Below, piece by piece: positions 1 to 64,000 of a stretch of 64,000 bases of DNA. Each line of letters starts with the position of its first letter. The stretch's first letter is position 1. Under the pieces are notes generated by a model. That model made no database searches, had not been told where the DNA came from, and worked only from the letters and a program-made list of their open reading frames with translations. Made by a program: the position numbers and the translations under genes. This stretch comes from Bacteroides sp. AN502(2024) (lineage in GTDB: Bacteria; Bacteroidota; Bacteroidia; Bacteroidales; Bacteroidaceae): assembly GCF_041227145.1 (NCBI RefSeq), contig NZ_JBGFSP010000003.1, positions 2,480,001 to 2,544,000 on the forward strand, written 5' to 3'.

Positions 1-332
1 TGGGCGGTTGCCACATCAATCCATTTTTCCATCACTTGTGTGTCATCATCCATTTCGTATCCCCACAAAGGTACTTTTGGCTGATAGTGCCCTTCGAAAC
101 GGGGAGTGCCTTTTTTGATGACTTCCCATTCGCCGATACCTTCTCCCCATAAAGTGTCTTGTGCCATCGGGTCGTTGTGGCATGACGGCCATATATAGGC
201 TGCCACATAATAGTCCTCTTGTTCTTCCGGCTGTCCGTCAACTTTTTGAGTAGACGGGGCACATGAGCAGATTGTCGTCATGGCTGCCGTTATAAAGAAA
301 CTTCTCCATACATTTTTTGTGATTGTCTTCAT
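1..332 (-). CDS. GH99-like (WbsX-type) lipoprotein, N-terminal part
   Basis: Only the first 110 or so codons lie in the window; the gene runs off the left edge. The start ATG at 330-332 gives a short charged N-terminus, a hydrophobic stretch and a Cys-Ser-Cys around residues 22-24 that fits a lipoprotein signal, followed by an acidic linker. The mature part opens with AAYIWPSCHNDP and later GHYQPKVPLWGY and DDDTQVMEKWID, which resemble the beginning of the glycoside hydrolase 99-like / WbsX family often found in Bacteroides polysaccharide loci. The protein would be exported and lipid-anchored and act on a glycan. The family call comes from remembered motifs, and the catalytic part is not visible here. 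Confidence 0.7.
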   Translation of the reverse strand, partial: MKTITKNVWRSFFITAAMTTICSCAPSTQKVDGQPEEQEDYYVAAYIWPSCHNDPMAQDTLWGEGIGEWEVIKKGTPRFEGHYQPKVPLWGYEMDDDTQVMEKWIDVATA

Positions 333-519
333 AGGAAATTTGTAATATTAATAAATAATGCGCAAATGTATGAATTGGCAAGAACTATAAAGGCTAAAAT
401 TTTGCCTTAATAGGCTAAAATTCTGTCAAACGGATTTATAGGAATGAGGTTTGAGGCTTTTCTAAAAGTAGATGTTTAAACCTTATGAAAGGTTTATTGT
501 GGTAATGTGGGTTAAGATT

Positions 520-730
520 GCACTATACGAGCTACACAAACTGATTTCCCTGAATAACGTGAGCACGGTCCGCATAACCAACTATGAAGCCACGATGCAA
601 TGGTTGTACGATGCCACCGCTGTAAAATCAACTCTCAGATTTTACGCAAGCTGGACGGTGAAAAGAAGCCCATCAGCAAAATTGCTATGGCAACCTTCCT
701 GCGCGACTACGACCCATGCAAAAATCTGTA
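520..730 (+). pseudogene. Decayed, frameshifted gene remnant
   Basis: Two overlapping frames read like one broken protein. The upstream frame gives LYELHKLISLNNVSTVR and EATMQWLYDAT. About 30 nt later a second frame gives ILRKLDGEKKPISKIAMA and FLRDYDPCKNL, ending at TAG 728-730. Both halves look protein-like while the other frames are littered with stops, and there is no convincing start codon or ribosome binding site. The family is not recognised. It could be the tail of a lost mobile-element gene. A terminator hairpin just downstream on the same strand fits a former plus-strand gene. Confidence 0.35.
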
Positions 731-774
731 GCAGATTTAGTGAGACTGCCCGGAATAACCCCGACAAGGTGCAA

Positions 775-805
775 ATCCCGACCATTACAGTCGGGATCCG
801 TTTTT
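775..805 (+). terminator. Rho-independent terminator
   Basis: A perfect 8-bp stem (ATCCCGAC / GTCGGGAT) with a 7-nt loop is followed after three bases by five T. It reads on the plus strand, at the end of the decayed remnant, 7 nt before the stop codon of the convergent antitoxin gene. Confidence 0.7.
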
Positions 806-811
806 ATTGAA

Positions 812-1765
812 TTATACCATCGATAAATCAAAGGCATAGGAATAGTCAATACATTTTTTGTTTTCGTGATTGTCCAACCAGCCTTTTTCCTTATGGCTGA
901 TTTGTGAAATTTCGCCGGCTTTTGTATTCTTGAACCGTTCTGCAACATCTTTCAGTACGTTGACTTCCGTTTCATCAAACACCTCCATATCGGGTTCTGT
1001 ATTGGAGTTCAGCTCAATACCGGACGTCATGTCAGGAAAAATATACTCATCCATTCTTATCTCCGGAATGGAATCATAGACACGTCCCCAATTTTCAGGA
1101 ACCGGTCCGTATGGCAATGCCGAATACTCCAATCCTGTAATTCCGTAGCCCTTGCGACGGTAACACAGAAAATCTACATAAAACAAAAGCTTGTTCATTT
1201 TGGTCACGAACACACCTTTCATTTCCTTGATAAAATATTTTACGGCAGCAGCTATTTTTGTCGGGGAGTATGAGACATACCCTGATAATGCGGATGGCTG
1301 ATTTTCTGGACACTCGTATTGTGGCAGACCCGTAACCCGTTTGTGTATTTTCGCGTAATCCTTTTCCCCGATAGTCTGAATGGAAGCCTCAAGGAAAGAC
1401 AGGAATGTACGTTTGTCCCTGATCGCGATCAACATGCGGGCGTTTGAGGTGCTAGGCATCTCTCCGTTTTCATAATAACGGTATTGGTTTGCACCGAAGC
1501 CAAGAATCTCAGACATCTTGAGTGCTGACAGCCCATAATATTTCCGCAGAGCGCATATCTCATCTGGAAACGGTATTCCATGACGGACACGGTATTGATT
1601 ATAAACTTGACTCATGTTAACCTCGTCAAGTTCCGTTGTCGTCCAAAATTCTCCGTTTTTATCTATAATGCCTACATGGATATAGTCAAACTGCTCTTTT
1701 CTGAAAACAACTGTTCGCAATTCCGTGAACAGCTGCTCACCGTCTGCAAGTTTTATTTTATTCAT
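812..1765 (-). CDS. Antitoxin: XRE-like HTH plus Panacea (DUF4065/SocA-like) domain
   Basis: The 317-residue protein begins at MNKIKLADGEQLF; the frame is open further upstream but that part overlaps the toxin gene. Residues about 66-125 (EICALRKYYGLSALKMSE, YRYYENGEMPS) look like a helix-turn-helix of the XRE type. Residues about 165-270 (SPTKIAAAVKYFI, TKMNKLLFYVDFLCYR, YSALPYGPVPENW) are the Panacea/DUF4065 domain, which neutralises many unrelated toxins. The start overlaps the toxin stop by 8 nt, so translation is probably coupled. The HTH part likely autoregulates the operon, as is usual for antitoxins. The toxin-first order is inferred from the layout. Confidence 0.8.
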   Translation of the reverse strand: MNKIKLADGEQLFTELRTVVFRKEQFDYIHVGIIDKNGEFWTTTELDEVNMSQVYNQYRVRHGIPFPDEICALRKYYGLSALKMSEILGFGANQYRYYENGEMPSTSNARMLIAIRDKRTFLSFLEASIQTIGEKDYAKIHKRVTGLPQYECPENQPSALSGYVSYSPTKIAAAVKYFIKEMKGVFVTKMNKLLFYVDFLCYRRKGYGITGLEYSALPYGPVPENWGRVYDSIPEIRMDEYIFPDMTSGIELNSNTEPDMEVFDETEVNVLKDVAERFKNTKAGEISQISHKEKGWLDNHENKKCIDYSYAFDLSMV

Positions 1766-2120
1766 CGTCAATTGTTTTAAGAGGGTAAGACATTGGATGC
1801 TCTGCCGTATGAAACGAAATGCAGATAGTATGAGAATTTGGTGTTCCCATTGAAATCTTGATGTAAACCTCGGTTCCGTTAACATCTTTTCCGAACACCC
1901 ACATTTCCCCGTAGTTATTCAGTTCATCTGTAATCGGCCCCTCCGAATAATCGTGCCATTTCAATGATATGACCACTTCTTCTCGCAAACGCGGCGAGAT
2001 TTCCAGATCAAGCAACGTGTTGCGGTTCTTATCCCGGTCATCACGGAATCTTATTCCGAAGATTTTCACCTTAACACAAAAGTTGCTCAGAAACTTTTCT
2101 ACATCTTCTTTCGTAATCAT
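1758..2120 (-). CDS. MqsR-like toxin of a Panacea toxin-antitoxin pair
   Basis: A small protein of 120 residues encoded just ahead of the Panacea antitoxin. It has IFGIRFRDDRDKN near residue 20, LEISPRLREEVVISL, YSEGPITDELNN, EMWVFGKD and a C-terminal EVYIKISM / HTICISFHTAEHPM. This pattern matches small proteins annotated as MqsR-family toxins, a RelE-like mRNA-cleaving fold, and the HTAEHPM tail is typical. The expected role is an mRNA interferase or other translation inhibitor held by its neighbour. The family assignment rests on remembered similarity; no catalytic residue is certain. Confidence 0.65.
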   Translation of the reverse strand: MITKEDVEKFLSNFCVKVKIFGIRFRDDRDKNRNTLLDLEISPRLREEVVISLKWHDYSEGPITDELNNYGEMWVFGKDVNGTEVYIKISMGTPNSHTICISFHTAEHPMSYPLKTIDDE

Positions 2121-2124
2121 AGTG

Positions 2125-2155
2125 CAAAGTTACAATATTAAAATAAATGATACAA
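2125..2155 (-). promoter_or_regulatory. Promoter of the toxin-antitoxin pair
   Basis: On the minus strand TAACTTTG (2125-2132) matches the Bacteroides -7 consensus TAnnTTTG, with TTG (2153-2155) 20 nt upstream. The element ends only 4 nt before the toxin ATG, which implies a nearly leaderless transcript. Confidence 0.5.
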
Positions 2156-2232
2156 CCTTAAAGTTGAATTTTTAATCCTGTATAACAAAAATACATGGTG
2201 CTGGACTAAACGATTTATTTACCATTTCAAAA

Positions 2233-2264
2233 TTTATCTATCACCAATTTAGGTGGTAGATAAA
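2233..2264. repeat. 13-bp dyad between TA promoter and tRNA-Phe
   Basis: TTTATCTATCACC and GGTGGTAGATAAA form an inverted repeat (12 of 13 pairs) around a 6-nt loop. It lacks a T-run, so it may be an operator or RNA hairpin rather than a terminator. The rest of 2160-2442 shows nothing recognisable. Confidence 0.4.
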
Positions 2265-2442
2265 CTATTCCCAGCCCGTGGAGCACAATACATTAACGGT
2301 TGTTGCCATATTGATTTTCGGTTTAACTCTTGATTTAACTCTGATAGTAAAAAGTGGCTAAATCCGTAGAAAAATGGGGTAGCATATAAAGAAAAAGCAG
2401 TTGTCTTTATTGATAACTGCTTAATAATTAGTCTTTTAAAAG

Positions 2443-2515
2443 TGGTGCCACCAGGAATCGAACCGGGGACACAAGGATTTTCAGTCCTTTGCTCTACCAA
2501 CTGAGCTATGGCACC
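2443..2515 (-). tRNA. tRNA-Phe (GAA anticodon)
   Basis: The 73-nt minus-strand sequence has a 7-bp acceptor stem (GGTGCCA / TGGCACC) with discriminator A, a D-arm with GCTCAGTTGGTAGAGC, an anticodon loop with CTGAAAA (anticodon GAA) and a T-arm with GGTTCGATTCC. CCA is not encoded. A strong promoter lies 18-47 nt upstream. Confidence 0.97.
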
Positions 2516-2532
2516 TTTCTCGTTTGCGGGTG

Positions 2533-2562
2533 CAAAGATAAGTATATTTTTTAATATCGCAA
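2533..2562 (-). promoter_or_regulatory. Promoter of tRNA-Phe
   Basis: The minus strand has TATCTTTG (2533-2540), an exact -7 element, with TTG (2560-2562) 19 nt upstream. The predicted start lies about 10 nt ahead of the mature tRNA 5' end. Confidence 0.8.
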
Positions 2563-2768
2563 TAACTTCGGGGAAAATTTTTGCCAAATTCTGATTGGTG
2601 AAAGTATGGATGTATTTTTATTAGAATAAACCTCACGCCAAACTGTTTTCACGTTTATTATCTTCAAGAAAACAGAGATTAACTATTATCTTAACATTGT
2701 ATGCACACAGATGCTGGCAAAAGTTGCATCGTACTATTTTTTAGGTATAAAGGAGGGGCGAAAATAAA

Positions 2769-2869
2769 GAAGCTGTCTAACAAGTTCTATTTTAACGATT
2801 TCACCCCTTCCAGAATATGTTTTGGCAGGGGTGACTTCTAATTACTGAGACCTGTTAGGCAGCCTCTTC
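2769..2869. repeat. Palindromic intergenic repeat, copy 1
   Basis: About 101 bp with outer arms GAAGCTGTCTAACAAGT / ACCTGTTAGGCAGCCTC and a core hairpin of CACCCC...GGGGTG type. Same family and orientation as copy 5 (57913-58014). It starts 20 nt past the HIT gene stop and may act as that gene's terminator. The rest of the gap (2563-2768) holds nothing recognisable. Confidence 0.85.
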
Positions 2870-2888
2870 ATTATTTCATCATCATGTT

Positions 2889-3281
2889 TTATAGAGAGGA
2901 GTTGATTGCTTGTGCTATGGATTTGAATTCTTCATTCGACAATTTCAGTTTCGGATTCGAAAACAACATATCCGATTCCTTTTGAATAGGAATTAAATGA
3001 ATATGTGCATGAGGCACTTCCAATCCGATAACAGCTTCGCCTACCTTTCGGCAAGGGAATGCTTTTTCAATGGCACGGGCTATCTTCTTTGCAAACACAT
3101 GCATAGCAGCCAGGTCTTCATCGCTCAAATCGAAAATATAGTCAACTTCTTGTTTGGGCACTACCAATGTATGTCCCTTTACCAACGGGTTGATATCAAG
3201 AAAAGCAAAAAACTTTTCATTTTCTGCCACCTTATAGCAGGGTATCTCGCCTGCGATGATTCTACTGAATATTGTTGCCAT
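2889..3281 (-). CDS. HIT family hydrolase
   Basis: A 130-residue cytoplasmic protein of full HIT length. The nucleotide-binding motif HAHIHLIP lies near residue 91, and N-terminal FSRIIAGEIPCYKV and FLDINPLVKGHTLVVPK are typical of the HINT/Fhit branch. Such enzymes cleave nucleoside phosphoramidates or dinucleoside polyphosphates with a catalytic histidine in the motif. The gene lies 51 nt downstream of greA on the same strand, so the two probably share a transcript. The natural substrate cannot be read from the sequence. Confidence 0.93.
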   Translation of the reverse strand: MATIFSRIIAGEIPCYKVAENEKFFAFLDINPLVKGHTLVVPKQEVDYIFDLSDEDLAAMHVFAKKIARAIEKAFPCRKVGEAVIGLEVPHAHIHLIPIQKESDMLFSNPKLKLSNEEFKSIAQAINSSL

Positions 3282-3332
3282 AACTTTTATTGATAAATTA
3301 AGGCAAGCCCCACACGGAGACCTGCCTTTACG

Positions 3333-3797
3333 TTAAATTGATATGCTTACTACTTCCAGTGCAATTTTACCTTGTGGAACAGTGATTTCTGCTATATCAC
3401 CCACTTTCTTGCCAAGCAGACCTTGTGCAATCGGAGTGTTAACGGAAATCTTTCCTTCCTTCAGGTTTGCTTCACTTTCTGAAACGATGGTATAAATCAT
3501 CTTCATGCCATTCTTTACATTCTTTAGTTCCACCTTATTTAAAATCTGTATGGAATCTGTGTTTAATTTAGATTCATCGATGATTTTTGCATCTGCAATG
3601 GTAGCTTTCAATTTGTTGATACGCATTTCAAGCATACCTTGCGCCTCTTTTGCTGCGTCGTATTCAGCGTTTTCAGACAAGTCTCCTTTATCTCTGGCTT
3701 CGGCTATTGCCGCCGAGATCTTCGGGCGTTCCACTGTTTCCAGTTCCTTCAGTTCCGCCATCAGTTTCTTGTAACCTTCTTCTGACATATAAGCCAT
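3333..3797 (-). CDS. greA: Transcription elongation factor GreA
   Basis: A 154-residue GreA of normal length, starting MAYMSEEGYKKLMAELKELE. The N-terminal coiled coil carries the acidic tip pattern AEARDKGDLSENAEYDAAKE (about residues 34-53), and the C-terminal FKBP-like domain holds VNTPIAQGLLGKKVGD. GreA makes stalled RNA polymerase cleave backtracked RNA. The start at 3797 is chosen over an upstream frame because AAAGGAGGAAAAC, an unusually strong Shine-Dalgarno for this group, precedes it. The roughly 90-nt leader contains a perfect dyad at 3848-3870. Confidence 0.97.
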   Translation of the reverse strand: MAYMSEEGYKKLMAELKELETVERPKISAAIAEARDKGDLSENAEYDAAKEAQGMLEMRINKLKATIADAKIIDESKLNTDSIQILNKVELKNVKNGMKMIYTIVSESEANLKEGKISVNTPIAQGLLGKKVGDIAEITVPQGKIALEVVSISI

Positions 3798-3847
3798 GAT
3801 GTTTTCCTCCTTTAATTGTGTTAAATGGTCATATAAACAAAAAAGAA

Positions 3848-3870
3848 TTCCAACATGAGTCATGTTGGAA
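3848..3870. promoter_or_regulatory. Perfect 11-bp dyad in the greA leader
   Basis: TTCCAACATGA and TCATGTTGGAA are exact reverse complements around a single base. The dyad lies about 16-38 nt after the predicted transcription start and 50 nt before the greA ATG. It could be an operator or an mRNA 5' hairpin; the one-base spacer favours a protein-binding dyad. Confidence 0.55.
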
Positions 3871-3892
3871 CCCTCTCTTCATTATTTCTTTG

Positions 3893-3923
3893 CAAAGATA
3901 GCTCTTTAAGTGATACGTGTCAA
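3893..3923 (-). promoter_or_regulatory. Promoter of greA-HIT
   Basis: The minus strand reads TTG (3921-3923), 20 nt, then TATCTTTG (3893-3900): an exact Bacteroides -33/-7 arrangement. Confidence 0.8.
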
Positions 3924-3978
3924 GTGAAAAAAGATGCTATGTAACATATTTAAAAGAAATATGCTAAATTATAACAAC

Positions 3979-5130
3979 TTAGAGTAATGACTTGACAGCT
4001 GCTTCCAAATTCTTAATATCTTCGCCACGAAGCTTCAATTCGTTGTTGCGATTAATCAAAAAGAGAGATGGAACCTGGCGGACATTATATATGGCTACAT
4101 TGGTGGAGTAAACTCCATTTCCATCGCGCACACAAACCCATGGAAGGTTGTCTGCCGCTGTTTTCCAGTAGTGCTCGTCCGCATCGAGCGACACCTGATA
4201 TATTTCCAGTCCTTCTTTAGCGTATGTATTATATAGTTCGCGAAGCATCAGGTTGTGAGGAGCTCCGGCAGGTGACTGAAATACGGAGAAATCGAGCAAA
4301 ACGACTTTGCCTTTCAGGTCAGTTAGCTTGCGCACATTCCCTTTCACATCACGTAAGGCGATGTCAATGATGCCGGTTTCTACAATCTTATCTTGTGGAA
4401 TCTCCAACGCTTTCGTTTGTGGCTGGCGCGTGTTCTTCATTCCTTTGATTACGATATTATAAAGGTTTTTGGAACGTACGGCATGAGGGAACGTATTGTT
4501 GAGACTCGTAGCAACGGCTGCGAAACATTTCACATCGTCTTTATTGTTCAACGGGTCGAATATCAGATAATTATTGAGCTTCTGGAACAGGGCAAAGTAA
4601 GCCGCAGCCGTGTTAGGATTAGCGAAAATATAGTTTACTTTGACATCTTCCTTATAGTTGTCGAGCAATGTTACCAGGCTATCTTCGAACATATCGTGCC
4701 CTATCCTGTTACTGCGCAAAGATACCAGCAAATCATTTACCTCTTTTTGAAGGTGGATCTGCTTCAATGTCAGCTCTTTGATTTTATTGCTGTTTTCCGA
4801 ACCTTCCACTGCATAAGCAGTAGAGAAGTCCACATACGGAGCTTTGATCTGAATTGTTTCGATAGAATCGACAGAAAAATTGATGATTTTGTCGTCAATC
4901 CGTAAACGGTAGAATTCGGGTGATTCGGGACGAGGCTGCTTGAAACTGAATGTACCTTCCCCTTTCAGCTTCACTGAATCGAGCGGAACAATACCTTCCA
5001 GACCGGAAGCTTCGAGATAAAGCATTTTACCCTCGGCTCCTGATACATCCCCCTTCACCTGGAATGTAGGGCCGGAACTACAAGCAGTAATAGTAAGTGC
5101 GGTGAGCGCTGCAAAAGTAACCTTTTTCAT
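3979..5130 (-). CDS. DUF4369 / thioredoxin-fold lipoprotein without CXXC
   Basis: A 383-residue exported lipoprotein: MKKVTFAALTALTITACSS gives a signal with lipid Cys at residue 17. The N-terminal part (VSGAEGKMLYLEASG...) fits the DUF4369 beta domain. The C-terminal part (residues about 255-383) is an AhpC/TlpA-type thioredoxin fold: LTDLKGKVVLLDFSVFQSP, EGLEIYQVSLDAD and YNVRQVPSLFLINR with the conserved cis-Pro. The usual WCxxC redox site is replaced by FQSPAGAPH, so it cannot act as an ordinary thiol reductase and may be a scaffold or binding protein. Start chosen at MKKV; the upstream part of the frame lacks a signal peptide start. Confidence 0.85.
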   Translation of the reverse strand: MKKVTFAALTALTITACSSGPTFQVKGDVSGAEGKMLYLEASGLEGIVPLDSVKLKGEGTFSFKQPRPESPEFYRLRIDDKIINFSVDSIETIQIKAPYVDFSTAYAVEGSENSNKIKELTLKQIHLQKEVNDLLVSLRSNRIGHDMFEDSLVTLLDNYKEDVKVNYIFANPNTAAAYFALFQKLNNYLIFDPLNNKDDVKCFAAVATSLNNTFPHAVRSKNLYNIVIKGMKNTRQPQTKALEIPQDKIVETGIIDIALRDVKGNVRKLTDLKGKVVLLDFSVFQSPAGAPHNLMLRELYNTYAKEGLEIYQVSLDADEHYWKTAADNLPWVCVRDGNGVYSTNVAIYNVRQVPSLFLINRNNELKLRGEDIKNLEAAVKSLL

Positions 5131-5154
5131 ATAGTGTGTGTTATTAACAAGATG

Positions 5155-5184
5155 CAAATATACTTCTTTTCGAGATTAGTCAAA
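5155..5184 (-). promoter_or_regulatory. Promoter of the thioredoxin-fold lipoprotein
   Basis: The minus strand has TTTG (5181-5184), 18 nt, then TATATTTG (5155-5162), matching the Bacteroides consensus. It lies 25 nt before the ATG. Confidence 0.7.
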
Positions 5185-5278
5185 GCATTTTGTACTGTTC
5201 TTCATCCTAATTTTGAAAAAAAATCGGTTTGTAGCTAACTTTTTACCTCATTTCCACCTGATTACCACGATAAATGTA

Positions 5279-5286
5279 TATCTTTG
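5279..5286 (+). promoter_or_regulatory. -7 element of pnp
   Basis: TATCTTTG on the plus strand lies 40 nt before the pnp start; no clear -33 TTG is seen. Confidence 0.6.
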
Positions 5287-5326
5287 CAGGAATTTTGAAA
5301 GAAAAAGTATAGATAAAACAATTTTT

Positions 5327-7453
5327 ATGATTAACCCAATTGTTAAGACAATCGAGTTATCTGATGGAAGAACCATCACACTCGAGACGGGAAAGTTGGC
5401 AAAACAGGCAGACGGTTCTGTAATGCTCCGCATGGGAAATACCATGTTGTTGGCTACTGTTTGTGCCGCTAAAGATGCAGTTCCCGGAACAGATTTTATG
5501 CCTTTACAGGTAGAGTACAAAGAAAAATTTGCGGCATTCGGTCGTTTTCCCGGTGGTTTCACCAAGCGAGAAGGTAGAGCTTCTGATTATGAGATTCTGA
5601 CTTGTCGTCTTGTTGACCGTGCTCTCCGTCCTTTATTCCCCGATAATTATCATGCAGAGGTATATGTGAACATCATCCTCTTTTCTGCTGATGGCGTGGA
5701 TATGCCGGATGCATTGGCAGGACTTGCCGCTTCTGCAGCACTTGCCGTTTCAGATATTCCTTTCAACGGACCGATTTCTGAAGTACGTGTAGCACGTATC
5801 GATGGTCAGTTCGTTATTAATCCTACTTTTGAACAACTGGAAAAAGCTGATATGGATCTGATGGTAGCCGCTACTTATGAGAACATCATGATGGTAGAGG
5901 GTGAAATGCACGAAGTATCCGAAGCTGAATTGCTGGAGGCTATGAAAGTAGCTCACGAAGCTATCAAAGTTCATTGTAAAGCTCAGATGGAGTTGACAGA
6001 AGAGGTTGGAAAAACAGTAAAACGTGAATACTGCCATGAAGTGAACGATGAAGATTTGCGCAAGGCTGTTCATGAAGCATGTTACGAAAAAGCTTACGCT
6101 GTTGCCGCTTCCGGAAACAACAACAAACACGAACGTTTGGCCGCTTTCGAAGCTATCTGTGAAGAATTTAAAGCTCAATTCTCAGAAGAAGAGTTGGATG
6201 AGAAGGGGGCATTGATCGACCGTTACTACCACGATGTAGAAAAAGAAGCGATGCGCCGTTCTATCCTTGACGAAGGGAAGCGCTTGGATGGCCGTACGAC
6301 TACGGAAATCCGCCCGATCTGGTGTGAGGTTGGTCCTCTGCCCGGTCCTCACGGATCTGCTATATTTACCCGTGGTGAAACACAATCACTGACCTCTGTT
6401 ACTCTGGGTACCAAACTGGATGAGAAGATCATTGATGATGTTTTGGAACACGGAAAAGAACGTTTCTTGTTACATTATAATTTCCCTCCTTTCTCTACAG
6501 GTGAAGCAAAAGCACAGCGTGGTGTAGGTCGTCGTGAAATCGGTCACGGTCACTTGGCTTGGCGTGCTTTGAAAGGGCAGATTCCAGCTGACTATCCGTA
6601 TGTAGTACGTGTGGTTTCAGATATTCTCGAATCTAACGGTTCTTCTTCTATGGCTACTGTATGTGCCGGGACATTGGCGTTGATGGATGCTGGTGTGAAG
6701 ATCAAGAAACCGGTATCAGGTATCGCTATGGGGTTGATTAAGAATCCGGGTGAAGAGAAATATGCTATATTGTCTGATATCTTGGGTGACGAAGATCACT
6801 TGGGAGATATGGACTTCAAAGTAACGGGAACTAAAGATGGTATTACGGCTACTCAGATGGATATCAAGGTGGACGGTCTGTCTTACGAAATCCTGGAACG
6901 TGCTTTGAATCAGGCAAAAGAAGGACGTATGTATATCCTGAACAAGATTACTGAAACAATTGCCGAACCACGTGCTGATTTGAAAGAACATGCTCCACGC
7001 ATTGAAACGATGACAATTCCCAAAGAATTTATCGGTGCTGTGATCGGTCCTGGTGGAAAGATTATCCAAGGTATGCAGGAAGAAACAGGTGCTGTGATTA
7101 CTATCGAAGAAATTGACGGTGTGGGGCGCATCGAAGTTTCCGGAACAAACAAAAAATGTATTGATGATGCAATGCGCATGATTAAAGCAATTGTTGCTGT
7201 TCCTGAAGTGGGCGAAGTTTATAAAGGTAAAGTTCGTTCTATTATGCCTTACGGTGCATTTGTCGAATTCTTGCCGGGCAAGGATGGTTTGCTGCACATC
7301 TCTGAAATTGATTGGAAGCGTCTGGAAACAGTAGAAGAAGCAGGAATTAAGGAAGGTGATGAAATTGAAGTAAAACTGATTGATATTGATCCGAAAACAG
7401 GCAAATTCAAACTTTCGAGAAAAGTGTTGATACCCAAACCGGAAAAGAAGTAA
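5327..7453 (+). CDS. pnp: Polyribonucleotide nucleotidyltransferase (PNPase)
   Basis: The 708-residue protein has the full PNPase layout: two RNase PH domains (about 1-230 and 300-530), a KH domain ([20 protein letters not shown], about 565) and a C-terminal S1 domain ([20 protein letters not shown]). The motifs [11 protein letters not shown] and [13 protein letters not shown] are characteristic. It degrades RNA 3' to 5' with phosphate and can add tails. The start at [15 protein letters not shown] is preferred to an upstream frame because it follows the -7 element by a normal leader. A palindromic repeat with a T-run follows 28 nt after the stop and probably terminates it. Confidence 0.98.
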
Positions 7454-7481
7454 ACGAGTATTATCTTTCTATATAATGAAT

Positions 7482-7583
7482 GAGAGGCTGTCTAACAGGT
7501 CTCAGTAATTAGAAATCACCCCTGCCAAAAGATACTTTGGCAGGGGTGAAAGCGTTAAAATAAGACTTGTTGGACAGCCTCTC
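7482..7583. repeat. Palindromic intergenic repeat, copy 2
   Basis: About 102 bp, opposite orientation to copies 1 and 5. Arms GAGAGGCTGTCTAACAGGTC / GACTTGTTGGACAGCCTCTC enclose a CACCCCTGCCA / TGGCAGGGGTG hairpin. Seven T follow directly, so on the plus strand it looks like a functional terminator for pnp. Confidence 0.88.
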
Positions 7584-7721
7584 TTTTTTTAGTAACATTC
7601 GGAGGTGGCCTGTTCTATATATAATAGCCGATATATGTTTAGATTCATTCCAATTTCTTAAACCCTTTGAGGAGATGAAAGCGGTTCACCGGTAAAATCA
7701 TGTTCCCTGCTATCTCTTCTT

Positions 7722-7804
7722 TAAAAAAAGAATCGGAAAGTACCCCCATACCTTCCGATTCGAAACAGTCAAAAATCGACCTTAATCAATTTATTAACTT
7801 AACA
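7722..7804 (-). ncRNA. Candidate small RNA of about 80 nt
   Basis: A minus-strand unit with its own signals and no ORF: a -7 element TATCTTTG at 7810-7817, then about 45 nt of AT-rich sequence, then a 12-bp hairpin with one mismatch (7731-7760) followed by CTTTTTTT. The transcript would start near 7804 and end near 7722. The function is unknown and no known RNA family is recognised. The -33 box is imperfect (TTTC). Confidence 0.5.
7723..7760 (-). terminator. Rho-independent terminator of the candidate sRNA
   Basis: AATCGGAAGGTA / TACTTTCCGATT pair around a short G-rich loop, followed on the minus strand by a run of seven T after one C. Confidence 0.7.
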
Positions 7805-7809
7805 CGTTG

Positions 7810-7817
7810 CAAAGATA
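7810..7817 (-). promoter_or_regulatory. -7 element of the candidate sRNA
   Basis: Exact TATCTTTG on the minus strand; a TTTC lies 20 nt upstream in place of TTTG. Confidence 0.55.
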
Positions 7818-8171
7818 TGAGAAAAATTTCTTTGAAAGAGTTTTTTTGCTCAAAAAGTTTATGATACAGGCAAATATACCCTCTAATGGAGCCGTTTCCT
7901 TTGCTTTAGAACCAAGGCTTTGTTCCTTTTGAAGGAATGCCCCCTTCTTTGAAAAGGAAGAGGACGAAAACGTTGTTGCTTTAGAACGTCGTTTGTAGAA
8001 TATTGAAAAAAGTCTGCAGAAATAAAGAATAGATAAATTGAAAGGAATCGTAATGGATGAAACAAACACCTTATGGAATAACTGATTGGGGTCGAATCCC
8101 GAAAGAGTCTGACTTTGGCAATGCTGGAAGCTTATATTCTTATATTAAAGGCTTCTTGTTTACCATTTATG
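7818..8171. other. Intergenic region without a supported gene
   Basis: Short frames on both strands have no credible start, ribosome site or family. A 12-bp direct repeat TTGCTTTAGAAC occurs at 7901-7912 and 7976-7987, and a further -7-like TATATTTG reads on the minus strand at 7871-7878. This may be an old repeat-element remnant; I cannot name it. Confidence 0.4.
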
Positions 8172-9233
8172 TTATTTATAAACTTGTATCGGCAATTCTC
8201 CTTTGAGTGCTCCTATGGCATTAAATGCCAACGATTCCATTTCATTCTCTCCCGGGTAAACGTAGATGGGAGCCAGGAAAGAGATTCTTTTTTTCAGTCT
8301 TGAAACCACATAATCCGAATAGGCGATGCCTCCTGTCAGAAGGATAGCGTCTACTTTCCCACAAAGCACGGTAGCGCCGGCACCTATCGCTTTGGCAACA
8401 TTGTAAATCATAGCATCCAGTATCAGTTCCGCTTTTTTATCTCCCTCCTCGATAGATTGGATAATGACGGGAACATCGGTCGTACCTAGATGAGCATTCA
8501 GTCCGGCGCGTCCGGAGATACGTTTTTTTAATTCGTCTTTGGTGAATTGACCGCTAAAGCAAAGGTCGATCAGTTGACCGGCGGGAAGTGTGCCGGCGCG
8601 TTCCGGTGAGAAAGGACCTTCACCGTCCAATGCATTGTTGGCGTCAATGGCCCGTCCGTGGTGATGGACCGCGACAGAGATGCCACCTCCCAGATGGCAG
8701 ATGATTAAATCCAGGTTTTCGTATTGGGTTCCCTGCTCCTTGGCAAAGCGGCGTGCGATTGCTTTTTGGTTCAAAGCATGCCAGATCGTAATCTTTGGCA
8801 TTAAAGGAGAACCTGTAATGCGTGCTATGTCTTCCAGTTCATCCACCACTCCCGGGTCGGCAATGAAAGCCGGGCAGCCGGGTAAGGTAGCTGCCAGTTC
8901 GTTGGCGATCAAGCCTCCTAAGTTACAGGCATGGGTACGCATGGCATGTACGGTATCACGTTGCATGGCCTCATTTACCTCATATACTCCTCCCGGTATC
9001 GGTTTTACTAAACCGCCGCGTCCGATGATGGCATCAAAAGAAAAAGGTATCCTGTTGTTTTCCAATTCTTGTAACACCAGTTTCTTTCGGAATTCAAACT
9101 GGTCTATCACTTCGGGAAAAGCGGAAAGTTCTTCTACTGAATGTTTTATATTGCTGACGAACAGAGGAGTGTCATTTTCGTAAACCGCTATTTTGGTAGA
9201 GGTAGAACCGGGGTTGATAACCAGAATTTTCAT
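8172..9233 (-). CDS. buk: Butyrate kinase
   Basis: A 353-residue ASKHA-fold kinase of normal butyrate kinase length. It opens MKILVINPGSTSTKIAVYEN (the phosphate-binding motif), continues with GRGGLVKPIPGGVYEVN and CHLGGGISVAVHHHGRAID, and ends with an adenosine motif LLTGGIAYSDYVVSRL. It interconverts butyryl phosphate and butyrate with ATP formation; branched-chain acyl phosphates are also possible substrates. It lies 25 nt downstream of the phosphotransacylase gene, forming the classic ptb-buk pair. Start set at the ATG before KILVINPGS. Confidence 0.95.
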   Translation of the reverse strand: MKILVINPGSTSTKIAVYENDTPLFVSNIKHSVEELSAFPEVIDQFEFRKKLVLQELENNRIPFSFDAIIGRGGLVKPIPGGVYEVNEAMQRDTVHAMRTHACNLGGLIANELAATLPGCPAFIADPGVVDELEDIARITGSPLMPKITIWHALNQKAIARRFAKEQGTQYENLDLIICHLGGGISVAVHHHGRAIDANNALDGEGPFSPERAGTLPAGQLIDLCFSGQFTKDELKKRISGRAGLNAHLGTTDVPVIIQSIEEGDKKAELILDAMIYNVAKAIGAGATVLCGKVDAILLTGGIAYSDYVVSRLKKRISFLAPIYVYPGENEMESLAFNAIGALKGELPIQVYK

Positions 9234-9258
9234 GAATAGTAGGTTTTTTGTGGTGAAT

Positions 9259-10218
9259 TTAGAATGATGAGCCGGTGATTGGGCTGATTTGTTTCCTGCA
9301 TTTGCAATCTCCTGATACTTGTAAGCATGCCATCGCAATGCTGTAATATTTGGACAAGCCGGAATCGCTACGGGATGGAAGCACTACAGGGCAAATGGGT
9401 CCTTGCAGCAGTCCTGCCATTTCAGCCTGTGCAAACAGAGAAACGGATTTGTAGAATGCATTACCCGATTCGATGTTCGGGAATATCAAGACATCCGCTT
9501 GTCCGTTGATGGGAGATATAATCCCTTTAATATCACCACTTGCCTGTTCGCAGGCAGTACGTACATCCAGCGGACCGTCAATAATCACATCTCCGAATTC
9601 TCCCTCCTCGGCAAGTTCTACGATATTCACATAATCTAGTGAATGAGGGAACTTGGCACTCACTTTTTCTGTGCAGTGGATCAACGCGACACGCGGTTGT
9701 TTGATGCCGAAGTGGCGGCAGGTACAGATCGCATACCAGATCATTTCTATGCGTTGCTGTAGCGTAGGACGCGGGATGACAGCGGCATCCGAGAAGAAAA
9801 GCAGTTTGTGGTAAGTCGGAATTTCCATCACAGCCAGATGCGTGAGGATTTCCCCTTTCGGCAACAGACCTTTTTCTTTGTCGAGTATAGCATGCAGTAA
9901 GTTGTCGGTATTGATAATCCCTTTCATCAAAATATCCGCTCCTCCTTCACGGACAATGCGGACAGCTTCGCGCGCCGCTTCATCCGGATTTTCTATGTGG
10001 ATGGTTTTTATGTATTCGGGATATTGTTTGAGCATAGGATATTTCTTCAGAATGGTAGAATCTCCAATCATCAGAAATTCAGCAATTCCTTCTTCCAAAG
10101 CACGGGAGATGGCATATTCAGTGTTAGGGTCGTTCGCGCAGACCACGGCGATTCGTTTTCTATGGTTTAGTGTTTTAAGATGCGCCGTTAATTGGGCAAA
10201 ATTTAGAATAGGTTCCAT
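9259..10218 (-). CDS. ptb: Phosphate butyryltransferase (phosphate acyltransferase)
   Basis: A 319-residue member of the phosphate acetyl/butyryltransferase family: KRIAVVCANDPNTEYAISRA near the N-terminus, IMKGIINTDNLLHAIL in the middle and ADVLIFPNIESGNAFYKS toward the end. It swaps CoA for phosphate on butyryl-CoA to feed the kinase encoded next. The start at MEPILNFAQL is chosen; a longer frame upstream is low-complexity and lacks family similarity. Together with buk it gives ATP from acyl-CoA. Confidence 0.94.
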   Translation of the reverse strand: MEPILNFAQLTAHLKTLNHRKRIAVVCANDPNTEYAISRALEEGIAEFLMIGDSTILKKYPMLKQYPEYIKTIHIENPDEAAREAVRIVREGGADILMKGIINTDNLLHAILDKEKGLLPKGEILTHLAVMEIPTYHKLLFFSDAAVIPRPTLQQRIEMIWYAICTCRHFGIKQPRVALIHCTEKVSAKFPHSLDYVNIVELAEEGEFGDVIIDGPLDVRTACEQASGDIKGIISPINGQADVLIFPNIESGNAFYKSVSLFAQAEMAGLLQGPICPVVLPSRSDSGLSKYYSIAMACLQVSGDCKCRKQISPITGSSF

Positions 10219-10358
10219 AACGTTAGATTTTGAGCAAATATCAGAAAAATGATTGAAAAAATAACGATTATAACCCGAAAAAATGCATCCATTATGTAAC
10301 ATTTTGCTATATTTCATTTGTTTTACCTGTTGGATGTGCGTGGAACCGTTTTTTCCTG

Positions 10359-10366
10359 TATTTTTG
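10359..10366 (+). promoter_or_regulatory. -7 element of the LD-carboxypeptidase gene
   Basis: TATTTTTG fits TAnnTTTG and lies 32 nt before the ATG. Confidence 0.5.
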
Positions 10367-10398
10367 CACACAAATCCCCCAATAAAATAAGAACATAT

Positions 10399-11307
10399 AT
10401 GGATATTCAATTTCCTCCCTTTTTGCAGAAAGGTGATAAAGTGGTTATCGTATCACCTTCGAGTAAGATAGACCGGCAATTCCTGAAAGGAGCCAAGAAA
10501 CGGCTTGAATCATGGGGTTTGAAAGTGGCTATAGGAAAGCATGCCGGAAGTTCATCGGGAAGATATGCCGGAACAGTCGGGCAGCGGCTCAAGGATCTGC
10601 AGGATGCGATGGACGATCCTAAGGTGAAAGCTATTCTTTGTAGTCGCGGAGGCTACGGGGCAGTACATTTGATCGATAAGATCGATTTTACGGCTTTTCG
10701 TGATCATCCGAAATGGTTATTGGGCTTTAGCGATATAACAGTCCTGCACAATCTGTTTCAGAAAAACGGATATGCGTCCCTTCATTCATTGATGGCCCGT
10801 CATCTTACGGTGGAACCTGAAAACGATCTTTGCGCAAACTATCTGAAGGATATTTTATGGGGAAATATTCCTTCTTACACGTGCGAGAAGCATAAATTGA
10901 ACAAGCAGGGGAGTGCACAAGGCGTTTTGCGTGGCGGTAACATGGCGGTAGCTTACGGTTTGCGTGGGACTCCTTATGATATTCCGGCGGAAGGGACTAT
11001 ACTGTTTATTGAAGATGTTAGCGAACGTCCGCATGCCATCGAGCGTATGATGTATAATTTGAAGCTGGGAGGCGTACTTGAAAAATTGTCCGGACTGATT
11101 ATCGGTCAATTTACGGAATATGAGGAAGACCATTCGCTGGGTAAGGATTTGTATGCCGCTTTGGCGGATTTGCTAAAAGAGTATGATTATCCCGTCTGTT
11201 TCAATTTCCCGGTGGGGCATGTGACTCATAATCTCCCGCTTATCAACGGTGCCAAAGTGGAACTTGCGGTAGGAAAGAAAAATGTGGAACTGAAGTTTAT
11301 ATGTTAA
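10399..11307 (+). CDS. ldcA: LD-carboxypeptidase (peptidase S66)
   Basis: A 302-residue cytoplasmic S66 peptidase. Catalytic elements are visible: RGGYGAVHLID, the nucleophile serine in LLGFSDITVLH (about residue 115), the glutamate in LFIEDVSERPHAIERMM and the histidine in FPVGHVTHNLPL. It removes the terminal D-alanine from murein tetrapeptides during wall recycling, so it would serve the muropeptide pathway encoded at 27-44 kb. No signal peptide is present. It is followed by an M28 peptidase gene in the same direction. Confidence 0.93.
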   Translation: MDIQFPPFLQKGDKVVIVSPSSKIDRQFLKGAKKRLESWGLKVAIGKHAGSSSGRYAGTVGQRLKDLQDAMDDPKVKAILCSRGGYGAVHLIDKIDFTAFRDHPKWLLGFSDITVLHNLFQKNGYASLHSLMARHLTVEPENDLCANYLKDILWGNIPSYTCEKHKLNKQGSAQGVLRGGNMAVAYGLRGTPYDIPAEGTILFIEDVSERPHAIERMMYNLKLGGVLEKLSGLIIGQFTEYEEDHSLGKDLYAALADLLKEYDYPVCFNFPVGHVTHNLPLINGAKVELAVGKKNVELKFIC

Positions 11308-11377
11308 TAATCCATTCCATCTGAACGATGCTGTGGTGAAAATGACTAATTTTGAGACCTTAATAGATAAAAGGACG

Positions 11378-12373
11378 ATGAGAAAGAAAACTATGATCGT
11401 ATTAATGAGTGCCTTTTTGTTATTATCAGCATTCTCTTGCGGTGGCGGTAACAAGGTAAACCGTATGAGTGAACAAAATGAAGAAACTGTGGTGAATGTA
11501 CCTCATTTTGATGCGGATAGTGCTTATTTGTATGTAAAGAACCAGGTGGATTTCGGACCTCGTGTTCCCAATACCCAAGAACATGTTGCCTGTGGTAATT
11601 ATCTTGCCGGTCAGCTGGAGACTTTCGGGGCACAAGTGATTAATCAATATGCCGATTTGATTGCTTATGACGGGACGTTGTTGAAAGCGAGAAACATTAT
11701 CGGTTCTTATAAGCCGGAAAGTAAAAAAAGAATCGCCCTGTTCGCACATTGGGATACACGTCCATGGGCGGATAACGATCCGGACGAGAAGAATCATAAA
11801 ACTCCGATTCTGGGCGCGAATGATGGTGCCAGTGGCGTGGGAGTGTTGCTCGAAATAGCCCGTCTGGTCAATCGGCAACAACCGGAATTGGGGGTTGACA
11901 TCATTCTCTTGGATGCCGAGGATTATGGTGCGCCACAGTTTTACACGGGGCAGCATAAGGAGGAGTTCTGGTGTCTGGGATCGCAGTATTGGGCACGTAA
12001 TCCTCATGTACAAGGATATAATGCACGTTGGGGCATCCTGCTCGATATGGTAGGAGGTAAAGGCAGCGTGTTTATGAAAGAAGGATATTCGGAAGAATTT
12101 GCTCCGGACATCAATAAGAAGGTCTGGAAAGCAGCAAAGAAGGCAGGTTACGGAAAGACTTTCATGGATGGAAACGGAGGATTTGTAACGGACGACCATT
12201 TGTTCATCAATCGTCTGGCACGTATAAAAACGATTGATATCATTCCATACAATCAGGAAGGTGACTTTACCCCGACATGGCATACAGTCGATGACGATAT
12301 GGAACATATTGATAAGAACACGTTGAAGGCAGTGGGACAGACGGTATTGGACGTGATTTACCATGAGAAATGA
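11378..12373 (+). CDS. M28 family / glutaminyl cyclase-like zinc lipoprotein
   Basis: A 331-residue exported protein; MRKKTMIVLMSAFLLLSAFS with Cys 21 is a lipoprotein signal. The zinc-site motifs of the M28/glutaminyl-peptide cyclotransferase group are present: FAHWDTRPWAD, ILGANDGASGVGVLLEIAR, LLDAEDYGAPQ and a late histidine in TWHTVDDDMEHID. Glutaminyl cyclases turn N-terminal Gln of exported proteins into pyroglutamate; in Bacteroidota many proteins become N-terminal Gln after signal cleavage. An aminopeptidase role cannot be excluded from motifs alone. Confidence 0.88.
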   Translation: MRKKTMIVLMSAFLLLSAFSCGGGNKVNRMSEQNEETVVNVPHFDADSAYLYVKNQVDFGPRVPNTQEHVACGNYLAGQLETFGAQVINQYADLIAYDGTLLKARNIIGSYKPESKKRIALFAHWDTRPWADNDPDEKNHKTPILGANDGASGVGVLLEIARLVNRQQPELGVDIILLDAEDYGAPQFYTGQHKEEFWCLGSQYWARNPHVQGYNARWGILLDMVGGKGSVFMKEGYSEEFAPDINKKVWKAAKKAGYGKTFMDGNGGFVTDDHLFINRLARIKTIDIIPYNQEGDFTPTWHTVDDDMEHIDKNTLKAVGQTVLDVIYHEK

Positions 12374-12392
12374 TATACCATGAGAAATGATA
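12359..12392 (+). repeat. 17-bp tandem duplication across a stop codon
   Basis: TACCATGAGAAATGATA occurs twice in direct contact (12359-12375 and 12376-12392). The first copy holds the stop codon of the M28 gene. This looks like a recent slippage event without coding effect. Confidence 0.8.
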
Positions 12393-12483
12393 TAATAAGG
12401 TGTCGATATACCGGTGTGCCGGTGTTGAATGCGGCATCTGTTATTCGCACATTGGGCTATTGTCTAATTAAATAATTACTATA

Positions 12484-12912
12484 ATGTCAATTAATGAACT
12501 ACAAGACGAAGTGATTGCGGAATTCAGCGACTTCGACGATTGGATGGACCGTTATCAATTACTTATTGATCTGGGAAATGAGCAGGAACCACTTGAAGAG
12601 AAATATAAGACGGAACAAAATTTGATTGAAGGATGCCAGAGTAGAGTATGGCTTCAGGCAGATGAGGTGGATGGCCGGATTGTTTTTAAAGCGGAAAGCG
12701 ATGCTTTGATTGTAAAGGGAATTATTGCCTTGTTGATTAAAGTACTTTCGGGACATACTCCTGATGAAATCTTGAATGCAGATCTTTATTTTATAGACAA
12801 GATCGGGCTGAAAGAGCATCTGTCGCCAACGCGCAGCAACGGTTTGCTGTCGATGGTAAAACAAATACGAATGTATGCATTGGCATTCAAAGCGAAAGGA
12901 GGGGCTGTCTGA
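12484..12912 (+). CDS. sufE: SufE-type cysteine desulfuration protein
   Basis: The 142-residue protein has the SufE fold signature: a helical N-terminus (QDEVIAEFSDFDDWMDRY), the active-site cysteine in LIEGCQSRVWL (about residue 51) and the conserved SPTRSNGLLSMVKQIR helix near the C-terminus. SufE takes persulfide from SufS and passes it to the Fe-S scaffold. The last codons and the stop (AAAGGAGGGGCTGTCTGA) run into a palindromic repeat, so the repeat supplies the protein's extreme C-terminus. Confidence 0.94.
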   Translation: MSINELQDEVIAEFSDFDDWMDRYQLLIDLGNEQEPLEEKYKTEQNLIEGCQSRVWLQADEVDGRIVFKAESDALIVKGIIALLIKVLSGHTPDEILNADLYFIDKIGLKEHLSPTRSNGLLSMVKQIRMYALAFKAKGGAV

Positions 12913-13168
12913 CAAGTCCTGTCTTAACGATTTTGAGGCTGTCTGACAAGCTATATCTTAACAATATCGAGGGTGTCCGACAAGTCCTGTCTTAACAATA
13001 TCGAGGGTGTGTCATAATGCCTGAATATAAAGATTTACCCCTGCTACAGATAGCTATAGCAGGGGTTATTTCTTCAAAAAGGGAATTTTGACACACCCTC
13101 GATTTTCAATTTCCGAGACTTGTCAGACCGCCTCGACTTCTAATTGCTGAGATCTGTTAGACCGCCTC
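12901..13168. repeat. Nested palindromic intergenic repeat, copy 3
   Basis: A composite palindrome between two convergent genes. Left side: three 34-bp half-units (12901-12934, 12935-12968, 12969-13002), each starting near G(A)GGSTGTCYGACAAG. Centre: a different element (13003-13100) with ends GAGGGTGTGTCA / TGACACACCCTC and an inner ACCCCTGCTA / TAGCAGGGGT hairpin. Right side: two 34-bp half-units (13101-13134, 13135-13168) ending GACCGCCTC. It overlaps the sufE stop and ends 4 nt before the stop of the CPBP gene. Confidence 0.85.
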
Positions 13169-13172
13169 TTCT

Positions 13173-13952
13173 TTATGCCCGTTTGGGGGAAGTCAGACGG
13201 TGCATCATCTGTATGACACCGATAAACAGGAGGATCGACCCGAATAGGGTGATGAGATAGGGGGTACCGCTCATCAGATCGTCCATGTTTTCTGCTTCGG
13301 GATATCGGATGCTAAGATACACTGCCAATGAGTTGTTTAGTATATGCATGAATGTGCAAGGTATCAGGCTGTCTGTCCGGTAATAAGTCCATGCCAGCAG
13401 GATACCGATCAGAAATGCCGGAAGGATTTGGGCGGGATTTATATGAAAGACACCGAACAGAAGTGCGGAAATCAGAATGGCCCGGGTCGGATTGTATTGT
13501 TGAAGTAAGGCCCGGGTGATGGCTCCGCGGAATAACAACTCTTCAAGTACGGGTCCTACGACAGCTATTGCAAGAATACCGCCCCAGCCGGATTGGAGAA
13601 TGTCGAAAGATTGTTTCATGATATTGGGAATCCAATCCAACAGACTCATGAGTGAGGAGACTACAAATCCGCAAGTGAGGATGGCGATGGCACTGCAAAC
13701 CAGATAAGGGCCCGATACGGGTAACCATGTCTCCCTCTGTTTACTGATATAACCGGCTTTCCATAGATAAACACCCATCATGATCTGACCGGCGAGCTGT
13801 GCCGGAATCAGGACCATTTGCGTCAGAACGACTCTATCCAGATTTCCCGTGGTGGCCCACAAATAGATTGTGCAGGGAATCATCATCAGGATCGGAGCAA
13901 TGATCTGCGCAATGAGAAGGTATATCAATACTAATTTGATCGCTGTTTTCAT
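13173..13952 (-). CDS. CPBP family intramembrane metalloprotease
   Basis: A 259-residue polytopic membrane protein with about seven hydrophobic segments. The family motifs are clear: VGPVLEELLFRGAI (EExxxR, motif 1, about residue 135), GVFHINPAQILP (motif 2) and TFMHILNNSLAVY (motif 3), which together hold the zinc ligands. These CAAX-prenyl-protease-like (Abi) proteins cut substrates in the membrane; bacterial targets are mostly unknown. It is the last gene of the ATPase-HAD-ribF run and starts 7 nt after the stop of a 24-codon micro-ORF. Confidence 0.9.
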   Translation of the reverse strand: MKTAIKLVLIYLLIAQIIAPILMMIPCTIYLWATTGNLDRVVLTQMVLIPAQLAGQIMMGVYLWKAGYISKQRETWLPVSGPYLVCSAIAILTCGFVVSSLMSLLDWIPNIMKQSFDILQSGWGGILAIAVVGPVLEELLFRGAITRALLQQYNPTRAILISALLFGVFHINPAQILPAFLIGILLAWTYYRTDSLIPCTFMHILNNSLAVYLSIRYPEAENMDDLMSGTPYLITLFGSILLFIGVIQMMHRLTSPKRA

Positions 13953-13959
13953 CGGTTTT

Positions 13960-14034
13960 TTATTTAGTGGTAAAGAAGCTATAGATAAACATCGCTAACA
14001 TCGATATGACTATTACCACCAAAGAGATGCTCAT
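13960..14034 (-). CDS. 24-residue single-helix membrane micro-protein
   Basis: A very short reading frame wedged between ribF and the CPBP protease gene. Its ATG overlaps the ribF TGA as ATGA (14031-14034) and its stop lies 7 nt before the protease start. The peptide starts MSISLVVIVISMLAMF and ends with two Thr and a Lys, that is, one hydrophobic helix with a basic tail. Exact stop/start overlap, in-frame spacing and membrane character argue for a real translated product coupled to ribF. It might be a small partner of the intramembrane protease. No family is recognised and translation is unproven. Confidence 0.5.
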   Translation of the reverse strand: MSISLVVIVISMLAMFIYSFFTTK

Positions 14035-15002
14035 AAATGGCTTTTGCATAAGAATCTGTTTTTAAGAATTGTTTCTGTCTCTTCAGCATCCTTATGGAGC
14101 TGTGTAATTAACTCGTCGATACCGGATAATTTCAGTTCGGGGCGTATCCGTTTGACAAACGTAAGCCGGATGAATTTATCATAGATGTCGGAATGAAAGT
14201 GGAGGATATTCACCTCGATGGTCCGGTCCGGTCCGTTGTCGATCGTTGGGCGGACACCTATATTCAGCATCCCCATATACGTTTTTCCATCCAGTGTCAC
14301 CCATACGGCATATACGCCATCGGCAGGAACCAGTTTGTCGGGATCATCCACTCGTAGATTGGCTGTCGGGAAACCTATTTTTCTGCCTACCTGATAGCCA
14401 CCCACTACCCTTCCGTCAAGGAAATACTCATATTTCAGACAATGGGCGGCCCTATCAACCTTTCCCTCCAGAAGAAGTTGTCGGATCAGGGAAGAGCTTA
14501 TCGGAACGTCGGGCTCATTCCCCCCGGCTATATGGCCGGTATACGCTTGTGCGCGAATCACCTCCATGCCAATTTCTTTCCCATAACGCACATAATCTTC
14601 GAAGCCTTCGCTGCGGTTGTGTCCGAACCGATGGTCATAGCCGATCACCAGATATGTGACCCGATAACGCTCTTTTAAGAGCCGCGTCATAAACTCACGG
14701 GCGGTGAGCCGGGAAATTTCGGGAGTGAAGTCGAGCAGCAGGCAGTAATCTACCCCGATGTCTGCAAGCAGGCTCGTTTTCTCTTCGGGAGTAGTCAGCA
14801 GTTCCGGACGATACTTGGCATTCATCACTTTTCGGGGATGAACCGGAAAGGTTACCAATGCAGAGCGTACACCTTTCGTGACGGCTATCTCCTTCACTTG
14901 CCGAATCAGATAGCGATGTCCTGCATGCACCCCGTCGAAGAAACCGATGGTAGCTACGCAGGGTTCGAGGGGCGTTGCCGGTGTGTCACGTATAATCTGC
15001 AT
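14031..15002 (-). CDS. ribF: Bifunctional riboflavin kinase / FAD synthetase
   Basis: The 323-residue enzyme has both domains: the FAD synthetase half begins VATIGFFDGVHAGHRYL (nucleotidyltransferase HxGH-type motif, about residue 24) with LVIGYDHRFGHNRSEGFEDY, and the riboflavin kinase half carries GRVVGGYQVGRKIGFPTANL and the flavin-site NIGVRPTI. It makes FMN and FAD from riboflavin in the cytoplasm. It starts 10 nt after the HAD gene and its stop overlaps the start of the micro-ORF. Confidence 0.96.
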   Translation of the reverse strand: MQIIRDTPATPLEPCVATIGFFDGVHAGHRYLIRQVKEIAVTKGVRSALVTFPVHPRKVMNAKYRPELLTTPEEKTSLLADIGVDYCLLLDFTPEISRLTAREFMTRLLKERYRVTYLVIGYDHRFGHNRSEGFEDYVRYGKEIGMEVIRAQAYTGHIAGGNEPDVPISSSLIRQLLLEGKVDRAAHCLKYEYFLDGRVVGGYQVGRKIGFPTANLRVDDPDKLVPADGVYAVWVTLDGKTYMGMLNIGVRPTIDNGPDRTIEVNILHFHSDIYDKFIRLTFVKRIRPELKLSGIDELITQLHKDAEETETILKNRFLCKSHL

Positions 15003-15012
15003 ATCTTTCCGT

Positions 15013-15636
15013 TTATTGAAGGTTAAACAGATGGCTCCAGTCTTCGCCCGCTTTCGCCGTATAGGTGGAGATTCCTACATTCCGGGCTGTTTGACAGTTG
15101 ATTTCAGAATCATCGATAAAGAGGGTCTCTTCCGGTTCGATGCCAGTGTCGGCTATGACAGCCTGGAAGATCTCCGGTTCCGGCTTGGCCATTTTCATTT
15201 CAAAAGAGAGGAATGCCTTTTCAAAATAATCTTCCGCCTTAAAGGTGCGGTAAGGAAACAAATGAGCGCATGCCCATTCCCAATGAATCGGGTTGGTATT
15301 GCTCAATAAGTAGACGACATATTTCTCGCGTAATTTTAATAATAAATCAAGCTTTTGGGTGGGTATGTCTACCAGAAAACTATTCCAGGCTGCATCTATC
15401 TGCCCGTCGCTAACGGCTTTGCCTATCATTTTACGAACTCCGTCGCGGAATTCGGCAGCTGTAATCAATCCTTTCTCCTGTTGCATCAGGATTCCGTCCG
15501 GATGCCGGATATCCAGCAAGTCGTCCACGTTGGGGACCCCCAGCTTCCGGAAGTTCTCCATGCAACGTTGCCGGTCGAGATTGATCAGCACACCCCCCAA
15601 ATCGATCAGCAGGTTTTTGATTCCTTTATTTTCCAT
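15013..15636 (-). CDS. HAD superfamily phosphatase (YihX-like)
   Basis: A 207-residue HAD-IA hydrolase. Motif I is LLIDLGGVLINLD with the nucleophile aspartate near residue 10; motif II lies in YLLSNTNPIHW; motifs III/IV are seen as KPEPEIFQAV and TLFIDDSEINCQTA. Proteins of this type dephosphorylate small sugar or nucleotide phosphates; given the ribF neighbour an FMN or precursor phosphatase role is possible but not shown. The start at MENKGIKN is chosen; a start 33 nt upstream would overlap the ATPase gene by 44 nt instead of 11. Confidence 0.87.
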   Translation of the reverse strand: MENKGIKNLLIDLGGVLINLDRQRCMENFRKLGVPNVDDLLDIRHPDGILMQQEKGLITAAEFRDGVRKMIGKAVSDGQIDAAWNSFLVDIPTQKLDLLLKLREKYVVYLLSNTNPIHWEWACAHLFPYRTFKAEDYFEKAFLSFEMKMAKPEPEIFQAVIADTGIEPEETLFIDDSEINCQTARNVGISTYTAKAGEDWSHLFNLQ

Positions 15637-18331
15637 TTCTGCTTTTTTTCTGAATAACACGTCGGACAAGGCGGATCACTTCTCCCACCCATAACACCGT
15701 GGACGAAGTGCCTATGATGAAAAGCCACGTTTGCCAGTCGAGCGGTTCGGTACGGAATACAGCTCCACCGAATTGTACGATGAGGAACTGTCCGCCGAGA
15801 ATGGCCAGTACAATCAGTTCCATCCCATACGATTGGGAAAGCCCCTTGAACGCCGAATCGGTAGTGCCGAATACACGGGCATTGAACAGATTCCAGAATT
15901 GCAGCATGACAAAGAAGGTGAAGAAAATGGTCAGGTTGCGCACAGTCATTCCTTGTGTGCTGTGGTCGAAATAATAAATCATCCCGAGCAGTAGGACGAG
16001 GAAGATGGAACCCACACCTATGATACAGGATTTCATGGCCCTGCTGATGATAAAATCGGTGCTGCGGCGCGGTTTCTCAAGCATGACGGTTTCGCTGGGT
16101 GGGATGGAGGCAAGAGCCAGAGCGGCAAAAGTATCCATGATCAGGTTCACCCATAACATCTGCGTGACGGTCAGCGGAAGTTCCGTACCGATGAGGGAGC
16201 CTAACAGAACGATAAGCAATGCCACAAAGTTGATCGTCAGCTGGAAGAGAATGAAACGCTGGATATTCTTATACAGTGAACGTCCCCACATAACGGCGGT
16301 TCCGATACTGTTGAAAGAGTCGTCGAGCAATGTAATATCACTGGCCTCTTTGGCTACGGAAGTACCCGTGCCCATCGACAGGCCTACTTGGGCATGATTC
16401 AGCGCCGGGGCATCGTTCGTCCCGTCGCCGGTCACGGCTACGACTGCTCCTTTCTGTTGGAGCAACTGTACCAGACGCTGTTTGTCTGTCGGGCGGGCGC
16501 GCGACATGATTTTGAGGTCCATTACCCTGTCCAATGCCTCCTCGTCACTCAATTCGGCAAATGCAACACCGGTGATCCGGTTTCGTTCCGTATCGGTTTC
16601 GGGGTTCCAAAGGCCGATCTGACGTGCGATTTCCGTGGCAGTGCCCGGAGTGTCACCGGTCACGATCTTGATGCCGATGCCTGCCGACTGACATTTCGCA
16701 ACCGCAGCAGGTACGTCCGGACGAATCGGGTCGGAGATGGCAACCACTCCCAAGAAACACAGGTCGTTGGCCGCCACCAGTTCCGTGCAATCGTCCGACT
16801 CATTCTCTCCAACGATCTTGAAGGCAAATCCCAGTGTACGCATGGCCATATTCTGATAAGCCGACAGTTGTGCTTCCACTGTAGACCGATATTCTGCGGC
16901 ATCCACCCGTTGTCCGTCCAGAATCACCTCTTTGCACTTGCTCAAAACGATTTCGGGAGCTCCTTTGATATAAAGTATCTTCTTGCCGATGAGGGGAGAC
17001 TCGACATGAGTTGCCATGAATTTCCGCTCGGTGGAGAAGGTGAGTTGATCGAGGACGTGTGCCTGCTCGCGGAGTTGCAGGTAGTCTCTTCCCTGTTTGT
17101 CAAGCCAGAGCAATAAAGCCACTTCGGTCGGGTTTCCTACGCCTTTGGGCTTCTCTCCGTCGGCCGGCTCTTCCAGGAAAGCTGTTGAGTTGACACTGAT
17201 GCCCTCTGCGATCAGTGCGCTGATGTCATCATCAGACAAGTCGCTGCCATGGGGGATACCATAGAAATTGGGCTCGTACACCTGCATCAGATTTTGCGTC
17301 AGCGTGCCGGTTTTATCCGTACAAATCACGGTGATGGCTCCCATGGTTTCGCAGGCGTGCATCTTCCGCACCAAGTTGTTGGTGGAAAGCATGCGGCGCA
17401 TGTTCAATGCCAGGCTCAGAGTGACGCTCATGGGCAATCCTTCGGGCACGGCCACTACAATCAGTGTGACTGCCATCATGAAATATTTCAGTGTCCGTTC
17501 GAGAACCGGAAGCCACTCGTGCCATCCGTTGAGCGAACCGAAATCAAAGAAGAGTAATACATCCTTGACAAAGAATATAAGGAAAGCAAGACCGGCAACG
17601 GTAAACCCGATCTTTCCGATCAGGTTTGCCAGTCGGGTCAGCTGTATGTTCAGCGGGGTGGGCTCGAGATTCTCCTCCGTGCTCTGGCGGGCCACTTTCC
17701 CGATTTCAGTGGCATCACCCACGTGTAGCACACGCATGGTTCCATGCCCGTCGACTACGGTAGTGCCACGCATCACCCGGTTAGAGGCATACGTCGCCTC
17801 TCCATCAAAATCCGTTTCTACCGTGGTTTTATTGATCACGGGCTCTCCCGTCAGGTTGGACTCGTTTACTTGCAGGGAGACAGCTTCGAGCAACTCACCG
17901 TCAGCGGGAATCTCCTCACCCGTCTCCAGCATCACAATGTCACCTACCACGATGTCTTTGCGGGGGATTTCCTGTACATGTCCGTTCCGGATCACTTTTA
18001 CCAATGTCTCTTCGTTGACTGCATTGAGCAAGTCGAATTTCTTGCCGGCATCATATTCGAAAAAGAAACCGATTCCGGTGGCCAGTAAGATAGCGGCTAT
18101 GATTCCGATTGTTTCGGCATATTCGTTCTCGATGATGGAAATGATGAACGAGAAGATGGCCGCCACCAATAATACACGCACAACCGGGTCTTCAAATTTT
18201 TCCAGATAGAGCTTCCAGAGAGAAGGGCGCTTGGGGGGCGTCAACAGGTTGATGCCATGTTTCTCCCTGCTTTGCAGGACTTCGTTATCCGTCAGTCCTA
18301 AGTGATAACAGTCGTTTTTATGGGTACTCAT
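15626..18331 (-). CDS. Calcium-translocating P-type ATPase (PMCA/SERCA-like)
   Basis: At 901 residues it is a complete P2-type ATPase: actuator TGEP at 161-164, the transmembrane VAVPEGLP at 293-300 typical of Ca2+ pumps, the phosphorylated aspartate D339 in CTDKTGTLTQ, a nucleotide domain with FSTERKFMA and KGAPE, and the hinge VTGDGTNDAPAL. Ten membrane segments are expected. It pumps Ca2+ (or a similar cation) out of the cytoplasm. It heads a run with HAD, ribF, the micro-ORF and CPBP protease, overlapping the HAD start by 11 nt. Confidence 0.94.
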   Translation of the reverse strand: MSTHKNDCYHLGLTDNEVLQSREKHGINLLTPPKRPSLWKLYLEKFEDPVVRVLLVAAIFSFIISIIENEYAETIGIIAAILLATGIGFFFEYDAGKKFDLLNAVNEETLVKVIRNGHVQEIPRKDIVVGDIVMLETGEEIPADGELLEAVSLQVNESNLTGEPVINKTTVETDFDGEATYASNRVMRGTTVVDGHGTMRVLHVGDATEIGKVARQSTEENLEPTPLNIQLTRLANLIGKIGFTVAGLAFLIFFVKDVLLFFDFGSLNGWHEWLPVLERTLKYFMMAVTLIVVAVPEGLPMSVTLSLALNMRRMLSTNNLVRKMHACETMGAITVICTDKTGTLTQNLMQVYEPNFYGIPHGSDLSDDDISALIAEGISVNSTAFLEEPADGEKPKGVGNPTEVALLLWLDKQGRDYLQLREQAHVLDQLTFSTERKFMATHVESPLIGKKILYIKGAPEIVLSKCKEVILDGQRVDAAEYRSTVEAQLSAYQNMAMRTLGFAFKIVGENESDDCTELVAANDLCFLGVVAISDPIRPDVPAAVAKCQSAGIGIKIVTGDTPGTATEIARQIGLWNPETDTERNRITGVAFAELSDEEALDRVMDLKIMSRARPTDKQRLVQLLQQKGAVVAVTGDGTNDAPALNHAQVGLSMGTGTSVAKEASDITLLDDSFNSIGTAVMWGRSLYKNIQRFILFQLTINFVALLIVLLGSLIGTELPLTVTQMLWVNLIMDTFAALALASIPPSETVMLEKPRRSTDFIISRAMKSCIIGVGSIFLVLLLGMIYYFDHSTQGMTVRNLTIFFTFFVMLQFWNLFNARVFGTTDSAFKGLSQSYGMELIVLAILGGQFLIVQFGGAVFRTEPLDWQTWLFIIGTSSTVLWVGEVIRLVRRVIQKKSRNGK

Positions 18332-18359
18332 GCAGATACGTGCGTTTAATTTCGAATCA

Positions 18360-18367
18360 CAAAGGTA
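18360..18367 (-). promoter_or_regulatory. -7 element of the ATPase-ribF operon
   Basis: TACCTTTG on the minus strand lies 28 nt before the ATPase start. The -33 box is poor (TTTCG about 18 nt upstream). The rest of 18368-18533 shows nothing else. Confidence 0.5.
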
Positions 18368-18528
18368 TGAATAAAAAGTGAAATGCGAAATTATGAAGCA
18401 GGACGGTTTTCAAATCGTTACTCGCCGGGAAGTGATTTTTAACACATGGTACCGTAATTGACAGCTTGTGACTTCGGTTGGCTTATCAATCGTTGGGGGA
18501 CACAAATGAAATATGAACGGTGTGTCTT

Positions 18529-18545
18529 TTACTCTATTTCGAGAC
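18529..18545. repeat. Inverted repeat flanking the FISUMP gene (left arm)
   Basis: TTACTCTATTTCGAGAC here has a reverse-complement partner at 19872-19890, TTACTCTATTTCCCGAGAC when read in the same sense, identical except for a 2-nt insertion. The arms bracket the whole FISUMP gene. Confidence 0.45.
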
Positions 18546-19781
18546 AGGACGGATACTCAACCCGTAGTAGCGTTCAATCCGACCCACGCCGTGGTTGAGG
18601 TTGTCAAAGTAGAGGTAGTATGCATTCGGCCCACCGCCCTCGCCGGGTGTAGAGCACCAAAAGGTGCAAGTCTCCGACTTGCTGTTGAACGACGTCCCGG
18701 AGCGCCAACCGGCGGCGGGGAGGAATATGGAGTTGCCATTTATTTTGCTCGTGACTTTGTAGCCGTTATGGCCACCTAGTGTCGTCTTTGTCCATGTGCA
18801 ATTGTCGATAAGCTCTTGAACCTCCGCTTTCGTCGGCAATCGCCACGGAGCGCCCCAATTGGCACGGGCGACATCGTATTGACGATTACCGGCTATGTCG
18901 CCAAGATGCTTGTTCCAGGTCTTACAGTTTCCGACCGTATATTTTGACTTCGTTGTCGTTTCACCCCATGTATAGTAATTGCCGTAATCCGAAGGCGAAG
19001 ATGCACCGACATTGCATGTCGCCCACTTCACGCTCAGGCCCAGATCGACATATTTACATACAGTACTATTTGCAGAGTCATCGAAAACAGCCCTGATGCT
19101 CTTACCGAATGGGCGCCTGTCCCGACTTATGGCGGAGTAATTTTTTTGATTGAAATTGAATTCATAAGCATATTTCAGAGTGTTGTCAACGTAAGGCGTA
19201 GAACACCAATAATATCCACATACCCCCGTTCCCAATGCTACCCGTCCGGACATGAAACCGGCGCTAGGCAGGAAAATGGAGTTACCGTTCGGCCCGGTAA
19301 TTTTGCAGCCTTTGCACCCGTTGCGGGTCGTCCACGTCCATGTACACATACTGTGCAGTTCATCGATCTCTTTCTTTGTCGGCAGTCGCCACTTGCCGCC
19401 CCAGTTTGCTCGTGCGGCATCGTATCGGGGATCGCCCGATATGTCACCGAGATGCTTCTTGTCCGTTTTGCTATTCGTATTGTATGCCGGCTTGGAAGTG
19501 ATTTCTCCCCATGCGAAATAATCGCCATATTTCTCTGGCGAAGATGCACCGACATTGCATGTTGCCCACTTCACGCTCAACCCCAGATCAACCCACTCGT
19601 GATTGTCGTTTCGTTCGATGCCGGCTTGCAATGCTTCTGACATGAAGTTGTCTGTACATGATTGCACAACATCGGATTCGGCCGTTGCCGGCACGGATGC
19701 CACCATACATACAATAGCAAAGAGTGCGGCTAACAAACCGCCGGAGGCTTTTCTTCTGCCTGATACTGAATTTCTTTTCAT
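18534..19781 (-). CDS. Secreted protein with two FISUMP repeats
   Basis: A 415-residue exported protein: basic N-terminus, then LLAALFAIVCMVASVPATA as signal peptide. Two tandem copies of one domain follow, starting EWVDLGLSVKWATCNVGAS (about 60) and KYVDLGLSVKWATCNVGAS (about 240). Both contain YGDYFAWGE-type, RANWGxxWRLPTK and IFLPxAG motifs of the FISUMP (Fibrobacter succinogenes major paralogous) domain. This family is found in surface proteins, with no established activity; a carbohydrate- or matrix-binding role is only a guess. It is more GC-rich than its neighbours and lies next to a gene-poor repeat region, which suggests acquisition. Start set at MKRNSVSG, next to the signal peptide. 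Confidence 0.82.
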   Translation of the reverse strand: MKRNSVSGRRKASGGLLAALFAIVCMVASVPATAESDVVQSCTDNFMSEALQAGIERNDNHEWVDLGLSVKWATCNVGASSPEKYGDYFAWGEITSKPAYNTNSKTDKKHLGDISGDPRYDAARANWGGKWRLPTKKEIDELHSMCTWTWTTRNGCKGCKITGPNGNSIFLPSAGFMSGRVALGTGVCGYYWCSTPYVDNTLKYAYEFNFNQKNYSAISRDRRPFGKSIRAVFDDSANSTVCKYVDLGLSVKWATCNVGASSPSDYGNYYTWGETTTKSKYTVGNCKTWNKHLGDIAGNRQYDVARANWGAPWRLPTKAEVQELIDNCTWTKTTLGGHNGYKVTSKINGNSIFLPAAGWRSGTSFNSKSETCTFWCSTPGEGGGPNAYYLYFDNLNHGVGRIERYYGLSIRPVSK

Positions 19782-20604
19782 AGTTATACGTTCGAATTTA
19801 TTTTGCATTATAATGATCTTGGCGATGATTGTTGCGGCAAATATACGGAGAATTCGTGAGATTACGGTATGGTCTCGGGAAATAGAGTAAGGTATTGGCA
19901 CGGTCCTTTCATTTAAAACGGTTTTGTTCTCTCAAAAATGGCCGGATAAAAGAAAAGGCATGGCTGAGCTTACGAGAGGCTTTCCCATGAGTTTTATAAA
20001 GTTGTTGCGATTCTTGGCTCAAAAATGAAAAAAAACGAATTTCGATAGAAAGATGATTGCCTGACCTACAAACATCAACAAATTACCCGGTTCGCATTGG
20101 ACCGAGTAGGGGGGATGTCTATACTTTTATCTTAATGGAAAGAGCCGTGCGGACAGGTGATTGGGGCAAGCGGCTTGAAAAGCCGGAAGCAACCGGAAGC
20201 AACGCCGAAGCATCGTTGGGACTTTGCTACGTTACCCACCCGTAACCACGCCTGAAACTGTCGGATGGTGAACGGAACAGAAGTGACACCCACGGGACGA
20301 ATATGCCATGCCCATCGCATGTGCACTTGCGTGTTTTTGACCATCTGTTTGATTGTGGCCGTTGCGAACAGCCCGAAACAAGCGATGGTAAATGCGTTTC
20401 AAGAGGTAGTTGCTTGCTCTTTGAGATACTTCATGGAAGTATGAGCTTGGCGATTGCTGAAAGAACGAGGATTTATGTATGGCAGCATATAAAAACAGAA
20501 GAAGGCTCATCTGTTCCGATAGAAAGCGTCCGGAAAACACGGCTCTTGAGCCTGACAGGCAATCCAAACAAGTCGGAATCGTTCATCACAAGTCTCAAAC
20601 AGCT
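19782..20604. other. Gene-poor region without a supported gene
   Basis: Frames of up to about 110 codons occur on both strands, but none has a credible start, ribosome site, composition or family. The right arm of the FISUMP inverted repeat lies at 19872-19890. The composition (GC-rich patches, no promoter consensus) suggests decayed sequence. I could not recognise any transposase or integrase remnant. Confidence 0.5.
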
Positions 20605-20875
20605 TTTTGGCAAACAATAAACGCGGTTTCCTCTTCCTCCCAACTCTCCGGCAAACAATAAACACGGTTTCCTCTTCCTCCCAACTCTCCGGCAAACAAT
20701 AAACACGGTTTTCCTTTCCAACCAACTCTCCGGCAAGCAAGAAACACAGTTTCCTCTTCCTTCCAACACTCCGGCAAACAAAAAACACGGTTTCCTCTTC
20801 CTCCCAACTCTCCGGCAAGCAAAAAACACGGTTTCCTCTTCCTCCCAACAACACAGACAAACAAAAAACACATAA
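20605..20875. repeat. 41-bp minisatellite, six full copies plus partial ends
   Basis: A unit of the form CTCCGGCAAACAATAAACAC + GGTTTCCTCTTCCTCCCAA recurs with GG marks at 20609, 20650, 20691, 20732, 20773 and 20814, exactly 41 bp apart; later copies vary at a few bases. Because 41 is not a multiple of 3, the minus strand stays open in all three frames across the array, which produces several long spurious reading frames. There are no spacers, so this is not a CRISPR. The stretch from the array to rubredoxin (20876-21203) shows nothing apart from the leader dyad. Confidence 0.92.
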
Positions 20876-21121
20876 TCTTGCGTGCACTCATTCCAAAAGA
20901 GGCGGTAATCAGCCGATTATGGTTACGTCGGGCATTGAAATACGCCGGATACCTCGTTACCTAATTCCTTCCCGAACGGAAATATACTCAAAAACAGCTT
21001 CTCCGGTTTGTTTCTCCGGCATGATACGATACGAGCGGCAGCATGTCGCCGGATGAGTCGGGAGGTGGGCGTGATTGCATTGTGAATCGGTTGCATGACT
21101 TACACTTGGCATATTTTTTTT

Positions 21122-21201
21122 CGTTCGTTTGAAAATCATGTTGAACAAATCTCCCGCCGTTTGTGTTATATTAATCAGAAAACCTATTAAAAAAACGAAC
21201 G
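21122..21201 (+). promoter_or_regulatory. 9-bp inverted repeat in the rubredoxin leader
   Basis: CGTTCGTTT (21122-21130) pairs with AAACGAACG (21193-21201), which ends 2 nt before the rubredoxin ATG. If transcribed, the pairing would close a 62-nt loop over the translation start. It is weak on its own. Confidence 0.3.
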
Positions 21202-21203
21202 TT

Positions 21204-21368
21204 ATGAAAAAGTACATTTGCACGGTATGTGAGTATATCTATGATCCCGAACAAGGAGATCCGGAAAGTGGTATTGAACCGGGAACTGCATTTGAAGATA
21301 TTCCCGATGATTGGACTTGCCCGTTATGTGGGGTAGGAAAAGAGGACTTTGAACCGTACGAAGGATAA
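21204..21368 (+). CDS. Rubredoxin
   Basis: A 54-residue rubredoxin of standard length, with both iron-binding pairs: [12 protein letters not shown] (Cys 6 and 9) and [15 protein letters not shown] (Cys 39 and 42). It binds one Fe in a Cys4 site and carries electrons, typically in anaerobes to peroxide- or oxygen-reducing partners. The start at MKKYICTVC is fixed by family length; an upstream in-frame extension is not family-like. No neighbouring partner oxidoreductase is seen, so it appears monocistronic. Confidence 0.97.
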
Positions 21369-21566
21369 AACTGAGAGAGAGAATGATTGAAAGGAGAATG
21401 GCTGGGTATATCCATAGATACCCGGTCATTTTTTTTGCTTTTATGGTGGGAAGCGGCGCTGACGGGTATAACCCTAATCTCTTGGATGCAAAATCGGAAG
21501 CGATGCATCATCGGGCGGCTGTCACGACCGGTCTGAGGACTTTAAAAGATAATGCTATCCATAAAA

Positions 21567-21797
21567 GAGGCTCTCTGACAAACAACGTCCTGTCTGCACG
21601 AAGAGAGTGTGCCGTAATGCCTACATATACAGCTGAGACTGTCTGACAGGTATCCATAATTAAAAGTCACCCCTGCCGAAGCATATTCCGGCAGGGGCAA
21701 AATCGTTAAAATAGGACTTGTCAGACAGCCTCTTTCCTCAAAAAGGGAATTCCGGCACACCCTCTTCTCATGACCGGGACCCGTTACACGGCCTCTT
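21567..21797. repeat. Nested palindromic intergenic repeat, copy 4
   Basis: Three shells of inverted sequence. Outer ends: GAGGCTCTCTGAC / ACCCGTTACACGGCCTC. The next shell: GAGAGTGTGCCGTAATGCC / GGGAATTCCGGCACACCCTC, related to the central element of copy 3. Innermost: a full copy of the common family (GAGACTGTCTGACAGGT ... ACTTGTCAGACAGCCTC) with hairpin CACCCCTGCCG / CGGCAGGGG. It ends 20 nt before the convergent phosphate transporter stop. Confidence 0.85.
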
Positions 21798-21817
21798 TAT
21801 CTCCCTTATCTTATCTG

Positions 21818-23515
21818 TTAAGAAACTTTTTTCTCTTTCACATCACTGCTGGCTTCCACTACATTCACCACATAATCGCCCAGCTTCTCACATTCGGCAA
21901 TGATATCCATGTAGTAAACCCCCATTTGATAATCATACTCCTTGTTGTTCACATCCAGGATATTCTGATTCTTCAATTGGTTGCGGTAGTTGTTGATTTC
22001 GTTTTCCAGATTGAACGACTTATTGATATCGATGCTCTGATGTTCCGTTTTCTCTACCACCGCAATCATTTGAGTAAGCGCATCGTTCGTCAGCTTCATC
22101 ATGAAGTGGATGTGTTCATATTGTTTCTCGATGAAGTCCAGGTTGGTCTGGCGTTTCCGGTTGATCGTACGTGCCAGGTTATAGCAGCTGTCGCCGATGC
22201 TTTCGATTTCTGTCACTTCGCGCAACATGGCACGTATCTGCAGCTTACTCTCCGAACTCAAACGGCCTTCGGATACCTGATTCAGGTAGTTGGCTATTTC
22301 AAGCTCCATATTGTCGCTGATGTTTTCATATTTCTCTATCCGGCTGAACAGCTTATTGAAATCGTCATCCTTTTCCGTATGCAGCAGGTCCTGTACCATG
22401 CCGAACATCCGGTGCGTACGTTCCGCGAAAAGATGGATCTCCTTCCGTGCCTGAAGGATGGAAAGTTCGGCAGTGGAAAGCATACCGCCGGTGATAAATC
22501 GCAGGCGGGGTTCTTCGTCTTCCTCTTTCGGATGGATTAAAGCGCATACGGTACGCTCGATCAGTTTCACAGCCCATATCAGTATGCAAACGTTGCAGAT
22601 GTTGAAGATGGAGTGGAACGCCGACAGTTTGTAGGAGATGGCCACTTCCGGATTATTGCTCGGGAAGAAAGAATCCACTACCCAGTTCACCAGTTCCATG
22701 AAAGGATGGAAGACAATCAACACCCACATCACGCCGAACACATTGAAAACAAAATGGGCCAATGCTGCCCGCTTAGCCTGTGTGTTGGCTGTAAGTGCGG
22801 CAAGATTGGCCGTGATAGTAGTACCGATGTTTTCTCCCAATACGAGTGCCGCTCCCAGTTCCAGACTGATCCACCCGTTGGCACACATGATTAATGTGAT
22901 GGCCATGGTGGCTGCGGAGGCTTGCACAATCATCGTCAGTATCGTACCGATGAGCATGAACAGGATGATGGAGAAGAATCCCATGTCCGTGTAGTTCTGT
23001 ACGAAGGCAAGCATCTCCGGGTTGGCATTCAGGTCGGGTGCATTTGCTTTCAGATAAGAAAGCCCCATGAAAAGGAACGAAAAACCGAAAATGAATTCAC
23101 CGATGGATTTGCGGTTGCTCTTGCCGGAGAAGATCAGTGGAAGGGCGATGGCCAGGAGGGGGAGGGCGAAGGCGGCCATGTCAACCTTAAATCCGAAAAT
23201 GGAAATGATCCAGGCAGTGACGGTAGTACCGATATTGGCACCCATAATCACGCTGATGGATTCGGCAAGTGTAAGTAGCCCGGCGTTCACGAAACTGACG
23301 ACCATCACCGTTGTTGCCGAAGAAGACTGGATAAGGGCTGTAATCAACACTCCTGTTAGAACTCCCGTTACCCGGTTGGTGGTCATTGCCGTTAGAATGC
23401 TTCGCAATCTGTCACCCGCGACCTTTTGTAAGCCCTCGCTCATGATCTTCATTCCGTAGAGGAAGAGTCCTAATGAACCTATGAGCTTTAAAAAATCATA
23501 AAAAGAATATTCCAT
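21818..23515 (-). CDS. Na/Pi cotransporter family protein with PhoU-like domain
   Basis: A 565-residue protein. The N-terminal 330 residues form the Na/Pi (NptA/SLC34-like) membrane domain, with the duplicated QSSSAT signatures visible as ALIQSSSATTVMVVSF (about 60) and IVQASAATMAITLIM (about 205) and GANIGTTVTAWI / GENIGTTITANL. The C-terminal about 200 residues are helical and PhoU-like (IEKYENISDNMELEIANYL, EIESIGDSCYNLAR). It probably imports phosphate with sodium, with the PhoU part sensing or regulating it. It sits convergent to rubredoxin and divergent from the nucleoside kinase gene. Confidence 0.93.
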   Translation of the reverse strand: MEYSFYDFLKLIGSLGLFLYGMKIMSEGLQKVAGDRLRSILTAMTTNRVTGVLTGVLITALIQSSSATTVMVVSFVNAGLLTLAESISVIMGANIGTTVTAWIISIFGFKVDMAAFALPLLAIALPLIFSGKSNRKSIGEFIFGFSFLFMGLSYLKANAPDLNANPEMLAFVQNYTDMGFFSIILFMLIGTILTMIVQASAATMAITLIMCANGWISLELGAALVLGENIGTTITANLAALTANTQAKRAALAHFVFNVFGVMWVLIVFHPFMELVNWVVDSFFPSNNPEVAISYKLSAFHSIFNICNVCILIWAVKLIERTVCALIHPKEEDEEPRLRFITGGMLSTAELSILQARKEIHLFAERTHRMFGMVQDLLHTEKDDDFNKLFSRIEKYENISDNMELEIANYLNQVSEGRLSSESKLQIRAMLREVTEIESIGDSCYNLARTINRKRQTNLDFIEKQYEHIHFMMKLTNDALTQMIAVVEKTEHQSIDINKSFNLENEINNYRNQLKNQNILDVNNKEYDYQMGVYYMDIIAECEKLGDYVVNVVEASSDVKEKKVS

Positions 23516-23598
23516 CTATAATATTTTTAATGGTTATTTGTTCTCAATCTGATTATAAGTATATTAGTCCCAAATTATTCACCTTTTAACAAAACCCG

Positions 23599-25272
23599 AT
23601 GAAACAGATGTTACAAATATGCTGCAAAAATAACAATATTTCCAAAGAATTCCCTATCGGAAGTTCACTTTTGGATATTTATTATGGTTTTAATCTTAAT
23701 TTTCCTTATCAGGTAGTGAGTGCCAAGGTCAACAATCGCTCCGAGGGACTTAATTTTAAGGTATATAGCAATAAGGATGTGGAGTTTCTGGATGTGAGAG
23801 ACCCCTCCGGTATGCGCACGTATGTCCGTTCGCTCTGTTTTGTCTTGTTTAAAGCGGTTACGGAGCTGTTTCCCGAAGGAAAATTGTTTGTGGAACATCC
23901 TGTGTCGAAAGGCTATTTCTGCAATTTGCGGATGGGACGCCCCATCGAGCTGGAGGATGTGAGGCGCATCAAGCAACGGATGCAGGAGATCATTGCGGAA
24001 GATATTCCTTATCACCGCATGGAATGTCATACGGCGGAAGCGGTGCGGATCTTCAGTGAGCGGGGGATGAATGATAAAGTGAAATTATTGGAAACTTCCG
24101 GTTCTCTTTATACCTATTATTATACGTTGGGCGATACGGTTGATTTTTATTATGGCAATCTGCTGCCCAGTACCGGATATCTTCATCTGTTCGATATCGT
24201 AAAGTATTACGACGGGCTGTTGCTCCGGATTCCGAGCCGCGAAAACCCGAATGTGCTCGAAGAGGTGGTGAAGCAGGAGAAGATGTTGGATGTCTTTAAG
24301 GAGTATCTGAACTGGAGCTATATCATGGGACTCAATAATGCCGGAGATGTTAACCTGGCCTGTGAGGAAGGACATGCCACCGATCTGATTAATGTGGCGG
24401 AAGCCTTGCAGGAGAAAAAGATAGCGCAGATAGCCGATACGATCTTCCATCGTGGAGAAAATGGCAACCGGATCAAACTGGTTCTGATTGCCGGACCCTC
24501 TTCTTCGGGAAAGACCACTTTCAGCAAACGGCTTTCGATTCAGCTGATGACCAATGGGTTGAAGCCGTTCCCGATCTCTTTGGACAATTATTTCGTTGAC
24601 CGCGAAGAAACCCCCTTGGATGAGAACGGAAACTATGATTACGAATCACTCTATGCGCTCGATCTGGAATTGTTCAATCAACAGTTGCAGGCGCTTCTCC
24701 GTGGCGAAGAGGTGGAACTGCCCCGGTTTAATTTCTCTCTTGGCAAGAAGGAATATAAAGGTGACAAACTGAAAATAGAGGACAATACCATCCTGATTCT
24801 GGAGGGTATCCATGCCTTGAATCCCGAACTGACACCGCATATACCGGCCGAACGGAAATTCAAGATTTACGTTTCGGCATTAACCACCATCTCGTTGGAC
24901 GATCACAACTGGATTCCGACTACGGACAACCGTTTGCTGCGCCGCATTATCCGCGACTTTAATTATCGGGGATACTCTGCACGTGAGACCATATCACGCT
25001 GGCCCAGTGTGCGTGCCGGCGAAGATAAATGGATCTTTCCTTATCAAGAGAATGCCGATGTCATGTTCAATTCTGCACTGCTCTTTGAATTTGCCGTACT
25101 GCGTTTGCATGCCGAACCTATTCTGATGGGGGTTCCGCGTAACTGTCCTGAATATGGTGAGGCCTACCGGTTACTGAAGTTTATCAGATATTTCGTCCCG
25201 GTGCAGGATAAGGAGATTCCGCCTACCTCCTTACTGCGTGAGTTTCTGGGAGGAAGCAGCTTTAAATATTAA
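23599..25272 (+). CDS. Nucleoside (uridine-type) kinase with TGS/ThrRS-like N-terminus
   Basis: A 557-residue protein. The first 60 residues resemble a TGS domain (NISKEFPIGSSLLDIYYG); residues about 75-260 resemble the second domain of threonyl-tRNA synthetase (HPVSKGYFCNL, YHRMECHTAEAVRIF). The C-terminal part is a phosphoribulokinase/uridine kinase domain: P-loop GPSSSGKT at 299-306, then PISLDNYFVDREETPLDENG and LRRIIRDFNYRGYSARET. Such proteins are annotated as nucleoside kinases; the fused tRNA-synthetase-like part hints at RNA or aminoacyl binding. It is divergent from the Na/Pi transporter gene, with 83 nt between the starts. Confidence 0.9.
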   Translation: MKQMLQICCKNNNISKEFPIGSSLLDIYYGFNLNFPYQVVSAKVNNRSEGLNFKVYSNKDVEFLDVRDPSGMRTYVRSLCFVLFKAVTELFPEGKLFVEHPVSKGYFCNLRMGRPIELEDVRRIKQRMQEIIAEDIPYHRMECHTAEAVRIFSERGMNDKVKLLETSGSLYTYYYTLGDTVDFYYGNLLPSTGYLHLFDIVKYYDGLLLRIPSRENPNVLEEVVKQEKMLDVFKEYLNWSYIMGLNNAGDVNLACEEGHATDLINVAEALQEKKIAQIADTIFHRGENGNRIKLVLIAGPSSSGKTTFSKRLSIQLMTNGLKPFPISLDNYFVDREETPLDENGNYDYESLYALDLELFNQQLQALLRGEEVELPRFNFSLGKKEYKGDKLKIEDNTILILEGIHALNPELTPHIPAERKFKIYVSALTTISLDDHNWIPTTDNRLLRRIIRDFNYRGYSARETISRWPSVRAGEDKWIFPYQENADVMFNSALLFEFAVLRLHAEPILMGVPRNCPEYGEAYRLLKFIRYFVPVQDKEIPPTSLLREFLGGSSFKY

Positions 25273-25489
25273 GTATAAAAAATTAGGATATATGGGTGAT
25301 TTGTGCTTCCTTTGCAGGAAATATGGTAAATCTTTTATTACAGAGTAAGGAAAGGGTATACAAAAATAGAGAAATTTGAATAGTATTTTGAAGAAAGGGT
25401 GTTAAGGTTGTTGTGAAAAACCTTAAAATGCTGAACTTTTGATTACTTTTGTTGTTAAGAAGAGACTGTATACAACAAAAAATGTGAGT

Positions 25490-25891
25490 ATGATTTTTTA
25501 TAATAGTCTTTTAGCGAAGTGCTTCTTAGGAAAAGGAAAGAAGCACTATTTTATGTTGGGCTGGTTTTTCTTTACCCGTTATAAATCTTTGGAGGTCTGG
25601 GAAGAGATGGAACTGCGGATTCATGCCAGGCAGTATTGGGAATGTTTTCCGTTGACGCTGATACCGGCACTCGTTTTGTCAATCCTGTTCTCATGGTGGT
25701 GGATGGTGTTGCCCTTCGTGACTTATCACATACTTTATTGGTTTGAAAAAATCATCCGTTCTCATTCCATCTTTAATTGGGAGGCGATAGAGCACAGCGG
25801 CGATACGCTTTATCTTAGGAAAAGAAAAGCGTATGCCTGGAGGAAATGGTACGGGAAGAAAGAGTTGCCCGCCTGCAGCTGGAATGATTGA
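25490..25891 (+). CDS. Small two-helix membrane protein of unknown function
   Basis: A 133-residue protein not assigned to a family. It starts MIFYNSLLAKCFLGKGKK, has an aromatic-rich segment (YFMLGWFFFTRYKS), two adjacent hydrophobic stretches (WECFPLTLIPALVLSILFS and WWWMVLPFVTYHILYWF), and a basic C-terminus (RKRKAYAWRKWYGKKE). The ATG at 25490 is chosen; the reading frame is open further up only from a TTG. A -7-like TACTTTTG lies at 25444-25451. It ends 7 nt from the convergent esterase gene. Inner-membrane location is likely; function unknown. Confidence 0.7.
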   Translation: MIFYNSLLAKCFLGKGKKHYFMLGWFFFTRYKSLEVWEEMELRIHARQYWECFPLTLIPALVLSILFSWWWMVLPFVTYHILYWFEKIIRSHSIFNWEAIEHSGDTLYLRKRKAYAWRKWYGKKELPACSWND

Positions 25892-25897
25892 GATTTT

Positions 25898-27220
25898 CTA
25901 TTTCAAATGCTTTTTGATCCAAAGCAGATGTCCGTATTCGGTATCGTTGGAAGTCCAATGCTCATTAATCGGAGTAATCAGTGCCTCTTTCGGACAGTTT
26001 AGCACATTGTATACGATGTAACTGGTGGTCGGAGGACATACATCGTCGTTGAATCCCCATGTCATGTAGGTATCTGCCTTGATTGACTTCGCAAAGTTCA
26101 CTACATCATAATAAGCCATTGTTTTTATTTTCTCGGGAGTGTCCATCTCAGCCGAATTCCTGAATAAATGAGGGTATCCGCCGGCACGTCCGGCTTTATA
26201 GCCTGCCATGTCACTTAATGCAGGATGATTGGCGACACAGGCCGTCACCCGTTGATCCAGTCCGGCGGTGATTAATGCCAGGGCACCTCCTTGGCTGCCT
26301 CCTTGTGTGATGACGTTTTTGCCATCCCATTCAGGCAGGGAGGTCAGGAAGTCTATGGAGCGTACGCAAGCCAGATATACCCGTTTCATATAGTAATTGT
26401 CGCGGCTATCGAGCCCATTGGTTAGGTAGCCGTTCGCTCTGCCGTTAAAAGCGTTGCTGATTTCTTTGAATGTTTCATCACTCATCTCCGGATGAAGGCC
26501 GTGTATCTCGATCTCGAAGCGGATGTAACCTTGCTCTGCGTAATATTTGTGTCGCAGTGGCTCTTTGATGGTTTTGATTCCTGCTCCCGGAGGGCATAGT
26601 ACAACCGGGAATCTGCCCTCTTTCTTGGGATAGAACAGATAGCCGTAGATGCATTGCCCGCGTTTGTTCAGCTGTAGCCTGACCAGGTAACAATCTATTT
26701 GATCGGTTGAATATTTTTCTACATGCTCTTTGGTGTACGTTAGCGGAAACTCTTTTTGTTCCGCTTTCGCTTTCTCCCAGAATTCCTTGAAATCGGTGGG
26801 CATGGTGGTGTACGGGAGAAGTCTTTCCGGCGAAAAACCGACTTTTACATGATGCGAATAACTCTTCCCGTCTACGGTGGCTTTCAGCCGGCAATCACGG
26901 AATCCGGGTTCTTTCATGGTGCCGAGGGGAATGACGGCTCTTCCGTTTTTCAAAACCACGCTCCCTTGGATGTCGGCGTCAGGCATCATATCTCCCTTTA
27001 TTTCATAGGTGACGGTTACGTTGTCCTTGGGGATGCCGTATTTGTAGAATTGCACTTCTACGGTTGCTTCTTCTCCTGTTCGATAGAGCCAGTCGGCATG
27101 GTTGGGAACTGTGACCCAAAGTACGTCACTTCTATAAGGATAGTTTTCGGCTACAGCGGATAACAAAGTCAGCGACCATAGCCATACGGATGAAAGGAGT
27201 CTCTTCATGGTGTGATTCAT
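25898..27220 (-). CDS. CE7-type acetyl (xylan) esterase, exported
   Basis: A 440-residue protein with a signal peptide (MKRLLSSVWLWSLTLLSAVA), an N-terminal beta-sandwich part (about 30-130) and an alpha/beta hydrolase domain of the acetyl xylan esterase/CE7 type: LCPPGAGIKTIKEP, the nucleophile serine in TQGGSQGGALAL, aspartate in WGFNDDVCPP and histidine in INEHWTSND. It removes acetyl groups from sugars in the periplasm. It lies 48 nt downstream of the beta-lactamase/SGNH gene, at the end of the wall-salvage run, so O-acetyl groups on peptidoglycan or amino sugars are a possible target. A second ATG at 27208 is an equally good start. Confidence 0.85.
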   Translation of the reverse strand: MNHTMKRLLSSVWLWSLTLLSAVAENYPYRSDVLWVTVPNHADWLYRTGEEATVEVQFYKYGIPKDNVTVTYEIKGDMMPDADIQGSVVLKNGRAVIPLGTMKEPGFRDCRLKATVDGKSYSHHVKVGFSPERLLPYTTMPTDFKEFWEKAKAEQKEFPLTYTKEHVEKYSTDQIDCYLVRLQLNKRGQCIYGYLFYPKKEGRFPVVLCPPGAGIKTIKEPLRHKYYAEQGYIRFEIEIHGLHPEMSDETFKEISNAFNGRANGYLTNGLDSRDNYYMKRVYLACVRSIDFLTSLPEWDGKNVITQGGSQGGALALITAGLDQRVTACVANHPALSDMAGYKAGRAGGYPHLFRNSAEMDTPEKIKTMAYYDVVNFAKSIKADTYMTWGFNDDVCPPTTSYIVYNVLNCPKEALITPINEHWTSNDTEYGHLLWIKKHLK

Positions 27221-27268
27221 TGTTTTTATGGATTTGAGATCGTAAATTGTTTTAATTTGGTTGCAATA

Positions 27269-29131
27269 TTACATAAAATTCTTCAGTTTTTTAGCCCATA
27301 TCTTATAGCCTTCATCGGTCAGATGCAATCCGTCGGAAGTTAAATCTGTCCGCAATACATTGGTTCCTTTCTCCGTAAAAAGTGGGAAGAGATTGATATA
27401 GGTGATTTTTCTTTCTTTGGCCAATGCCTCTAATCGGGCATTGATTTCGGGTATCATTGCTGTTTTACCGGTTAATTTCTTGTAGCGACCCAAACTTTCA
27501 TTGATAGGTAGCAGGCTTTGCAGATAAAGTTTGGTTTTGGGAGACTCCTTTTGGATTCGTTCCACTGTCATACGAATCATGTTTACTATACTGTCGGTTG
27601 TCAGATCATGAGAGATGTCATTGACACCGATAAGCAAGAACAACTTTGACGGATGCCTGGGTAGTATTTGGTGCAAACGGTCGTAAATGCCCATTACTTC
27701 ATCACCGATGATTCCTCGGTTACGTATGTTCTTCTTGCCAAGAAGTGCAGACCAGTCTCCGCCTCCTTCGGTCAGGCTGTTTCCCAACATAACTATGTCT
27801 TTGGCAGTAATGGCTGGTTCATCCATGAATTGAAGAAAACGCTTGTAGTAGTGGTCGGTATATACTCGTGGAGCGGGACAAATGGAGGCAGCTACGATGT
27901 TGGCCACTAATGAGCGTAACCGTACAGTGCTGTGTCCGTCTTCAGGATGTACGGCATTGGTTAAAAGAATGACTGAAGTATCGTTGTCCGGATCGATGAC
28001 GATAGAAGTACCGGTATAGCCGGTATGGCTATATGTGTTTGGACTGAAGAAGTCTCCATGGTTGGAAGCATAAGCTGTAAAGCAGTCCCACCCTAATGTA
28101 CGTCCTAAGTCAGCAGTTGCACGAGGAACAGTGCGCATGGTTTTTACACCCAAAGGGCTGAGTATGCGGCGTCCGTTCCATTCACCGCCATTCTGCAGGG
28201 CTGCACAAAGGAGTGCGATGTCTTCTGCACAAGAGAACACGCCGGCATTACCGCTGATGCCTCCGTTCAAGATACGTGCAAGAGGATCATGTACCTGTCC
28301 GCAGAGTACTTGCCCATCCGGTTGTCTTTCTGTGGGGGCGATGAGGCTATGCCAGTCTCCGGCAGTCATACTTGCCCAGCGGGCATCTTCCGTATTCACC
28401 CATTGGCCATTCTTGTCACGTGCGCAGGGCAGATAATCGGTATGGTTCATTCCCAGTACATCGAACAGATTTTCGCGGGCAAAATCACGTAATGACTTGC
28501 CACTGACACTCTCTATGATATGCTGCAAGGTGATGAAGTTCAGGCAACTGTACTGGAAGCCGGTTCGCGGTTTGAAGTCGCGTTTGCAAGTGGCTATGTA
28601 TTCCATCAATCCTTTAGGGTTGGGCGAACCGTACTTTTCCTCCAATGCGGTGACAGGAGCGTAGGGAGGCAGACCGGAAGTATGTGTCATCAGATCGGCA
28701 ATGCGGATTGTCTCTTTTTCTTTGCCGTCTTCACTTTCCCAGCTGATGAAGTTGGGGATATAAAGGCTGACGGGATCCTGTATACGCAGTTTGCCTTGTT
28801 CTGCCAATATCAGGGTACAAATGGCTGTACTCATTGATTTGCTGCAGGAGGCCATATCGAAGATGGTATTGATTGTCATCGGTTCTGCATTCGGATAAGT
28901 CCGCTTGTTGCCGTACGCTTTTAAATAAGCCATTTTGCCATTGCGTACTACGGCTAGTACGGCACCGGGAATACTTTTGTCGGTAATGGCATTTTCAATG
29001 ACTTCATCGGCATGCATTAGTTGGCGGGAATTCATTCCCACTTGTTCGGGGGCTACTCGCTGCAAAGGTTGTGCTACGGCAACCTGTAAGCCGGCGAGCA
29101 GGGAAAAAAGGAGAAGATATGATGTTTGCAT
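27269..29131 (-). CDS. Beta-lactamase-fold serine hydrolase fused to SGNH esterase
   Basis: A 620-residue exported fusion. After the signal peptide (MQTSYLLLFSLLAGLQVAVA), residues about 25-410 form a class C-like beta-lactamase/transpeptidase fold with the SxxK motif in DMASCSKSM (about 95) and YSCLN in place of the usual YxN. Residues about 420-620 are an SGNH/GDSL hydrolase: IVMLGNSLTEGG (block I), RGIIGDEV, LLIGVNDIS and TSDGLHLTDEGY (His block V). Such fusions are expected to act as amidase/peptidase plus deacetylase on wall fragments; exact substrates unknown. It lies 12 nt after murQ, within the salvage operon. Confidence 0.88.
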   Translation of the reverse strand: MQTSYLLLFSLLAGLQVAVAQPLQRVAPEQVGMNSRQLMHADEVIENAITDKSIPGAVLAVVRNGKMAYLKAYGNKRTYPNAEPMTINTIFDMASCSKSMSTAICTLILAEQGKLRIQDPVSLYIPNFISWESEDGKEKETIRIADLMTHTSGLPPYAPVTALEEKYGSPNPKGLMEYIATCKRDFKPRTGFQYSCLNFITLQHIIESVSGKSLRDFARENLFDVLGMNHTDYLPCARDKNGQWVNTEDARWASMTAGDWHSLIAPTERQPDGQVLCGQVHDPLARILNGGISGNAGVFSCAEDIALLCAALQNGGEWNGRRILSPLGVKTMRTVPRATADLGRTLGWDCFTAYASNHGDFFSPNTYSHTGYTGTSIVIDPDNDTSVILLTNAVHPEDGHSTVRLRSLVANIVAASICPAPRVYTDHYYKRFLQFMDEPAITAKDIVMLGNSLTEGGGDWSALLGKKNIRNRGIIGDEVMGIYDRLHQILPRHPSKLFLLIGVNDISHDLTTDSIVNMIRMTVERIQKESPKTKLYLQSLLPINESLGRYKKLTGKTAMIPEINARLEALAKERKITYINLFPLFTEKGTNVLRTDLTSDGLHLTDEGYKIWAKKLKNFM

Positions 29132-29143
29132 ATAAAGAAGCTT

Positions 29144-29959
29144 TTACGGTTGTGCACGATAGGCATCGACTGCTTTTTTGACAGAGCCATGCATCAGTAA
29201 CAATGCTTGGGCCTTGCCATAATCCAAACCAAGCTCTTCTACGAGCATCCGTGTACCACGGTCGACCAATTTCTTGTTGCTGAGTTGCATATTTACCATT
29301 TTATTACCTTTGACACGTCCTAATTGTATCATGATGGAGGTAGTGATCATGTTCAGAATCATCTTTTGCCCCGTCCCGGATTTCATGCGGGAACTTCCGG
29401 TTACATATTCCGGTCCGACCACCATTTCAATAGCTACATCTGCTTCCGCAGCCATTGGAGAATCGGGATTACTGGTGATGCAACCGGTCAGGATACCGTG
29501 TTCACGTGCTTCGTGCATGGCTCCGATTACGTAGGGAGTTGTACCGGAAGCTGCGATGCCGATTACCGTATCCTTATCGGTAATATGGTGTTCCATCAGC
29601 TCTTCCCAGCCGCGATGCATATCATCTTCTGCATTTTCTACCGGGTTACGGAGGGCGGTGTCGCCACCGGCAATCAGACCGATAACCAACGTGGGAGGCA
29701 TACCGAATGTGGGTGGTATTTCCGAAGCGTCGAGAACCCCGAGGCGTCCGCTGGTTCCTGCACCCATATAGAAGATACGTCCGCCTTGCTTCATGCGGGG
29801 CACAATTTGAGTTATCAGTTTCTCTATTTGAGGAATTGTCTTTTGTACGGCAAGTGCCACTTTCTGGTCTTCCGTATTGATGTCATCCAGAATTTCACGG
29901 ACCGACTTTTTTTCCAGGTCGTTGTAGAGCGAAGGTTGCTCTGAGATTTTTACGAACAT
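29144..29959 (-). CDS. murQ: N-acetylmuramic acid 6-phosphate etherase
   Basis: A 271-residue SIS-domain protein. It contains the MurQ signature YMGAGTSGRLGVLDASE (catalytic Glu in the DASE segment), then PPTFGMPPTLVIGLIAGG, GIAASGTTPYVIGAM and GSSRMKSGTGQKMILNM. It splits the lactyl ether of MurNAc-6-phosphate to give GlcNAc-6-phosphate and D-lactate in the cytoplasm. It is the diagnostic enzyme of this operon, placed 18 nt after the sugar kinase gene. Confidence 0.96.
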   Translation of the reverse strand: MFVKISEQPSLYNDLEKKSVREILDDINTEDQKVALAVQKTIPQIEKLITQIVPRMKQGGRIFYMGAGTSGRLGVLDASEIPPTFGMPPTLVIGLIAGGDTALRNPVENAEDDMHRGWEELMEHHITDKDTVIGIAASGTTPYVIGAMHEAREHGILTGCITSNPDSPMAAEADVAIEMVVGPEYVTGSSRMKSGTGQKMILNMITTSIMIQLGRVKGNKMVNMQLSNKKLVDRGTRMLVEELGLDYGKAQALLLMHGSVKKAVDAYRAQP

Positions 29960-29977
29960 AATGGTATTTGTTATTTA

Positions 29978-30817
29978 TTACTTTTCATGGTGATACTTAA
30001 TCAATCCTTCCATCGGGCTCTTGGTGATAGTACCTGGTTGGATACCCATTTCCTGTGCAGCCTTCAATAGGATGTCTTTGTAATAAAAAGCCACGGAACC
30101 GATAAAATGTACCTTGTTATGCCGGTAATCGTATTGCATGACGTTACGTTTCAGGAAAGCCTTGAAACTGCTTAATACCAGTGTATGCACGCACGGCTCG
30201 TTCAGGTTCTGTGCTAAGAATGGAGACAAGCTTGCCAGAAAACGGTTGGGAAATGGTTGGCGGTAAACACGGTCTATGATTTCTCCGGGTGTCAGATTGA
30301 ATTGTGAGAGGAACTTTTCTTTCAGTTCCGGCGTCATCTGGTTTTTGAGAATATCGCCTACCAACAACTTGCCCAGGCAAGCCCCGCTACCTTCGTCTCC
30401 AAGGATAAAGCCTAATGGGGAGACATTGGCGACAATCTCTTTCCCATTGTAGTAACAGGAGTTAGAGCCTGTTCCCATAATGCAGGCGATGCCTGGGCGA
30501 TGCCCGCAAAGTCCTCTTGCGGCAGCCAGCATGTCGGTGCTGACTTCCACATCTCCTTTGACTTTCAGATGCTTGGTGATGGCACGGTGTACCATACTTA
30601 TTTTGTCGGGAACACATCCGGCTCCGTAAAAATAGACAGCATCCAGTTCTTGGGCTCTTAATTGAGGCAATAGGACGGTCTCTATTTCATTACTGATTTC
30701 CTCTTCCGACTGAAAGAAAGGATTGGTGCCTTTGGTGAATATCTGCTGGAGAAGCACTCCATTTTCTACAACGCACCAATCGGTTTTTGTAGATCCACTG
30801 TCTGCGATTAGAATCAT
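29978..30817 (-). CDS. BadF/BadG-family MurNAc/GlcNAc kinase
   Basis: A 279-residue ASKHA kinase: phosphate motif IADSGSTKTDWCVVEN at the N-terminus, ACIMGTGSNSCYYNG around 112 and LGDEGSGACLGKLLV around 140. This family includes eukaryotic-type GlcNAc kinase and the MurK kinase of Bacteroidota and Clostridia. It phosphorylates MurNAc (and perhaps GlcNAc) at O6, giving the substrate of MurQ, encoded next. Order and spacing (18 nt) match the murTKQ cluster described for Tannerella. A paralogue lies at the right end of this window. Confidence 0.9.
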   Translation of the reverse strand: MILIADSGSTKTDWCVVENGVLLQQIFTKGTNPFFQSEEEISNEIETVLLPQLRAQELDAVYFYGAGCVPDKISMVHRAITKHLKVKGDVEVSTDMLAAARGLCGHRPGIACIMGTGSNSCYYNGKEIVANVSPLGFILGDEGSGACLGKLLVGDILKNQMTPELKEKFLSQFNLTPGEIIDRVYRQPFPNRFLASLSPFLAQNLNEPCVHTLVLSSFKAFLKRNVMQYDYRHNKVHFIGSVAFYYKDILLKAAQEMGIQPGTITKSPMEGLIKYHHEK

Positions 30818-30864
30818 TTTGATTGATGATTTTATGGTTTGTGAATGATAATTTTAGAGGGAAA

Positions 30865-32055
30865 CTATATTTTGATATATATTTTCCGTTTGTATAATTG
30901 ATATCCGATACACCAGTTGATGACGATGAACATCAGGGCATAGGCCAAGGAGCCGCCGGTTTCACCAAACAGGGGGGCAAGGATTATCTGATATAAAAAT
31001 CCATGTATGCTGATACTGCCTCCGTTCCACGGCAAACTGATGCTTCCCAAAAGAATGGCGAGTACACCGCCCAATACATACATGAACAATGGGTTGACTC
31101 CGAAGGATTCGAAGAACATGCTCCATCTTTTGTATCCTTTCACATCGATCATCCAGATCAGCAGTGCCAGGAAGCTGGATGCCAATCCGCAGGTAACGAG
31201 TACAAAGGTCGGCGACCAGATCTTTTTGCTGATAGGACATCCGTAGCTCAACAGAAAACCTGCAAAAGTAAGGATCGTACCGACAATGAACAGTTTGATA
31301 AGGTGTGAGTCGAGTACGTTCGTACCGTTTTCCTTGGCGCCTCGACTCTCTTCCAGCATCATACGTCCTACACAGAAGCCCAGCAATACATGAGCAATGG
31401 CGGGGATAGTGCTTAGGATTCCTTCCGGATCTATTCCGTTGTCTTTGTACATGTGTGCGGGAGTCAGGACAGCACGATCGACGATGGAAAGTATATTTGT
31501 TTCATTGTAAGCGAATCCGTTTCCGCACATCAGCAAAATGAAATAGCCTGTTAATAAGGTAGCAATGAGATAGGGGATATTTTTATGCTTCATAGTCAGG
31601 GCAATGATGGACGTTGCTCCATAGCACAGTGCCAGACGTTGCATGACACCTAAGATACGTATACGGTCAAAAGTCCATACAGATGCCCATAGATTCTCAC
31701 CGAAGCTTAGATGGTCCGGAGCAGAACTCCAATAATAGCAGAAGCGTGAAAACCAACCGATAGCCATTCCTATGAGGAAGATGATGATGGTACGTCTTAG
31801 TATTTTCAAGGCAGCGGCACGACTGAACTCGAAATTGTATTTCTTCAGGGAAATGTAGGTAGAGATCCCCATGATAAACATAAAGAAAGGAAAAACGAGG
31901 TCGGTAGGGGTCAGCCCGATCCATTGTGCATGTGCCAGGGGAGCATAAATGTGAGCCCACGACCCGGGGTTGTTTACCATAATCATTCCTGCAATGGTAA
32001 TGCCCCGGAGAATATCAAGGGCAAGAATACGTTTGCTTGTTTTTTGACTGTTCAT
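30865..32055 (-). CDS. DUF5009/HGSNAT-like membrane protein (MurT/NagX-like)
   Basis: A 396-residue polytopic protein with about ten hydrophobic segments and no cleavable signal. ILALDILRGITIAGMIMVNNPG and LVFPFFMFIMGISTYISLKK are hallmarks of the COG4299 / heparan-alpha-glucosaminide acetyltransferase-like family. From memory, a protein of this type placed before the kinase and MurQ genes (MurT) was reported as the MurNAc transporter of Tannerella forsythia; relatives are called NagX. A transmembrane acetyltransferase role is the alternative. It directly precedes the kinase gene (47 nt gap), which favours MurNAc uptake. Confidence 0.8.
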   Translation of the reverse strand: MNSQKTSKRILALDILRGITIAGMIMVNNPGSWAHIYAPLAHAQWIGLTPTDLVFPFFMFIMGISTYISLKKYNFEFSRAAALKILRRTIIIFLIGMAIGWFSRFCYYWSSAPDHLSFGENLWASVWTFDRIRILGVMQRLALCYGATSIIALTMKHKNIPYLIATLLTGYFILLMCGNGFAYNETNILSIVDRAVLTPAHMYKDNGIDPEGILSTIPAIAHVLLGFCVGRMMLEESRGAKENGTNVLDSHLIKLFIVGTILTFAGFLLSYGCPISKKIWSPTFVLVTCGLASSFLALLIWMIDVKGYKRWSMFFESFGVNPLFMYVLGGVLAILLGSISLPWNGGSISIHGFLYQIILAPLFGETGGSLAYALMFIVINWCIGYQLYKRKIYIKI

Positions 32056-32118
32056 AGCGTAATGTGTGTTAAGTTCTAACTATCTTTCCGTTATCGTATT
32101 TTCCTTTGTCTTGTCATA

Positions 32119-33363
32119 CTATGTATATAAGTAGTATGGCTTTGACAATTTGCGGAAGTTTTCGGCATCCTTGTACCAGTAGCCGCGTATATCTTCCCAA
32201 CGGTTACGCTTGCTGAAACGTTCGCGTATCTGCTTTGAACCGCTCACTTTGTCGAACATGTTAAAACGACTTTTGTCTGCATGATCGAAAACGGCACGAT
32301 CAGGATAGAGGGCGGCAACTTCCTGCATCACCAGGAATTGTATTTCACTCAGCGGAGCCTTACCAAAGTCCATGATGTGTACTTGCACACCTTGCAGCAA
32401 TTCTCCTTTACCTACAGAATAGAACGGTTTCAAGTACATGGGTCTGAATATGACTCCCGGTACTTTTAAACTGTTCAGATGCTTGGCAAGTTTTTCTGCT
32501 TCTACCCATTCGGCAGCGAACATCTGGAACGGAATGGTGTAACCGACACCGATGGACATATAGCCCAATTCACCCAGAATACCGCTGACGGGATAAAAAA
32601 ATGCCGAGTGGGGGTGTGGTATGTGTGGTGAAGAAGGTACCCACTGCAGCCCGGTCTGAGAATAGTTCATTTTGCGTTTCCAGCCTTTCATCTTGATAAC
32701 CTGCAAGTTGCATTGTTTTCCTTCTTTCAACATCTTTTCACCGTTCAGCATCAATGCTAATTCACCGCAAGTGAGTCCGTAAAGGTACGGAATTTTAAAT
32801 TGACTGACAAAAGATATACAATCATCTTCGACCAGATTGCCTTCTACTTTCAGCCCACCTATAGGATTGGGTCGGTCAAGGACGATGAACTCCTTGTCGT
32901 TCTCAGCTGCTGCTTCCATGGCAAGCCCCATTGTACTGATGTATGTAAATGAACGGCAGCCGATATCCTGAATGTCATAGACCAATACGTCAATGTCTTT
33001 CAGCATATCGGGAGTGGCTTTGCGGGTTTTCCCGTAAAGTGAATAGACAGGCAATCCGGTTGAGGCATCTTTTATATCTGTCACATGGTCTCCGGCATGT
33101 ACATCACCGCGTACACCATGTTCCGGCCCGTAAAGTGCCACAAGATTCACGTTTGGCGCCTCATGCAGGATGTCGATCGTTGATTTCATCTGATTGTCTA
33201 CGCCTGTAGGATTGGTTATCAATCCTACCCGCTTACCTTCCAAGCATTTGAAGTTCTGCTCTTTCAGTACTTCGATACCGGTTTTGATTCTTATTTTTTG
33301 AGCCTGTGCCACACTTACGCAAAGTAGGCAGAGCAGACTTATCATCATTGTTTTCTTTATCAT
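32119..33363 (-). CDS. namZ: DUF1343 exo-beta-N-acetylmuramidase, NamZ-like (copy A)
   Basis: A 414-residue exported protein with signal peptide MIKKTMMISLLCLLCVSVAQ. Family motifs: GKRVGLITNPTGVDNQM, LVALYGPEHGVRGDVHAG, VLVYDIQDIGCRSFTYIST, IVLDRPNPIGG and GYTIPFQMFAAEW. DUF1343 proteins related to B. subtilis YbbC/NamZ release terminal MurNAc from peptidoglycan glycan ends (GH171). It would work in the periplasm and feed the MurNAc kinase/MurQ route. A second, divergent copy (43106-44272) opens the operon, so the two may differ in substrate or location. Confidence 0.9.
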   Translation of the reverse strand: MIKKTMMISLLCLLCVSVAQAQKIRIKTGIEVLKEQNFKCLEGKRVGLITNPTGVDNQMKSTIDILHEAPNVNLVALYGPEHGVRGDVHAGDHVTDIKDASTGLPVYSLYGKTRKATPDMLKDIDVLVYDIQDIGCRSFTYISTMGLAMEAAAENDKEFIVLDRPNPIGGLKVEGNLVEDDCISFVSQFKIPYLYGLTCGELALMLNGEKMLKEGKQCNLQVIKMKGWKRKMNYSQTGLQWVPSSPHIPHPHSAFFYPVSGILGELGYMSIGVGYTIPFQMFAAEWVEAEKLAKHLNSLKVPGVIFRPMYLKPFYSVGKGELLQGVQVHIMDFGKAPLSEIQFLVMQEVAALYPDRAVFDHADKSRFNMFDKVSGSKQIRERFSKRNRWEDIRGYWYKDAENFRKLSKPYYLYT

Positions 33364-33385
33364 CGCAGTCTCTTGATTTTAATCC

Positions 33386-34720
33386 TTAATTTTCTGATTG
33401 CTTTTTCCCGTATTCAGGGTCTATTTTCTTGTCTGCAAAAACAGTCACTGCTACAGTAGCCATACAACATGCTATGACCATCCAGAAGAAATTGGTATAG
33501 CCGATTGCTTCCTGGATATACCCGGCAAACATTCCCGGGATCATCATACTCAACGCCATGAATGCAGTACAAATGGCATAGTGCGATGTCTTGAATTCTC
33601 CTTCGGAGAAATACATCATATAAAGCATATAGGCGGTAAAGCCGAAGCCGTAGCCGAATTGTTCAATGGCGATGGCTGTTGAGATGGCAAACAGATTGTC
33701 TGGTTGGCAAATGGCCAGATAGACAAATGTCAGACAAGGCAGGGTCATGCATGCTGCCATCCACCAGATGGAACGTTTCAGTCCGATGCGTGATGCGAAC
33801 ACGCCTCCGAGGATACCGCCCACAGTGAGGAAAATTACACCGATGGTACCGTATGCGATGCCTACCTCTGCTGTGGAGAGTCCCAGACCACCTACTTCTT
33901 TGTTAGCCACAAGGAATGGCATACACATCTTGATCAGAAATGCTTCAGGCAAACGGTAGAGTAACATGAATACGATGGCAAGCCATACACCGGGTTTGGT
34001 GAAGTAGGTGGCAAAAGTACGTCCGAATTCTATGAAGATGCTCTTGGCACTGGTTGCTCCTGGTTCCAGAACGGATTTGTCCGAAACAGGCTTGGGTATT
34101 GTGAAGAGATGGTACAAAGTCACTGCACTGAATATCACAGAGGTTACCGACATTGTGATGGTCCATGATAGCGGGATATTGTTGCATTTCAGCTCGATAG
34201 CGCCCGCTATGGCAACGAGGACCCCTTGTCCGAAGATGGAGGCCAGACGGTAGAAAGTGCTTCGGATACCCACGAACTCTGCTTGTTCACCTTGTTTTAG
34301 CGCCAGCATATAGAAGCCGTCGGCTGCAATATCATGGGTGGCGGAGGCAAAGGCCGTAATGATGAACAGTACCAATGTAATGGTGAACATATCGATGGGT
34401 GTTGTTCCGGCGGTCATTGTCGCTTCGTCCGGGTGTGGAATGGTCAGTGTCAATAGGATAAACGCTATTGACATGAGAATCTGCATGGAAATCACCCACC
34501 ATCTTTTGGTTTTGATGATATCGACGAAGGGACTCCAGAAAGGCTTGATGGTCCAGGGGAGGTATAATAGGCTGGTAAACAAGGCCATCTCTCCGTTGGG
34601 AACTCCCATCTTGGCGAACATCAGTACTGAAATGTTGTTTACGATGAAGTAAGGAATACCTTGTGCGAAGTATAAAGTGGGTACCCATGCCCAAGGCGAT
34701 ATTTTTGGGATGTTGTTCAT
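33386..34720 (-). CDS. AmpG-like MFS permease
   Basis: A 444-residue protein with about twelve transmembrane segments. It opens WAWVPTLYFAQGIPYFIVNN and continues LLYLPWTIKPFWSPFVDII, both typical of the AmpG/SLC33 branch of the MFS, plus DIAADGFYMLALKQGEQAEFVGIRS, quoted here only as location about 130-155. AmpG proteins import anhydro-muropeptides (GlcNAc-anhMurNAc peptides). The context between NamZ and SpoIID strongly supports muropeptide import across the inner membrane. Spacing to both neighbours is under 30 nt. Confidence 0.88.
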   Translation of the reverse strand: MNNIPKISPWAWVPTLYFAQGIPYFIVNNISVLMFAKMGVPNGEMALFTSLLYLPWTIKPFWSPFVDIIKTKRWWVISMQILMSIAFILLTLTIPHPDEATMTAGTTPIDMFTITLVLFIITAFASATHDIAADGFYMLALKQGEQAEFVGIRSTFYRLASIFGQGVLVAIAGAIELKCNNIPLSWTITMSVTSVIFSAVTLYHLFTIPKPVSDKSVLEPGATSAKSIFIEFGRTFATYFTKPGVWLAIVFMLLYRLPEAFLIKMCMPFLVANKEVGGLGLSTAEVGIAYGTIGVIFLTVGGILGGVFASRIGLKRSIWWMAACMTLPCLTFVYLAICQPDNLFAISTAIAIEQFGYGFGFTAYMLYMMYFSEGEFKTSHYAICTAFMALSMMIPGMFAGYIQEAIGYTNFFWMVIACCMATVAVTVFADKKIDPEYGKKQSEN

Positions 34721-34745
34721 GATATTGGTTTATTTGTCTGTTAAT

Positions 34746-36083
34746 TTACTCATACAGTTTGTCGATGCAGGCACCGATATAGTAATGCAGTAATATAGTA
34801 TCGTATGGATAACCTTGTTCACCCATGACTGCAGCACCTATCTGGCACAATCCTGCACCGTGTCCCCAACCGGCTCCGGTGAGGATAAAACGCCCGGGAA
34901 TACCTTCGGGAGAAATATCTTCTTTATCGACTACAAAGGCAGAGCTGTAGAGGTGGGAGGGAGACAGTGTACGGCGAATTTCCAATTCTTTTCCGATGGT
35001 GAGTGTTCTTTGGGTACCCACGATTTTCAGTTTCCATAAGCGTGCAGATGTTCCGCGGGCTACGGGGATAAGATCGATAATTTGTCCGTAATCGATGCCG
35101 GAACGTTCCTTTATCAACTTGGAAAGTTCATCTTGAGTATATTCCACTTTCCAACGGTAGAAGTCTGTCGTCTCCTGGTCATAGTTGTTGAGCACTTGAG
35201 AGAGGATTCTCTTGTCAGTAGTATTGCAGAATGCTTCAGGTGAGGTACGTATCCAACGGTCGGCCTCAGCTTCCTGGGTAAGGTCGGGTAATGTTACGTT
35301 ATCGGCTTTTCCGTTTTTCATCCGGTAGTCTCTTTGTTTGGCAAGATAGGGAAATTGGATATCTTCCCAGCAATATTGGAATTCTTCGAAGGCACCGCCG
35401 CAACATTTGGAGAAGCGGGCGTCACAAATTTTGCCGTCCGATGTCAATACTTGCCCGCGCGTGGCTGCAATGGCCTGTCTCACGATGTCTGTGGAAGCAC
35501 GGGTGATGCCCTGGTAACGTTGGCAATGATCATCGGCACAAACGTCAAAACGGATATGATCCTCTCTGTCATACCAACGGATCAGTTCCTCTTCGGTCTG
35601 TGTGAAAGACGGGTAATGGGCATGAGCTTCTGTAATTTCCTTATTTTTCTGTATCTGGGCGAGTAGCCAACTGCGGGATATAACAGCATGAGCTTTCAAT
35701 AGTTCCAAAGATGCGGTCGCACTCATCTCCGAAGAAATTACGCTGGTCAGATAATCTTCCATACGGATGACATTGATGGCGGTGAGCTTGCCGTTCTCAA
35801 CAATAATCTTCAAGGCACCGAGGAAGCGCTGGTCTTCTTTGCGTTCCCAGTGGAAGTTGATTCCGATGGTTACGTTTAATAGTTCAAAGGCATCTGCGGA
35901 CTCATGTCGGGGTTCGAACAGGAGCTCTTCGTAATGGTGTCCGTTCCAGAGTATCTTACCTTCATCGTAGGTTGCCACTTGTTTGCCGCTTACTTTCCTT
36001 CCGGCTATCAGGTACGGATTCAGCAAAACGAATTCAATCTGAGGTTCAAACAGGATGCCTACATGTATTTGGGGCTCTTTCAT
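34746..36083 (-). CDS. SpoIID/LytB domain protein (lytic transglycosylase-like)
   Basis: A 445-residue protein. Residues about 90-200 hold the SpoIID core: LTAINVIRMEDYLTSVISSE (catalytic-type Glu), LLKAHAVISRSWLLAQ; further motifs are CGGAFEEFQYCWED and the C-terminal GAGWGHGAGLCQIGAAVMGE. SpoIID cleaves denuded glycan strands as a lytic transglycosylase. Unlike the classical protein, no signal peptide or membrane anchor is visible: it starts MKEPQIHVGILFEP. It may therefore act in the cytoplasm on imported fragments, or a true start further upstream is missed (none is seen). It sits between AmpG-like and DUF4922 genes. Confidence 0.88.
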   Translation of the reverse strand: MKEPQIHVGILFEPQIEFVLLNPYLIAGRKVSGKQVATYDEGKILWNGHHYEELLFEPRHESADAFELLNVTIGINFHWERKEDQRFLGALKIIVENGKLTAINVIRMEDYLTSVISSEMSATASLELLKAHAVISRSWLLAQIQKNKEITEAHAHYPSFTQTEEELIRWYDREDHIRFDVCADDHCQRYQGITRASTDIVRQAIAATRGQVLTSDGKICDARFSKCCGGAFEEFQYCWEDIQFPYLAKQRDYRMKNGKADNVTLPDLTQEAEADRWIRTSPEAFCNTTDKRILSQVLNNYDQETTDFYRWKVEYTQDELSKLIKERSGIDYGQIIDLIPVARGTSARLWKLKIVGTQRTLTIGKELEIRRTLSPSHLYSSAFVVDKEDISPEGIPGRFILTGAGWGHGAGLCQIGAAVMGEQGYPYDTILLHYYIGACIDKLYE

Positions 36084-36098
36084 GACGGTATTCGGTTT

Positions 36099-37031
36099 TT
36101 AGATTTGTTCTTTAATATGTTGCCTGAGTTGTTGGAAGTCGGATGCGGAAAGACATACTTCACTGAGGATCTGTGTAATATCTCCAGCGGTAATTTTCAA
36201 AAAATCCTTTTCTACGGGGGTGATAAAGACACCGCCCAAATCCACGGAAGCAGGACTACTCAACAAGTTTGCATCGCCTTCGGCTGTATAGCATGCAGGA
36301 CGGTGTTTTTCACGCGGGAATATGAAGACAATCCATTTGCCGGCTTCATACATGGTGAGTACATTCATCATTGGTTCTTCCTCACCGGGTTTTACAGGGA
36401 GCGAACGGTAAATGAGATCGAACGATTCTCCGGCTGTATCTTTACTGGGTGATTCGATAACCAACGTAGCACGTGGTGCGTCATCCAGATACCAAAGCGA
36501 GGCATTCTTGTAATCGGCAATCTTGTCTGCGATCTTGCTTTTCCAGGCTTTTTCAATCGGCATGAATCCTTTATTGCCGGCCTGGAAATGGGCATGATCA
36601 GGAGCGGAGGCACCGCATTTCGGACCGTTGTAGAAAATGGTGTATTCAGAGAGCGTTTGTGCCAGGTCGAGCATATCGCTGAAGCGTGTGGCGATACGCT
36701 GATCCGTATGCTCCATCTCCGATATCGTCAGATGACGGGGAAAGATGGGGAATGGATTTACCAGTATATTGTAGTGACCTTTAAACGGAATACTTTTCTG
36801 TACGGAAGGTAAGTTTGCCGGACACAAAAAACATTTCCGTTCCTGGATGGACTTCGTATCTACTTTGGCTCCGGAAGAGACTATGCGGGCAGGATTGAAC
36901 TGTACCTTATAGAGAATACCGTTTACGTCTAGTTCCTTTACCTGCACTCTGGAGAGAGCAACATAGTTGTTGCTTGCCGTCTCCCAGGAAGACAGTTGCT
37001 CGGTTAGAAGATTGTTTATCGTTCGGTTCAT
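36099..37031 (-). CDS. DUF4922 HIT/GalT-superfamily nucleotidylyltransferase-like protein
   Basis: A 310-residue cytoplasmic protein. The histidine-triad type motif is APDHAHFQAGNKG (HxHxQ, about residue 180), as in GalT and Ap4A phosphorylase; QERKCFLCPANLPS (about 65) gives a CxxC-like zinc or structural site, and KGHYNILVNPFPIFPRHLTI is typical of the fold. By family the enzyme would move a nucleotidyl group between a nucleotide and a sugar phosphate, or phosphorolyse a dinucleotide. In this operon a plausible substrate is MurNAc/GlcNAc-1-phosphate or an NDP-amino sugar; this is inference only. Start set at MNRTINNLL, 23 nt after the GT2 stop. Confidence 0.75.
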   Translation of the reverse strand: MNRTINNLLTEQLSSWETASNNYVALSRVQVKELDVNGILYKVQFNPARIVSSGAKVDTKSIQERKCFLCPANLPSVQKSIPFKGHYNILVNPFPIFPRHLTISEMEHTDQRIATRFSDMLDLAQTLSEYTIFYNGPKCGASAPDHAHFQAGNKGFMPIEKAWKSKIADKIADYKNASLWYLDDAPRATLVIESPSKDTAGESFDLIYRSLPVKPGEEEPMMNVLTMYEAGKWIVFIFPREKHRPACYTAEGDANLLSSPASVDLGGVFITPVEKDFLKITAGDITQILSEVCLSASDFQQLRQHIKEQI

Positions 37032-37054
37032 TCTATTTAGTTCTAATTTATTTC

Positions 37055-38515
37055 TTACTTCTGTCGGTTCAACGCAACCCGTGCTTGTAGCTCCCAAGTG
37101 CGGATGCGGTCTTTATATAAGTTGTGACCGTTCATCTTTACGATATCAAGGGACGCATCCGAATTGTCGTCCCAGCGACGACAGAGATATACAACGTCAT
37201 ATACGCGGCCAATCTGGTATTGGCGGGAGAAATTCAATCCTAAGGCATAATCTTCACCGTAATTGGTATTGGGCACTTTAATTTCTCGAAGCACCGGTGT
37301 GTAGAACGCACGGGGAGCGCCCAGACCATTGATGCGCAATGCATTGTTGCGTCCGTTTTCAGGTGTCCATTCCTTATGGTCAATGATGCCCGGAGCAATC
37401 ATGTTCATATTGAAGTCTGTCATCATGTAGGTACCTACCACCATTGCACAGTTTTGCTCATAGAAAGCACGTATCATGATACTTAGGGTATTTTCATCTT
37501 TATATACGTCGTCGCTGTCCAGTTGCACGGCAAACTTACCACACTTGGGATGGTGTACGCCTATGTTCCAGCAGCCGCCGATTCCGAGGTCATTGCGTTC
37601 GGGGATAAGATGGATGAGTCGTTCGTCATCTTTGAATTCATCGATGGCCTCGGTGGTACCGTCTGTGGAATGATTGTCAATGATGATGAGATTATACTTG
37701 AAATCGGTTCTCTGGTTCAGTACGGATCTGATGGCATCGCGGATGGTACGGATACGGTTTCGTACCGGGATGATGACAGAGGCTTCGTATTCAAAATAAT
37801 CTGCCGAGAATTCTATCTGCTTGAATTCCGGTTTCAAATATCCGCCGATTTCTTTCAGATGCTCGGTGCAGGCTTTTTCCATCTCAATCTGGCGGTCACG
37901 GTTTCTGGGATCGACATAATCGAATATTTTTTCACCGCTTTTACGGTTGTCGTTCTCTACCTCACTATAAAGATATTCATTGATGTGCACCAATTCTGAT
38001 ATCTGGCTCAGTTTCAAACGTAAGTCATAAAGACCGGCGAAGTTATACGCTGATTTCATCTTTCCGGCGGCTTCTTTTAACTTTTTAGTATCGAACAAGA
38101 GTACGGAACCGAAGTCGAAATCATCTCTCAATGAACCGAATTGATAGTCGATGACCGGAGCGTTGTTCTGTTTGCCATCTGTTATTTGGTAGTGGTCGGC
38201 ATACACCATACCGGCTTTGGAATCTTCCAGAATGTGTATCATGCGTTCCAAAGCGAACATATCCATTTCGAGTGCTGTCTCCTTAGTATAGAGTAGGGTA
38301 TAGTCGGATTCGGCAGCATGCGCCATCGTCTGTATCATCATGCTGCTGAAAGGATATGCTGTTTTTATGACTTTACAGCCGATCAGTTCCTCGGGAGCAG
38401 CGTCTGTGGTTATCAAAAACAGTTCCTTAACGAGTCCTGTAGCCTGCAATCCTGTAACTGTTTTTTTTACTTCTTCTTCTCTTGTATAAGGAAGAAAGCA
38501 ACTGATTTTCTTCAT
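37055..38515 (-). CDS. Family 2 glycosyltransferase with N-terminal extra domain
   Basis: A 486-residue protein without signal peptide or membrane segments. Residues about 240-400 form a GT-A domain: ASVIIPVRNRIRTIRDAIRS, LIIIDNHSTDGTTEAI and the metal-binding DxD in FAVQLDSDDVYKDE. The first 230 residues contain a second Rossmann-like part (ISCFLPYTREEEVKKTV, ALERMIHILEDSKAGMVYADHY), possibly a degenerate GT-A copy. It would transfer a sugar from an NDP donor. A transferase is unusual in a degradative cluster, and its neighbour is a nucleotidylyltransferase-like DUF4922 protein (23 nt apart), so the two may be linked steps. The acceptor is unknown. Confidence 0.85.
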   Translation of the reverse strand: MKKISCFLPYTREEEVKKTVTGLQATGLVKELFLITTDAAPEELIGCKVIKTAYPFSSMMIQTMAHAAESDYTLLYTKETALEMDMFALERMIHILEDSKAGMVYADHYQITDGKQNNAPVIDYQFGSLRDDFDFGSVLLFDTKKLKEAAGKMKSAYNFAGLYDLRLKLSQISELVHINEYLYSEVENDNRKSGEKIFDYVDPRNRDRQIEMEKACTEHLKEIGGYLKPEFKQIEFSADYFEYEASVIIPVRNRIRTIRDAIRSVLNQRTDFKYNLIIIDNHSTDGTTEAIDEFKDDERLIHLIPERNDLGIGGCWNIGVHHPKCGKFAVQLDSDDVYKDENTLSIMIRAFYEQNCAMVVGTYMMTDFNMNMIAPGIIDHKEWTPENGRNNALRINGLGAPRAFYTPVLREIKVPNTNYGEDYALGLNFSRQYQIGRVYDVVYLCRRWDDNSDASLDIVKMNGHNLYKDRIRTWELQARVALNRQK

Positions 38516-38556
38516 AATATATGTTCTTTTAATTTTTACTTCCATGATTTATATAC

Positions 38557-41553
38557 TTATTGGGGATTGAAAAAGTTTAATACGGCATTCATCAAAGCAT
38601 TTCTTTCGGATTCGGTACGTACAGACTCGAAGGGGAAGCCTAGAACACATGTTTTGTATGTACCGCTGTAAGCAATGCCTGCGCTTAGGTTGTTTTCTGA
38701 ATAACGCATAATTGTGTAGGCTTCCTTGCTTGCAGGCTCAATGGCGTCCGGAGATTCTACTATATAGGCGTCCGGATTCAATTCATTGTGGTAAGAGTAG
38801 TTTCCGGTAAGGATAGCGAATGGGGAGGCTACGCTTCTTACCTTACCCATTGTGGCAGCTTGACCTACACGCCATTTGTATTTTAATACTTCTGTAGCGA
38901 ATTTTTTGTCGGCATCTTCTGCTTTAGCAAGGCGATTGTCCCATAAGTCGGTACCGATGTATGAACCTGATACGAAGATATTTCCACCTTGGCTACAGTA
39001 TGCTGCAATGGCATCCTGCATCGACCTGTTGAATGTCTTGAACTCCAAAAGCATAACACCGCCTCTGCCCATTTTGGTCTGACACTCTTTGCCTAAAATC
39101 AAATCGGTATATGGGTAGTCGTTCAAAGAGACTTGTCCGTTTTCTATAGCTTCGTCACTGCTGGATACGAAGGAGTAGCCGGCTTTCAAAATTGCTGCAC
39201 CATGTACGGCAGGGTAATCAAAAGTGTTGCCGGCAATAACCTGACTTTCATAATTTCCGTAACTGTCTCCGAAACCGGAAGCGTCATCATCCATCCAGGG
39301 GATGGAACGGCGGAATTCTTTCATCTTGCCGATGTAGCTGATATCTTTGATGTAAGGTACTCCATGGTCTTGATCATCCAAGAAGCCTGCAAGTAAAGTA
39401 TCCGCGGGAGCAGCGGCAACGAAATCGGCAGGTGCACTGATGCGGTCGAAGCCGTTTATCACTAATACCGTACCTTTAGAATTGAAGGCACGTCCGGCAG
39501 ACAGAATCTCGGACGGGAAGCTTTCGCCGCCTCTGTTTACGGCCGTTACTTTGTAGCTGCATACCACTCCTGAAGGGAGAACTGTACGATAACAGTTTTT
39601 ATCTACTAATACGCCATTGTCAAAATCTCCATCTCCGATACGGGTATATACAATGTACTTTTCAGCTGTGGCGGTCGGCTCAAGAGGATCGACGACTGGT
39701 TGCCACGTCAGCTCAACTTCATTTTTACTTGCCATGCGTAACGACATCTGGTTGACCGGAAGAGGCTGGACTATGTAGTCCGTATTGTATTGTGAGCAGA
39801 TGAACTGCAACATCCCTTTATAAATGGCACGGCTCACGGTGAAGCGGAAACGGGGATCCAGACCGTAACGCATGTCTGCGAAGTTCTGGTGGGATAGCAA
39901 TTCCAACAACATGGTCGGTACGCGTGGAACGCGTGCCTCGTAATAAGATTGGTTCCACTTGCCCCGGCGGGTCCAGTCGGGTTCGTGAAGTGTGCGGATA
40001 TCGCGAACGATATTGGATTGAATCAGATCTGTCAGGTCGTGCGAGAGATAACGTGATGCTCCGTTGGAGAATACCTCGTTATAGGCATTGGTATGGTAGA
40101 TTCCGAGTGTTCCTATGATGGAGTCATTCTGTGTGGTACCGGCATCCGAGTGGAATGCAAAAGCCATATCTATAGGAATATTCAACCCTTTCTCTGTAGG
40201 ATTGACGGAAGAACCGCCGGCGAGGTAATTCACCCAAATACCACGGCATTTATAATCATCCGTATAGTCGTTCTTTCCTTGGCTTTCCGAATATACACTG
40301 TCCGGTATGCCCGCCCATTGCAGCCAGTAACGTGCCGCTTCGCAGAAACGGGGATAACCGCTTGTCTCATACGGATAATCTACCTCCGGCATTTCTTTGC
40401 GGCGAGCTATATTTCCCATACCTCCGCCTATTTTCACAGCATCTGCGGTTACTATTTGTCCGGCTTTCGCCGAACGGTTGCTTAGAGTTACTTTGCATGT
40501 ATTGTTTTTTCCGGCATCAAAGCCAAAGGTACCGAGATAAATCCAAGTACCGCCACCCATTTGCTGATTTACTTTAAACCGGGTGGCACCACCTTTATGA
40601 TAAACGGTGTAAAGGGCATCGTCCGTACTGTTCGGAAGGGTCTGATAAGATACATATACGGCATACTGCCCTGTGGAGGGAATTTCCGGAATCCATTCAG
40701 CCGTACTTACTTTTCCTTTCTTGATTGTCTCAATGGCGCGGAAGGTACCTTCCTTAAACGGATTCTCAAAATTGATGTATTGATTCCGCAGGTGGGCAAA
40801 ACCTTTTCCGTTTCCTTGTGCCCACGTTTTGTCAGCGATATTCTCCGTGTAAACGGAACGACTGTTGAGGCTCCCATCGTTGTCAACAATCACTTCCGCT
40901 GTCTGATGGTCGCGTTCACGAGGAAGCAGTACATTGGCGCCTGCATTCTCCAGCATCGGTACGAGGAAGGGGAGTACATAACTTTGTGTGTATAGATCTT
41001 CCACTGTCTGGAAGATGCGTGCACGTTGCCATTCCCAGCGTGTCAGTTTCGGTTCGTAGTAATAACCATGGCTTTGCCACAATGCGATGTGGCGGTTCCG
41101 TAATCCATTGGTGGGGGTATAGGGTTCGGAAAGGTTCGTTATTAGGGGCTTGGTGGTACCCGGGTTAAATGTTTTTGCTTTCTTGTCTTTTTTACTGCGT
41201 AAAGCTTGAGGGATAAGTTCCTCGATACTGCGCTTGTTCGTACGGATTTGCAGGTGGTATTTGGCAAACTCGGCAGGAAGTAAAGCGTTTACACCTGTGT
41301 AGATTTCTGCAACATTCTTTTCTCGGAAAGGAATATAGGCACAGTTCATGTTGGCGAACAGTTGTAAGGTATTGCCGTTGATGGCTACAGAGTCGATTTT
41401 TATATGCCCTACAGAAATTTCTTTTTGGGCAGCGACATCCAAAAAACGTTCGATTTCCTGAAGGATTCCCGTCGAAAGTTCTTGCGCGCCTCCCATTTGG
41501 GGGAAGAGGAAGGTGGAGAGCAGACTAAGTAAGAAATGATGTCTTACATTCAT
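38557..41553 (-). CDS. Large exported amidase-like protein with golvesin-C-like domain
   Basis: A 998-residue exported protein (signal MNVRHHFLLSLLSTFLFPQMGGA). Family members are often labelled xanthan lyase or golvesin C-terminal-like proteins. Amidase_3-type zinc motifs are recognisable: HIALWQSHGYYYEP (about 155), MAFAFHSDAGTT (about 465) and TMLLELLSHQNFADM (about 555). They are interrupted by a beta-rich insert (about 260-380; TGQYAVYVSYQTLP) resembling the golvesin C-terminal domain. A fibronectin-III-like part (VELTWQPVVDP) and a C-terminal alpha/beta domain follow. It is probably an N-acetylmuramoyl-L-alanine amidase that frees sugars from stem peptides, in line with the operon. The amidase reading is from motifs, not tested. 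Confidence 0.78.
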   Translation of the reverse strand: MNVRHHFLLSLLSTFLFPQMGGAQELSTGILQEIERFLDVAAQKEISVGHIKIDSVAINGNTLQLFANMNCAYIPFREKNVAEIYTGVNALLPAEFAKYHLQIRTNKRSIEELIPQALRSKKDKKAKTFNPGTTKPLITNLSEPYTPTNGLRNRHIALWQSHGYYYEPKLTRWEWQRARIFQTVEDLYTQSYVLPFLVPMLENAGANVLLPRERDHQTAEVIVDNDGSLNSRSVYTENIADKTWAQGNGKGFAHLRNQYINFENPFKEGTFRAIETIKKGKVSTAEWIPEIPSTGQYAVYVSYQTLPNSTDDALYTVYHKGGATRFKVNQQMGGGTWIYLGTFGFDAGKNNTCKVTLSNRSAKAGQIVTADAVKIGGGMGNIARRKEMPEVDYPYETSGYPRFCEAARYWLQWAGIPDSVYSESQGKNDYTDDYKCRGIWVNYLAGGSSVNPTEKGLNIPIDMAFAFHSDAGTTQNDSIIGTLGIYHTNAYNEVFSNGASRYLSHDLTDLIQSNIVRDIRTLHEPDWTRRGKWNQSYYEARVPRVPTMLLELLSHQNFADMRYGLDPRFRFTVSRAIYKGMLQFICSQYNTDYIVQPLPVNQMSLRMASKNEVELTWQPVVDPLEPTATAEKYIVYTRIGDGDFDNGVLVDKNCYRTVLPSGVVCSYKVTAVNRGGESFPSEILSAGRAFNSKGTVLVINGFDRISAPADFVAAAPADTLLAGFLDDQDHGVPYIKDISYIGKMKEFRRSIPWMDDDASGFGDSYGNYESQVIAGNTFDYPAVHGAAILKAGYSFVSSSDEAIENGQVSLNDYPYTDLILGKECQTKMGRGGVMLLEFKTFNRSMQDAIAAYCSQGGNIFVSGSYIGTDLWDNRLAKAEDADKKFATEVLKYKWRVGQAATMGKVRSVASPFAILTGNYSYHNELNPDAYIVESPDAIEPASKEAYTIMRYSENNLSAGIAYSGTYKTCVLGFPFESVRTESERNALMNAVLNFFNPQ

Positions 41554-41562
41554 GATGATGCA

Positions 41563-43023
41563 TTAAGTTAATTGTTCTTTTCGTCTTTTTTTAATTAGCA
41601 GGCAGAGTCCGATAAATGTGAACAGTGCATTGAATATCAGAAGTTCGTAGCTGAATTGATAACCTCCGAACCAAGCTTCGGAATTCTTTTGAAGAATGAA
41701 ACAGAGCACGGGAGAGACAATGGCTATCAGGGGGATATATTTGTCACGGACTTGCTGTTTCATGAAGATACCGAACGCAAACATTCCAAGTATGGGACCA
41801 TAAGTGTAACTTGCCAAAATATAAACCGCATCAATTACACTGGTATTATTGAGCAGGTTGAAAACGAAAATGGTAACACCCATGATTACTGCCATTCCCA
41901 TGTGTACCCTCTTGCGGATTTTAACGACTTCTTCTTCTCTCTTTCCCTTTGTTCCAAGGATATCAACAGTAAAAGAGGTGGTCAGTGCGGTCAGTGCGGA
42001 ACCGGCGGCAGAGTAAGCGGAAGAAATCAGCCCTACAATGAACAAGATACCTACGATAGCAGGAAAATACGCTCCTGTAGCTATTAATGGGAAGAGTTCG
42101 TCTCCTTGGGTCACTTCAATCTGCCGGTGGGCAGCAAAGATGTAGAGCAGTACGCCCAGCATCAGAAAAAGCAGGATTACAAAGAATTGTGAGACAACAC
42201 TGGTTATCATGTTTTTCTGTGAATCCTTGAAGTTTTTGCAGCTCAAGTTGCGCTGCATCATATCCTGGTCTAGCCCCGTCGTGGCAATCATGGTGAATGT
42301 ACCTGCCAGAAATTGTTTGAAGAAGTATTGCTTGCTGTTTACGTCATCAAAGAAAAAGATACGCGACATGTCGCTGTCTGCGATGGTGCTTACCATACTG
42401 GTGAATGACAAATTCAGATCGGATGCGATATAACCTATGCAGAGTATGACGGACACCACCAGGCAGAACGTTTTCAGAGAGTCTGTCCATATCAGGGATT
42501 TGACTCCACCACGAAAAGTATAGAGCCAGACCAGAACCACCGAAATGACTACATTCAGAATGAAAGGAAGACCGAAAGGCTCAAAAACCAATAGTTGCAG
42601 GGTCAGGCACACGAGGAACAGGCGTACGGCGGCACCGAGCATTTTCGATATGAAGAAGAACCAAGCTCCCGTGCGGTAAGAAGACATGCCGAAACGGTTT
42701 TCCAAATACTCATATATGGATACCAGGTTCATCCGATAAAATAGAGGTACCAAAACGAAAGCAATGATAAGCTGTCCGGCAATGAATCCCAATACCATTT
42801 GCAGATAGCCGAAACTGCTGACAGCTACCATGCCCGGTACAGACACATAAGTTACTCCCGAAATGGCGGAACCGATCATGGCGAAGGCTACGACATACCA
42901 AGAGGATTTACGGTTGCCTACAAAGAATCCTTCGTTATCCGCTTTTCTACCTGCAATATAGGATATGGTAAATAATATTGCGAAGTAGGCGACGATGGTA
43001 ATGATGACAGAGAGTGGACTCAT
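41563..43023 (-). CDS. Sodium:solute symporter (SSS family)
   Basis: A 486-residue protein with about thirteen transmembrane segments. SSS motifs include SPLSVIITIVAYFAILFTIS, KSSWYVVAFAMIGSAISGVT and the signature ATTGLDQDMMQRNLSCKN, followed by GLISSAYSAAGSALTALTTSF with the Na2-site serines. It takes up a small solute with Na+. The position between NamZ copy B and the amidase-like gene (9 nt from the latter) suggests a sugar such as MurNAc, GlcNAc or sialic-acid-like compounds; the closest-named relatives handle sialic acid and sugars. Start chosen at MSPLSVII, just before the first helix. Confidence 0.9.
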   Translation of the reverse strand: MSPLSVIITIVAYFAILFTISYIAGRKADNEGFFVGNRKSSWYVVAFAMIGSAISGVTYVSVPGMVAVSSFGYLQMVLGFIAGQLIIAFVLVPLFYRMNLVSIYEYLENRFGMSSYRTGAWFFFISKMLGAAVRLFLVCLTLQLLVFEPFGLPFILNVVISVVLVWLYTFRGGVKSLIWTDSLKTFCLVVSVILCIGYIASDLNLSFTSMVSTIADSDMSRIFFFDDVNSKQYFFKQFLAGTFTMIATTGLDQDMMQRNLSCKNFKDSQKNMITSVVSQFFVILLFLMLGVLLYIFAAHRQIEVTQGDELFPLIATGAYFPAIVGILFIVGLISSAYSAAGSALTALTTSFTVDILGTKGKREEEVVKIRKRVHMGMAVIMGVTIFVFNLLNNTSVIDAVYILASYTYGPILGMFAFGIFMKQQVRDKYIPLIAIVSPVLCFILQKNSEAWFGGYQFSYELLIFNALFTFIGLCLLIKKRRKEQLT

Positions 43024-43105
43024 GGTTTTATCTATGATTGAATGGTTTACGATTTGATGATTGATGTTGTATCTTTTTTGTTTAATCCCGAAATCTTGCA
43101 TCCGG

Positions 43106-44272
43106 TTATTCTTCGTAGAGCAAATAGGGCTTGCGTTGTACTTTGAACTTTTCTACATCGTCTTTCCACATTGCTTTTATTTCATCGGCACTTTTGCCTG
43201 CTTCTATCATTTTGCGTACATAATCTGTACCTACCAATAATTCGAAGAAGGAACGGAAGAAGTGGTCGCCCATATTCAGATTTCTGTATGCGTCGATAAC
43301 ATAGCTCAAATCTATACCGCGTTTCCGGATATCTTCATCGCTCATATTGCTGAGATTTACACCGTGACAAAGTTTATTGAGCTGGGGAGGGTTCTTGGCT
43401 CCCGGAATGCTGCGCGGGGTAAAGCTGTAGCCATAGCCTGTCATATTGGGATGGCCATATACTTGGAACGGAAGGTCTGTACCTCTGCCCAAGCTGACCG
43501 GGGTGGCTTCGAAATAGCAGGTTGACGGATACAGATAGACGGACTTCATGTTCGGCAAGTTGGGAGATGGAGGTATCGGTAACTCGTACATGGTCCGGTG
43601 TGTATAGTTCTTACAAGGAATCACTGTCAAGTCACATACTCGTGAAGCGGGTAACCAATGTTCGCCATTGACCATTAAGGCAAGTTCCCCTAAAGTCATG
43701 CCGTGTACAATGGGGATAGGCAGCCAGCCTACTCCGGATTTGTATTTCATGTCGAGAATCGGACCGTCTACATAATGTCCGTTCGGATTGGGGCGGTCTA
43801 AAATCAATACCTTTCGGTTATATTCAGCACAGGCATCCATCAGTCTGCACATGGAGGCATAATAAGTATAGAATCTTAATCCCACATCTTGTATATCTAC
43901 GATCAGGATATCGAACTTGCGCATGGAGATATCGCTGGGTTTTCCTAATTGACCGTCATAAAGAGAGAGGATAGGTACACCGGTCTTTTTGTCCACAGAG
44001 CTGGATACATGTTCACCCGCATCCGCATCACCGCGGAAACCATGTTCCGGTGAAAAGATAGCTACTACATTGAATTTGTTTTCCAATAGGAGATCCAACA
44101 GGTGCTTGTCTCCTATCATTCCAGTGTGGTTGGAGAAAATAGCGATTCGTTTGCCCTTTAGGATGGGAAAATACTCGGCAGTTTGTTCATCGCCTAGAAT
44201 AACCCGTTCTTTTTGTGCCTGGCACAGGAAAGAACTGCATAATATAATGGCTAAAAGCAGCAGTTTCTTCAT
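43106..44272 (-). CDS. DUF1343 exo-beta-N-acetylmuramidase, NamZ-like (copy B)
   Basis: A 388-residue exported protein (signal MKKLLLLAIILCSSFLCQA). It shares all family motifs with copy A: GKRIAIFSNHTGMIGDKH, FSPEHGFRGDADAGEHVSS, ILIVDIQDVGLRFYTYYAS, LILDRPNPNGHYVDGP and LGRGTDLPFQVYG. Expected to remove terminal MurNAc from glycan ends in the periplasm. It is the first gene after the operon promoter and precedes the SSS symporter by 82 nt. Residue-level divergence from copy A is large, so this is not a recent duplication. Confidence 0.9.
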   Translation of the reverse strand: MKKLLLLAIILCSSFLCQAQKERVILGDEQTAEYFPILKGKRIAIFSNHTGMIGDKHLLDLLLENKFNVVAIFSPEHGFRGDADAGEHVSSSVDKKTGVPILSLYDGQLGKPSDISMRKFDILIVDIQDVGLRFYTYYASMCRLMDACAEYNRKVLILDRPNPNGHYVDGPILDMKYKSGVGWLPIPIVHGMTLGELALMVNGEHWLPASRVCDLTVIPCKNYTHRTMYELPIPPSPNLPNMKSVYLYPSTCYFEATPVSLGRGTDLPFQVYGHPNMTGYGYSFTPRSIPGAKNPPQLNKLCHGVNLSNMSDEDIRKRGIDLSYVIDAYRNLNMGDHFFRSFFELLVGTDYVRKMIEAGKSADEIKAMWKDDVEKFKVQRKPYLLYEE

Positions 44273-44305
44273 ATTAGTATTATATAAGGAGGATATTATT
44301 TGCCA

Positions 44306-44335
44306 CAAAGATAGAGTTCCTTTTAATATCAAAAA
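44306..44335 (-). promoter_or_regulatory. Promoter of the peptidoglycan-salvage operon
   Basis: The minus strand has TATCTTTG (44306-44313), an exact -7 element, with TTTTTG 16 nt upstream as a slightly close -33 box. The start would lie about 30 nt before the first NamZ gene. No other consensus was found between the following genes. Confidence 0.65.
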
Positions 44336-44542
44336 CACTTATTTTGTGTTTTTCAATATTGTTAATTCTAATTTGCAGTTTGTTGGTTGCACGTAAAGAG
44401 AAGCAAACAGTGAAATCGAAGCGGATACTATCCGCCCCGATATCCAAGTTACGGGTGTTGTCGGAATGGTTTATCCGATGAAAACCAGGAGTTTGGCGCT
44501 CCTTCCGTTGAGGAGTAATGATATCAATAATAAAGGAATAAG

Positions 44543-45451
44543 TTATCTTCTTGAATGGCTGTTCCTTTCAGAGGAGTACGGAGAGCTTTGAGTATTATTT
44601 CTATGATAGGAACTACTGCCATTGTTTCGTCTACTCGAATATTCTCTCGAACCGTTGTTTGTTCTTCCTCTTTCACGATGGGAGGAACCCGAACCGGTGG
44701 TACTTCCGCTTGTTAGTCTGCGATTAGGTCTTGAAGAACCGGATCCCGTTTCCGGACGGGGATGTGTCGATGTACCGGGGCGTGTTGTCAACGAACCCGG
44801 ACGGGAAGAATTACCTGCACGTGCCGGTGCATGATGCGGACGAGTGGAAGTATTCGGACGGAACCGGACAGAACCGAAGTCCGAACGGCGATAAGAGTGG
44901 AATGCTCGCTGATCTCTCACCCGATGCGGTGCAGAATAGTGGTTGAAATTGGTATATCTGCCCCGATAATAACTCGTATGATGAAAGTGTGGACGGTAAT
45001 GTGCTCCGCAATACGTACGGTAATGGTAAGGTGCTCCAAAATAAAACAGGCTACGGTTCGGATAATTGATATAAACCCTGAAACTCCATTTCCCTCCGGT
45101 TACATAGATCGGCCGATAGAAATACTCGGCACCGAGGAACCTGCGATACTGCGCATCACTCAATATCCAGCGAAGATCATCGTTACGGATATCCAACGCT
45201 TCATAATAATCATCCAATGCCCATTCGTAGCCATGTGCTACGTAATCCATGATATTACGGACAGCATAAATAAAGTCGTAATTAATCTCATACGCATCAT
45301 TGTATTGCTGCGTACTCAAGCTCAATTCATATGCCATCTTATCGGTAAGAAAACGCGTCTCCTTACGTATCTTGCCGGTGCTCATTCCGGCCATTACGGT
45401 CATATCGGCAGTCAGACCGACAGCAAAGAGTAAAAACAGTATTCGTTTCAT
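44543..45451 (-). CDS. Secreted protein with Tyr/His-rich and Arg/Ser/Gly-rich tail
   Basis: A 302-residue exported protein of unknown function (signal MKRILFLLFAVGLTADMTVMA). Residues about 25-140 are folded-looking (MSTGKIRKETRFLTDKMAYE, YHRF-like aromatic region). Residues 140-200 are rich in Tyr, His and Arg, and residues 200-302 are a low-complexity Ser/Gly/Arg/Thr tail with repeated SSRP, TRPG and GSGSS. The basic disordered tail could bind polysaccharide, nucleic acid or cell wall. The minus-strand frame is real because signal peptide, start and codon pattern agree; plus-strand frames over it are shadows. Confidence 0.8.
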   Translation of the reverse strand: MKRILFLLFAVGLTADMTVMAGMSTGKIRKETRFLTDKMAYELSLSTQQYNDAYEINYDFIYAVRNIMDYVAHGYEWALDDYYEALDIRNDDLRWILSDAQYRRFLGAEYFYRPIYVTGGKWSFRVYINYPNRSLFYFGAPYHYRTYCGAHYRPHFHHTSYYRGRYTNFNHYSAPHRVRDQRAFHSYRRSDFGSVRFRPNTSTRPHHAPARAGNSSRPGSLTTRPGTSTHPRPETGSGSSRPNRRLTSGSTTGSGSSHRERGRTNNGSREYSSRRNNGSSSYHRNNTQSSPYSSERNSHSRR

Positions 45452-45545
45452 CCTTCAATCTCCTATCATTTATTATTCCGATGATATTCCTTGATAAACT
45501 TACGTATCTTATCTTTATATGCTACATCCCTTTGTGCTAATAGTA

Positions 45546-46217
45546 TCAACGTCTACCGTACCCGATCATAAAATCCTTCATCTTTTCCTTGCTGGAGCTA
45601 AATGTCAGGCTATTAATCACTGTAAAGAAAGCCTCCTTATCTACAATCCGCGGATACATCATCTTCATAATCTCCATCCGGTCATCGTCGAATGTATACA
45701 GTTTGGTCAGTTGAAGACATTGGGCAGATGTAAAATCAGAACCGGCTAATGCAGCATCGAGCAGCTTGATACGGTCGTCTTTAAAAGGCTCATTCTTCAT
45801 CTCTTTATAAAACGTCTGGAAGAGCTGATCGTTCATCACCCTGTTGTAACCATATCCCGGCCAATGTTCTCCTTGTTCCGGGCGGCAGGGCCTTTCCGGG
45901 TGTATGTTATAACGTCCGTCCACCCATATCTCTTTCACGCCCCTTCCATCAAAATAAATGAAATCTTTGTATAATTTTTCTCCTTTCCATATTCGCTCTC
46001 CCGTGCGGGTAAAGCGAGTGGCATACACTTCAACGGTGTAATGTCCGGGATTTAAATTGGCTATAAAGCAGGTGGTAGTCGGCAAACATATCCGGTTTCC
46101 TCCCAAGTAAACAAGAATCGGAGTGTTTCCGCCATCGATACGGATTCCGTTCACAGACTGCGCTTGTAAAGAGAGGGCAGCGAACAGGATGCAGAAACTA
46201 ATTATAATCTTACGCAT
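45546..46217 (-). CDS. DUF4476 domain exported protein
   Basis: A 223-residue exported protein with signal MRKIIISFCILFAALSLQA. Residues 25-90 form a beta-rich part (ILVYLGGNRICLPTTTCFIA, GHYTVEVYATRFTRTGERIW); the C-terminal about 95 residues show the DUF4476 pattern: FQTFYKEMKNEPFKDDRIKL, GSDFTSAQCLQLTKLYTFDD and RIVDKEAFFTVINSLTFSSS. The function of DUF4476 is not known; it is common in Bacteroidota periplasmic proteins. It lies 94 nt upstream of the Tyr/Arg-rich protein gene in the same direction and has its own promoter. Confidence 0.85.
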   Translation of the reverse strand: MRKIIISFCILFAALSLQAQSVNGIRIDGGNTPILVYLGGNRICLPTTTCFIANLNPGHYTVEVYATRFTRTGERIWKGEKLYKDFIYFDGRGVKEIWVDGRYNIHPERPCRPEQGEHWPGYGYNRVMNDQLFQTFYKEMKNEPFKDDRIKLLDAALAGSDFTSAQCLQLTKLYTFDDDRMEIMKMMYPRIVDKEAFFTVINSLTFSSSKEKMKDFMIGYGRR

Positions 46218-46260
46218 AACTTATCTCGTTTTTATGATCTATATCTTTCATCTGATACCA

Positions 46261-46292
46261 CAAAAATAGGGTGAGAAAACTCCCCACCCCAA
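46261..46292 (-). promoter_or_regulatory. Promoter of the DUF4476 gene
   Basis: TATTTTTG (46261-46268) with TTG 21 nt upstream (46290-46292) on the minus strand, about 45 nt before the ATG. Confidence 0.65.
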
Positions 46293-46323
46293 TGATTCTC
46301 TCTATTCGTACATAGGGAAATCC

Positions 46324-47172
46324 CTATTCTGTGTAGGAGTCTGCCAAGGCAATGCCATCCTCATGCAAGATAATCAGACGTTTCTTATACAAATCGCCCA
46401 CTCCTTTCTTAAAGGTTTTCTTGCTGACCCCAAACGTGTCGTAAATATCCTCCGCAGGACTTTTATCATTCAGGTTGATTCGTCCCCCATGCGATTTGAT
46501 ATAGTCTAGCAACGTTCTCGAAAAATCATCAATCTTTTCAAAACCGGGTTTCTGAAGAATCAGGTCTATCTTCCCATCTTCACGCACCTGTTTCACAAAT
46601 GCTTTCATCTCCATCCCTGTCTCCAACGGACAGAATATCTCATTTTCATACAGTAAACCGCCATACTTATTATCTATAATCGCTTTAAAGCCCAAATCTG
46701 TCTTCTGCCAGATAAGAATATTCACCTCTTCTGACGGAGCATATTCCGGCTTTTCTTTCGACAGATAACGCTCCACCTTTGCCGAAGCCACAATGCGATA
46801 GCTCTCTTCATCCAGATGTGCATGAATCACGTATTTCCGCCCGACCTGCATTTTCATTTTCTGCTCACTGAACGGAACGAACAGGTCTTTCATCAGTCCC
46901 CAGTTCAGGAAAGCCCCGTATTGATTTACCCAGGAAACTTCCAGACAGGCAAACTGACCTACCTGAACCAGCGGAGTCAGCGTCGTAGCAATCAGTCTTT
47001 CATCCATATCCAGATACAGAAACACGTTCAAAAAATCTCCTATCTTACAGCCCTCGGGCACATAGCGGGTGGGCAATAAAATCTCACCTTCTTCCCCACC
47101 ATCGAGATATACGCCGAAATCTACTTCTTTCACGATCTCAAGCTGATTGAACTTTCCCAATTCGATACTCAT
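46324..47172 (-). CDS. CvfB-type S1 RNA-binding protein
   Basis: A 282-residue cytoplasmic protein with the layout of CvfB/YitL: tandem S1-like beta-barrels (LEIVKEVDFGVYLDGGEEGE at 11-30; VGQFACLEVSWVNQYGAFLN near 70; LIWQKTDLGFKAIIDNKYGG near 155), a region KAFVKQVREDGKIDLILQ and a C-terminal winged-helix part (DTFGVSKKTFKKGVGDLYKK). Such proteins bind RNA and influence translation or virulence gene expression. A minus-strand TATCTTTG at 47211-47218 probably starts its transcript. Confidence 0.9.
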   Translation of the reverse strand: MSIELGKFNQLEIVKEVDFGVYLDGGEEGEILLPTRYVPEGCKIGDFLNVFLYLDMDERLIATTLTPLVQVGQFACLEVSWVNQYGAFLNWGLMKDLFVPFSEQKMKMQVGRKYVIHAHLDEESYRIVASAKVERYLSKEKPEYAPSEEVNILIWQKTDLGFKAIIDNKYGGLLYENEIFCPLETGMEMKAFVKQVREDGKIDLILQKPGFEKIDDFSRTLLDYIKSHGGRINLNDKSPAEDIYDTFGVSKKTFKKGVGDLYKKRLIILHEDGIALADSYTE

Positions 47173-47270
47173 ATTCTTATCTATTTATTGTAATAGGACA
47201 CAAAGATAATCTATTTTGAAGTTGATGCAAAGGTGAAAATGAGTTATGTAACAAAGCTGCAAAATAGGTT

Positions 47271-47910
47271 TTAGAACATATATCCCAACGAGAGCATCAG
47301 GTTTCTGTTCTTCATGCCTAATTCTTTTGTCGCTTTAACGAGTCCAAAATCGTAACTGATGGCAACTTGATATTTCTTGCTGAACTCAACTCCTGCTTTC
47401 AATCCAAGACCGAAATCGAAGCGTTTCAGACCATCATTTCCAAAAATATTTTCAGAATATGGATATGGAGCTACCTCCTAATTCCGCATTATCTGCAAGA
47501 TCACCGTCTACTTTCAATTTTGCTTTTCCAAACAGCCCGACAGCCATATAAGGACCTACACTACCAAATAACGAAAAATCATCATTGACGGCATATTTAT
47601 ACCCCACACGTACAGGCACCTCTAAATAATATGGATTAAGCGTTATGCCCGCAACTGATCCTCCATCAATCTTGGCACCTTTCAATGTCAGCAATGCAGC
47701 GAAGTCCATATAGGCACCACTACCATTCGCATCCTGCGACAATCCTACTTCTGTTTTAACACCTGCGTGAAAACCGATCCTGTTATCAAAACCTGTAATG
47801 GTGTACTTACTAACATTCATACCTGCCATCACTCCCCATTTTAGATTGTCTTGAGCGTTGATACTCATTGCACTTATCGCTACTAAGGCGAATAATAAGA
47901 ACTTTTTCAT
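47271..47910 (-). pseudogene. Frameshifted outer-membrane beta-barrel (porin-like) gene
   Basis: The first frame starts MKKFLLFALVAISAMSINAQ (signal peptide) and encodes about 150 residues of a small OMP barrel (FHAGVKTEVGLSQD, PYYLEVPVRVGYKYAVNDDF, GPYMAVGLFGKAKLKVDG) before a premature TGA at 47452. Directly past it, in another frame, the barrel continues to a proper aromatic end: YSENIFGNDG, FDFGLGLKAGVEFSKKYQ and NLMLSLGYMF, stop at 47271-47273. A one-base change near the doubled TCCATATCCATAT (about 47455-47465) explains the break. It could be a true mutation, a phase-variable site or a sequencing error. Confidence 0.85.
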
Positions 47911-48141
47911 ACGAATAAAATAATTTAATTATTGTTTAGAGTTTATATGTGAGACAAATATAGGGAAATTTGCACAATTCCGAAAGATTTGGAAAGAATA
48001 TAAAAGGTAAGCGATATGAATTTTATAAGGTATAGCCATAGCAAAGGAAACAAATGGATGCATTCAGGAGTTCCCTTCTATTTTTGTAAATGTGTACTAT
48101 CAGGAAGACAGCCTTATCATAAAGTTTAAAAAGTACAAAAC

Positions 48142-48159
48142 ATCTGCCATCTGCAACAA
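48142..48159. repeat. Left 18-bp inverted repeat of the primase element
   Basis: ATCTGCCATCTGCAACAA; an exact reverse complement is found at 50809-50826. The two copies enclose 2.7 kb with the repeats and the primase gene. Confidence 0.8.
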
Positions 48160-48196
48160 AACCATCATACATCGCTGAATAATAGGGATTTATGTT

Positions 48197-48243
48197 GTTG
48201 CAGATACCTGTTGCAAATGGTTGCAGATAAAGTTGTCTGCAAC
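48197..48243. repeat. GTTGCAGAT motif cluster, left side
   Basis: Direct copies at 48197-48205 and 48220-48228 and an inverted TCTGCAAC at 48236-48243; the last two form an 8-bp hairpin with an 8-nt loop. The same motif lies inside both terminal repeats and five times on the right side. Confidence 0.7.
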
Positions 48244-48304
48244 ATACGATTCAAATACCGGATTAGTACAGTTTTTTGCCTACACACTGCTCTATGTTTA
48301 TGCC

Positions 48305-48461
48305 TTGGAACAAAGTGTTTTTGTGCTTTGGAACAAAGTGTTTTCGTACCTTGGAACAAAGTGTTCCACCGTGTTGGAACAAAGTGTTTAGTGCTTTGGA
48401 ACAAAGTGTTTCGCGCCTTGGAACAAAGTGTTTCGCGCCTTGAAACAAAGTGTTTCAAGCA
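48305..48461. repeat. Iteron-like array, seven 22-23 bp units
   Basis: TTGGAACAAAGTGTT begins at 48305, 48328, 48351, 48374, 48396, 48418 and 48440 (the last as TTGAAACAAAGTGTT), spaced 23, 23, 23, 22, 22 and 22 bp, close to two helix turns. Six to seven variable bases separate the conserved cores. Two decayed TTGAAACA copies follow. The array ends about 150 bp before the primase gene and resembles plasmid iterons. Confidence 0.88.
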
Positions 48462-48613
48462 ATTGAAACATCTTGAAACAAATTGCAGGAGTGAAACGGC
48501 AACTGAAACTACAACAAAAAGAATGCAAAGAAATAGACAAAGCATACGAGTTTACTTGTGAGATTGAAAAAGTATAGCTATCTTAGTAGAATATTTATAT
48601 TAAAAACAATTTT

Positions 48614-50710
48614 ATGAAAATTACCCAATTAAGAGACAAAGACAAAACTACTGCCCTGACCACGATGGACATAGAAACATGGATAGAAAAGACACGAACT
48701 GAAACAAAGGCACGACCGGTTACCGTTTTCAGAGAAACGCTCAAGTATTCCCTGCCCGATGCCCGTAGTTACGAAGCTGACAAATTACCAAAGATCTTAC
48801 CTGCTGCCGAATTCCGCAGAGCGGAAGGTGGTAAACAGATGAAAAGTTACAACGGCATAGTGGAGCTAACCGTTGGTCCGCTATCCGGGAGATCGGAAAT
48901 CGCATTCGTGAAGCAAAAAGCTTGGGAACAGCCGCAAACGTACTGTGTTTTTACTGGTTCCAGCGGACAAACCGTAAAAATATGGAGCAGATTCACCCGA
49001 CCGGACCAATCACTTCCACAAAAAAGGGAAGAAGCCGAAATATTCCATGCACATGCCTATCGGCTAGCCGTGAAATGTTACCAGCCTCAAATACCATTCG
49101 ATATTCGCCCTAAAGCGCCCTCTTTGGAACAATATTCCCGATTGTCCCACGACCCGGAACTCATGTACAGACCGGATTCCGTACCGTTTTATCTGTCGCA
49201 ACCTGCCGGAATGCCCGAAGAATTATCTTATCGGGAGGTGGTACGTTCGGAGAAATCACCGCTAACGCGCGCTGTCCCGGGATATGATACGAAAAGGGCT
49301 GCCTTCATGCTCTTCGAAGCTGCCCTGAGAAAAACGCGTGAGGAGATTTACGAAGCGGAAGACAATGGCGCACGCCCGATAGGGGAAGATTTCCAGGCAT
49401 TAGTGACGCGATTGGCTGCAAACTGCTTTCATTCCGGAATTCCTGAAGAGGAAACGGTTAAACGTACTATCTTTCATTATTACCTGAATGGACAGGAAGC
49501 TCTTATTCGTCAGATAATCAGAACGGTATATGATGAATGTGAAGGGTTCGGCAGGAAGAACTGCTTAGGAAAAGAACAACTTTTGTCTTTACAGACAGAG
49601 GATTTTATGAGGCGGCGTTATGAATTTCGCTGCAACACACAAATAGGAGAAGTGGAATATCGCGAACGGAATTCGTTCCGCTTTTACTTCAATCCTATCG
49701 ACAAGCGGGTATTGAACAGCATCGCACTGGATGCACAAGCCGAAGGCATTCCATTGTGGGACAGGGACATCAGCCGGTATATCTATTCGAACCGTGTACC
49801 GGTATTCAATCCGTTAGAGGATTTTCTTTATCATCTTCCCATTTGGGATGGTCAGGATCGCATCCGTACCTTGGCGAAAACCGTACCTTGCGGAAACCCG
49901 CATTGGGTAGAATTATTTCATCGCTGGTTTCTGAATATGGTAGTTCATTGGCGAGGTACGGATAAAAAGTACGCGAATAGTGTATCTCCATTACTGGTAG
50001 GTGCACAAGGTTCTCGTAAATCTACCTTTTGCCGAAGTATTATCCCACCTGCCATGCGTGCCTATTATACGGATAGTATCGATTTCTCCCAAAAGAAAGA
50101 AGCGGAACTTTATCTGAATCGGTTTGCGTTGATCAATATCGACGAATTCGATCAGATTAGTGCCACGCAACAGGGATTTCTGAAACATATTCTCCAGAAG
50201 CCTATCGTAAATATCCGCAAACCTTACGGCAAAGCCGTATTGGAGATGCGTCGCTATGCTTCTTTCATCGCCACGAGTAATCAGAAAGATTTATTGACCG
50301 ATCCTACGGGTAGTCGTCGCTTCATCTGCATCGAGGTACAGGGAACAATAGATACCAACCGGGCAATAGACTATGAGCAGTTATACGCACAAGCGATGTA
50401 CGAACTGGATCATGGCGAACGCTACTGGTTTGACCGGAAAGAAGAGCAGTTGATGATTGAAAGTAACCGGGAATTCGAACAAGTATCGCTCGAAGAACAG
50501 TTGTTTTACCGTTACTTCCGCCCGGCTGAAGAGAAGGAAGACGGAGAATGGCTTTCACCGGCAGAGATATTGGACGAAATAGGAAGAAAGAGTGCTATCT
50601 CATTGTCCAACAAGCGGGTAAGTGTATTCGGGCGGGTACTGCGCAAACATGAAATCCCTTCGAGACGGGTAAGGAGTGGTACTGTCTATCATGTTGTCAG
50701 ACTCTCATAA
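48614..50710 (+). CDS. BT4734-like primase N-domain plus VapE/VirE-type helicase
   Basis: A 698-residue protein. Residues about 40-190 match the BT4734/VirE N-terminal (primase-polymerase-like) type (VTVFRETLKYSLPDARSY, AEIFHAHAYRLAVKCYQP). Residues about 395-640 are the VapE P-loop domain: FNPLEDFLYHLPIWDGQDRI, Walker A GAQGSRKS at 463-470, Walker B LINIDEFD at 506-513, then YASFIATSNQKDLLTDPTGSRRF (location about 558-580) with sensor-like Asn and Arg. VapE proteins are replication initiator/helicases of phage satellites and plasmids. With iterons upstream and terminal repeats on both sides, it looks like the only gene of a small replicative element. No integrase or transposase is present. 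Confidence 0.85.
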   Translation: MKITQLRDKDKTTALTTMDIETWIEKTRTETKARPVTVFRETLKYSLPDARSYEADKLPKILPAAEFRRAEGGKQMKSYNGIVELTVGPLSGRSEIAFVKQKAWEQPQTYCVFTGSSGQTVKIWSRFTRPDQSLPQKREEAEIFHAHAYRLAVKCYQPQIPFDIRPKAPSLEQYSRLSHDPELMYRPDSVPFYLSQPAGMPEELSYREVVRSEKSPLTRAVPGYDTKRAAFMLFEAALRKTREEIYEAEDNGARPIGEDFQALVTRLAANCFHSGIPEEETVKRTIFHYYLNGQEALIRQIIRTVYDECEGFGRKNCLGKEQLLSLQTEDFMRRRYEFRCNTQIGEVEYRERNSFRFYFNPIDKRVLNSIALDAQAEGIPLWDRDISRYIYSNRVPVFNPLEDFLYHLPIWDGQDRIRTLAKTVPCGNPHWVELFHRWFLNMVVHWRGTDKKYANSVSPLLVGAQGSRKSTFCRSIIPPAMRAYYTDSIDFSQKKEAELYLNRFALINIDEFDQISATQQGFLKHILQKPIVNIRKPYGKAVLEMRRYASFIATSNQKDLLTDPTGSRRFICIEVQGTIDTNRAIDYEQLYAQAMYELDHGERYWFDRKEEQLMIESNREFEQVSLEEQLFYRYFRPAEEKEDGEWLSPAEILDEIGRKSAISLSNKRVSVFGRVLRKHEIPSRRVRSGTVYHVVRLS

Positions 50711-50719
50711 GCTAAAACA

Positions 50720-50752
50720 GATGTGTTGCAGATACTTGATCTGCAACACATC
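50720..50752. repeat. Perfect 14-bp hairpin with GTTGCAGAT motifs
   Basis: GATGTGTTGCAGAT / ATCTGCAACACATC pair exactly around a 5-nt loop, starting 10 nt after the primase stop. There is no T-run. More motif copies follow at 50750-50758, 50763-50771 and 50811-50819. Confidence 0.8.
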
Positions 50753-50808
50753 TGCAATAGGTATCTGCAACGCTATAAGACATTATATTTCAATTAGATA
50801 CAACGAAA

Positions 50809-50826
50809 TTGTTGCAGATGGCAGAT
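50809..50826. repeat. Right 18-bp inverted repeat of the primase element
   Basis: TTGTTGCAGATGGCAGAT is the exact reverse complement of 48142-48159. It ends 2 nt before the stop codon of the DUF6078 gene. Confidence 0.8.
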
Positions 50827-50828
50827 AA

Positions 50829-51266
50829 TTACCACATATATTCTTCTGTGTAGGAATCGAATGCAGGTTCCTCCATTATTCCTTTCTGACGGAAGATTCT
50901 ACGAATATATTCCTGTTGTTCAGGAGATAAATATTTCTCTTTACGGTAAAAGCGGTAATACATTCCGCGTCCGAAATAGCCAAGCATTTGACTTTTTAGT
51001 TGTTCCGCATCTTTGTGAGGCACGTTGTCCAACAAATGACTGATTCCCCACGCTACGCGTATTTTCTGTATCGACTTATAAAAAGAACAAGCATTTGCAT
51101 CTTCCGGAATACAATTGGGATTTACCACAGACAGAGTGGGATACTGAGCGGTACTATGCACTGCGGCCAAGTGATGCAGGCATGTTTCTCCTTTCGGACA
51201 TTGGTTATTGAAGCAGTGGGTAAAACCGTAGGGCACTGTCTGGTAGTCAAAGTTATCTTCCATCAT
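50829..51266 (-). CDS. DUF6078-type small protein with Cys/His cluster
   Basis: A 145-residue cytoplasmic protein known only as a Bacteroides conserved family (DUF6078, from memory). Near the N-terminus it has HCFNNQCPKGETCLHHLA, a Cys/His cluster able to bind zinc, plus NPNCIPEDANACSFYKS. The C-terminal half is helical and basic (AEQLKSQMLGYFGRGMYYRF, LSPEQQEYIRRIFRQKG). It could be a DNA- or RNA-associated protein; no activity is known. It follows ispG by 47 nt on the same strand. The start could be either of two adjacent Met codons. Confidence 0.75.
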   Translation of the reverse strand: MMEDNFDYQTVPYGFTHCFNNQCPKGETCLHHLAAVHSTAQYPTLSVVNPNCIPEDANACSFYKSIQKIRVAWGISHLLDNVPHKDAEQLKSQMLGYFGRGMYYRFYRKEKYLSPEQQEYIRRIFRQKGIMEEPAFDSYTEEYMW

Positions 51267-51313
51267 CGTATTCTATTTTGCTTTTTTATTCGACAGAACA
51301 AAGTTACGGAAAA

Positions 51314-53182
51314 TTAATTAGCAATGCAATTTATATCGCCTTTATTTTCTTTTTTTTCCCGATCTGTCCGGATAAACTCCAGGAGTCGTTCCACCGCCTC
51401 TTCTTCAGGAATATTTTTCTCCACACATACCTTACCTTTATAGAGACTGATTTTCCCCCGTCCTGCTCCTACATAGCCGTAGTCTGCATCTGCCATCTCA
51501 CCGGGACCATTCACGATGCATCCCATGATACCGATCTTCAGTCCTTTCAAATGCGAAGTGGCTGCCTTGATACGGGCAATCGTCTTTTCCAAGTCGTAAA
51601 GTGTACGGCCGCAACCGGGACAAGATATATACTCCGTTTTGGAGGTGCGGGTACGTCCGGCCTGCAAGATTCCGAAAGCAGTGGTATCGACCACGGCGTG
51701 ACTCAAGTTGCCCTGATTGAACAGGAAGATACCATCACAAAAGCCGTCAAAAATCAAAGCTCCCATATCGGCTGCGGACTTTATCTGCAGATTCTCCGCA
51801 TCGTCTTCCGAATAATGCTGGAAGAAGACAACCGGATTTTGCAAGCCTTCCGTCATTAGTTGATGTACCAAAGCACGGTGCTCCCCCAAACGGTTCGGAT
51901 GATTGCTTTGGGAAATCACCACCACCTCCGGATGATGTTTCAGGCAGGCTATCACTTCGTCCGTTTGTGCCATGTAGGACATAAACAGGAATTTAAGTTC
52001 TGCAGGGCATTCACCCATGAACGGTAGCTGTGCATGATTGAATGCAGGCCAGGTTCCGTCTTCTCCCTGCCATACATCCGCATCGAGAATATATTCTACT
52101 CCTTCTTCCCGTTGCTCGGGCAAAGCTCTTCCGGCATAAATATAGTCCGGTGTGAATTGTGGGTTTACTTCCGTCTTTCCGTCCATGCGGTCGGCAATAA
52201 CCACAGGCACACACTCACCTCCGATATTACGGACAGCTTTTGTCTTGCGGCGTTCGGGAGACAAATAATTGAACTCCGGTGCTTCCATTCCCGGAATATA
52301 AGGATGTCCCTGCCTCAACAGAACATAATCCACCAGTTTGCGGGCTACCGGAATTTCAGCTTCAGGAGCTTCACTCAAAGATACCCGGATGGTATCTCCC
52401 AATCCGTCACTCAACAACGCACCGATGCCAAGGGCGGACTTGATACGTCCGTCTTCTCCATCTCCGGCTTCTGTCACTCCGAGGTGTAACGGGAAAGTCA
52501 TCCCTTCTTTCTCCATGACGTCTGCCAACAGACGGACGGTTTTTACCATAACTACCGTGTTGGAGGCCTTGATGGAGATTACCACATCGGTGAAATTCTC
52601 TGCTACACAGATACGGAGGAACTCCATACAGGATTCCACCATTCCTGCGGGGGTATCACCATAGCGTGACATGATACGGTCGGATAGAGAGCCATGGTTC
52701 ACGCCGATCCGTATCGCCGTGTGATTCTCTTTACAGATATTCAGGAACGGAACAAATCGGTCATGTATTTTCTGTATTTCCTGCGCATACTCCTCGTCTG
52801 TATATTCCAGTTTTTTAAAAGTACGCGCAGCATCTACATAATTTCCCGGATTGATTCGCACCTTTTCCGCATATTGAGCAGCCACGTCCGCCACTTTCGG
52901 ATTGAAATGCACATCGGCCACCAACGGAACCATATATCCCTGGCTACGCAACCCGATGTTAATGTTCATCAGGTTTTCGGCCTCTTTGATACCTTGGGTG
53001 GTGAGGCGGACGTACTCTCCGCCTGCGTCAACAATACGTTTCACCTGTTCCACACAAGCCTGTGTATCCTGCGTAGACGTGTTTGTCATCGACTGGATAC
53101 GAATAGAATTGGGGCCGCCCAACGGTACAGCCCCAATATTTACTTCTGTGGTCTCTCTTCGAAAATAATTGAATAGATCCAT
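51314..53182 (-). CDS. ispG: 4-hydroxy-3-methylbut-2-enyl diphosphate synthase
   Basis: A 622-residue IspG of the long, three-domain type found in Bacteroidota, Chlamydia and plants. The TIM barrel (VNIGAVPLGGPNSIRIQSMT, VPLVADVHFNPKVAD, AIRIGVNHGSLSDRI) is split from the iron-sulfur domain by an insert (about 285-500). The 4Fe-4S cysteines lie in ISCPGCGRTLYDLE and MGCIVNGPGEMADADYGYVG. It makes HMBPP in the MEP isoprenoid pathway. Its ATG overlaps the purE stop by one base (TAATG), so translation is coupled. Confidence 0.97.
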   Translation of the reverse strand: MDLFNYFRRETTEVNIGAVPLGGPNSIRIQSMTNTSTQDTQACVEQVKRIVDAGGEYVRLTTQGIKEAENLMNINIGLRSQGYMVPLVADVHFNPKVADVAAQYAEKVRINPGNYVDAARTFKKLEYTDEEYAQEIQKIHDRFVPFLNICKENHTAIRIGVNHGSLSDRIMSRYGDTPAGMVESCMEFLRICVAENFTDVVISIKASNTVVMVKTVRLLADVMEKEGMTFPLHLGVTEAGDGEDGRIKSALGIGALLSDGLGDTIRVSLSEAPEAEIPVARKLVDYVLLRQGHPYIPGMEAPEFNYLSPERRKTKAVRNIGGECVPVVIADRMDGKTEVNPQFTPDYIYAGRALPEQREEGVEYILDADVWQGEDGTWPAFNHAQLPFMGECPAELKFLFMSYMAQTDEVIACLKHHPEVVVISQSNHPNRLGEHRALVHQLMTEGLQNPVVFFQHYSEDDAENLQIKSAADMGALIFDGFCDGIFLFNQGNLSHAVVDTTAFGILQAGRTRTSKTEYISCPGCGRTLYDLEKTIARIKAATSHLKGLKIGIMGCIVNGPGEMADADYGYVGAGRGKISLYKGKVCVEKNIPEEEAVERLLEFIRTDREKKENKGDINCIAN

Positions 53183-53691
53183 TAGTTCGTTTTATATTCA
53201 AACTTCACCTCTTTCAGTTCTTCGTTTGCTTTTACGATTTTCTTTTTCAGTCCTTCCTTGTAAGCAGCAAAAGCTTCTGCCAGTTTCTCATCGCTCAATG
53301 CCAGCATCTGTATGGCAAGAATAGCGGCATTCATCGCTCCGTTGATGGCAACGGTTGCTACAGGAATACCCGGAGGCATCTGAATGATAGAATAAAGTGC
53401 GTCCACACCATCGAGCACGGAACCTTTTACAGGTACTCCGATCACCGGCAATGTAGTATTAGCGGCAATCACACCGGGAAGAGCGGCAGCCATTCCGGCA
53501 GCAGCGATAATTACTTTAATGCCACGGTTACGGGCATTCTTCGCAAACTCTTCCACAGCCTCGGGCGTGCGGTGAGCAGAAAGAGCGTTCATTTCGAACG
53601 GTACATGCATATCATTCAGTAGCTGTGCAGCCTTCTCCATAACAGGAAGGTCGGACGTGCTGCCCATGATAATACTTACAATTGGAGTCAT
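53182..53691 (-). CDS. purE: N5-carboxyaminoimidazole ribonucleotide mutase
   Basis: A 169-residue class I PurE: IIMGSTSDLPVMEKAAQLL at the N-terminus (substrate-phosphate binding), the conserved NALSAHRTPE (catalytic His about 43) and AGMAAALPGVIAANTTLPVIGVPV. It moves the carboxylate of N5-CAIR to give CAIR in purine synthesis. No purK is nearby. It lies between gcvH (60 nt) and ispG (1-nt overlap). Confidence 0.97.
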   Translation of the reverse strand: MTPIVSIIMGSTSDLPVMEKAAQLLNDMHVPFEMNALSAHRTPEAVEEFAKNARNRGIKVIIAAAGMAAALPGVIAANTTLPVIGVPVKGSVLDGVDALYSIIQMPPGIPVATVAINGAMNAAILAIQMLALSDEKLAEAFAAYKEGLKKKIVKANEELKEVKFEYKTN

Positions 53692-53751
53692 TTCTTTAAC
53701 GATTAGTTTATTATGAATGGTTAGTGATTAATGATTGGTTTCACTCATCAC

Positions 53752-54132
53752 TCACCCGTTAATCACTTCTTTATAAGCTTCGGCATCCAGTAAATCTTCT
53801 ACAGCTTTTACATCAGTCGGTTTCAGTTTAATCAACCAGCCTTCACCATACGGATCTTTATTTACCAGTTCCGGGTTTTCTTCTAATGCCTCATTTTGTT
53901 CGAGCACCTCACCTGATACAGGCAGGAAAATATCGGAAATCGTTTTCACTACTTCGATGGTTCCGAAAGTTTCACCGGCTTCCAATGTTTCACCAACAGT
54001 CGGGATATCTACGAATACAATATCGCCCAATTGTTCCTGTGCATAATCGGTGATACCAACGTATGCAATGTCTCCTTCGACACGAATCCATTCGTGTTCG
54101 TTTGTGTACTTTAAATTTTGTGGAAAGTTCAT
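53752..54132 (-). CDS. gcvH: Glycine cleavage system H protein
   Basis: A 126-residue H protein. YTNEHEWIRVEGDIAYVGIT starts the barrel, and the lipoylated lysine is in GTIEVVKTISDIFLPVSGEV (about residue 63). It carries the aminomethyl group between P, T and L proteins of glycine cleavage; the other subunits are not in this window. Length and motifs are normal. It is followed by purE 60 nt downstream. Confidence 0.97.
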   Translation of the reverse strand: MNFPQNLKYTNEHEWIRVEGDIAYVGITDYAQEQLGDIVFVDIPTVGETLEAGETFGTIEVVKTISDIFLPVSGEVLEQNEALEENPELVNKDPYGEGWLIKLKPTDVKAVEDLLDAEAYKEVING

Positions 54133-54161
54133 AATGATTAGTTTTTAGGATTTATACTGTT

Positions 54162-54839
54162 TTAAAATAAAAATACTCGAAATAAGATGTTGCTCACCGG
54201 GTGAAGGACCAAAATGGCACATATCAGCCCGACTGCAAAGCCGGCAAACACCTCACCCAGTGTGTGGTGTCCCAGAACAATGCGTGCAGAACCCAATATA
54301 CCGGCAATCAAAATAAACAGGCATAGCCATCCGACCGGATTGTAACCGAACAAGGCACTGAAAGAAACCAATCCTCCGATCACCCCGCCCATTCCTGCCA
54401 TGTGCTCGCTCAACTTCCATTGAAGGTTTACTGCAATGCAAATAACGGACACTACCAGAGAAGCAAGAATGATACCGGTCATATACCACGGAATATTCAG
54501 CTTGCGCATCATCAGCAGGCAGAACACATACGAGATGATGGTCAGCAGGATAGGTACATAACGTTTCTTACGTTCACTCAACTCCTGACGGGCGAATCCA
54601 TTGATCTTACGAAACAGGAAAATGGTAATGGTAGGGGTCAGTATGGTGAAGCAATAAACGATTCCCAATACGATCAACTTATATTGTATCGGCATGATAC
54701 GAAGATAAGAAAACAGGAATAACGCCAGAAACGATAAAAACGGAATAGAAAATGGAGTAAAGACCATCGAGATGACTCTCGCCACCTGCAACATCGTCTT
54801 GTCCGCTATGATATGTTCTCTTTCTCTGTCCATCACCAT
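54162..54839 (-). CDS. PAP2 family membrane phosphatase
   Basis: A 225-residue integral membrane protein with about six helices (PFSIPFLSFLALFLFSYL; LIVLGIVYCFTILTPTITIF; TGIILASLVVSVICIAV). The last PAP2 motif is seen in GSARIVLGHHTLGEVFAGF, with conserved SxR and H; motif 1 corresponds to ELSERKKRYVP. Related proteins dephosphorylate lipid phosphates such as undecaprenyl diphosphate or lipid A; some are degenerate. It lies 27 nt after rpoN and 29 nt before gcvH, so it is likely cotranscribed. The start may be the second Met (54833). Confidence 0.85.
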   Translation of the reverse strand: MVMDREREHIIADKTMLQVARVISMVFTPFSIPFLSFLALFLFSYLRIMPIQYKLIVLGIVYCFTILTPTITIFLFRKINGFARQELSERKKRYVPILLTIISYVFCLLMMRKLNIPWYMTGIILASLVVSVICIAVNLQWKLSEHMAGMGGVIGGLVSFSALFGYNPVGWLCLFILIAGILGSARIVLGHHTLGEVFAGFAVGLICAILVLHPVSNILFRVFLF

Positions 54840-54866
54840 TCATTCTTTTATACTTAATACTTATAC

Positions 54867-56357
54867 TCATTTCCGTAGTCTCGCCACGGGGATATTCAAC
54901 TGTTGACGGTATTTGGCTACTGTCCTACGGGCAATGGGATAACCTTTCTCTTTCAATATATCCGCCAATTCATCATCGGTCAGCGGTTTCTTCTTATCCT
55001 CGCCTTCAATACATTCTTTCAGTATCTTACGAATCTCCCGGACAGACATCTCTTCACCGTCTTCCGTCGTATATCCGTCGCTAAAAAAGTATTTAAGCGG
55101 ATAGATACCGTAATTCGTCTGTACATATTTACTGTTGCTCACACGGGAGATAGTCGAAATATCCAGTCCCGTACGTTCCGCCACATCTTTTAAAATCATC
55201 GGTTTCAGCAACGATTCATCCCCTTCGAGAAAGAAAGGGCGTTGCAGGTCGATAATCGCCTGCATGGTAGTCATCAGGGTATTCTGACGCTGCCGGACAG
55301 CATCGATAAACCCTTGTGCCGCATCCATTTTCTGTTTTAGAAACATCATCGCTTCTTTAGATTCCTTAGACTGGTTGGCTTTGTTTTTGGTATGCTCCTC
55401 CACCATTTCCGTGAAATCACGGCTCATACGGAGTTCGGGGACATGTCGGTTATTGAGGCTTATATTGATAGTTCCGTCATCATACGTTTCCACAATAAAG
55501 TCGGGAACTATTTGTTGGAGATTCCTGCCGATTGCTTCTCCCAAAGAAGCACCCGGACGAGGATTCAACTTCGTTATTTCAGTAATGGTTTCCCGGAAAG
55601 TCTCTTCATCAATATCCAGTTTCTTTATGATCTTCTCCCAATGTTTACGGGTGAATTCTTCGTAACATTCTCTGATAATCCTTTCTTCCAGATTCAATGT
55701 AAGACCGGGAGTTTTCTCTTCTTCTTTTTTCCGGCAGATCTGTATCAACAGACATTCTTGAAGACTACGTGCACCGATACCTGCCGGATCAAAGTCCTGT
55801 AAGATACTCAATGCCTCTTCAAGTTCTTCTTCGGTCGATTCGATACCTGCATAAATCGCCAGTTCGTCACAGATACTTTCCAAAGATTTGCGAAGCAATC
55901 CGTCATCGTCCAATGACCCGATCAGATACTCAACCAGCTCACGCAGATGTTCTGTCAGGTTACGTTCACGCAACTGCTCTTTCAATGTCTCATAAAAAGA
56001 GGTGGAATCGGAAAACGGTATATCTTCCGCCTGTTCGTCTTTCGAACGGTTGTTCTCTTGCAGTTTATAGTCGGGAATATCGTCTTCAGTCAGATAGTCA
56101 CTCAAAGAATCATAGTCATTGGCATTACTATCCATGCCCTCCTCTGTGCTGCCGGTATCGGAATATTCATCCGCAGCATTCTCTTCCTTGCCTTCTTCAA
56201 GTGCCGGATTTTCAAGTAATTCAGCATGGATACGGTCTTCCAGCTCTACTGCGGGAAGCTCCAACAGTTTCACGACCAGAATCTGCTGGGGCGAGAGCGT
56301 TTGTACCTGCTGTTGCGCCTGAGATTGTATTTGACGGGAACCTTGTGCCATATTCAT
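54867..56357 (-). CDS. rpoN: RNA polymerase sigma-54 factor
   Basis: A 496-residue sigma-54. Region I is glutamine/leucine-rich (SRQIQSQAQQQVQTLSPQQI, LLELPAVELEDRIHAELLEN) and binds the bEBP activator. Region II is acidic (EEGKEENAADEYSD). Region III binds core and DNA: LDISTISRVSNSKYVQTNYG; the RpoN box ARRTVAKYR recognises the -24 element near the C-terminus. Promoters of the GG-N10-GC type would depend on it; none was identified in this window. A second ATG two codons in is also possible. Confidence 0.97.
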   Translation of the reverse strand: MNMAQGSRQIQSQAQQQVQTLSPQQILVVKLLELPAVELEDRIHAELLENPALEEGKEENAADEYSDTGSTEEGMDSNANDYDSLSDYLTEDDIPDYKLQENNRSKDEQAEDIPFSDSTSFYETLKEQLRERNLTEHLRELVEYLIGSLDDDGLLRKSLESICDELAIYAGIESTEEELEEALSILQDFDPAGIGARSLQECLLIQICRKKEEEKTPGLTLNLEERIIRECYEEFTRKHWEKIIKKLDIDEETFRETITEITKLNPRPGASLGEAIGRNLQQIVPDFIVETYDDGTINISLNNRHVPELRMSRDFTEMVEEHTKNKANQSKESKEAMMFLKQKMDAAQGFIDAVRQRQNTLMTTMQAIIDLQRPFFLEGDESLLKPMILKDVAERTGLDISTISRVSNSKYVQTNYGIYPLKYFFSDGYTTEDGEEMSVREIRKILKECIEGEDKKKPLTDDELADILKEKGYPIARRTVAKYRQQLNIPVARLRK

Positions 56358-56382
56358 TTTTGCTTTTTACTGTTTCTCGCTA

Positions 56383-56390
56383 CAAAAATA
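56383..56390 (-). promoter_or_regulatory. -7 element of rpoN
   Basis: TATTTTTG on the minus strand, 25 nt before the rpoN start. It lies in the 132-bp gap divergent to pepP. Confidence 0.5.
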
Positions 56391-56454
56391 ACTTTTTAAC
56401 GAGAGATTACACAGATTAGAGAGATAATTTTTAATCCTATAACACAAAATTCGT

Positions 56455-56462
56455 TATCTTTG
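56455..56462 (+). promoter_or_regulatory. -7 element of the aminopeptidase P gene
   Basis: Exact TATCTTTG on the plus strand, 27 nt before the pepP ATG; no convincing -33 box. Confidence 0.6.
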
Positions 56463-56489
56463 TTGCACGAACTAAAAAATTAAGATAAT

Positions 56490-57863
56490 ATGTTTGCCAA
56501 AGAAACGTATATGCAGCGGAGAGCCCTGCTGAAAAAAAAATTAGGCTCCGGAGTATTGTTGTTTCTCGGAAATGACGAGTGCGGACTGAATTACGAAGAT
56601 AACACGTTCCGTTATCGTCAGGATTCCACTTTCCTTTATTATTTCGGACTTTCATGCGCCGGACTTTCGGCTATTATCGATATAGATGAGGATAAGGAAA
56701 TCATCTTTGGTGATGAATTGTCTATCGATGCAATCGTATGGATGGGTTCACAACCGACATTGCACGAAAAATGCGAACGTGTGGGTGTAAAAGATCTGAT
56801 GCCGTCTGCTGATATTGTAAGCTATCTCCATCAGTGCGTGCAGAAAGGGAAAGAGGTTCACTATCTGCCTCCTTACCGCCCTGAACATAAACTGAAACTG
56901 ATGGACTGGCTGGGTATTCCTCCTGTACATCAGGAAGGTTCTGTTTCATTCATCCGTGCCGTAGTTGCTCAACGCAATTATAAATCTGCAGAGGAAATCG
57001 TAGAAATAGAAAAGGCTTGCGATGTAACGGCTGATATGCATATCACAGCCATGAAGGTACTTCGTCCGGGTATGTATGAATATGAAGTGGTAGCTGAAAT
57101 GAACCGGGTGGCGGAATCTAATAACTGCCAGCTCTCATTCGCCACAATTGCCACTATCAACGGGCAGACTCTGCACAATCATTATCACGGAAATAAAGTG
57201 AAGCCAGGTGATTTATTCTTAATCGATGCCGGTGCAGAAGTAGAATCCGGTTATGCGGGTGATATGTCGTCTACCATTCCTGCCGATAAGAAGTTCACCT
57301 CCCGCCAACGTGAAGTATACGAGATTCAGAATGCCATGCACTTGGAGTCCGTAAAAGCTCTTCGTCCGGGTATTCCTTATATGGAGGTATACGAGCTGTC
57401 GGCTCGCGTCATGGTGGATGGCATGAAGACACTCGGATTGATGAAAGGAAATGCTGAAGATGCTGTGCGCGAAGGTGCCCATGCTTTGTTCTATCCGCAC
57501 GGACTGGGACACATGATGGGGTTGGATGTGCATGATATGGAGAATCTGGGAGAGATATGGGTCGGTTACAACGGCCAACCGAAGAGCACACAGTTCGGCC
57601 GCAAATCACAACGTCTCGCCATTCCTTTGGAACCGGGATTTGTACATACTGTAGAACCGGGCATTTACTTTATTCCGGAACTGATCGACAGGTGGAAAGC
57701 AGAAAAGAAATTCACTGACTTTATCAACTACGATGTAGTGGAGACTTATAAAGATTTCGGTGGTATCCGCAACGAAGAAGATTATCTGATTACAGAAACC
57801 GGTGCCCGCCGGTTAGGCAAAAAAATACCATTGACACCGGAAGAGGTAGAAGCTTTAAGATAA
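56490..57863 (+). CDS. pepP: Xaa-Pro aminopeptidase (aminopeptidase P)
   Basis: A 457-residue M24B metallopeptidase. The N-terminal domain (about 1-165) has RRALLKKKLGSGVLLFLGND; the pita-bread catalytic domain shows its metal ligands: Asp in LFLIDAGAEVESGYAGDMSS, His in YPHGLGHMMGLDVHDMENLG, Glu in HTVEPGIYFIPEL and Glu in GGIRNEEDYLITE. It removes an N-terminal residue ahead of proline in the cytoplasm. The gene is divergent from rpoN and its stop is 50 nt before the palindromic repeat. Confidence 0.95.
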   Translation: MFAKETYMQRRALLKKKLGSGVLLFLGNDECGLNYEDNTFRYRQDSTFLYYFGLSCAGLSAIIDIDEDKEIIFGDELSIDAIVWMGSQPTLHEKCERVGVKDLMPSADIVSYLHQCVQKGKEVHYLPPYRPEHKLKLMDWLGIPPVHQEGSVSFIRAVVAQRNYKSAEEIVEIEKACDVTADMHITAMKVLRPGMYEYEVVAEMNRVAESNNCQLSFATIATINGQTLHNHYHGNKVKPGDLFLIDAGAEVESGYAGDMSSTIPADKKFTSRQREVYEIQNAMHLESVKALRPGIPYMEVYELSARVMVDGMKTLGLMKGNAEDAVREGAHALFYPHGLGHMMGLDVHDMENLGEIWVGYNGQPKSTQFGRKSQRLAIPLEPGFVHTVEPGIYFIPELIDRWKAEKKFTDFINYDVVETYKDFGGIRNEEDYLITETGARRLGKKIPLTPEEVEALR

Positions 57864-57912
57864 AAGGTGTCATTTAGATAATAGAAGACCTTTCTTTCTT
57901 CTATTATTCAAA

Positions 57913-58014
57913 GAGAGGCTGTCTAACAAGTCTTATTTTAACGATTTCACCCCTGCCAGAATATGCTTTGGCAGGGGTGACTTCTAATTACTGAGACCTG
58001 TTAGACAGCCTCTC
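57913..58014. repeat. Palindromic intergenic repeat, copy 5
   Basis: The cleanest copy: 102 bp with ends GAGAGGCTGTCTAACAAGTC / GACCTGTTAGACAGCCTCTC (one mismatch) and hairpin CACCCCTGCCA / TGGCAGGGGTG. T-rich sequence follows. It lies between convergent pepP and SusD genes, 50 and 28 nt from their stops. Confidence 0.9.
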
Positions 58015-58042
58015 TTTTTGATTATTGTATGATTCCGAAAGA

Positions 58043-59857
58043 TTACCAGTTCGGATTCTGTTCTAATTTAATAGAGGGATCTCCCAATTGTTCGCTCTTA
58101 CTCTTGTACAAGGATATCTGTCCTGTCGGAATAGGATAGAGATAATCTTTTTCTCCATAAACACGCAATAATGAAGTTGCTTGGATAGGTTTGATATAAC
58201 CGGCATTACCTTCACGGTCTAAAACTACGTCTTTCAAATCATCAATGGTATATGAAGTCCCGTTAGCCTGATTGTATTCTTTCAAATAAGCGTCTTTATC
58301 CAACCATGCACCCAAATTTAACTTTTTGTTGATTTTCATATCTGCATAATGCAATTTGCTCCAACGGCGGATATCATCGAAACGAATACCTTCATACACC
58401 AATTCAATGCGTCTTTCACGACGTACTTCCCAAAGAATAGGAGACACTTCGTAGTCATCTGCTATCTCGGGGTTACCCAAATCACGATCCGGATCGTTGA
58501 TAACCACTCCTTTTACACTAAAGTTATTTCCACTGAGTGTTACAGAAGGCATATTTACAGAAGTTCTCTTACGGATCTTATTAATGGTAATATCCAAATC
58601 ATTCTGTGACAAAGTGTAAGCTCCCATATCATGTAACTCTGCGGCAGCTTCCAAATAGTTCAGAAATACTTCATTCAATTTCATAATAGGTGCATCGGTA
58701 GTATTGGTATTACTTTGTCCGGCCGCAGTATTGAACAAATCCTCATTGATAAAACGAGTACCGAAATAGCCGCCAATACCATATACAGCGCCGGTGATAC
58801 CATTCAGATGTACTCCTTCAGGGTCAATATTAGCCGCTAAACGCGGATCGCGATTGGCCATTTCATCTTTGAAAACCTTATCACCTTTAAATGCACTGTT
58901 TCCTTCTTGATGGATCGGCAATCCATTATTCGTTAAATAGCTATCAACCAAATCTTTAGAAGGTCCATTTCCCAATGTCTGTTCTGATTGCCAAGACATT
59001 TCAGCATGAGTCAGAATACCTTCTACATAAGAACGATACAATATCATTTCAGGGTTATTGGCCAAATCAAGTGAAATAGTCAATGACTTGTAATCACTTG
59101 AGATTTGATATTTCTGAGTGCTCATAACCCTATTGGCCGCAGTCTTCGCAGCTTCCAGATACTTCTTGCTCATTTCTGTATTCTTCTCACGATATCTTTG
59201 CCAAGTTCCCTCAAACAACATGATACGGGACTCAAAAGCATTTACCACATGGCGATTTACACAAAGTCCATCTGTCCCATCGGATTCCCTTACATTGACT
59301 GCTGCAAACTCCAAATCGTCTAAAACCTTGTCCATGACCAAATTTCTGGAATCTCTACCTTTATAAAGGGCTTTTTCATCTGTATTATCTACAACATGGT
59401 CATAATACGGAACATCGCCAAACATCCGTACCAAACGAGCATATTCCATACCACGGAAGAATCGTGCCACACCCATCCAGTGTTTCTTCGCTTCTTCGGG
59501 TAAAGTTGAACTTTCAAGTCCGTCACATACAAGATTAATTCGACGAACATTCGCAAAAGACCAGTCGTTACTGGTTGCAGGTGCTGTGTTTGTAAAGAAA
59601 GTTGCCTCCTTCTGAGCCAGGTCATCTACCCAATTGGCTACATTCGTCCCATCGAAGAAGTCCGACTTCACCCAACCGCTTTGATAACCTGTAAAATAAA
59701 TATCATACCATCCATATATTGTAGATCGGATATTATTCTCGTTGTTATAAAAATCCGCACTATTCTCTATCTGATCCATAGGCGGACGATCCAAAAAGTC
59801 CGAGCAGGAAGAGAAACTGGTGGCCAATGCTAAAACTGCAAATATTTTTGTTTTCAT
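58043..59857 (-). CDS. SusD/RagB-type outer membrane lipoprotein
   Basis: A 604-residue lipoprotein: MKTKIFAVLALATSFSSCSD with lipid Cys near 18, then FLDRPPMDQIENSADFYNN as in SusD proteins. The TPR-like helical core includes AKKHWMGVARFFRGMEYARL and FNYLEAAAELHDMG-like segments; the C-terminal part has LWEVRRERRIELVYEGIRFD, a hallmark. SusD binds glycans at the cell surface and caps the SusC channel. It is 7 nt downstream of susC. No glycosidase or SusE follows in the window; the palindromic repeat closes the unit. Confidence 0.95.
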   Translation of the reverse strand: MKTKIFAVLALATSFSSCSDFLDRPPMDQIENSADFYNNENNIRSTIYGWYDIYFTGYQSGWVKSDFFDGTNVANWVDDLAQKEATFFTNTAPATSNDWSFANVRRINLVCDGLESSTLPEEAKKHWMGVARFFRGMEYARLVRMFGDVPYYDHVVDNTDEKALYKGRDSRNLVMDKVLDDLEFAAVNVRESDGTDGLCVNRHVVNAFESRIMLFEGTWQRYREKNTEMSKKYLEAAKTAANRVMSTQKYQISSDYKSLTISLDLANNPEMILYRSYVEGILTHAEMSWQSEQTLGNGPSKDLVDSYLTNNGLPIHQEGNSAFKGDKVFKDEMANRDPRLAANIDPEGVHLNGITGAVYGIGGYFGTRFINEDLFNTAAGQSNTNTTDAPIMKLNEVFLNYLEAAAELHDMGAYTLSQNDLDITINKIRKRTSVNMPSVTLSGNNFSVKGVVINDPDRDLGNPEIADDYEVSPILWEVRRERRIELVYEGIRFDDIRRWSKLHYADMKINKKLNLGAWLDKDAYLKEYNQANGTSYTIDDLKDVVLDREGNAGYIKPIQATSLLRVYGEKDYLYPIPTGQISLYKSKSEQLGDPSIKLEQNPNW

Positions 59858-59864
59858 AATTTTA

Positions 59865-62800
59865 TTAGAATGTAAGTTGAACACCAAATGAAATAGTTCT
59901 CATAAACGGATAACTCTTACCAAATTTGAGCGAACCGTTAGTAGCGGCCGCATTCTCTGTTGTTTCAGGGTCAACCGGAATATGGGTATGATCGAATTCG
60001 AATACATTTTCTGCACTGACATAGATACGACCACTTGTGAAAGTGATAGCTTTCATCCATTTTTCAGGAACGGTATAACCCAATGTAATATTCTTACAAC
60101 GCAGATATGACATATTCTGCAAATAACGGGTCTGACGCAAAAAGTTCTGGCCGTTGCTTATCCATGAATGGGAAGTAGGCGTAGGATAGAATGCATCTGT
60201 ATTTTCAGGAGTCCAATAATCCATCTGGTGTTCCAGCCAGCCTTCACCCGGCATAAATCCCGGAATGCCAATCTGGCCGACAGCCCATACATCTCTTGAG
60301 CCAATGCCCTGAAAGAATGTGCTAAAGTCAAAGTTTTTATATGTCAATGCGACAGAGAAACCATATTCAAAATTAGGCATGATATTACCAATACGTTTCA
60401 AGTCTCCATGATTTTCCAGAGTTTGTTTACCATAAGTAATTTTACCGTCTCCATCCAAATCCTTATATTTTACATCACCCGGACCATATTTAAATGCTCC
60501 TGTTTCATATAATGCCTGTGAAGGAACTTTATGGGTGTCAATAAACCACTTTCCATCCGCATCTTGATAACAATCTTCATATTGGAATAAACGATCTGTT
60601 TCATATCCCCAGATTTCACCGATAATCTTGCCCTCGTAATTACCATAAATATTCTTGTTCGGGTTATTGTACTTCGTGATCTTTTCACGAATCTTGGACA
60701 ATGTCGCACGTGCCGTTAAACCGAGTCCACATGCAAATTGCTTATTATAATCTATTGCCAGTTCAAAGCCACGTCCCTGTAATTCTCCGGCGTTTACTTT
60801 CGGCATCGTTGTACTTCCGAAAGTAGAAGGCAAGGTTTCACCGGGCGAGTGCATATCGGAGGTAGTACGCTGATACCAGTCAAAACTAATGCCAAGTGCA
60901 TGATTAAAGAAACGAGCGTCAAAACCCACGTCAATAGTGGTAACACGTTCCCAAGTCAACGTTGGAGAGACGACAGAGGGAACACCGATATAAGGCATCT
61001 GTTTGCCATCTATCACCCATCCGGAAGATTTATTCACAGACATTACAGAAAGGAAAGAGTTGGCTGCTACGTCCTGATTACCAATTGTACCCCAAGAACC
61101 ACGTACTTTAAATTCTGAAAGTACGGGCTTTGCCCATTTCATGAAAGTTTCTTCACTCAAACGCCATCCTGCAGAGACGGAAGGGAATAAAGCCCATTGG
61201 TCTCCAGAAGGGAATTTAGAAGAACCGTCATAACGCGCATTAACTTCAATAAGGTATTTACCCATATAGTCATAGTTGATACGCCCGAAGAAACCTGCCG
61301 CTGCAAAATCATTATGATAAGTAGTACCATCTACATACTGGTCTCCAATCGCCAGATTAATTTCCGGTTTATCAAAGTTTACCAATGCACGACGGTCTGA
61401 GCTATGCCCTATTTTTTCACGGGTCTCGGCATCCATGCCCACCATTACTTTCAGATGATGCTTTTGCGCAAAGGCTTTTTCATAAGTAGCATAAGCCTTG
61501 AAAGTATTGGACATTGTGTATCGGCTACGCTCAACCACACGGTTATGAGTAGCACCATAAAAGCTTGAAGTATAAGTCAAAGGATTACTACTGTTGAACA
61601 TATTCCAACCGCTGACTTCACCGCCATTACGTTTTTGATAATCATTGAGCAAAGCAAAAGTGTAATCGAAATTAATAGCCAAATCTTTAATGGGATTGAT
61701 AGTGGTTCCTAGATTAACACGCATAAAGTTGTTAGTCAAACTTTCACGATTAGCCTGAGAAATTTCAGTCATAGCTGAACGAAATGGTGTTCCTTGATAA
61801 TCAGCATAGGGATAGAAAGATGGCCAACGCAACAGATAATACCAAACGTCTGTATAACCGCTCGTGTATTGATACGGTTCTGATTTTGTGGAACGGGAAA
61901 ACATTACATTTGCTCTGACAGACCACCAGTTACGGATTTGTGTGTTGACATTGGCATTGAAGTTGTAGCGATCATACTCGTCTGTATTAACTTTCAAAAT
62001 ACCTTTCTGATTCAAGTACCCTAAGCTGATATTATAGGTTGTTTTATCACTACCGCCACTAACAGAAAGATTGTGCTTTTGTTGAGGAGTCCAATTTTTC
62101 ATAAACATATCCAGCGGGTCAAATTGACGATAGAAATAATATTTGCCACCACGTTCTTCAAAGTCTCTGCCTAATTGCATTTCACCCAGTTCATCCTGTG
62201 ACATACCTCCATAAGTATCATTCCATTCTTTCATTTTCTCTATAGCCAACTCATCAACATTGTAACCAATAGAACTAACTGTTGAAGCTCCATTTCTCTT
62301 AGCTGCAAGCAACATAGCCCGTGCTCCTTCATAACTTGTAGCTACTTGTGGCATTACAGTCGGAGTACTCCACGAGAAGTTATTAGAGTAACTAACGCGC
62401 GGCCTATCATTTTTCTTGCCCGTTTTTGTAGTTATTAAAACCACGCCCCAAGCTGCACGAGTACCATAAATAGATGCAGAAGCAGCGTCCTTCAGTACCG
62501 AGATACTTGCTATATCATCAGGATTTACCAAACTCAAACTAGGAACCTCCACATTATCTACCAAAATCAACGGGCTTGTTCCTTCCGTTGCACTCAAAGA
62601 ACCAGTAGCTCCACGTAATTTAATATTAGAGTCCACGCCAATACCACCTACATTCGTTGTAATGCTCAAACCCGGAGTAATACCTTGCAAAGCTTTTGCA
62701 ATATCCGCTACAGGACGACTTGCAACAGCTTCCTGAACATCCACATTGGCTACTGCACCGGTCAAGTTTACCTTTTTCTGTGAACCATAACCTACCACTA

Positions 62801-63188
62801 CAACTTCATCCAACAATTCGCTGTCTTCTTTCAAAATCACCTGCATATTCCGAGTTGCTTTAAGTTCTAAAGTTTGAAATCCGACAAATGATATTTTTAA
62901 AATAGCACCTGGCTTCACATCCAAGGTAAACCTGCCATCCACATCAGTAATACAACCATTGGTAGTACCTTTCTCTACAATACTGGCGCCAATAACAGGT
63001 TCACCATTAGCATCCGTTACAATCCCCGATACACTTTGGTGTTGTAACTGTTCTGTAATTTCTAGAGAATTACCTAAAGCAGTCGAGGCAGCCATTGCAC
63101 TATTGTTATATAAAAATAATGCACTAATCGCTACCGCAGTTAGAAACTTGCTACTAGCCAGTCTCCATCTTTTGCGTTCTTCATTCAT
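59865..63188 (-). CDS. SusC/RagA-type TonB-linked outer membrane transporter
   Basis: A 1107-residue protein. After a signal region (residues about 12-35), a carboxypeptidase-D-like domain (SVSGIVTDANGEPVIGASIV at about 53) precedes the TonB-box-like region and plug (ELLDEVVVVGYGSQKKVN; VADIAKALQGITPGLSI; LVDNVEVPSLSLVNPDDIAS), then the 22-strand barrel ending TISFGVQLTF. It imports oligosaccharides with SusD using TonB energy. The substrate is not evident; an amino-sugar kinase is encoded just upstream. There is no anti-sigma/FecR-type extension or sensor nearby. Confidence 0.97.
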   Translation of the reverse strand: MNEERKRWRLASSKFLTAVAISALFLYNNSAMAASTALGNSLEITEQLQHQSVSGIVTDANGEPVIGASIVEKGTTNGCITDVDGRFTLDVKPGAILKISFVGFQTLELKATRNMQVILKEDSELLDEVVVVGYGSQKKVNLTGAVANVDVQEAVASRPVADIAKALQGITPGLSITTNVGGIGVDSNIKLRGATGSLSATEGTSPLILVDNVEVPSLSLVNPDDIASISVLKDAASASIYGTRAAWGVVLITTKTGKKNDRPRVSYSNNFSWSTPTVMPQVATSYEGARAMLLAAKRNGASTVSSIGYNVDELAIEKMKEWNDTYGGMSQDELGEMQLGRDFEERGGKYYFYRQFDPLDMFMKNWTPQQKHNLSVSGGSDKTTYNISLGYLNQKGILKVNTDEYDRYNFNANVNTQIRNWWSVRANVMFSRSTKSEPYQYTSGYTDVWYYLLRWPSFYPYADYQGTPFRSAMTEISQANRESLTNNFMRVNLGTTINPIKDLAINFDYTFALLNDYQKRNGGEVSGWNMFNSSNPLTYTSSFYGATHNRVVERSRYTMSNTFKAYATYEKAFAQKHHLKVMVGMDAETREKIGHSSDRRALVNFDKPEINLAIGDQYVDGTTYHNDFAAAGFFGRINYDYMGKYLIEVNARYDGSSKFPSGDQWALFPSVSAGWRLSEETFMKWAKPVLSEFKVRGSWGTIGNQDVAANSFLSVMSVNKSSGWVIDGKQMPYIGVPSVVSPTLTWERVTTIDVGFDARFFNHALGISFDWYQRTTSDMHSPGETLPSTFGSTTMPKVNAGELQGRGFELAIDYNKQFACGLGLTARATLSKIREKITKYNNPNKNIYGNYEGKIIGEIWGYETDRLFQYEDCYQDADGKWFIDTHKVPSQALYETGAFKYGPGDVKYKDLDGDGKITYGKQTLENHGDLKRIGNIMPNFEYGFSVALTYKNFDFSTFFQGIGSRDVWAVGQIGIPGFMPGEGWLEHQMDYWTPENTDAFYPTPTSHSWISNGQNFLRQTRYLQNMSYLRCKNITLGYTVPEKWMKAITFTSGRIYVSAENVFEFDHTHIPVDPETTENAAATNGSLKFGKSYPFMRTISFGVQLTF

Positions 63189-63598
63189 AAATGGTTAATG
63201 ATTTTGTTAATAAATTTTTTAAATTTTGGATAAGGGTAAAAATAAGATGGAACAGTATACCTATTCCTTTATCAGTTTTTCATTAGTCCATAGGCGTTTG
63301 TTTTGTTTAATGGTTCACAACTTTATATATTATATCTCTTTTTCCTTTTATCAAGTTCTCGTGGAGTTTATCACATGTTTTAAAAATTAAAACTCTTTCC
63401 AAGAATGATCTTTATGGGGCGTCTTAAGAGATAAAACTTGTTATTAACAAAGGAGCGAAATTACATGAAAATCAGTCATTCATTTCGACTTAGCAAAGGT
63501 ATGTTTTTATTTAGTATCTTGAACCTTTATTTGTGTATTTTAGGATTTATAATTATATTTTTGCGAAAGTGCGGTCCGCATCTCAATTATATGGGCAT
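63189..63598. other. Long leader/intergenic region before susC
   Basis: This 410-bp AT-rich stretch has no gene. A minus-strand -7-like TACCTTTG at 63494-63501 could start a susC leader of about 300 nt. A plus-strand TATTTTTG at 63556-63563 would fire into the 3' end of the kinase gene as antisense. A short TGCGG/CCGCA hairpin lies at about 63570-63580. Confidence 0.45.
63494..63501 (-). promoter_or_regulatory. Possible -7 element of the SusC/SusD unit
   Basis: TACCTTTG on the minus strand, about 305 nt before the susC ATG; no clear -33 box. It would give a long untranslated leader. Confidence 0.35.
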
Positions 63599-64000
63599 TT
63601 AAGGTTCTTCAATATTTAAAGAGTGGAATTCAATTAGTCCAGTCATTGGAGTTTCTTCAATAACATCCAACTCAATTCCAAATTCATGAGCAACTTCACG
63701 TAATATATCGGCATAACTATAGGCTAATGAACCTACAAAACGAATCGGATAATTCTTATAGTCATATTGACATACATTCCGGATGAAAAAGCTTCTTAAG
63801 TTGTTTGTTATCAAATTGAATACATAATCGTCGTTGGTGTAGTCCGCCAAAAAATAAGAAATAGTGGATAAAAAGCGGTTGGGAAATGGGCGGTTATAAA
63901 CGGATTCCATAACCTCATTGGGACTGATATGGAATTTTTCAAAGAAGTCAGACGTCACATCTTTAGGCGCCAAGCCTTTTAATACATCAGATAAGAAATA
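63599..64000 (-). CDS. BadF/BadG-family sugar (GlcNAc/MurNAc) kinase, C-terminal part
   Basis: About 133 codons of a gene that continues past the right edge. The reading frame is open to the window end (YFLSDVLKGLAPKD). It aligns by eye with the C-terminal half of the kinase at 29978-30817: NRPFPNRFLSTISYFLADY against RQPFPNRFLASLSPFLAQN, CQYDYKNYPIRFVGSLAYSY against MQYDYRHNKVHFIGSVAFYY, and ETPMTGLIEFH against KSPMEGLIKYH. It is thus a paralogue, likely phosphorylating an amino sugar. It lies upstream of susC on the same strand. Confidence 0.9.
   Translation of the reverse strand, partial: YFLSDVLKGLAPKDVTSDFFEKFHISPNEVMESVYNRPFPNRFLSTISYFLADYTNDDYVFNLITNNLRSFFIRNVCQYDYKNYPIRFVGSLAYSYADILREVAHEFGIELDVIEETPMTGLIEFHSLNIEEP

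Follow-up and report, generated by a model that had tools for sequence, protein, structure and literature searches.

The window, the whole 64-kb stretch of the Bacteroides sp. AN502(2024) genome that was analysed, carries a VapE helicase gene framed by an inverted repeat. The features at the locus, with window positions and strands, are as follows.

48114–48141, +: probable left outermost end, A/T-rich, ...ATAAAGTTTAAAAAGTACAAAAC; this outward extension is kept among copies as judged by eye, and the boundary is approximate
48142–48159, +: left 18-bp inverted repeat, the doubled word ATCTGCC+ATCTGCAACA, read from the sequence; its 17-mer has 39 genomic matches
48197–48244, +: inner word cluster on the left side, made up of GTTGCAGAT and related words facing either way, able to fold (z −3.4)
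48305–48454, +: seven iterons TTGGAACAAAGTGTT at 22–23 bp spacing (pattern count)
48614–50710, +: VapE gene, 698 aa, with PF08800 (BT4734-like_N), PF05272 (VapE-like) and PF12990 (DUF3874), based on Pfam, motifs, fold and dN/dS
50718–50754, +: perfect 16-bp hairpin of word sequence (shuffles)
50739–50808, +: right inner word cluster (pattern count)
50809–50826, −: right 18-bp inverted repeat, read from the sequence
50827–50855, −: probable right outermost end, overlapping the final codons of the DUF6078 gene; its limit is approximate
50829–51266, −: DUF6078 gene (PF19555 by Pfam), four conserved Cys, abutting the right end

The 18-bp sequence ATCTGCCATCTGCAACAA at 48142–48159 has its exact complement at 50809–50826, as a sequence-only reading of this DNA had described, and the similarity runs inward to give 78-nt arms that are 72% complementary. 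The seven iterons of that reading were all recovered when TTGGAACAAAGTGTT was sought on both strands of the 64 kb (≤2 mismatches), and no further copy was found elsewhere in it. The reading had also counted about nine copies of GTTGCAGAT: seven exact copies lie in the element (starts 48149−, 48197+, 48220+, 50725+, 50739−, 50763− and 50811+), nine being reached only with near-copies picked out by eye, and the window holds one exact copy outside the element, at 22592+. The hairpin was present and perfect, its arms (50718–50733/50739–50754; 5-nt loop; z −8.1 vs. shuffles) measuring 16 bp and not the 14 bp first given. Two ORFs from the automatic list, 126 and 116 aa long, overlie the iteron array and look spurious; the VapE gene is the sole convincing gene between the repeats, and neither the ORF list nor Pfam gave an integrase, transposase, terminase or relaxase gene there, so the earlier description of a single primase/VapE gene with no integrase or transposase was correct. 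No Rfam family reached its gathering score. Comparison of copies by eye suggests that the unit probably extends about 28 bp past each 18-bp repeat (~48114–50855); unit ends, looked at for the GT[AG]G hairpin-foot tetranucleotide of REPtrons, frequently read CTAC..., about 28 bp off the words.

The window VapE matched PF08800 at 1e-43 and a PrimPol model in PADLOC, has the fold of a SaPI-type primase-helicase, and retains intact helicase motifs (Walker A, Walker B and the conserved arginine region); it had no NCBIfam match, and Pfam gave no HUH-Y1 transposase domain. In PMC5862659, BT4734 is a listed AEP family with motif I hhhDhD/E. The window protein reads IVELTVGPL at this motif; among 66 aligned VapE proteins (from 69 translated, L043, L055 and L093 being left out for stops or length) none has DxD and a few have ExD (L085, L087, L098 and L103). 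Judged from the alignment, motif I is degenerate and the domain probably dead, the putative PrimPol assignment of the N-terminal domain drawing on Pfam, PADLOC and the motif definition in that text. The dN/dS relative to the window VapE was 0.07 (GM023), 0.04 (L044) and 0.025 (G085), with dS saturated for L044 and G085; within the clade of the second VapE of the genome (L039, 54% identical to that of the window) it was 0.044 and 0.053, with dS above 1. VapE is under purifying selection and is mostly inherited vertically.

The 17-mer ATCTGCCATCTGCAACA of the repeat had 39 matches in the 4.8-Mb genome (≤2 mismatches; 37 exact) and its reversal none, which puts the repeat above chance. Fourteen outward pairs lie 0.4–3.9 kb apart, the window pair counted in; a fifteenth has been split to 15 kb, and the remaining nine matches are single. 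Five pairs are uninterrupted gene-less units of 415–540 bp with 8–10 words each, and a two-ORF IS sits in seven pairs of 2.06–2.17 kb as well as in the 3.9-kb pair, where it is accompanied by an ORF of 551 aa resembling a second transposase; most gene-less units have been lengthened by IS insertions. An intact VapE between 17-mer ends occurs in this genome in the window copy only, and on contig C9 a VapE fragment adjoins a single 17-mer end. The window element is thus a gene-bearing copy of a dispersed repeat family. The earlier idea of a selfish replicon holds insofar as the element looks selfish, with an initiator-type helicase and origin-like iterons; a lone one-gene element is not supported, since the copy belongs to this family and relatives of the gene have words of their own. 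We lean towards a selfish system in two parts, a VapE gene and gene-less units that keep the cis-sites, with its gene-bearing copy lying in the window. Iterons number 5–7 in three of the five uninterrupted units, one in another and none in L025, and a gene-less unit in genome G012 has six; that two of the six own-genome units counted are without most or all of them (L025, none; L029, one) counts against the two-part system.

Many of the 17-mer copies are nested in a larger MITE with outer ends CACGGCTCTTTCCATTTAA / CACGGCTCTTTCC, which encloses the repeat unit and a 3' piece of a DUF6078 gene and is probably moved by the transposase of some IS. For the copies looked at, 9-bp target duplications were seen for L020, L027 and L028 and were absent for L021. 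The outer MITE carries at least 10 of the 19 left flanks of 17-mer units in this genome (its ends were read from part of the flank alignment, and copy counts are lower bounds), so the copy number is partly due to another transposase; this hitchhiking inflates the 17-mer count by a share not creditable to VapE. Left flanks without the outer MITE include those of the window, L018, L023, L034, L025, L029 and L037, of which L025 and L037 have ~100 bp in common outside the repeat, and so may both sit in yet another larger repeat. At the units' own ends, which are not placed to the base, no target-site duplication was seen by eye. The outer MITE is the chief point in favour of regarding the gene-less units as ordinary MITEs moved by an IS transposase, with VapE a passenger between one pair of ends; the transposase-free mobility of the two-part system is, for its part, a proposal. 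We consider the passenger explanation unlikely, in view of the word families described next.

The second VapE, L039, ends in CCTATCACC words, and TGTCACCTATCACC had 46 matches in the genome vs. one for the control (≤1 mismatch; one unit can hold several matches, so units are fewer than 46). Were VapE a passenger, another VapE of this genome would not be expected to come with a word family of its own. Six outward word pairs lie 147–304 bp apart with a hairpin-plus-word layout; counted strictly, 9 of 20 loci had iteron-like repeats near the matches, eight of them with five or more, and 17 of the 20 loci were without any match inside an ORF of ≥100 aa. The 14-mer TGTCACCTATCACC occurs in 7/99 genus genomes (24 copies here, four in G092, three in G090 and single copies in four others). 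No exact copy was found in G012 or G085, despite their having a VapE 90% identical to that of L039 and flanked by a shorter word; G092 has its four copies and the one VapE fetched there is 58% identical to that of L039. From the VapE places listed in the genus scan, 20 were fetched: the 90%-identical L039-type genes had 8 (G090), 7 (G012) and 4 (G085) nearby copies of CCTATCACC and an 81%-identical gene in G030 had 4, while those 85–86% identical, in G021, G009 and G059, had none and showed ATCTTTCA instead. To judge from these sequences, the words change faster than the VapE gene. The cross-genome match of gene and repeat is mixed for this second family, which weakens the two-part system while neither refuting nor confirming the link of gene and word.

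These data also bear on a domesticated host system, wherein VapE together with a HU-HIG or DUF6078 protein would be a chromosomal DNA-binding machine with the repeats as its sites, serving gene regulation, segregation or the restart of replication. The intergenic position of the copies is in keeping with it, as is the purifying selection on VapE; a word that already differs at 85–86% VapE identity is not, nor are matches per genome that vary from 4–5 to tens. We regard this explanation as quite unlikely.

In a third family, from a clade of 65% identity, TTATTGTCACTTGTCAC had 10, 18, 24 and 21 matches in four genomes (≤2 mismatches; control 0–1). Gene-less pairs of 856, 856 and 790 bp were found in G190, one of which has a 792-bp orthologue in G188, and a 3,402-bp unit holds VapE with a divergent HU-HIG gene. 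Mean pairwise identity was 0.88–0.98 in the word, 0.33–0.53 within ~28 bp outside it and 0.26–0.34 beyond (20/23 and 18/20 matches kept as terminal type; G189 rows L279, L281, L320 and L321, which share flanks, were retained). As the flanks are unrelated beyond ~28 bp, the unit seems to have its own ends, and copies without common outer flanks, those four rows excepted, speak against ordinary MITEs. Part of the third-family matches were fetched; of the first 20 loci fetched, at least 12 are matched in a sister species by a locus with orthologous flanks, so recent movement is rare, which counts against the two-part system. One copy considered for an empty site in a sister species, L266, proved common to G188 and G189, and a repeated 1.3-kb stretch in G189 (L279/L281) was rejected as a unit, as it holds one end but has its own boundaries.

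Words beside VapE were then compared more widely. A scan with a single protein over named genomes gave 79 VapE loci; for 66 of the 70 full-length VapE (the window and 65 others; four with flanks too short were left out), an 8-mer on both sides exceeded all 60 shuffles at 36 loci, and a flanking inverted repeat exceeded the 95th percentile (36) of the control at 38. The control comprised 126 of 150 random mismatched locus pairs, 24 being dropped as too close in identity; as one pair scored 894, no locus beats the control maximum, and the percentile was taken instead. We suppose that the two loci of that pair share inverted DNA. Many of the 66 loci are orthologues at shared loci, so these counts are not independent, and the 30/66 loci with no both-sided 8-mer above shuffles count against the two-part system. 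The words differ by clade: ATCTGCAA (window and GM023), GCTGTCAC, TATTGTCA, GCCCTCAC, ACCCTCAC, ATCTATCA, TGCTGCCA, CCAGCACA and others; terminal words are frequently doubled, as in ATCTGCC+ATCTGCAACA. A passenger gene would not be expected to have words specific to its clade on either side, nor the flanking repeats that are also found around VapE in Tannerellaceae MAGs and in a 31%-identical relative.

The exact 17-mer occurs in 2/98 other genus genomes, G012 and G085. The same two genomes, and no others, have a VapE ≥84% identical to that of the window, the next best (81%, G030) having different words. This agreement of VapE with repeat presence in 2/2 other genomes is a further point against the passenger explanation; its chance is 1 in 4,753 (98 others, the window's own genome being left out because it has both by construction; kinship is ignored and the 84% limit was set afterwards). 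G085 has two such genes, 86% and 84% identical, the locus L306 with 17-mer ends and L309 with a variant word. Among the relatives searched, G021 is nearest by ispG identity (92%; G012, 84%) and has neither the 17-mer nor a window-type VapE, so kinship is no simple explanation of the co-occurrence.

VapE was found in 40/99 genus genomes at E≤1e-100; the 59/99 without it (31/63 of the more complete ones) are unlike what an essential host system would give. The gene adjoins ispG in four species (window, L042, L044 and L045; the left flank is common to the window and L042 only), and such shared loci favour the domesticated system; window-clade VapE lies away from ispG in XB1A (L043) and G085 (L306). 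The reading had held that a constant locus with no empty site would tell against a mobile element, and half of this was found. Conservation at ispG in four species led us to reject whole-unit transposition as the main mode for the window copy; the positions of L043 and L306 indicate that moves did happen. At the ispG site, G001 keeps the iterons and right end with most of VapE deleted, and G030 keeps DUF6078 and an end; in G009 and G021 both VapE and DUF6078 are absent, and words or ends of other subfamilies are present (by eye), so this is not a clean empty site. In the empty-site comparison that had been proposed, the gene-less unit G012:C33:52415–52915 has no word at that place in the 11 genomes inspected, the window genome included, and in six of the 11 (two identical there) the two neighbouring genes are the same and only a short gap parts them. 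Presence and absence are clear there; divergence of the intergenic DNA prevents the junction from being placed to the base. No base-exact empty site was found for any unit, and no target duplication was seen by eye at its own ends, which counts against the two-part system. Contig L046 (4,660 bp) was considered as a circular episome and rejected, its ends having no exact overlap.

The partner gene of VapE varies by clade, being DUF6078 or HU-HIG (PF18291), frequently divergent and between the repeats. HU-HIG accompanies VapE in many clades (two of the proteins were confirmed with Pfam), which would suit a host system. The DUF6078 gene lies between the repeats in L043 and L098 and abuts the right repeat in the window, where its last codons form part of the conserved outer right end; its fold had no PDB match at E≤0.001. 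DUF6078 was rejected as an essential part, being in or beside some clades only, others having HU-HIG. HU-type proteins bend DNA, and either partner may serve in DNA bending, in regulation or in assembling the ends.

The closest known initiators compared were those of SaPI/SCCmec (PriRep1, 7PDS; the SaPI5 primase-helicase, 7OLA/7OM0; Cch2). As in a PICI/SaPI satellite, a primase-helicase initiator adjoins iterons, which are candidate binding sites; unlike SaPI/SCCmec, the window has no integrase, packaging or recombinase genes and has scattered gene-less copies and clade-specific paired ends. The protein shares PF08800 with BT4734-like PrimPols (AEP) but not catalytic motif I, and has the Walker A, Walker B and arginine regions of an SF3/AAA+ VapE-type helicase. 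The units might instead be decayed origins, left behind by integrated plasmids or phage satellites that had iterons and an initiator of the PriRep type; this corresponds to the domesticated origin or minimal satellite of the sequence-only reading, and we judge it distinctly unlikely. The SaPI-type fold, the iterons adjoining the gene and tblastn matches to 471 of the 50,697 phage records searched (469 at <60% identity) are consistent with such remnants; the paired ends kept by gene-less copies, the want of integrase, terminase and relaxase genes between the repeats, and the failure of window 48120–48620 to match any of 72,556 plasmid records are not. A plasmid origin was rejected, the single plasmid record inspected looking chromosomal (priA), as was a phage origin: the best matches in the phage collection were unannotated fecal contigs, and viral contigs gave 3 relatives in 39 candidate stretches. 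Anti-phage defence was likewise rejected, the PADLOC matches being to a PrimPol model associated with CRISPR and, weakly, to DRT.

Gene-less copies with the ends of a gene-bearing copy recall a MITE and its autonomous transposon, whereas here the gene-bearing copy has no transposase and the second gene in relatives is HU-HIG or DUF6078. The nearest likeness in organisation is to REPIN-RAYT systems. According to PMC6006769, a REPtron generally has one full-length gene per repeat type, with the repeats flanking it and several gene/repeat pairs possible per genome; the RAYT gene is seemingly not transposed as a unit, and REP repeats are intergenic. The window VapE is likewise the one full-length gene of its flanking repeat family in its own genome, and the two VapE there each have a separate family (truncated L040 and L041 lie outside the comparison). 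The enzymes differ, an HUH-Y1 transposase (TnpAREP) against an AAA+ helicase with a PrimPol-like domain, as do the repeats: those of REPtrons are hairpins of 21–65 nt, those here are units spanning hundreds of bp that have paired ends and frequently carry iterons. By analogy, the window system, lacking the HUH enzyme, is not a REPtron but may work like one. The literature searched, with subscription papers outside its coverage, gave no paper recognised as describing repeats linked to VapE. The system is real, is present in many Bacteroides and some relatives, and is unlike any known kind tested, since it lacks a defining feature of each one considered.

For the two-part system that we favour, the first part would be VapE, an AAA+ initiator-type helicase with its PrimPol metal-binding motif I degenerate, and the second the gene-less units keeping the cis-sites, namely ends of doubled ~7-bp words, inner clusters capable of hairpins and, often, iterons. 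VapE would recognise and bind its own words at the paired ends, load as a helicase at the ends or in or close to the iterons, and then unwind the unit, copy it or expose it as single strands; host repair or a recombinase acting in trans would reinsert the product, with no obvious target duplication. HU-HIG or DUF6078, depending on clade, may bend DNA or regulate, and the VapE gene itself would stay mostly stationary and vertically inherited, as RAYT genes do. More tentatively, and as something we rate below an even chance, the helicase with its probably dead PrimPol domain might itself be the mobilising enzyme, word-marked units being locally replicated or unwound and reinserted without a transposase, with the words changing as fast as enzyme clades split. 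A transposase acting in trans would make the system an unusual MITE family.

HUH transposases are known to have dispersed repeats that go with a gene present in single copy, and here the same logic would extend to an AAA+ initiator helicase; judged by gene-flanking repeats, it is spread over Bacteroides, Tannerellaceae and one Bacteroidales relative that is more distant. Should VapE move the repeats, this would be a transposase-free way of spreading DNA; should it not, a conserved helicase of gut bacteria would have dozens of candidate sites, specific in sequence, in these repeats. For BT4734/VapE genes the repeats are partners open to direct testing, and the pairs of protein and word form a natural matched series; XB1A has four VapE loci from the scan, with four word types.

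The larger MITE of the own genome, with ends CACGGCTCTTTCCATTTAA, was found in copies at loci L017, L019-L022, L024, L026-L028 and L031, and 9-bp target duplications were present in three copies read. This MITE took up a unit (paired inverted-repeat ends with inner word clusters) together with a 3' piece of a DUF6078 gene (a gene of this kind adjoins the right end of the window unit), and then multiplied. The window-clade unit itself was placed at different loci in B. xylanisolvens XB1A (L043) and genus genome G085 (L306), and in both a divergent DUF6078 gene lay between the repeats.

An IS with ends TGTCTTATACGGATTTAGG recurred in units of L017, L019-L021, L024, L026-L028, L031, L039 (the own-genome locus with a second VapE helicase gene), L356 and L358; it was positioned at or within the iteron array in L020, L024, L028 and L039, and beside the array in the others. 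Its repeated insertion into units may represent a target preference. At L031 (own genome, C3:2934050-2949410) the pair of ends was spaced 15 kb apart, and the IS within this pair was split; the large insert that interrupts it carries several long ORFs (892, 855, 436 and 390 aa).

At the ispG site, which holds the window-clade VapE in the window, end/word sequence of different subfamilies was seen by eye in genomes of other species, G021 (L192:5480-5700) and G009 (L194:7300-7800), namely TTATTGTCA and ATGAGAA. The differing words could represent either an insertion hot spot or word turnover in place.

In genome G189, a 1.3-kb stretch was 97% identical between L279 and L281; it included one TTATTGTCAC-family end and had boundaries of its own, and its flank was common to L320 and L321.
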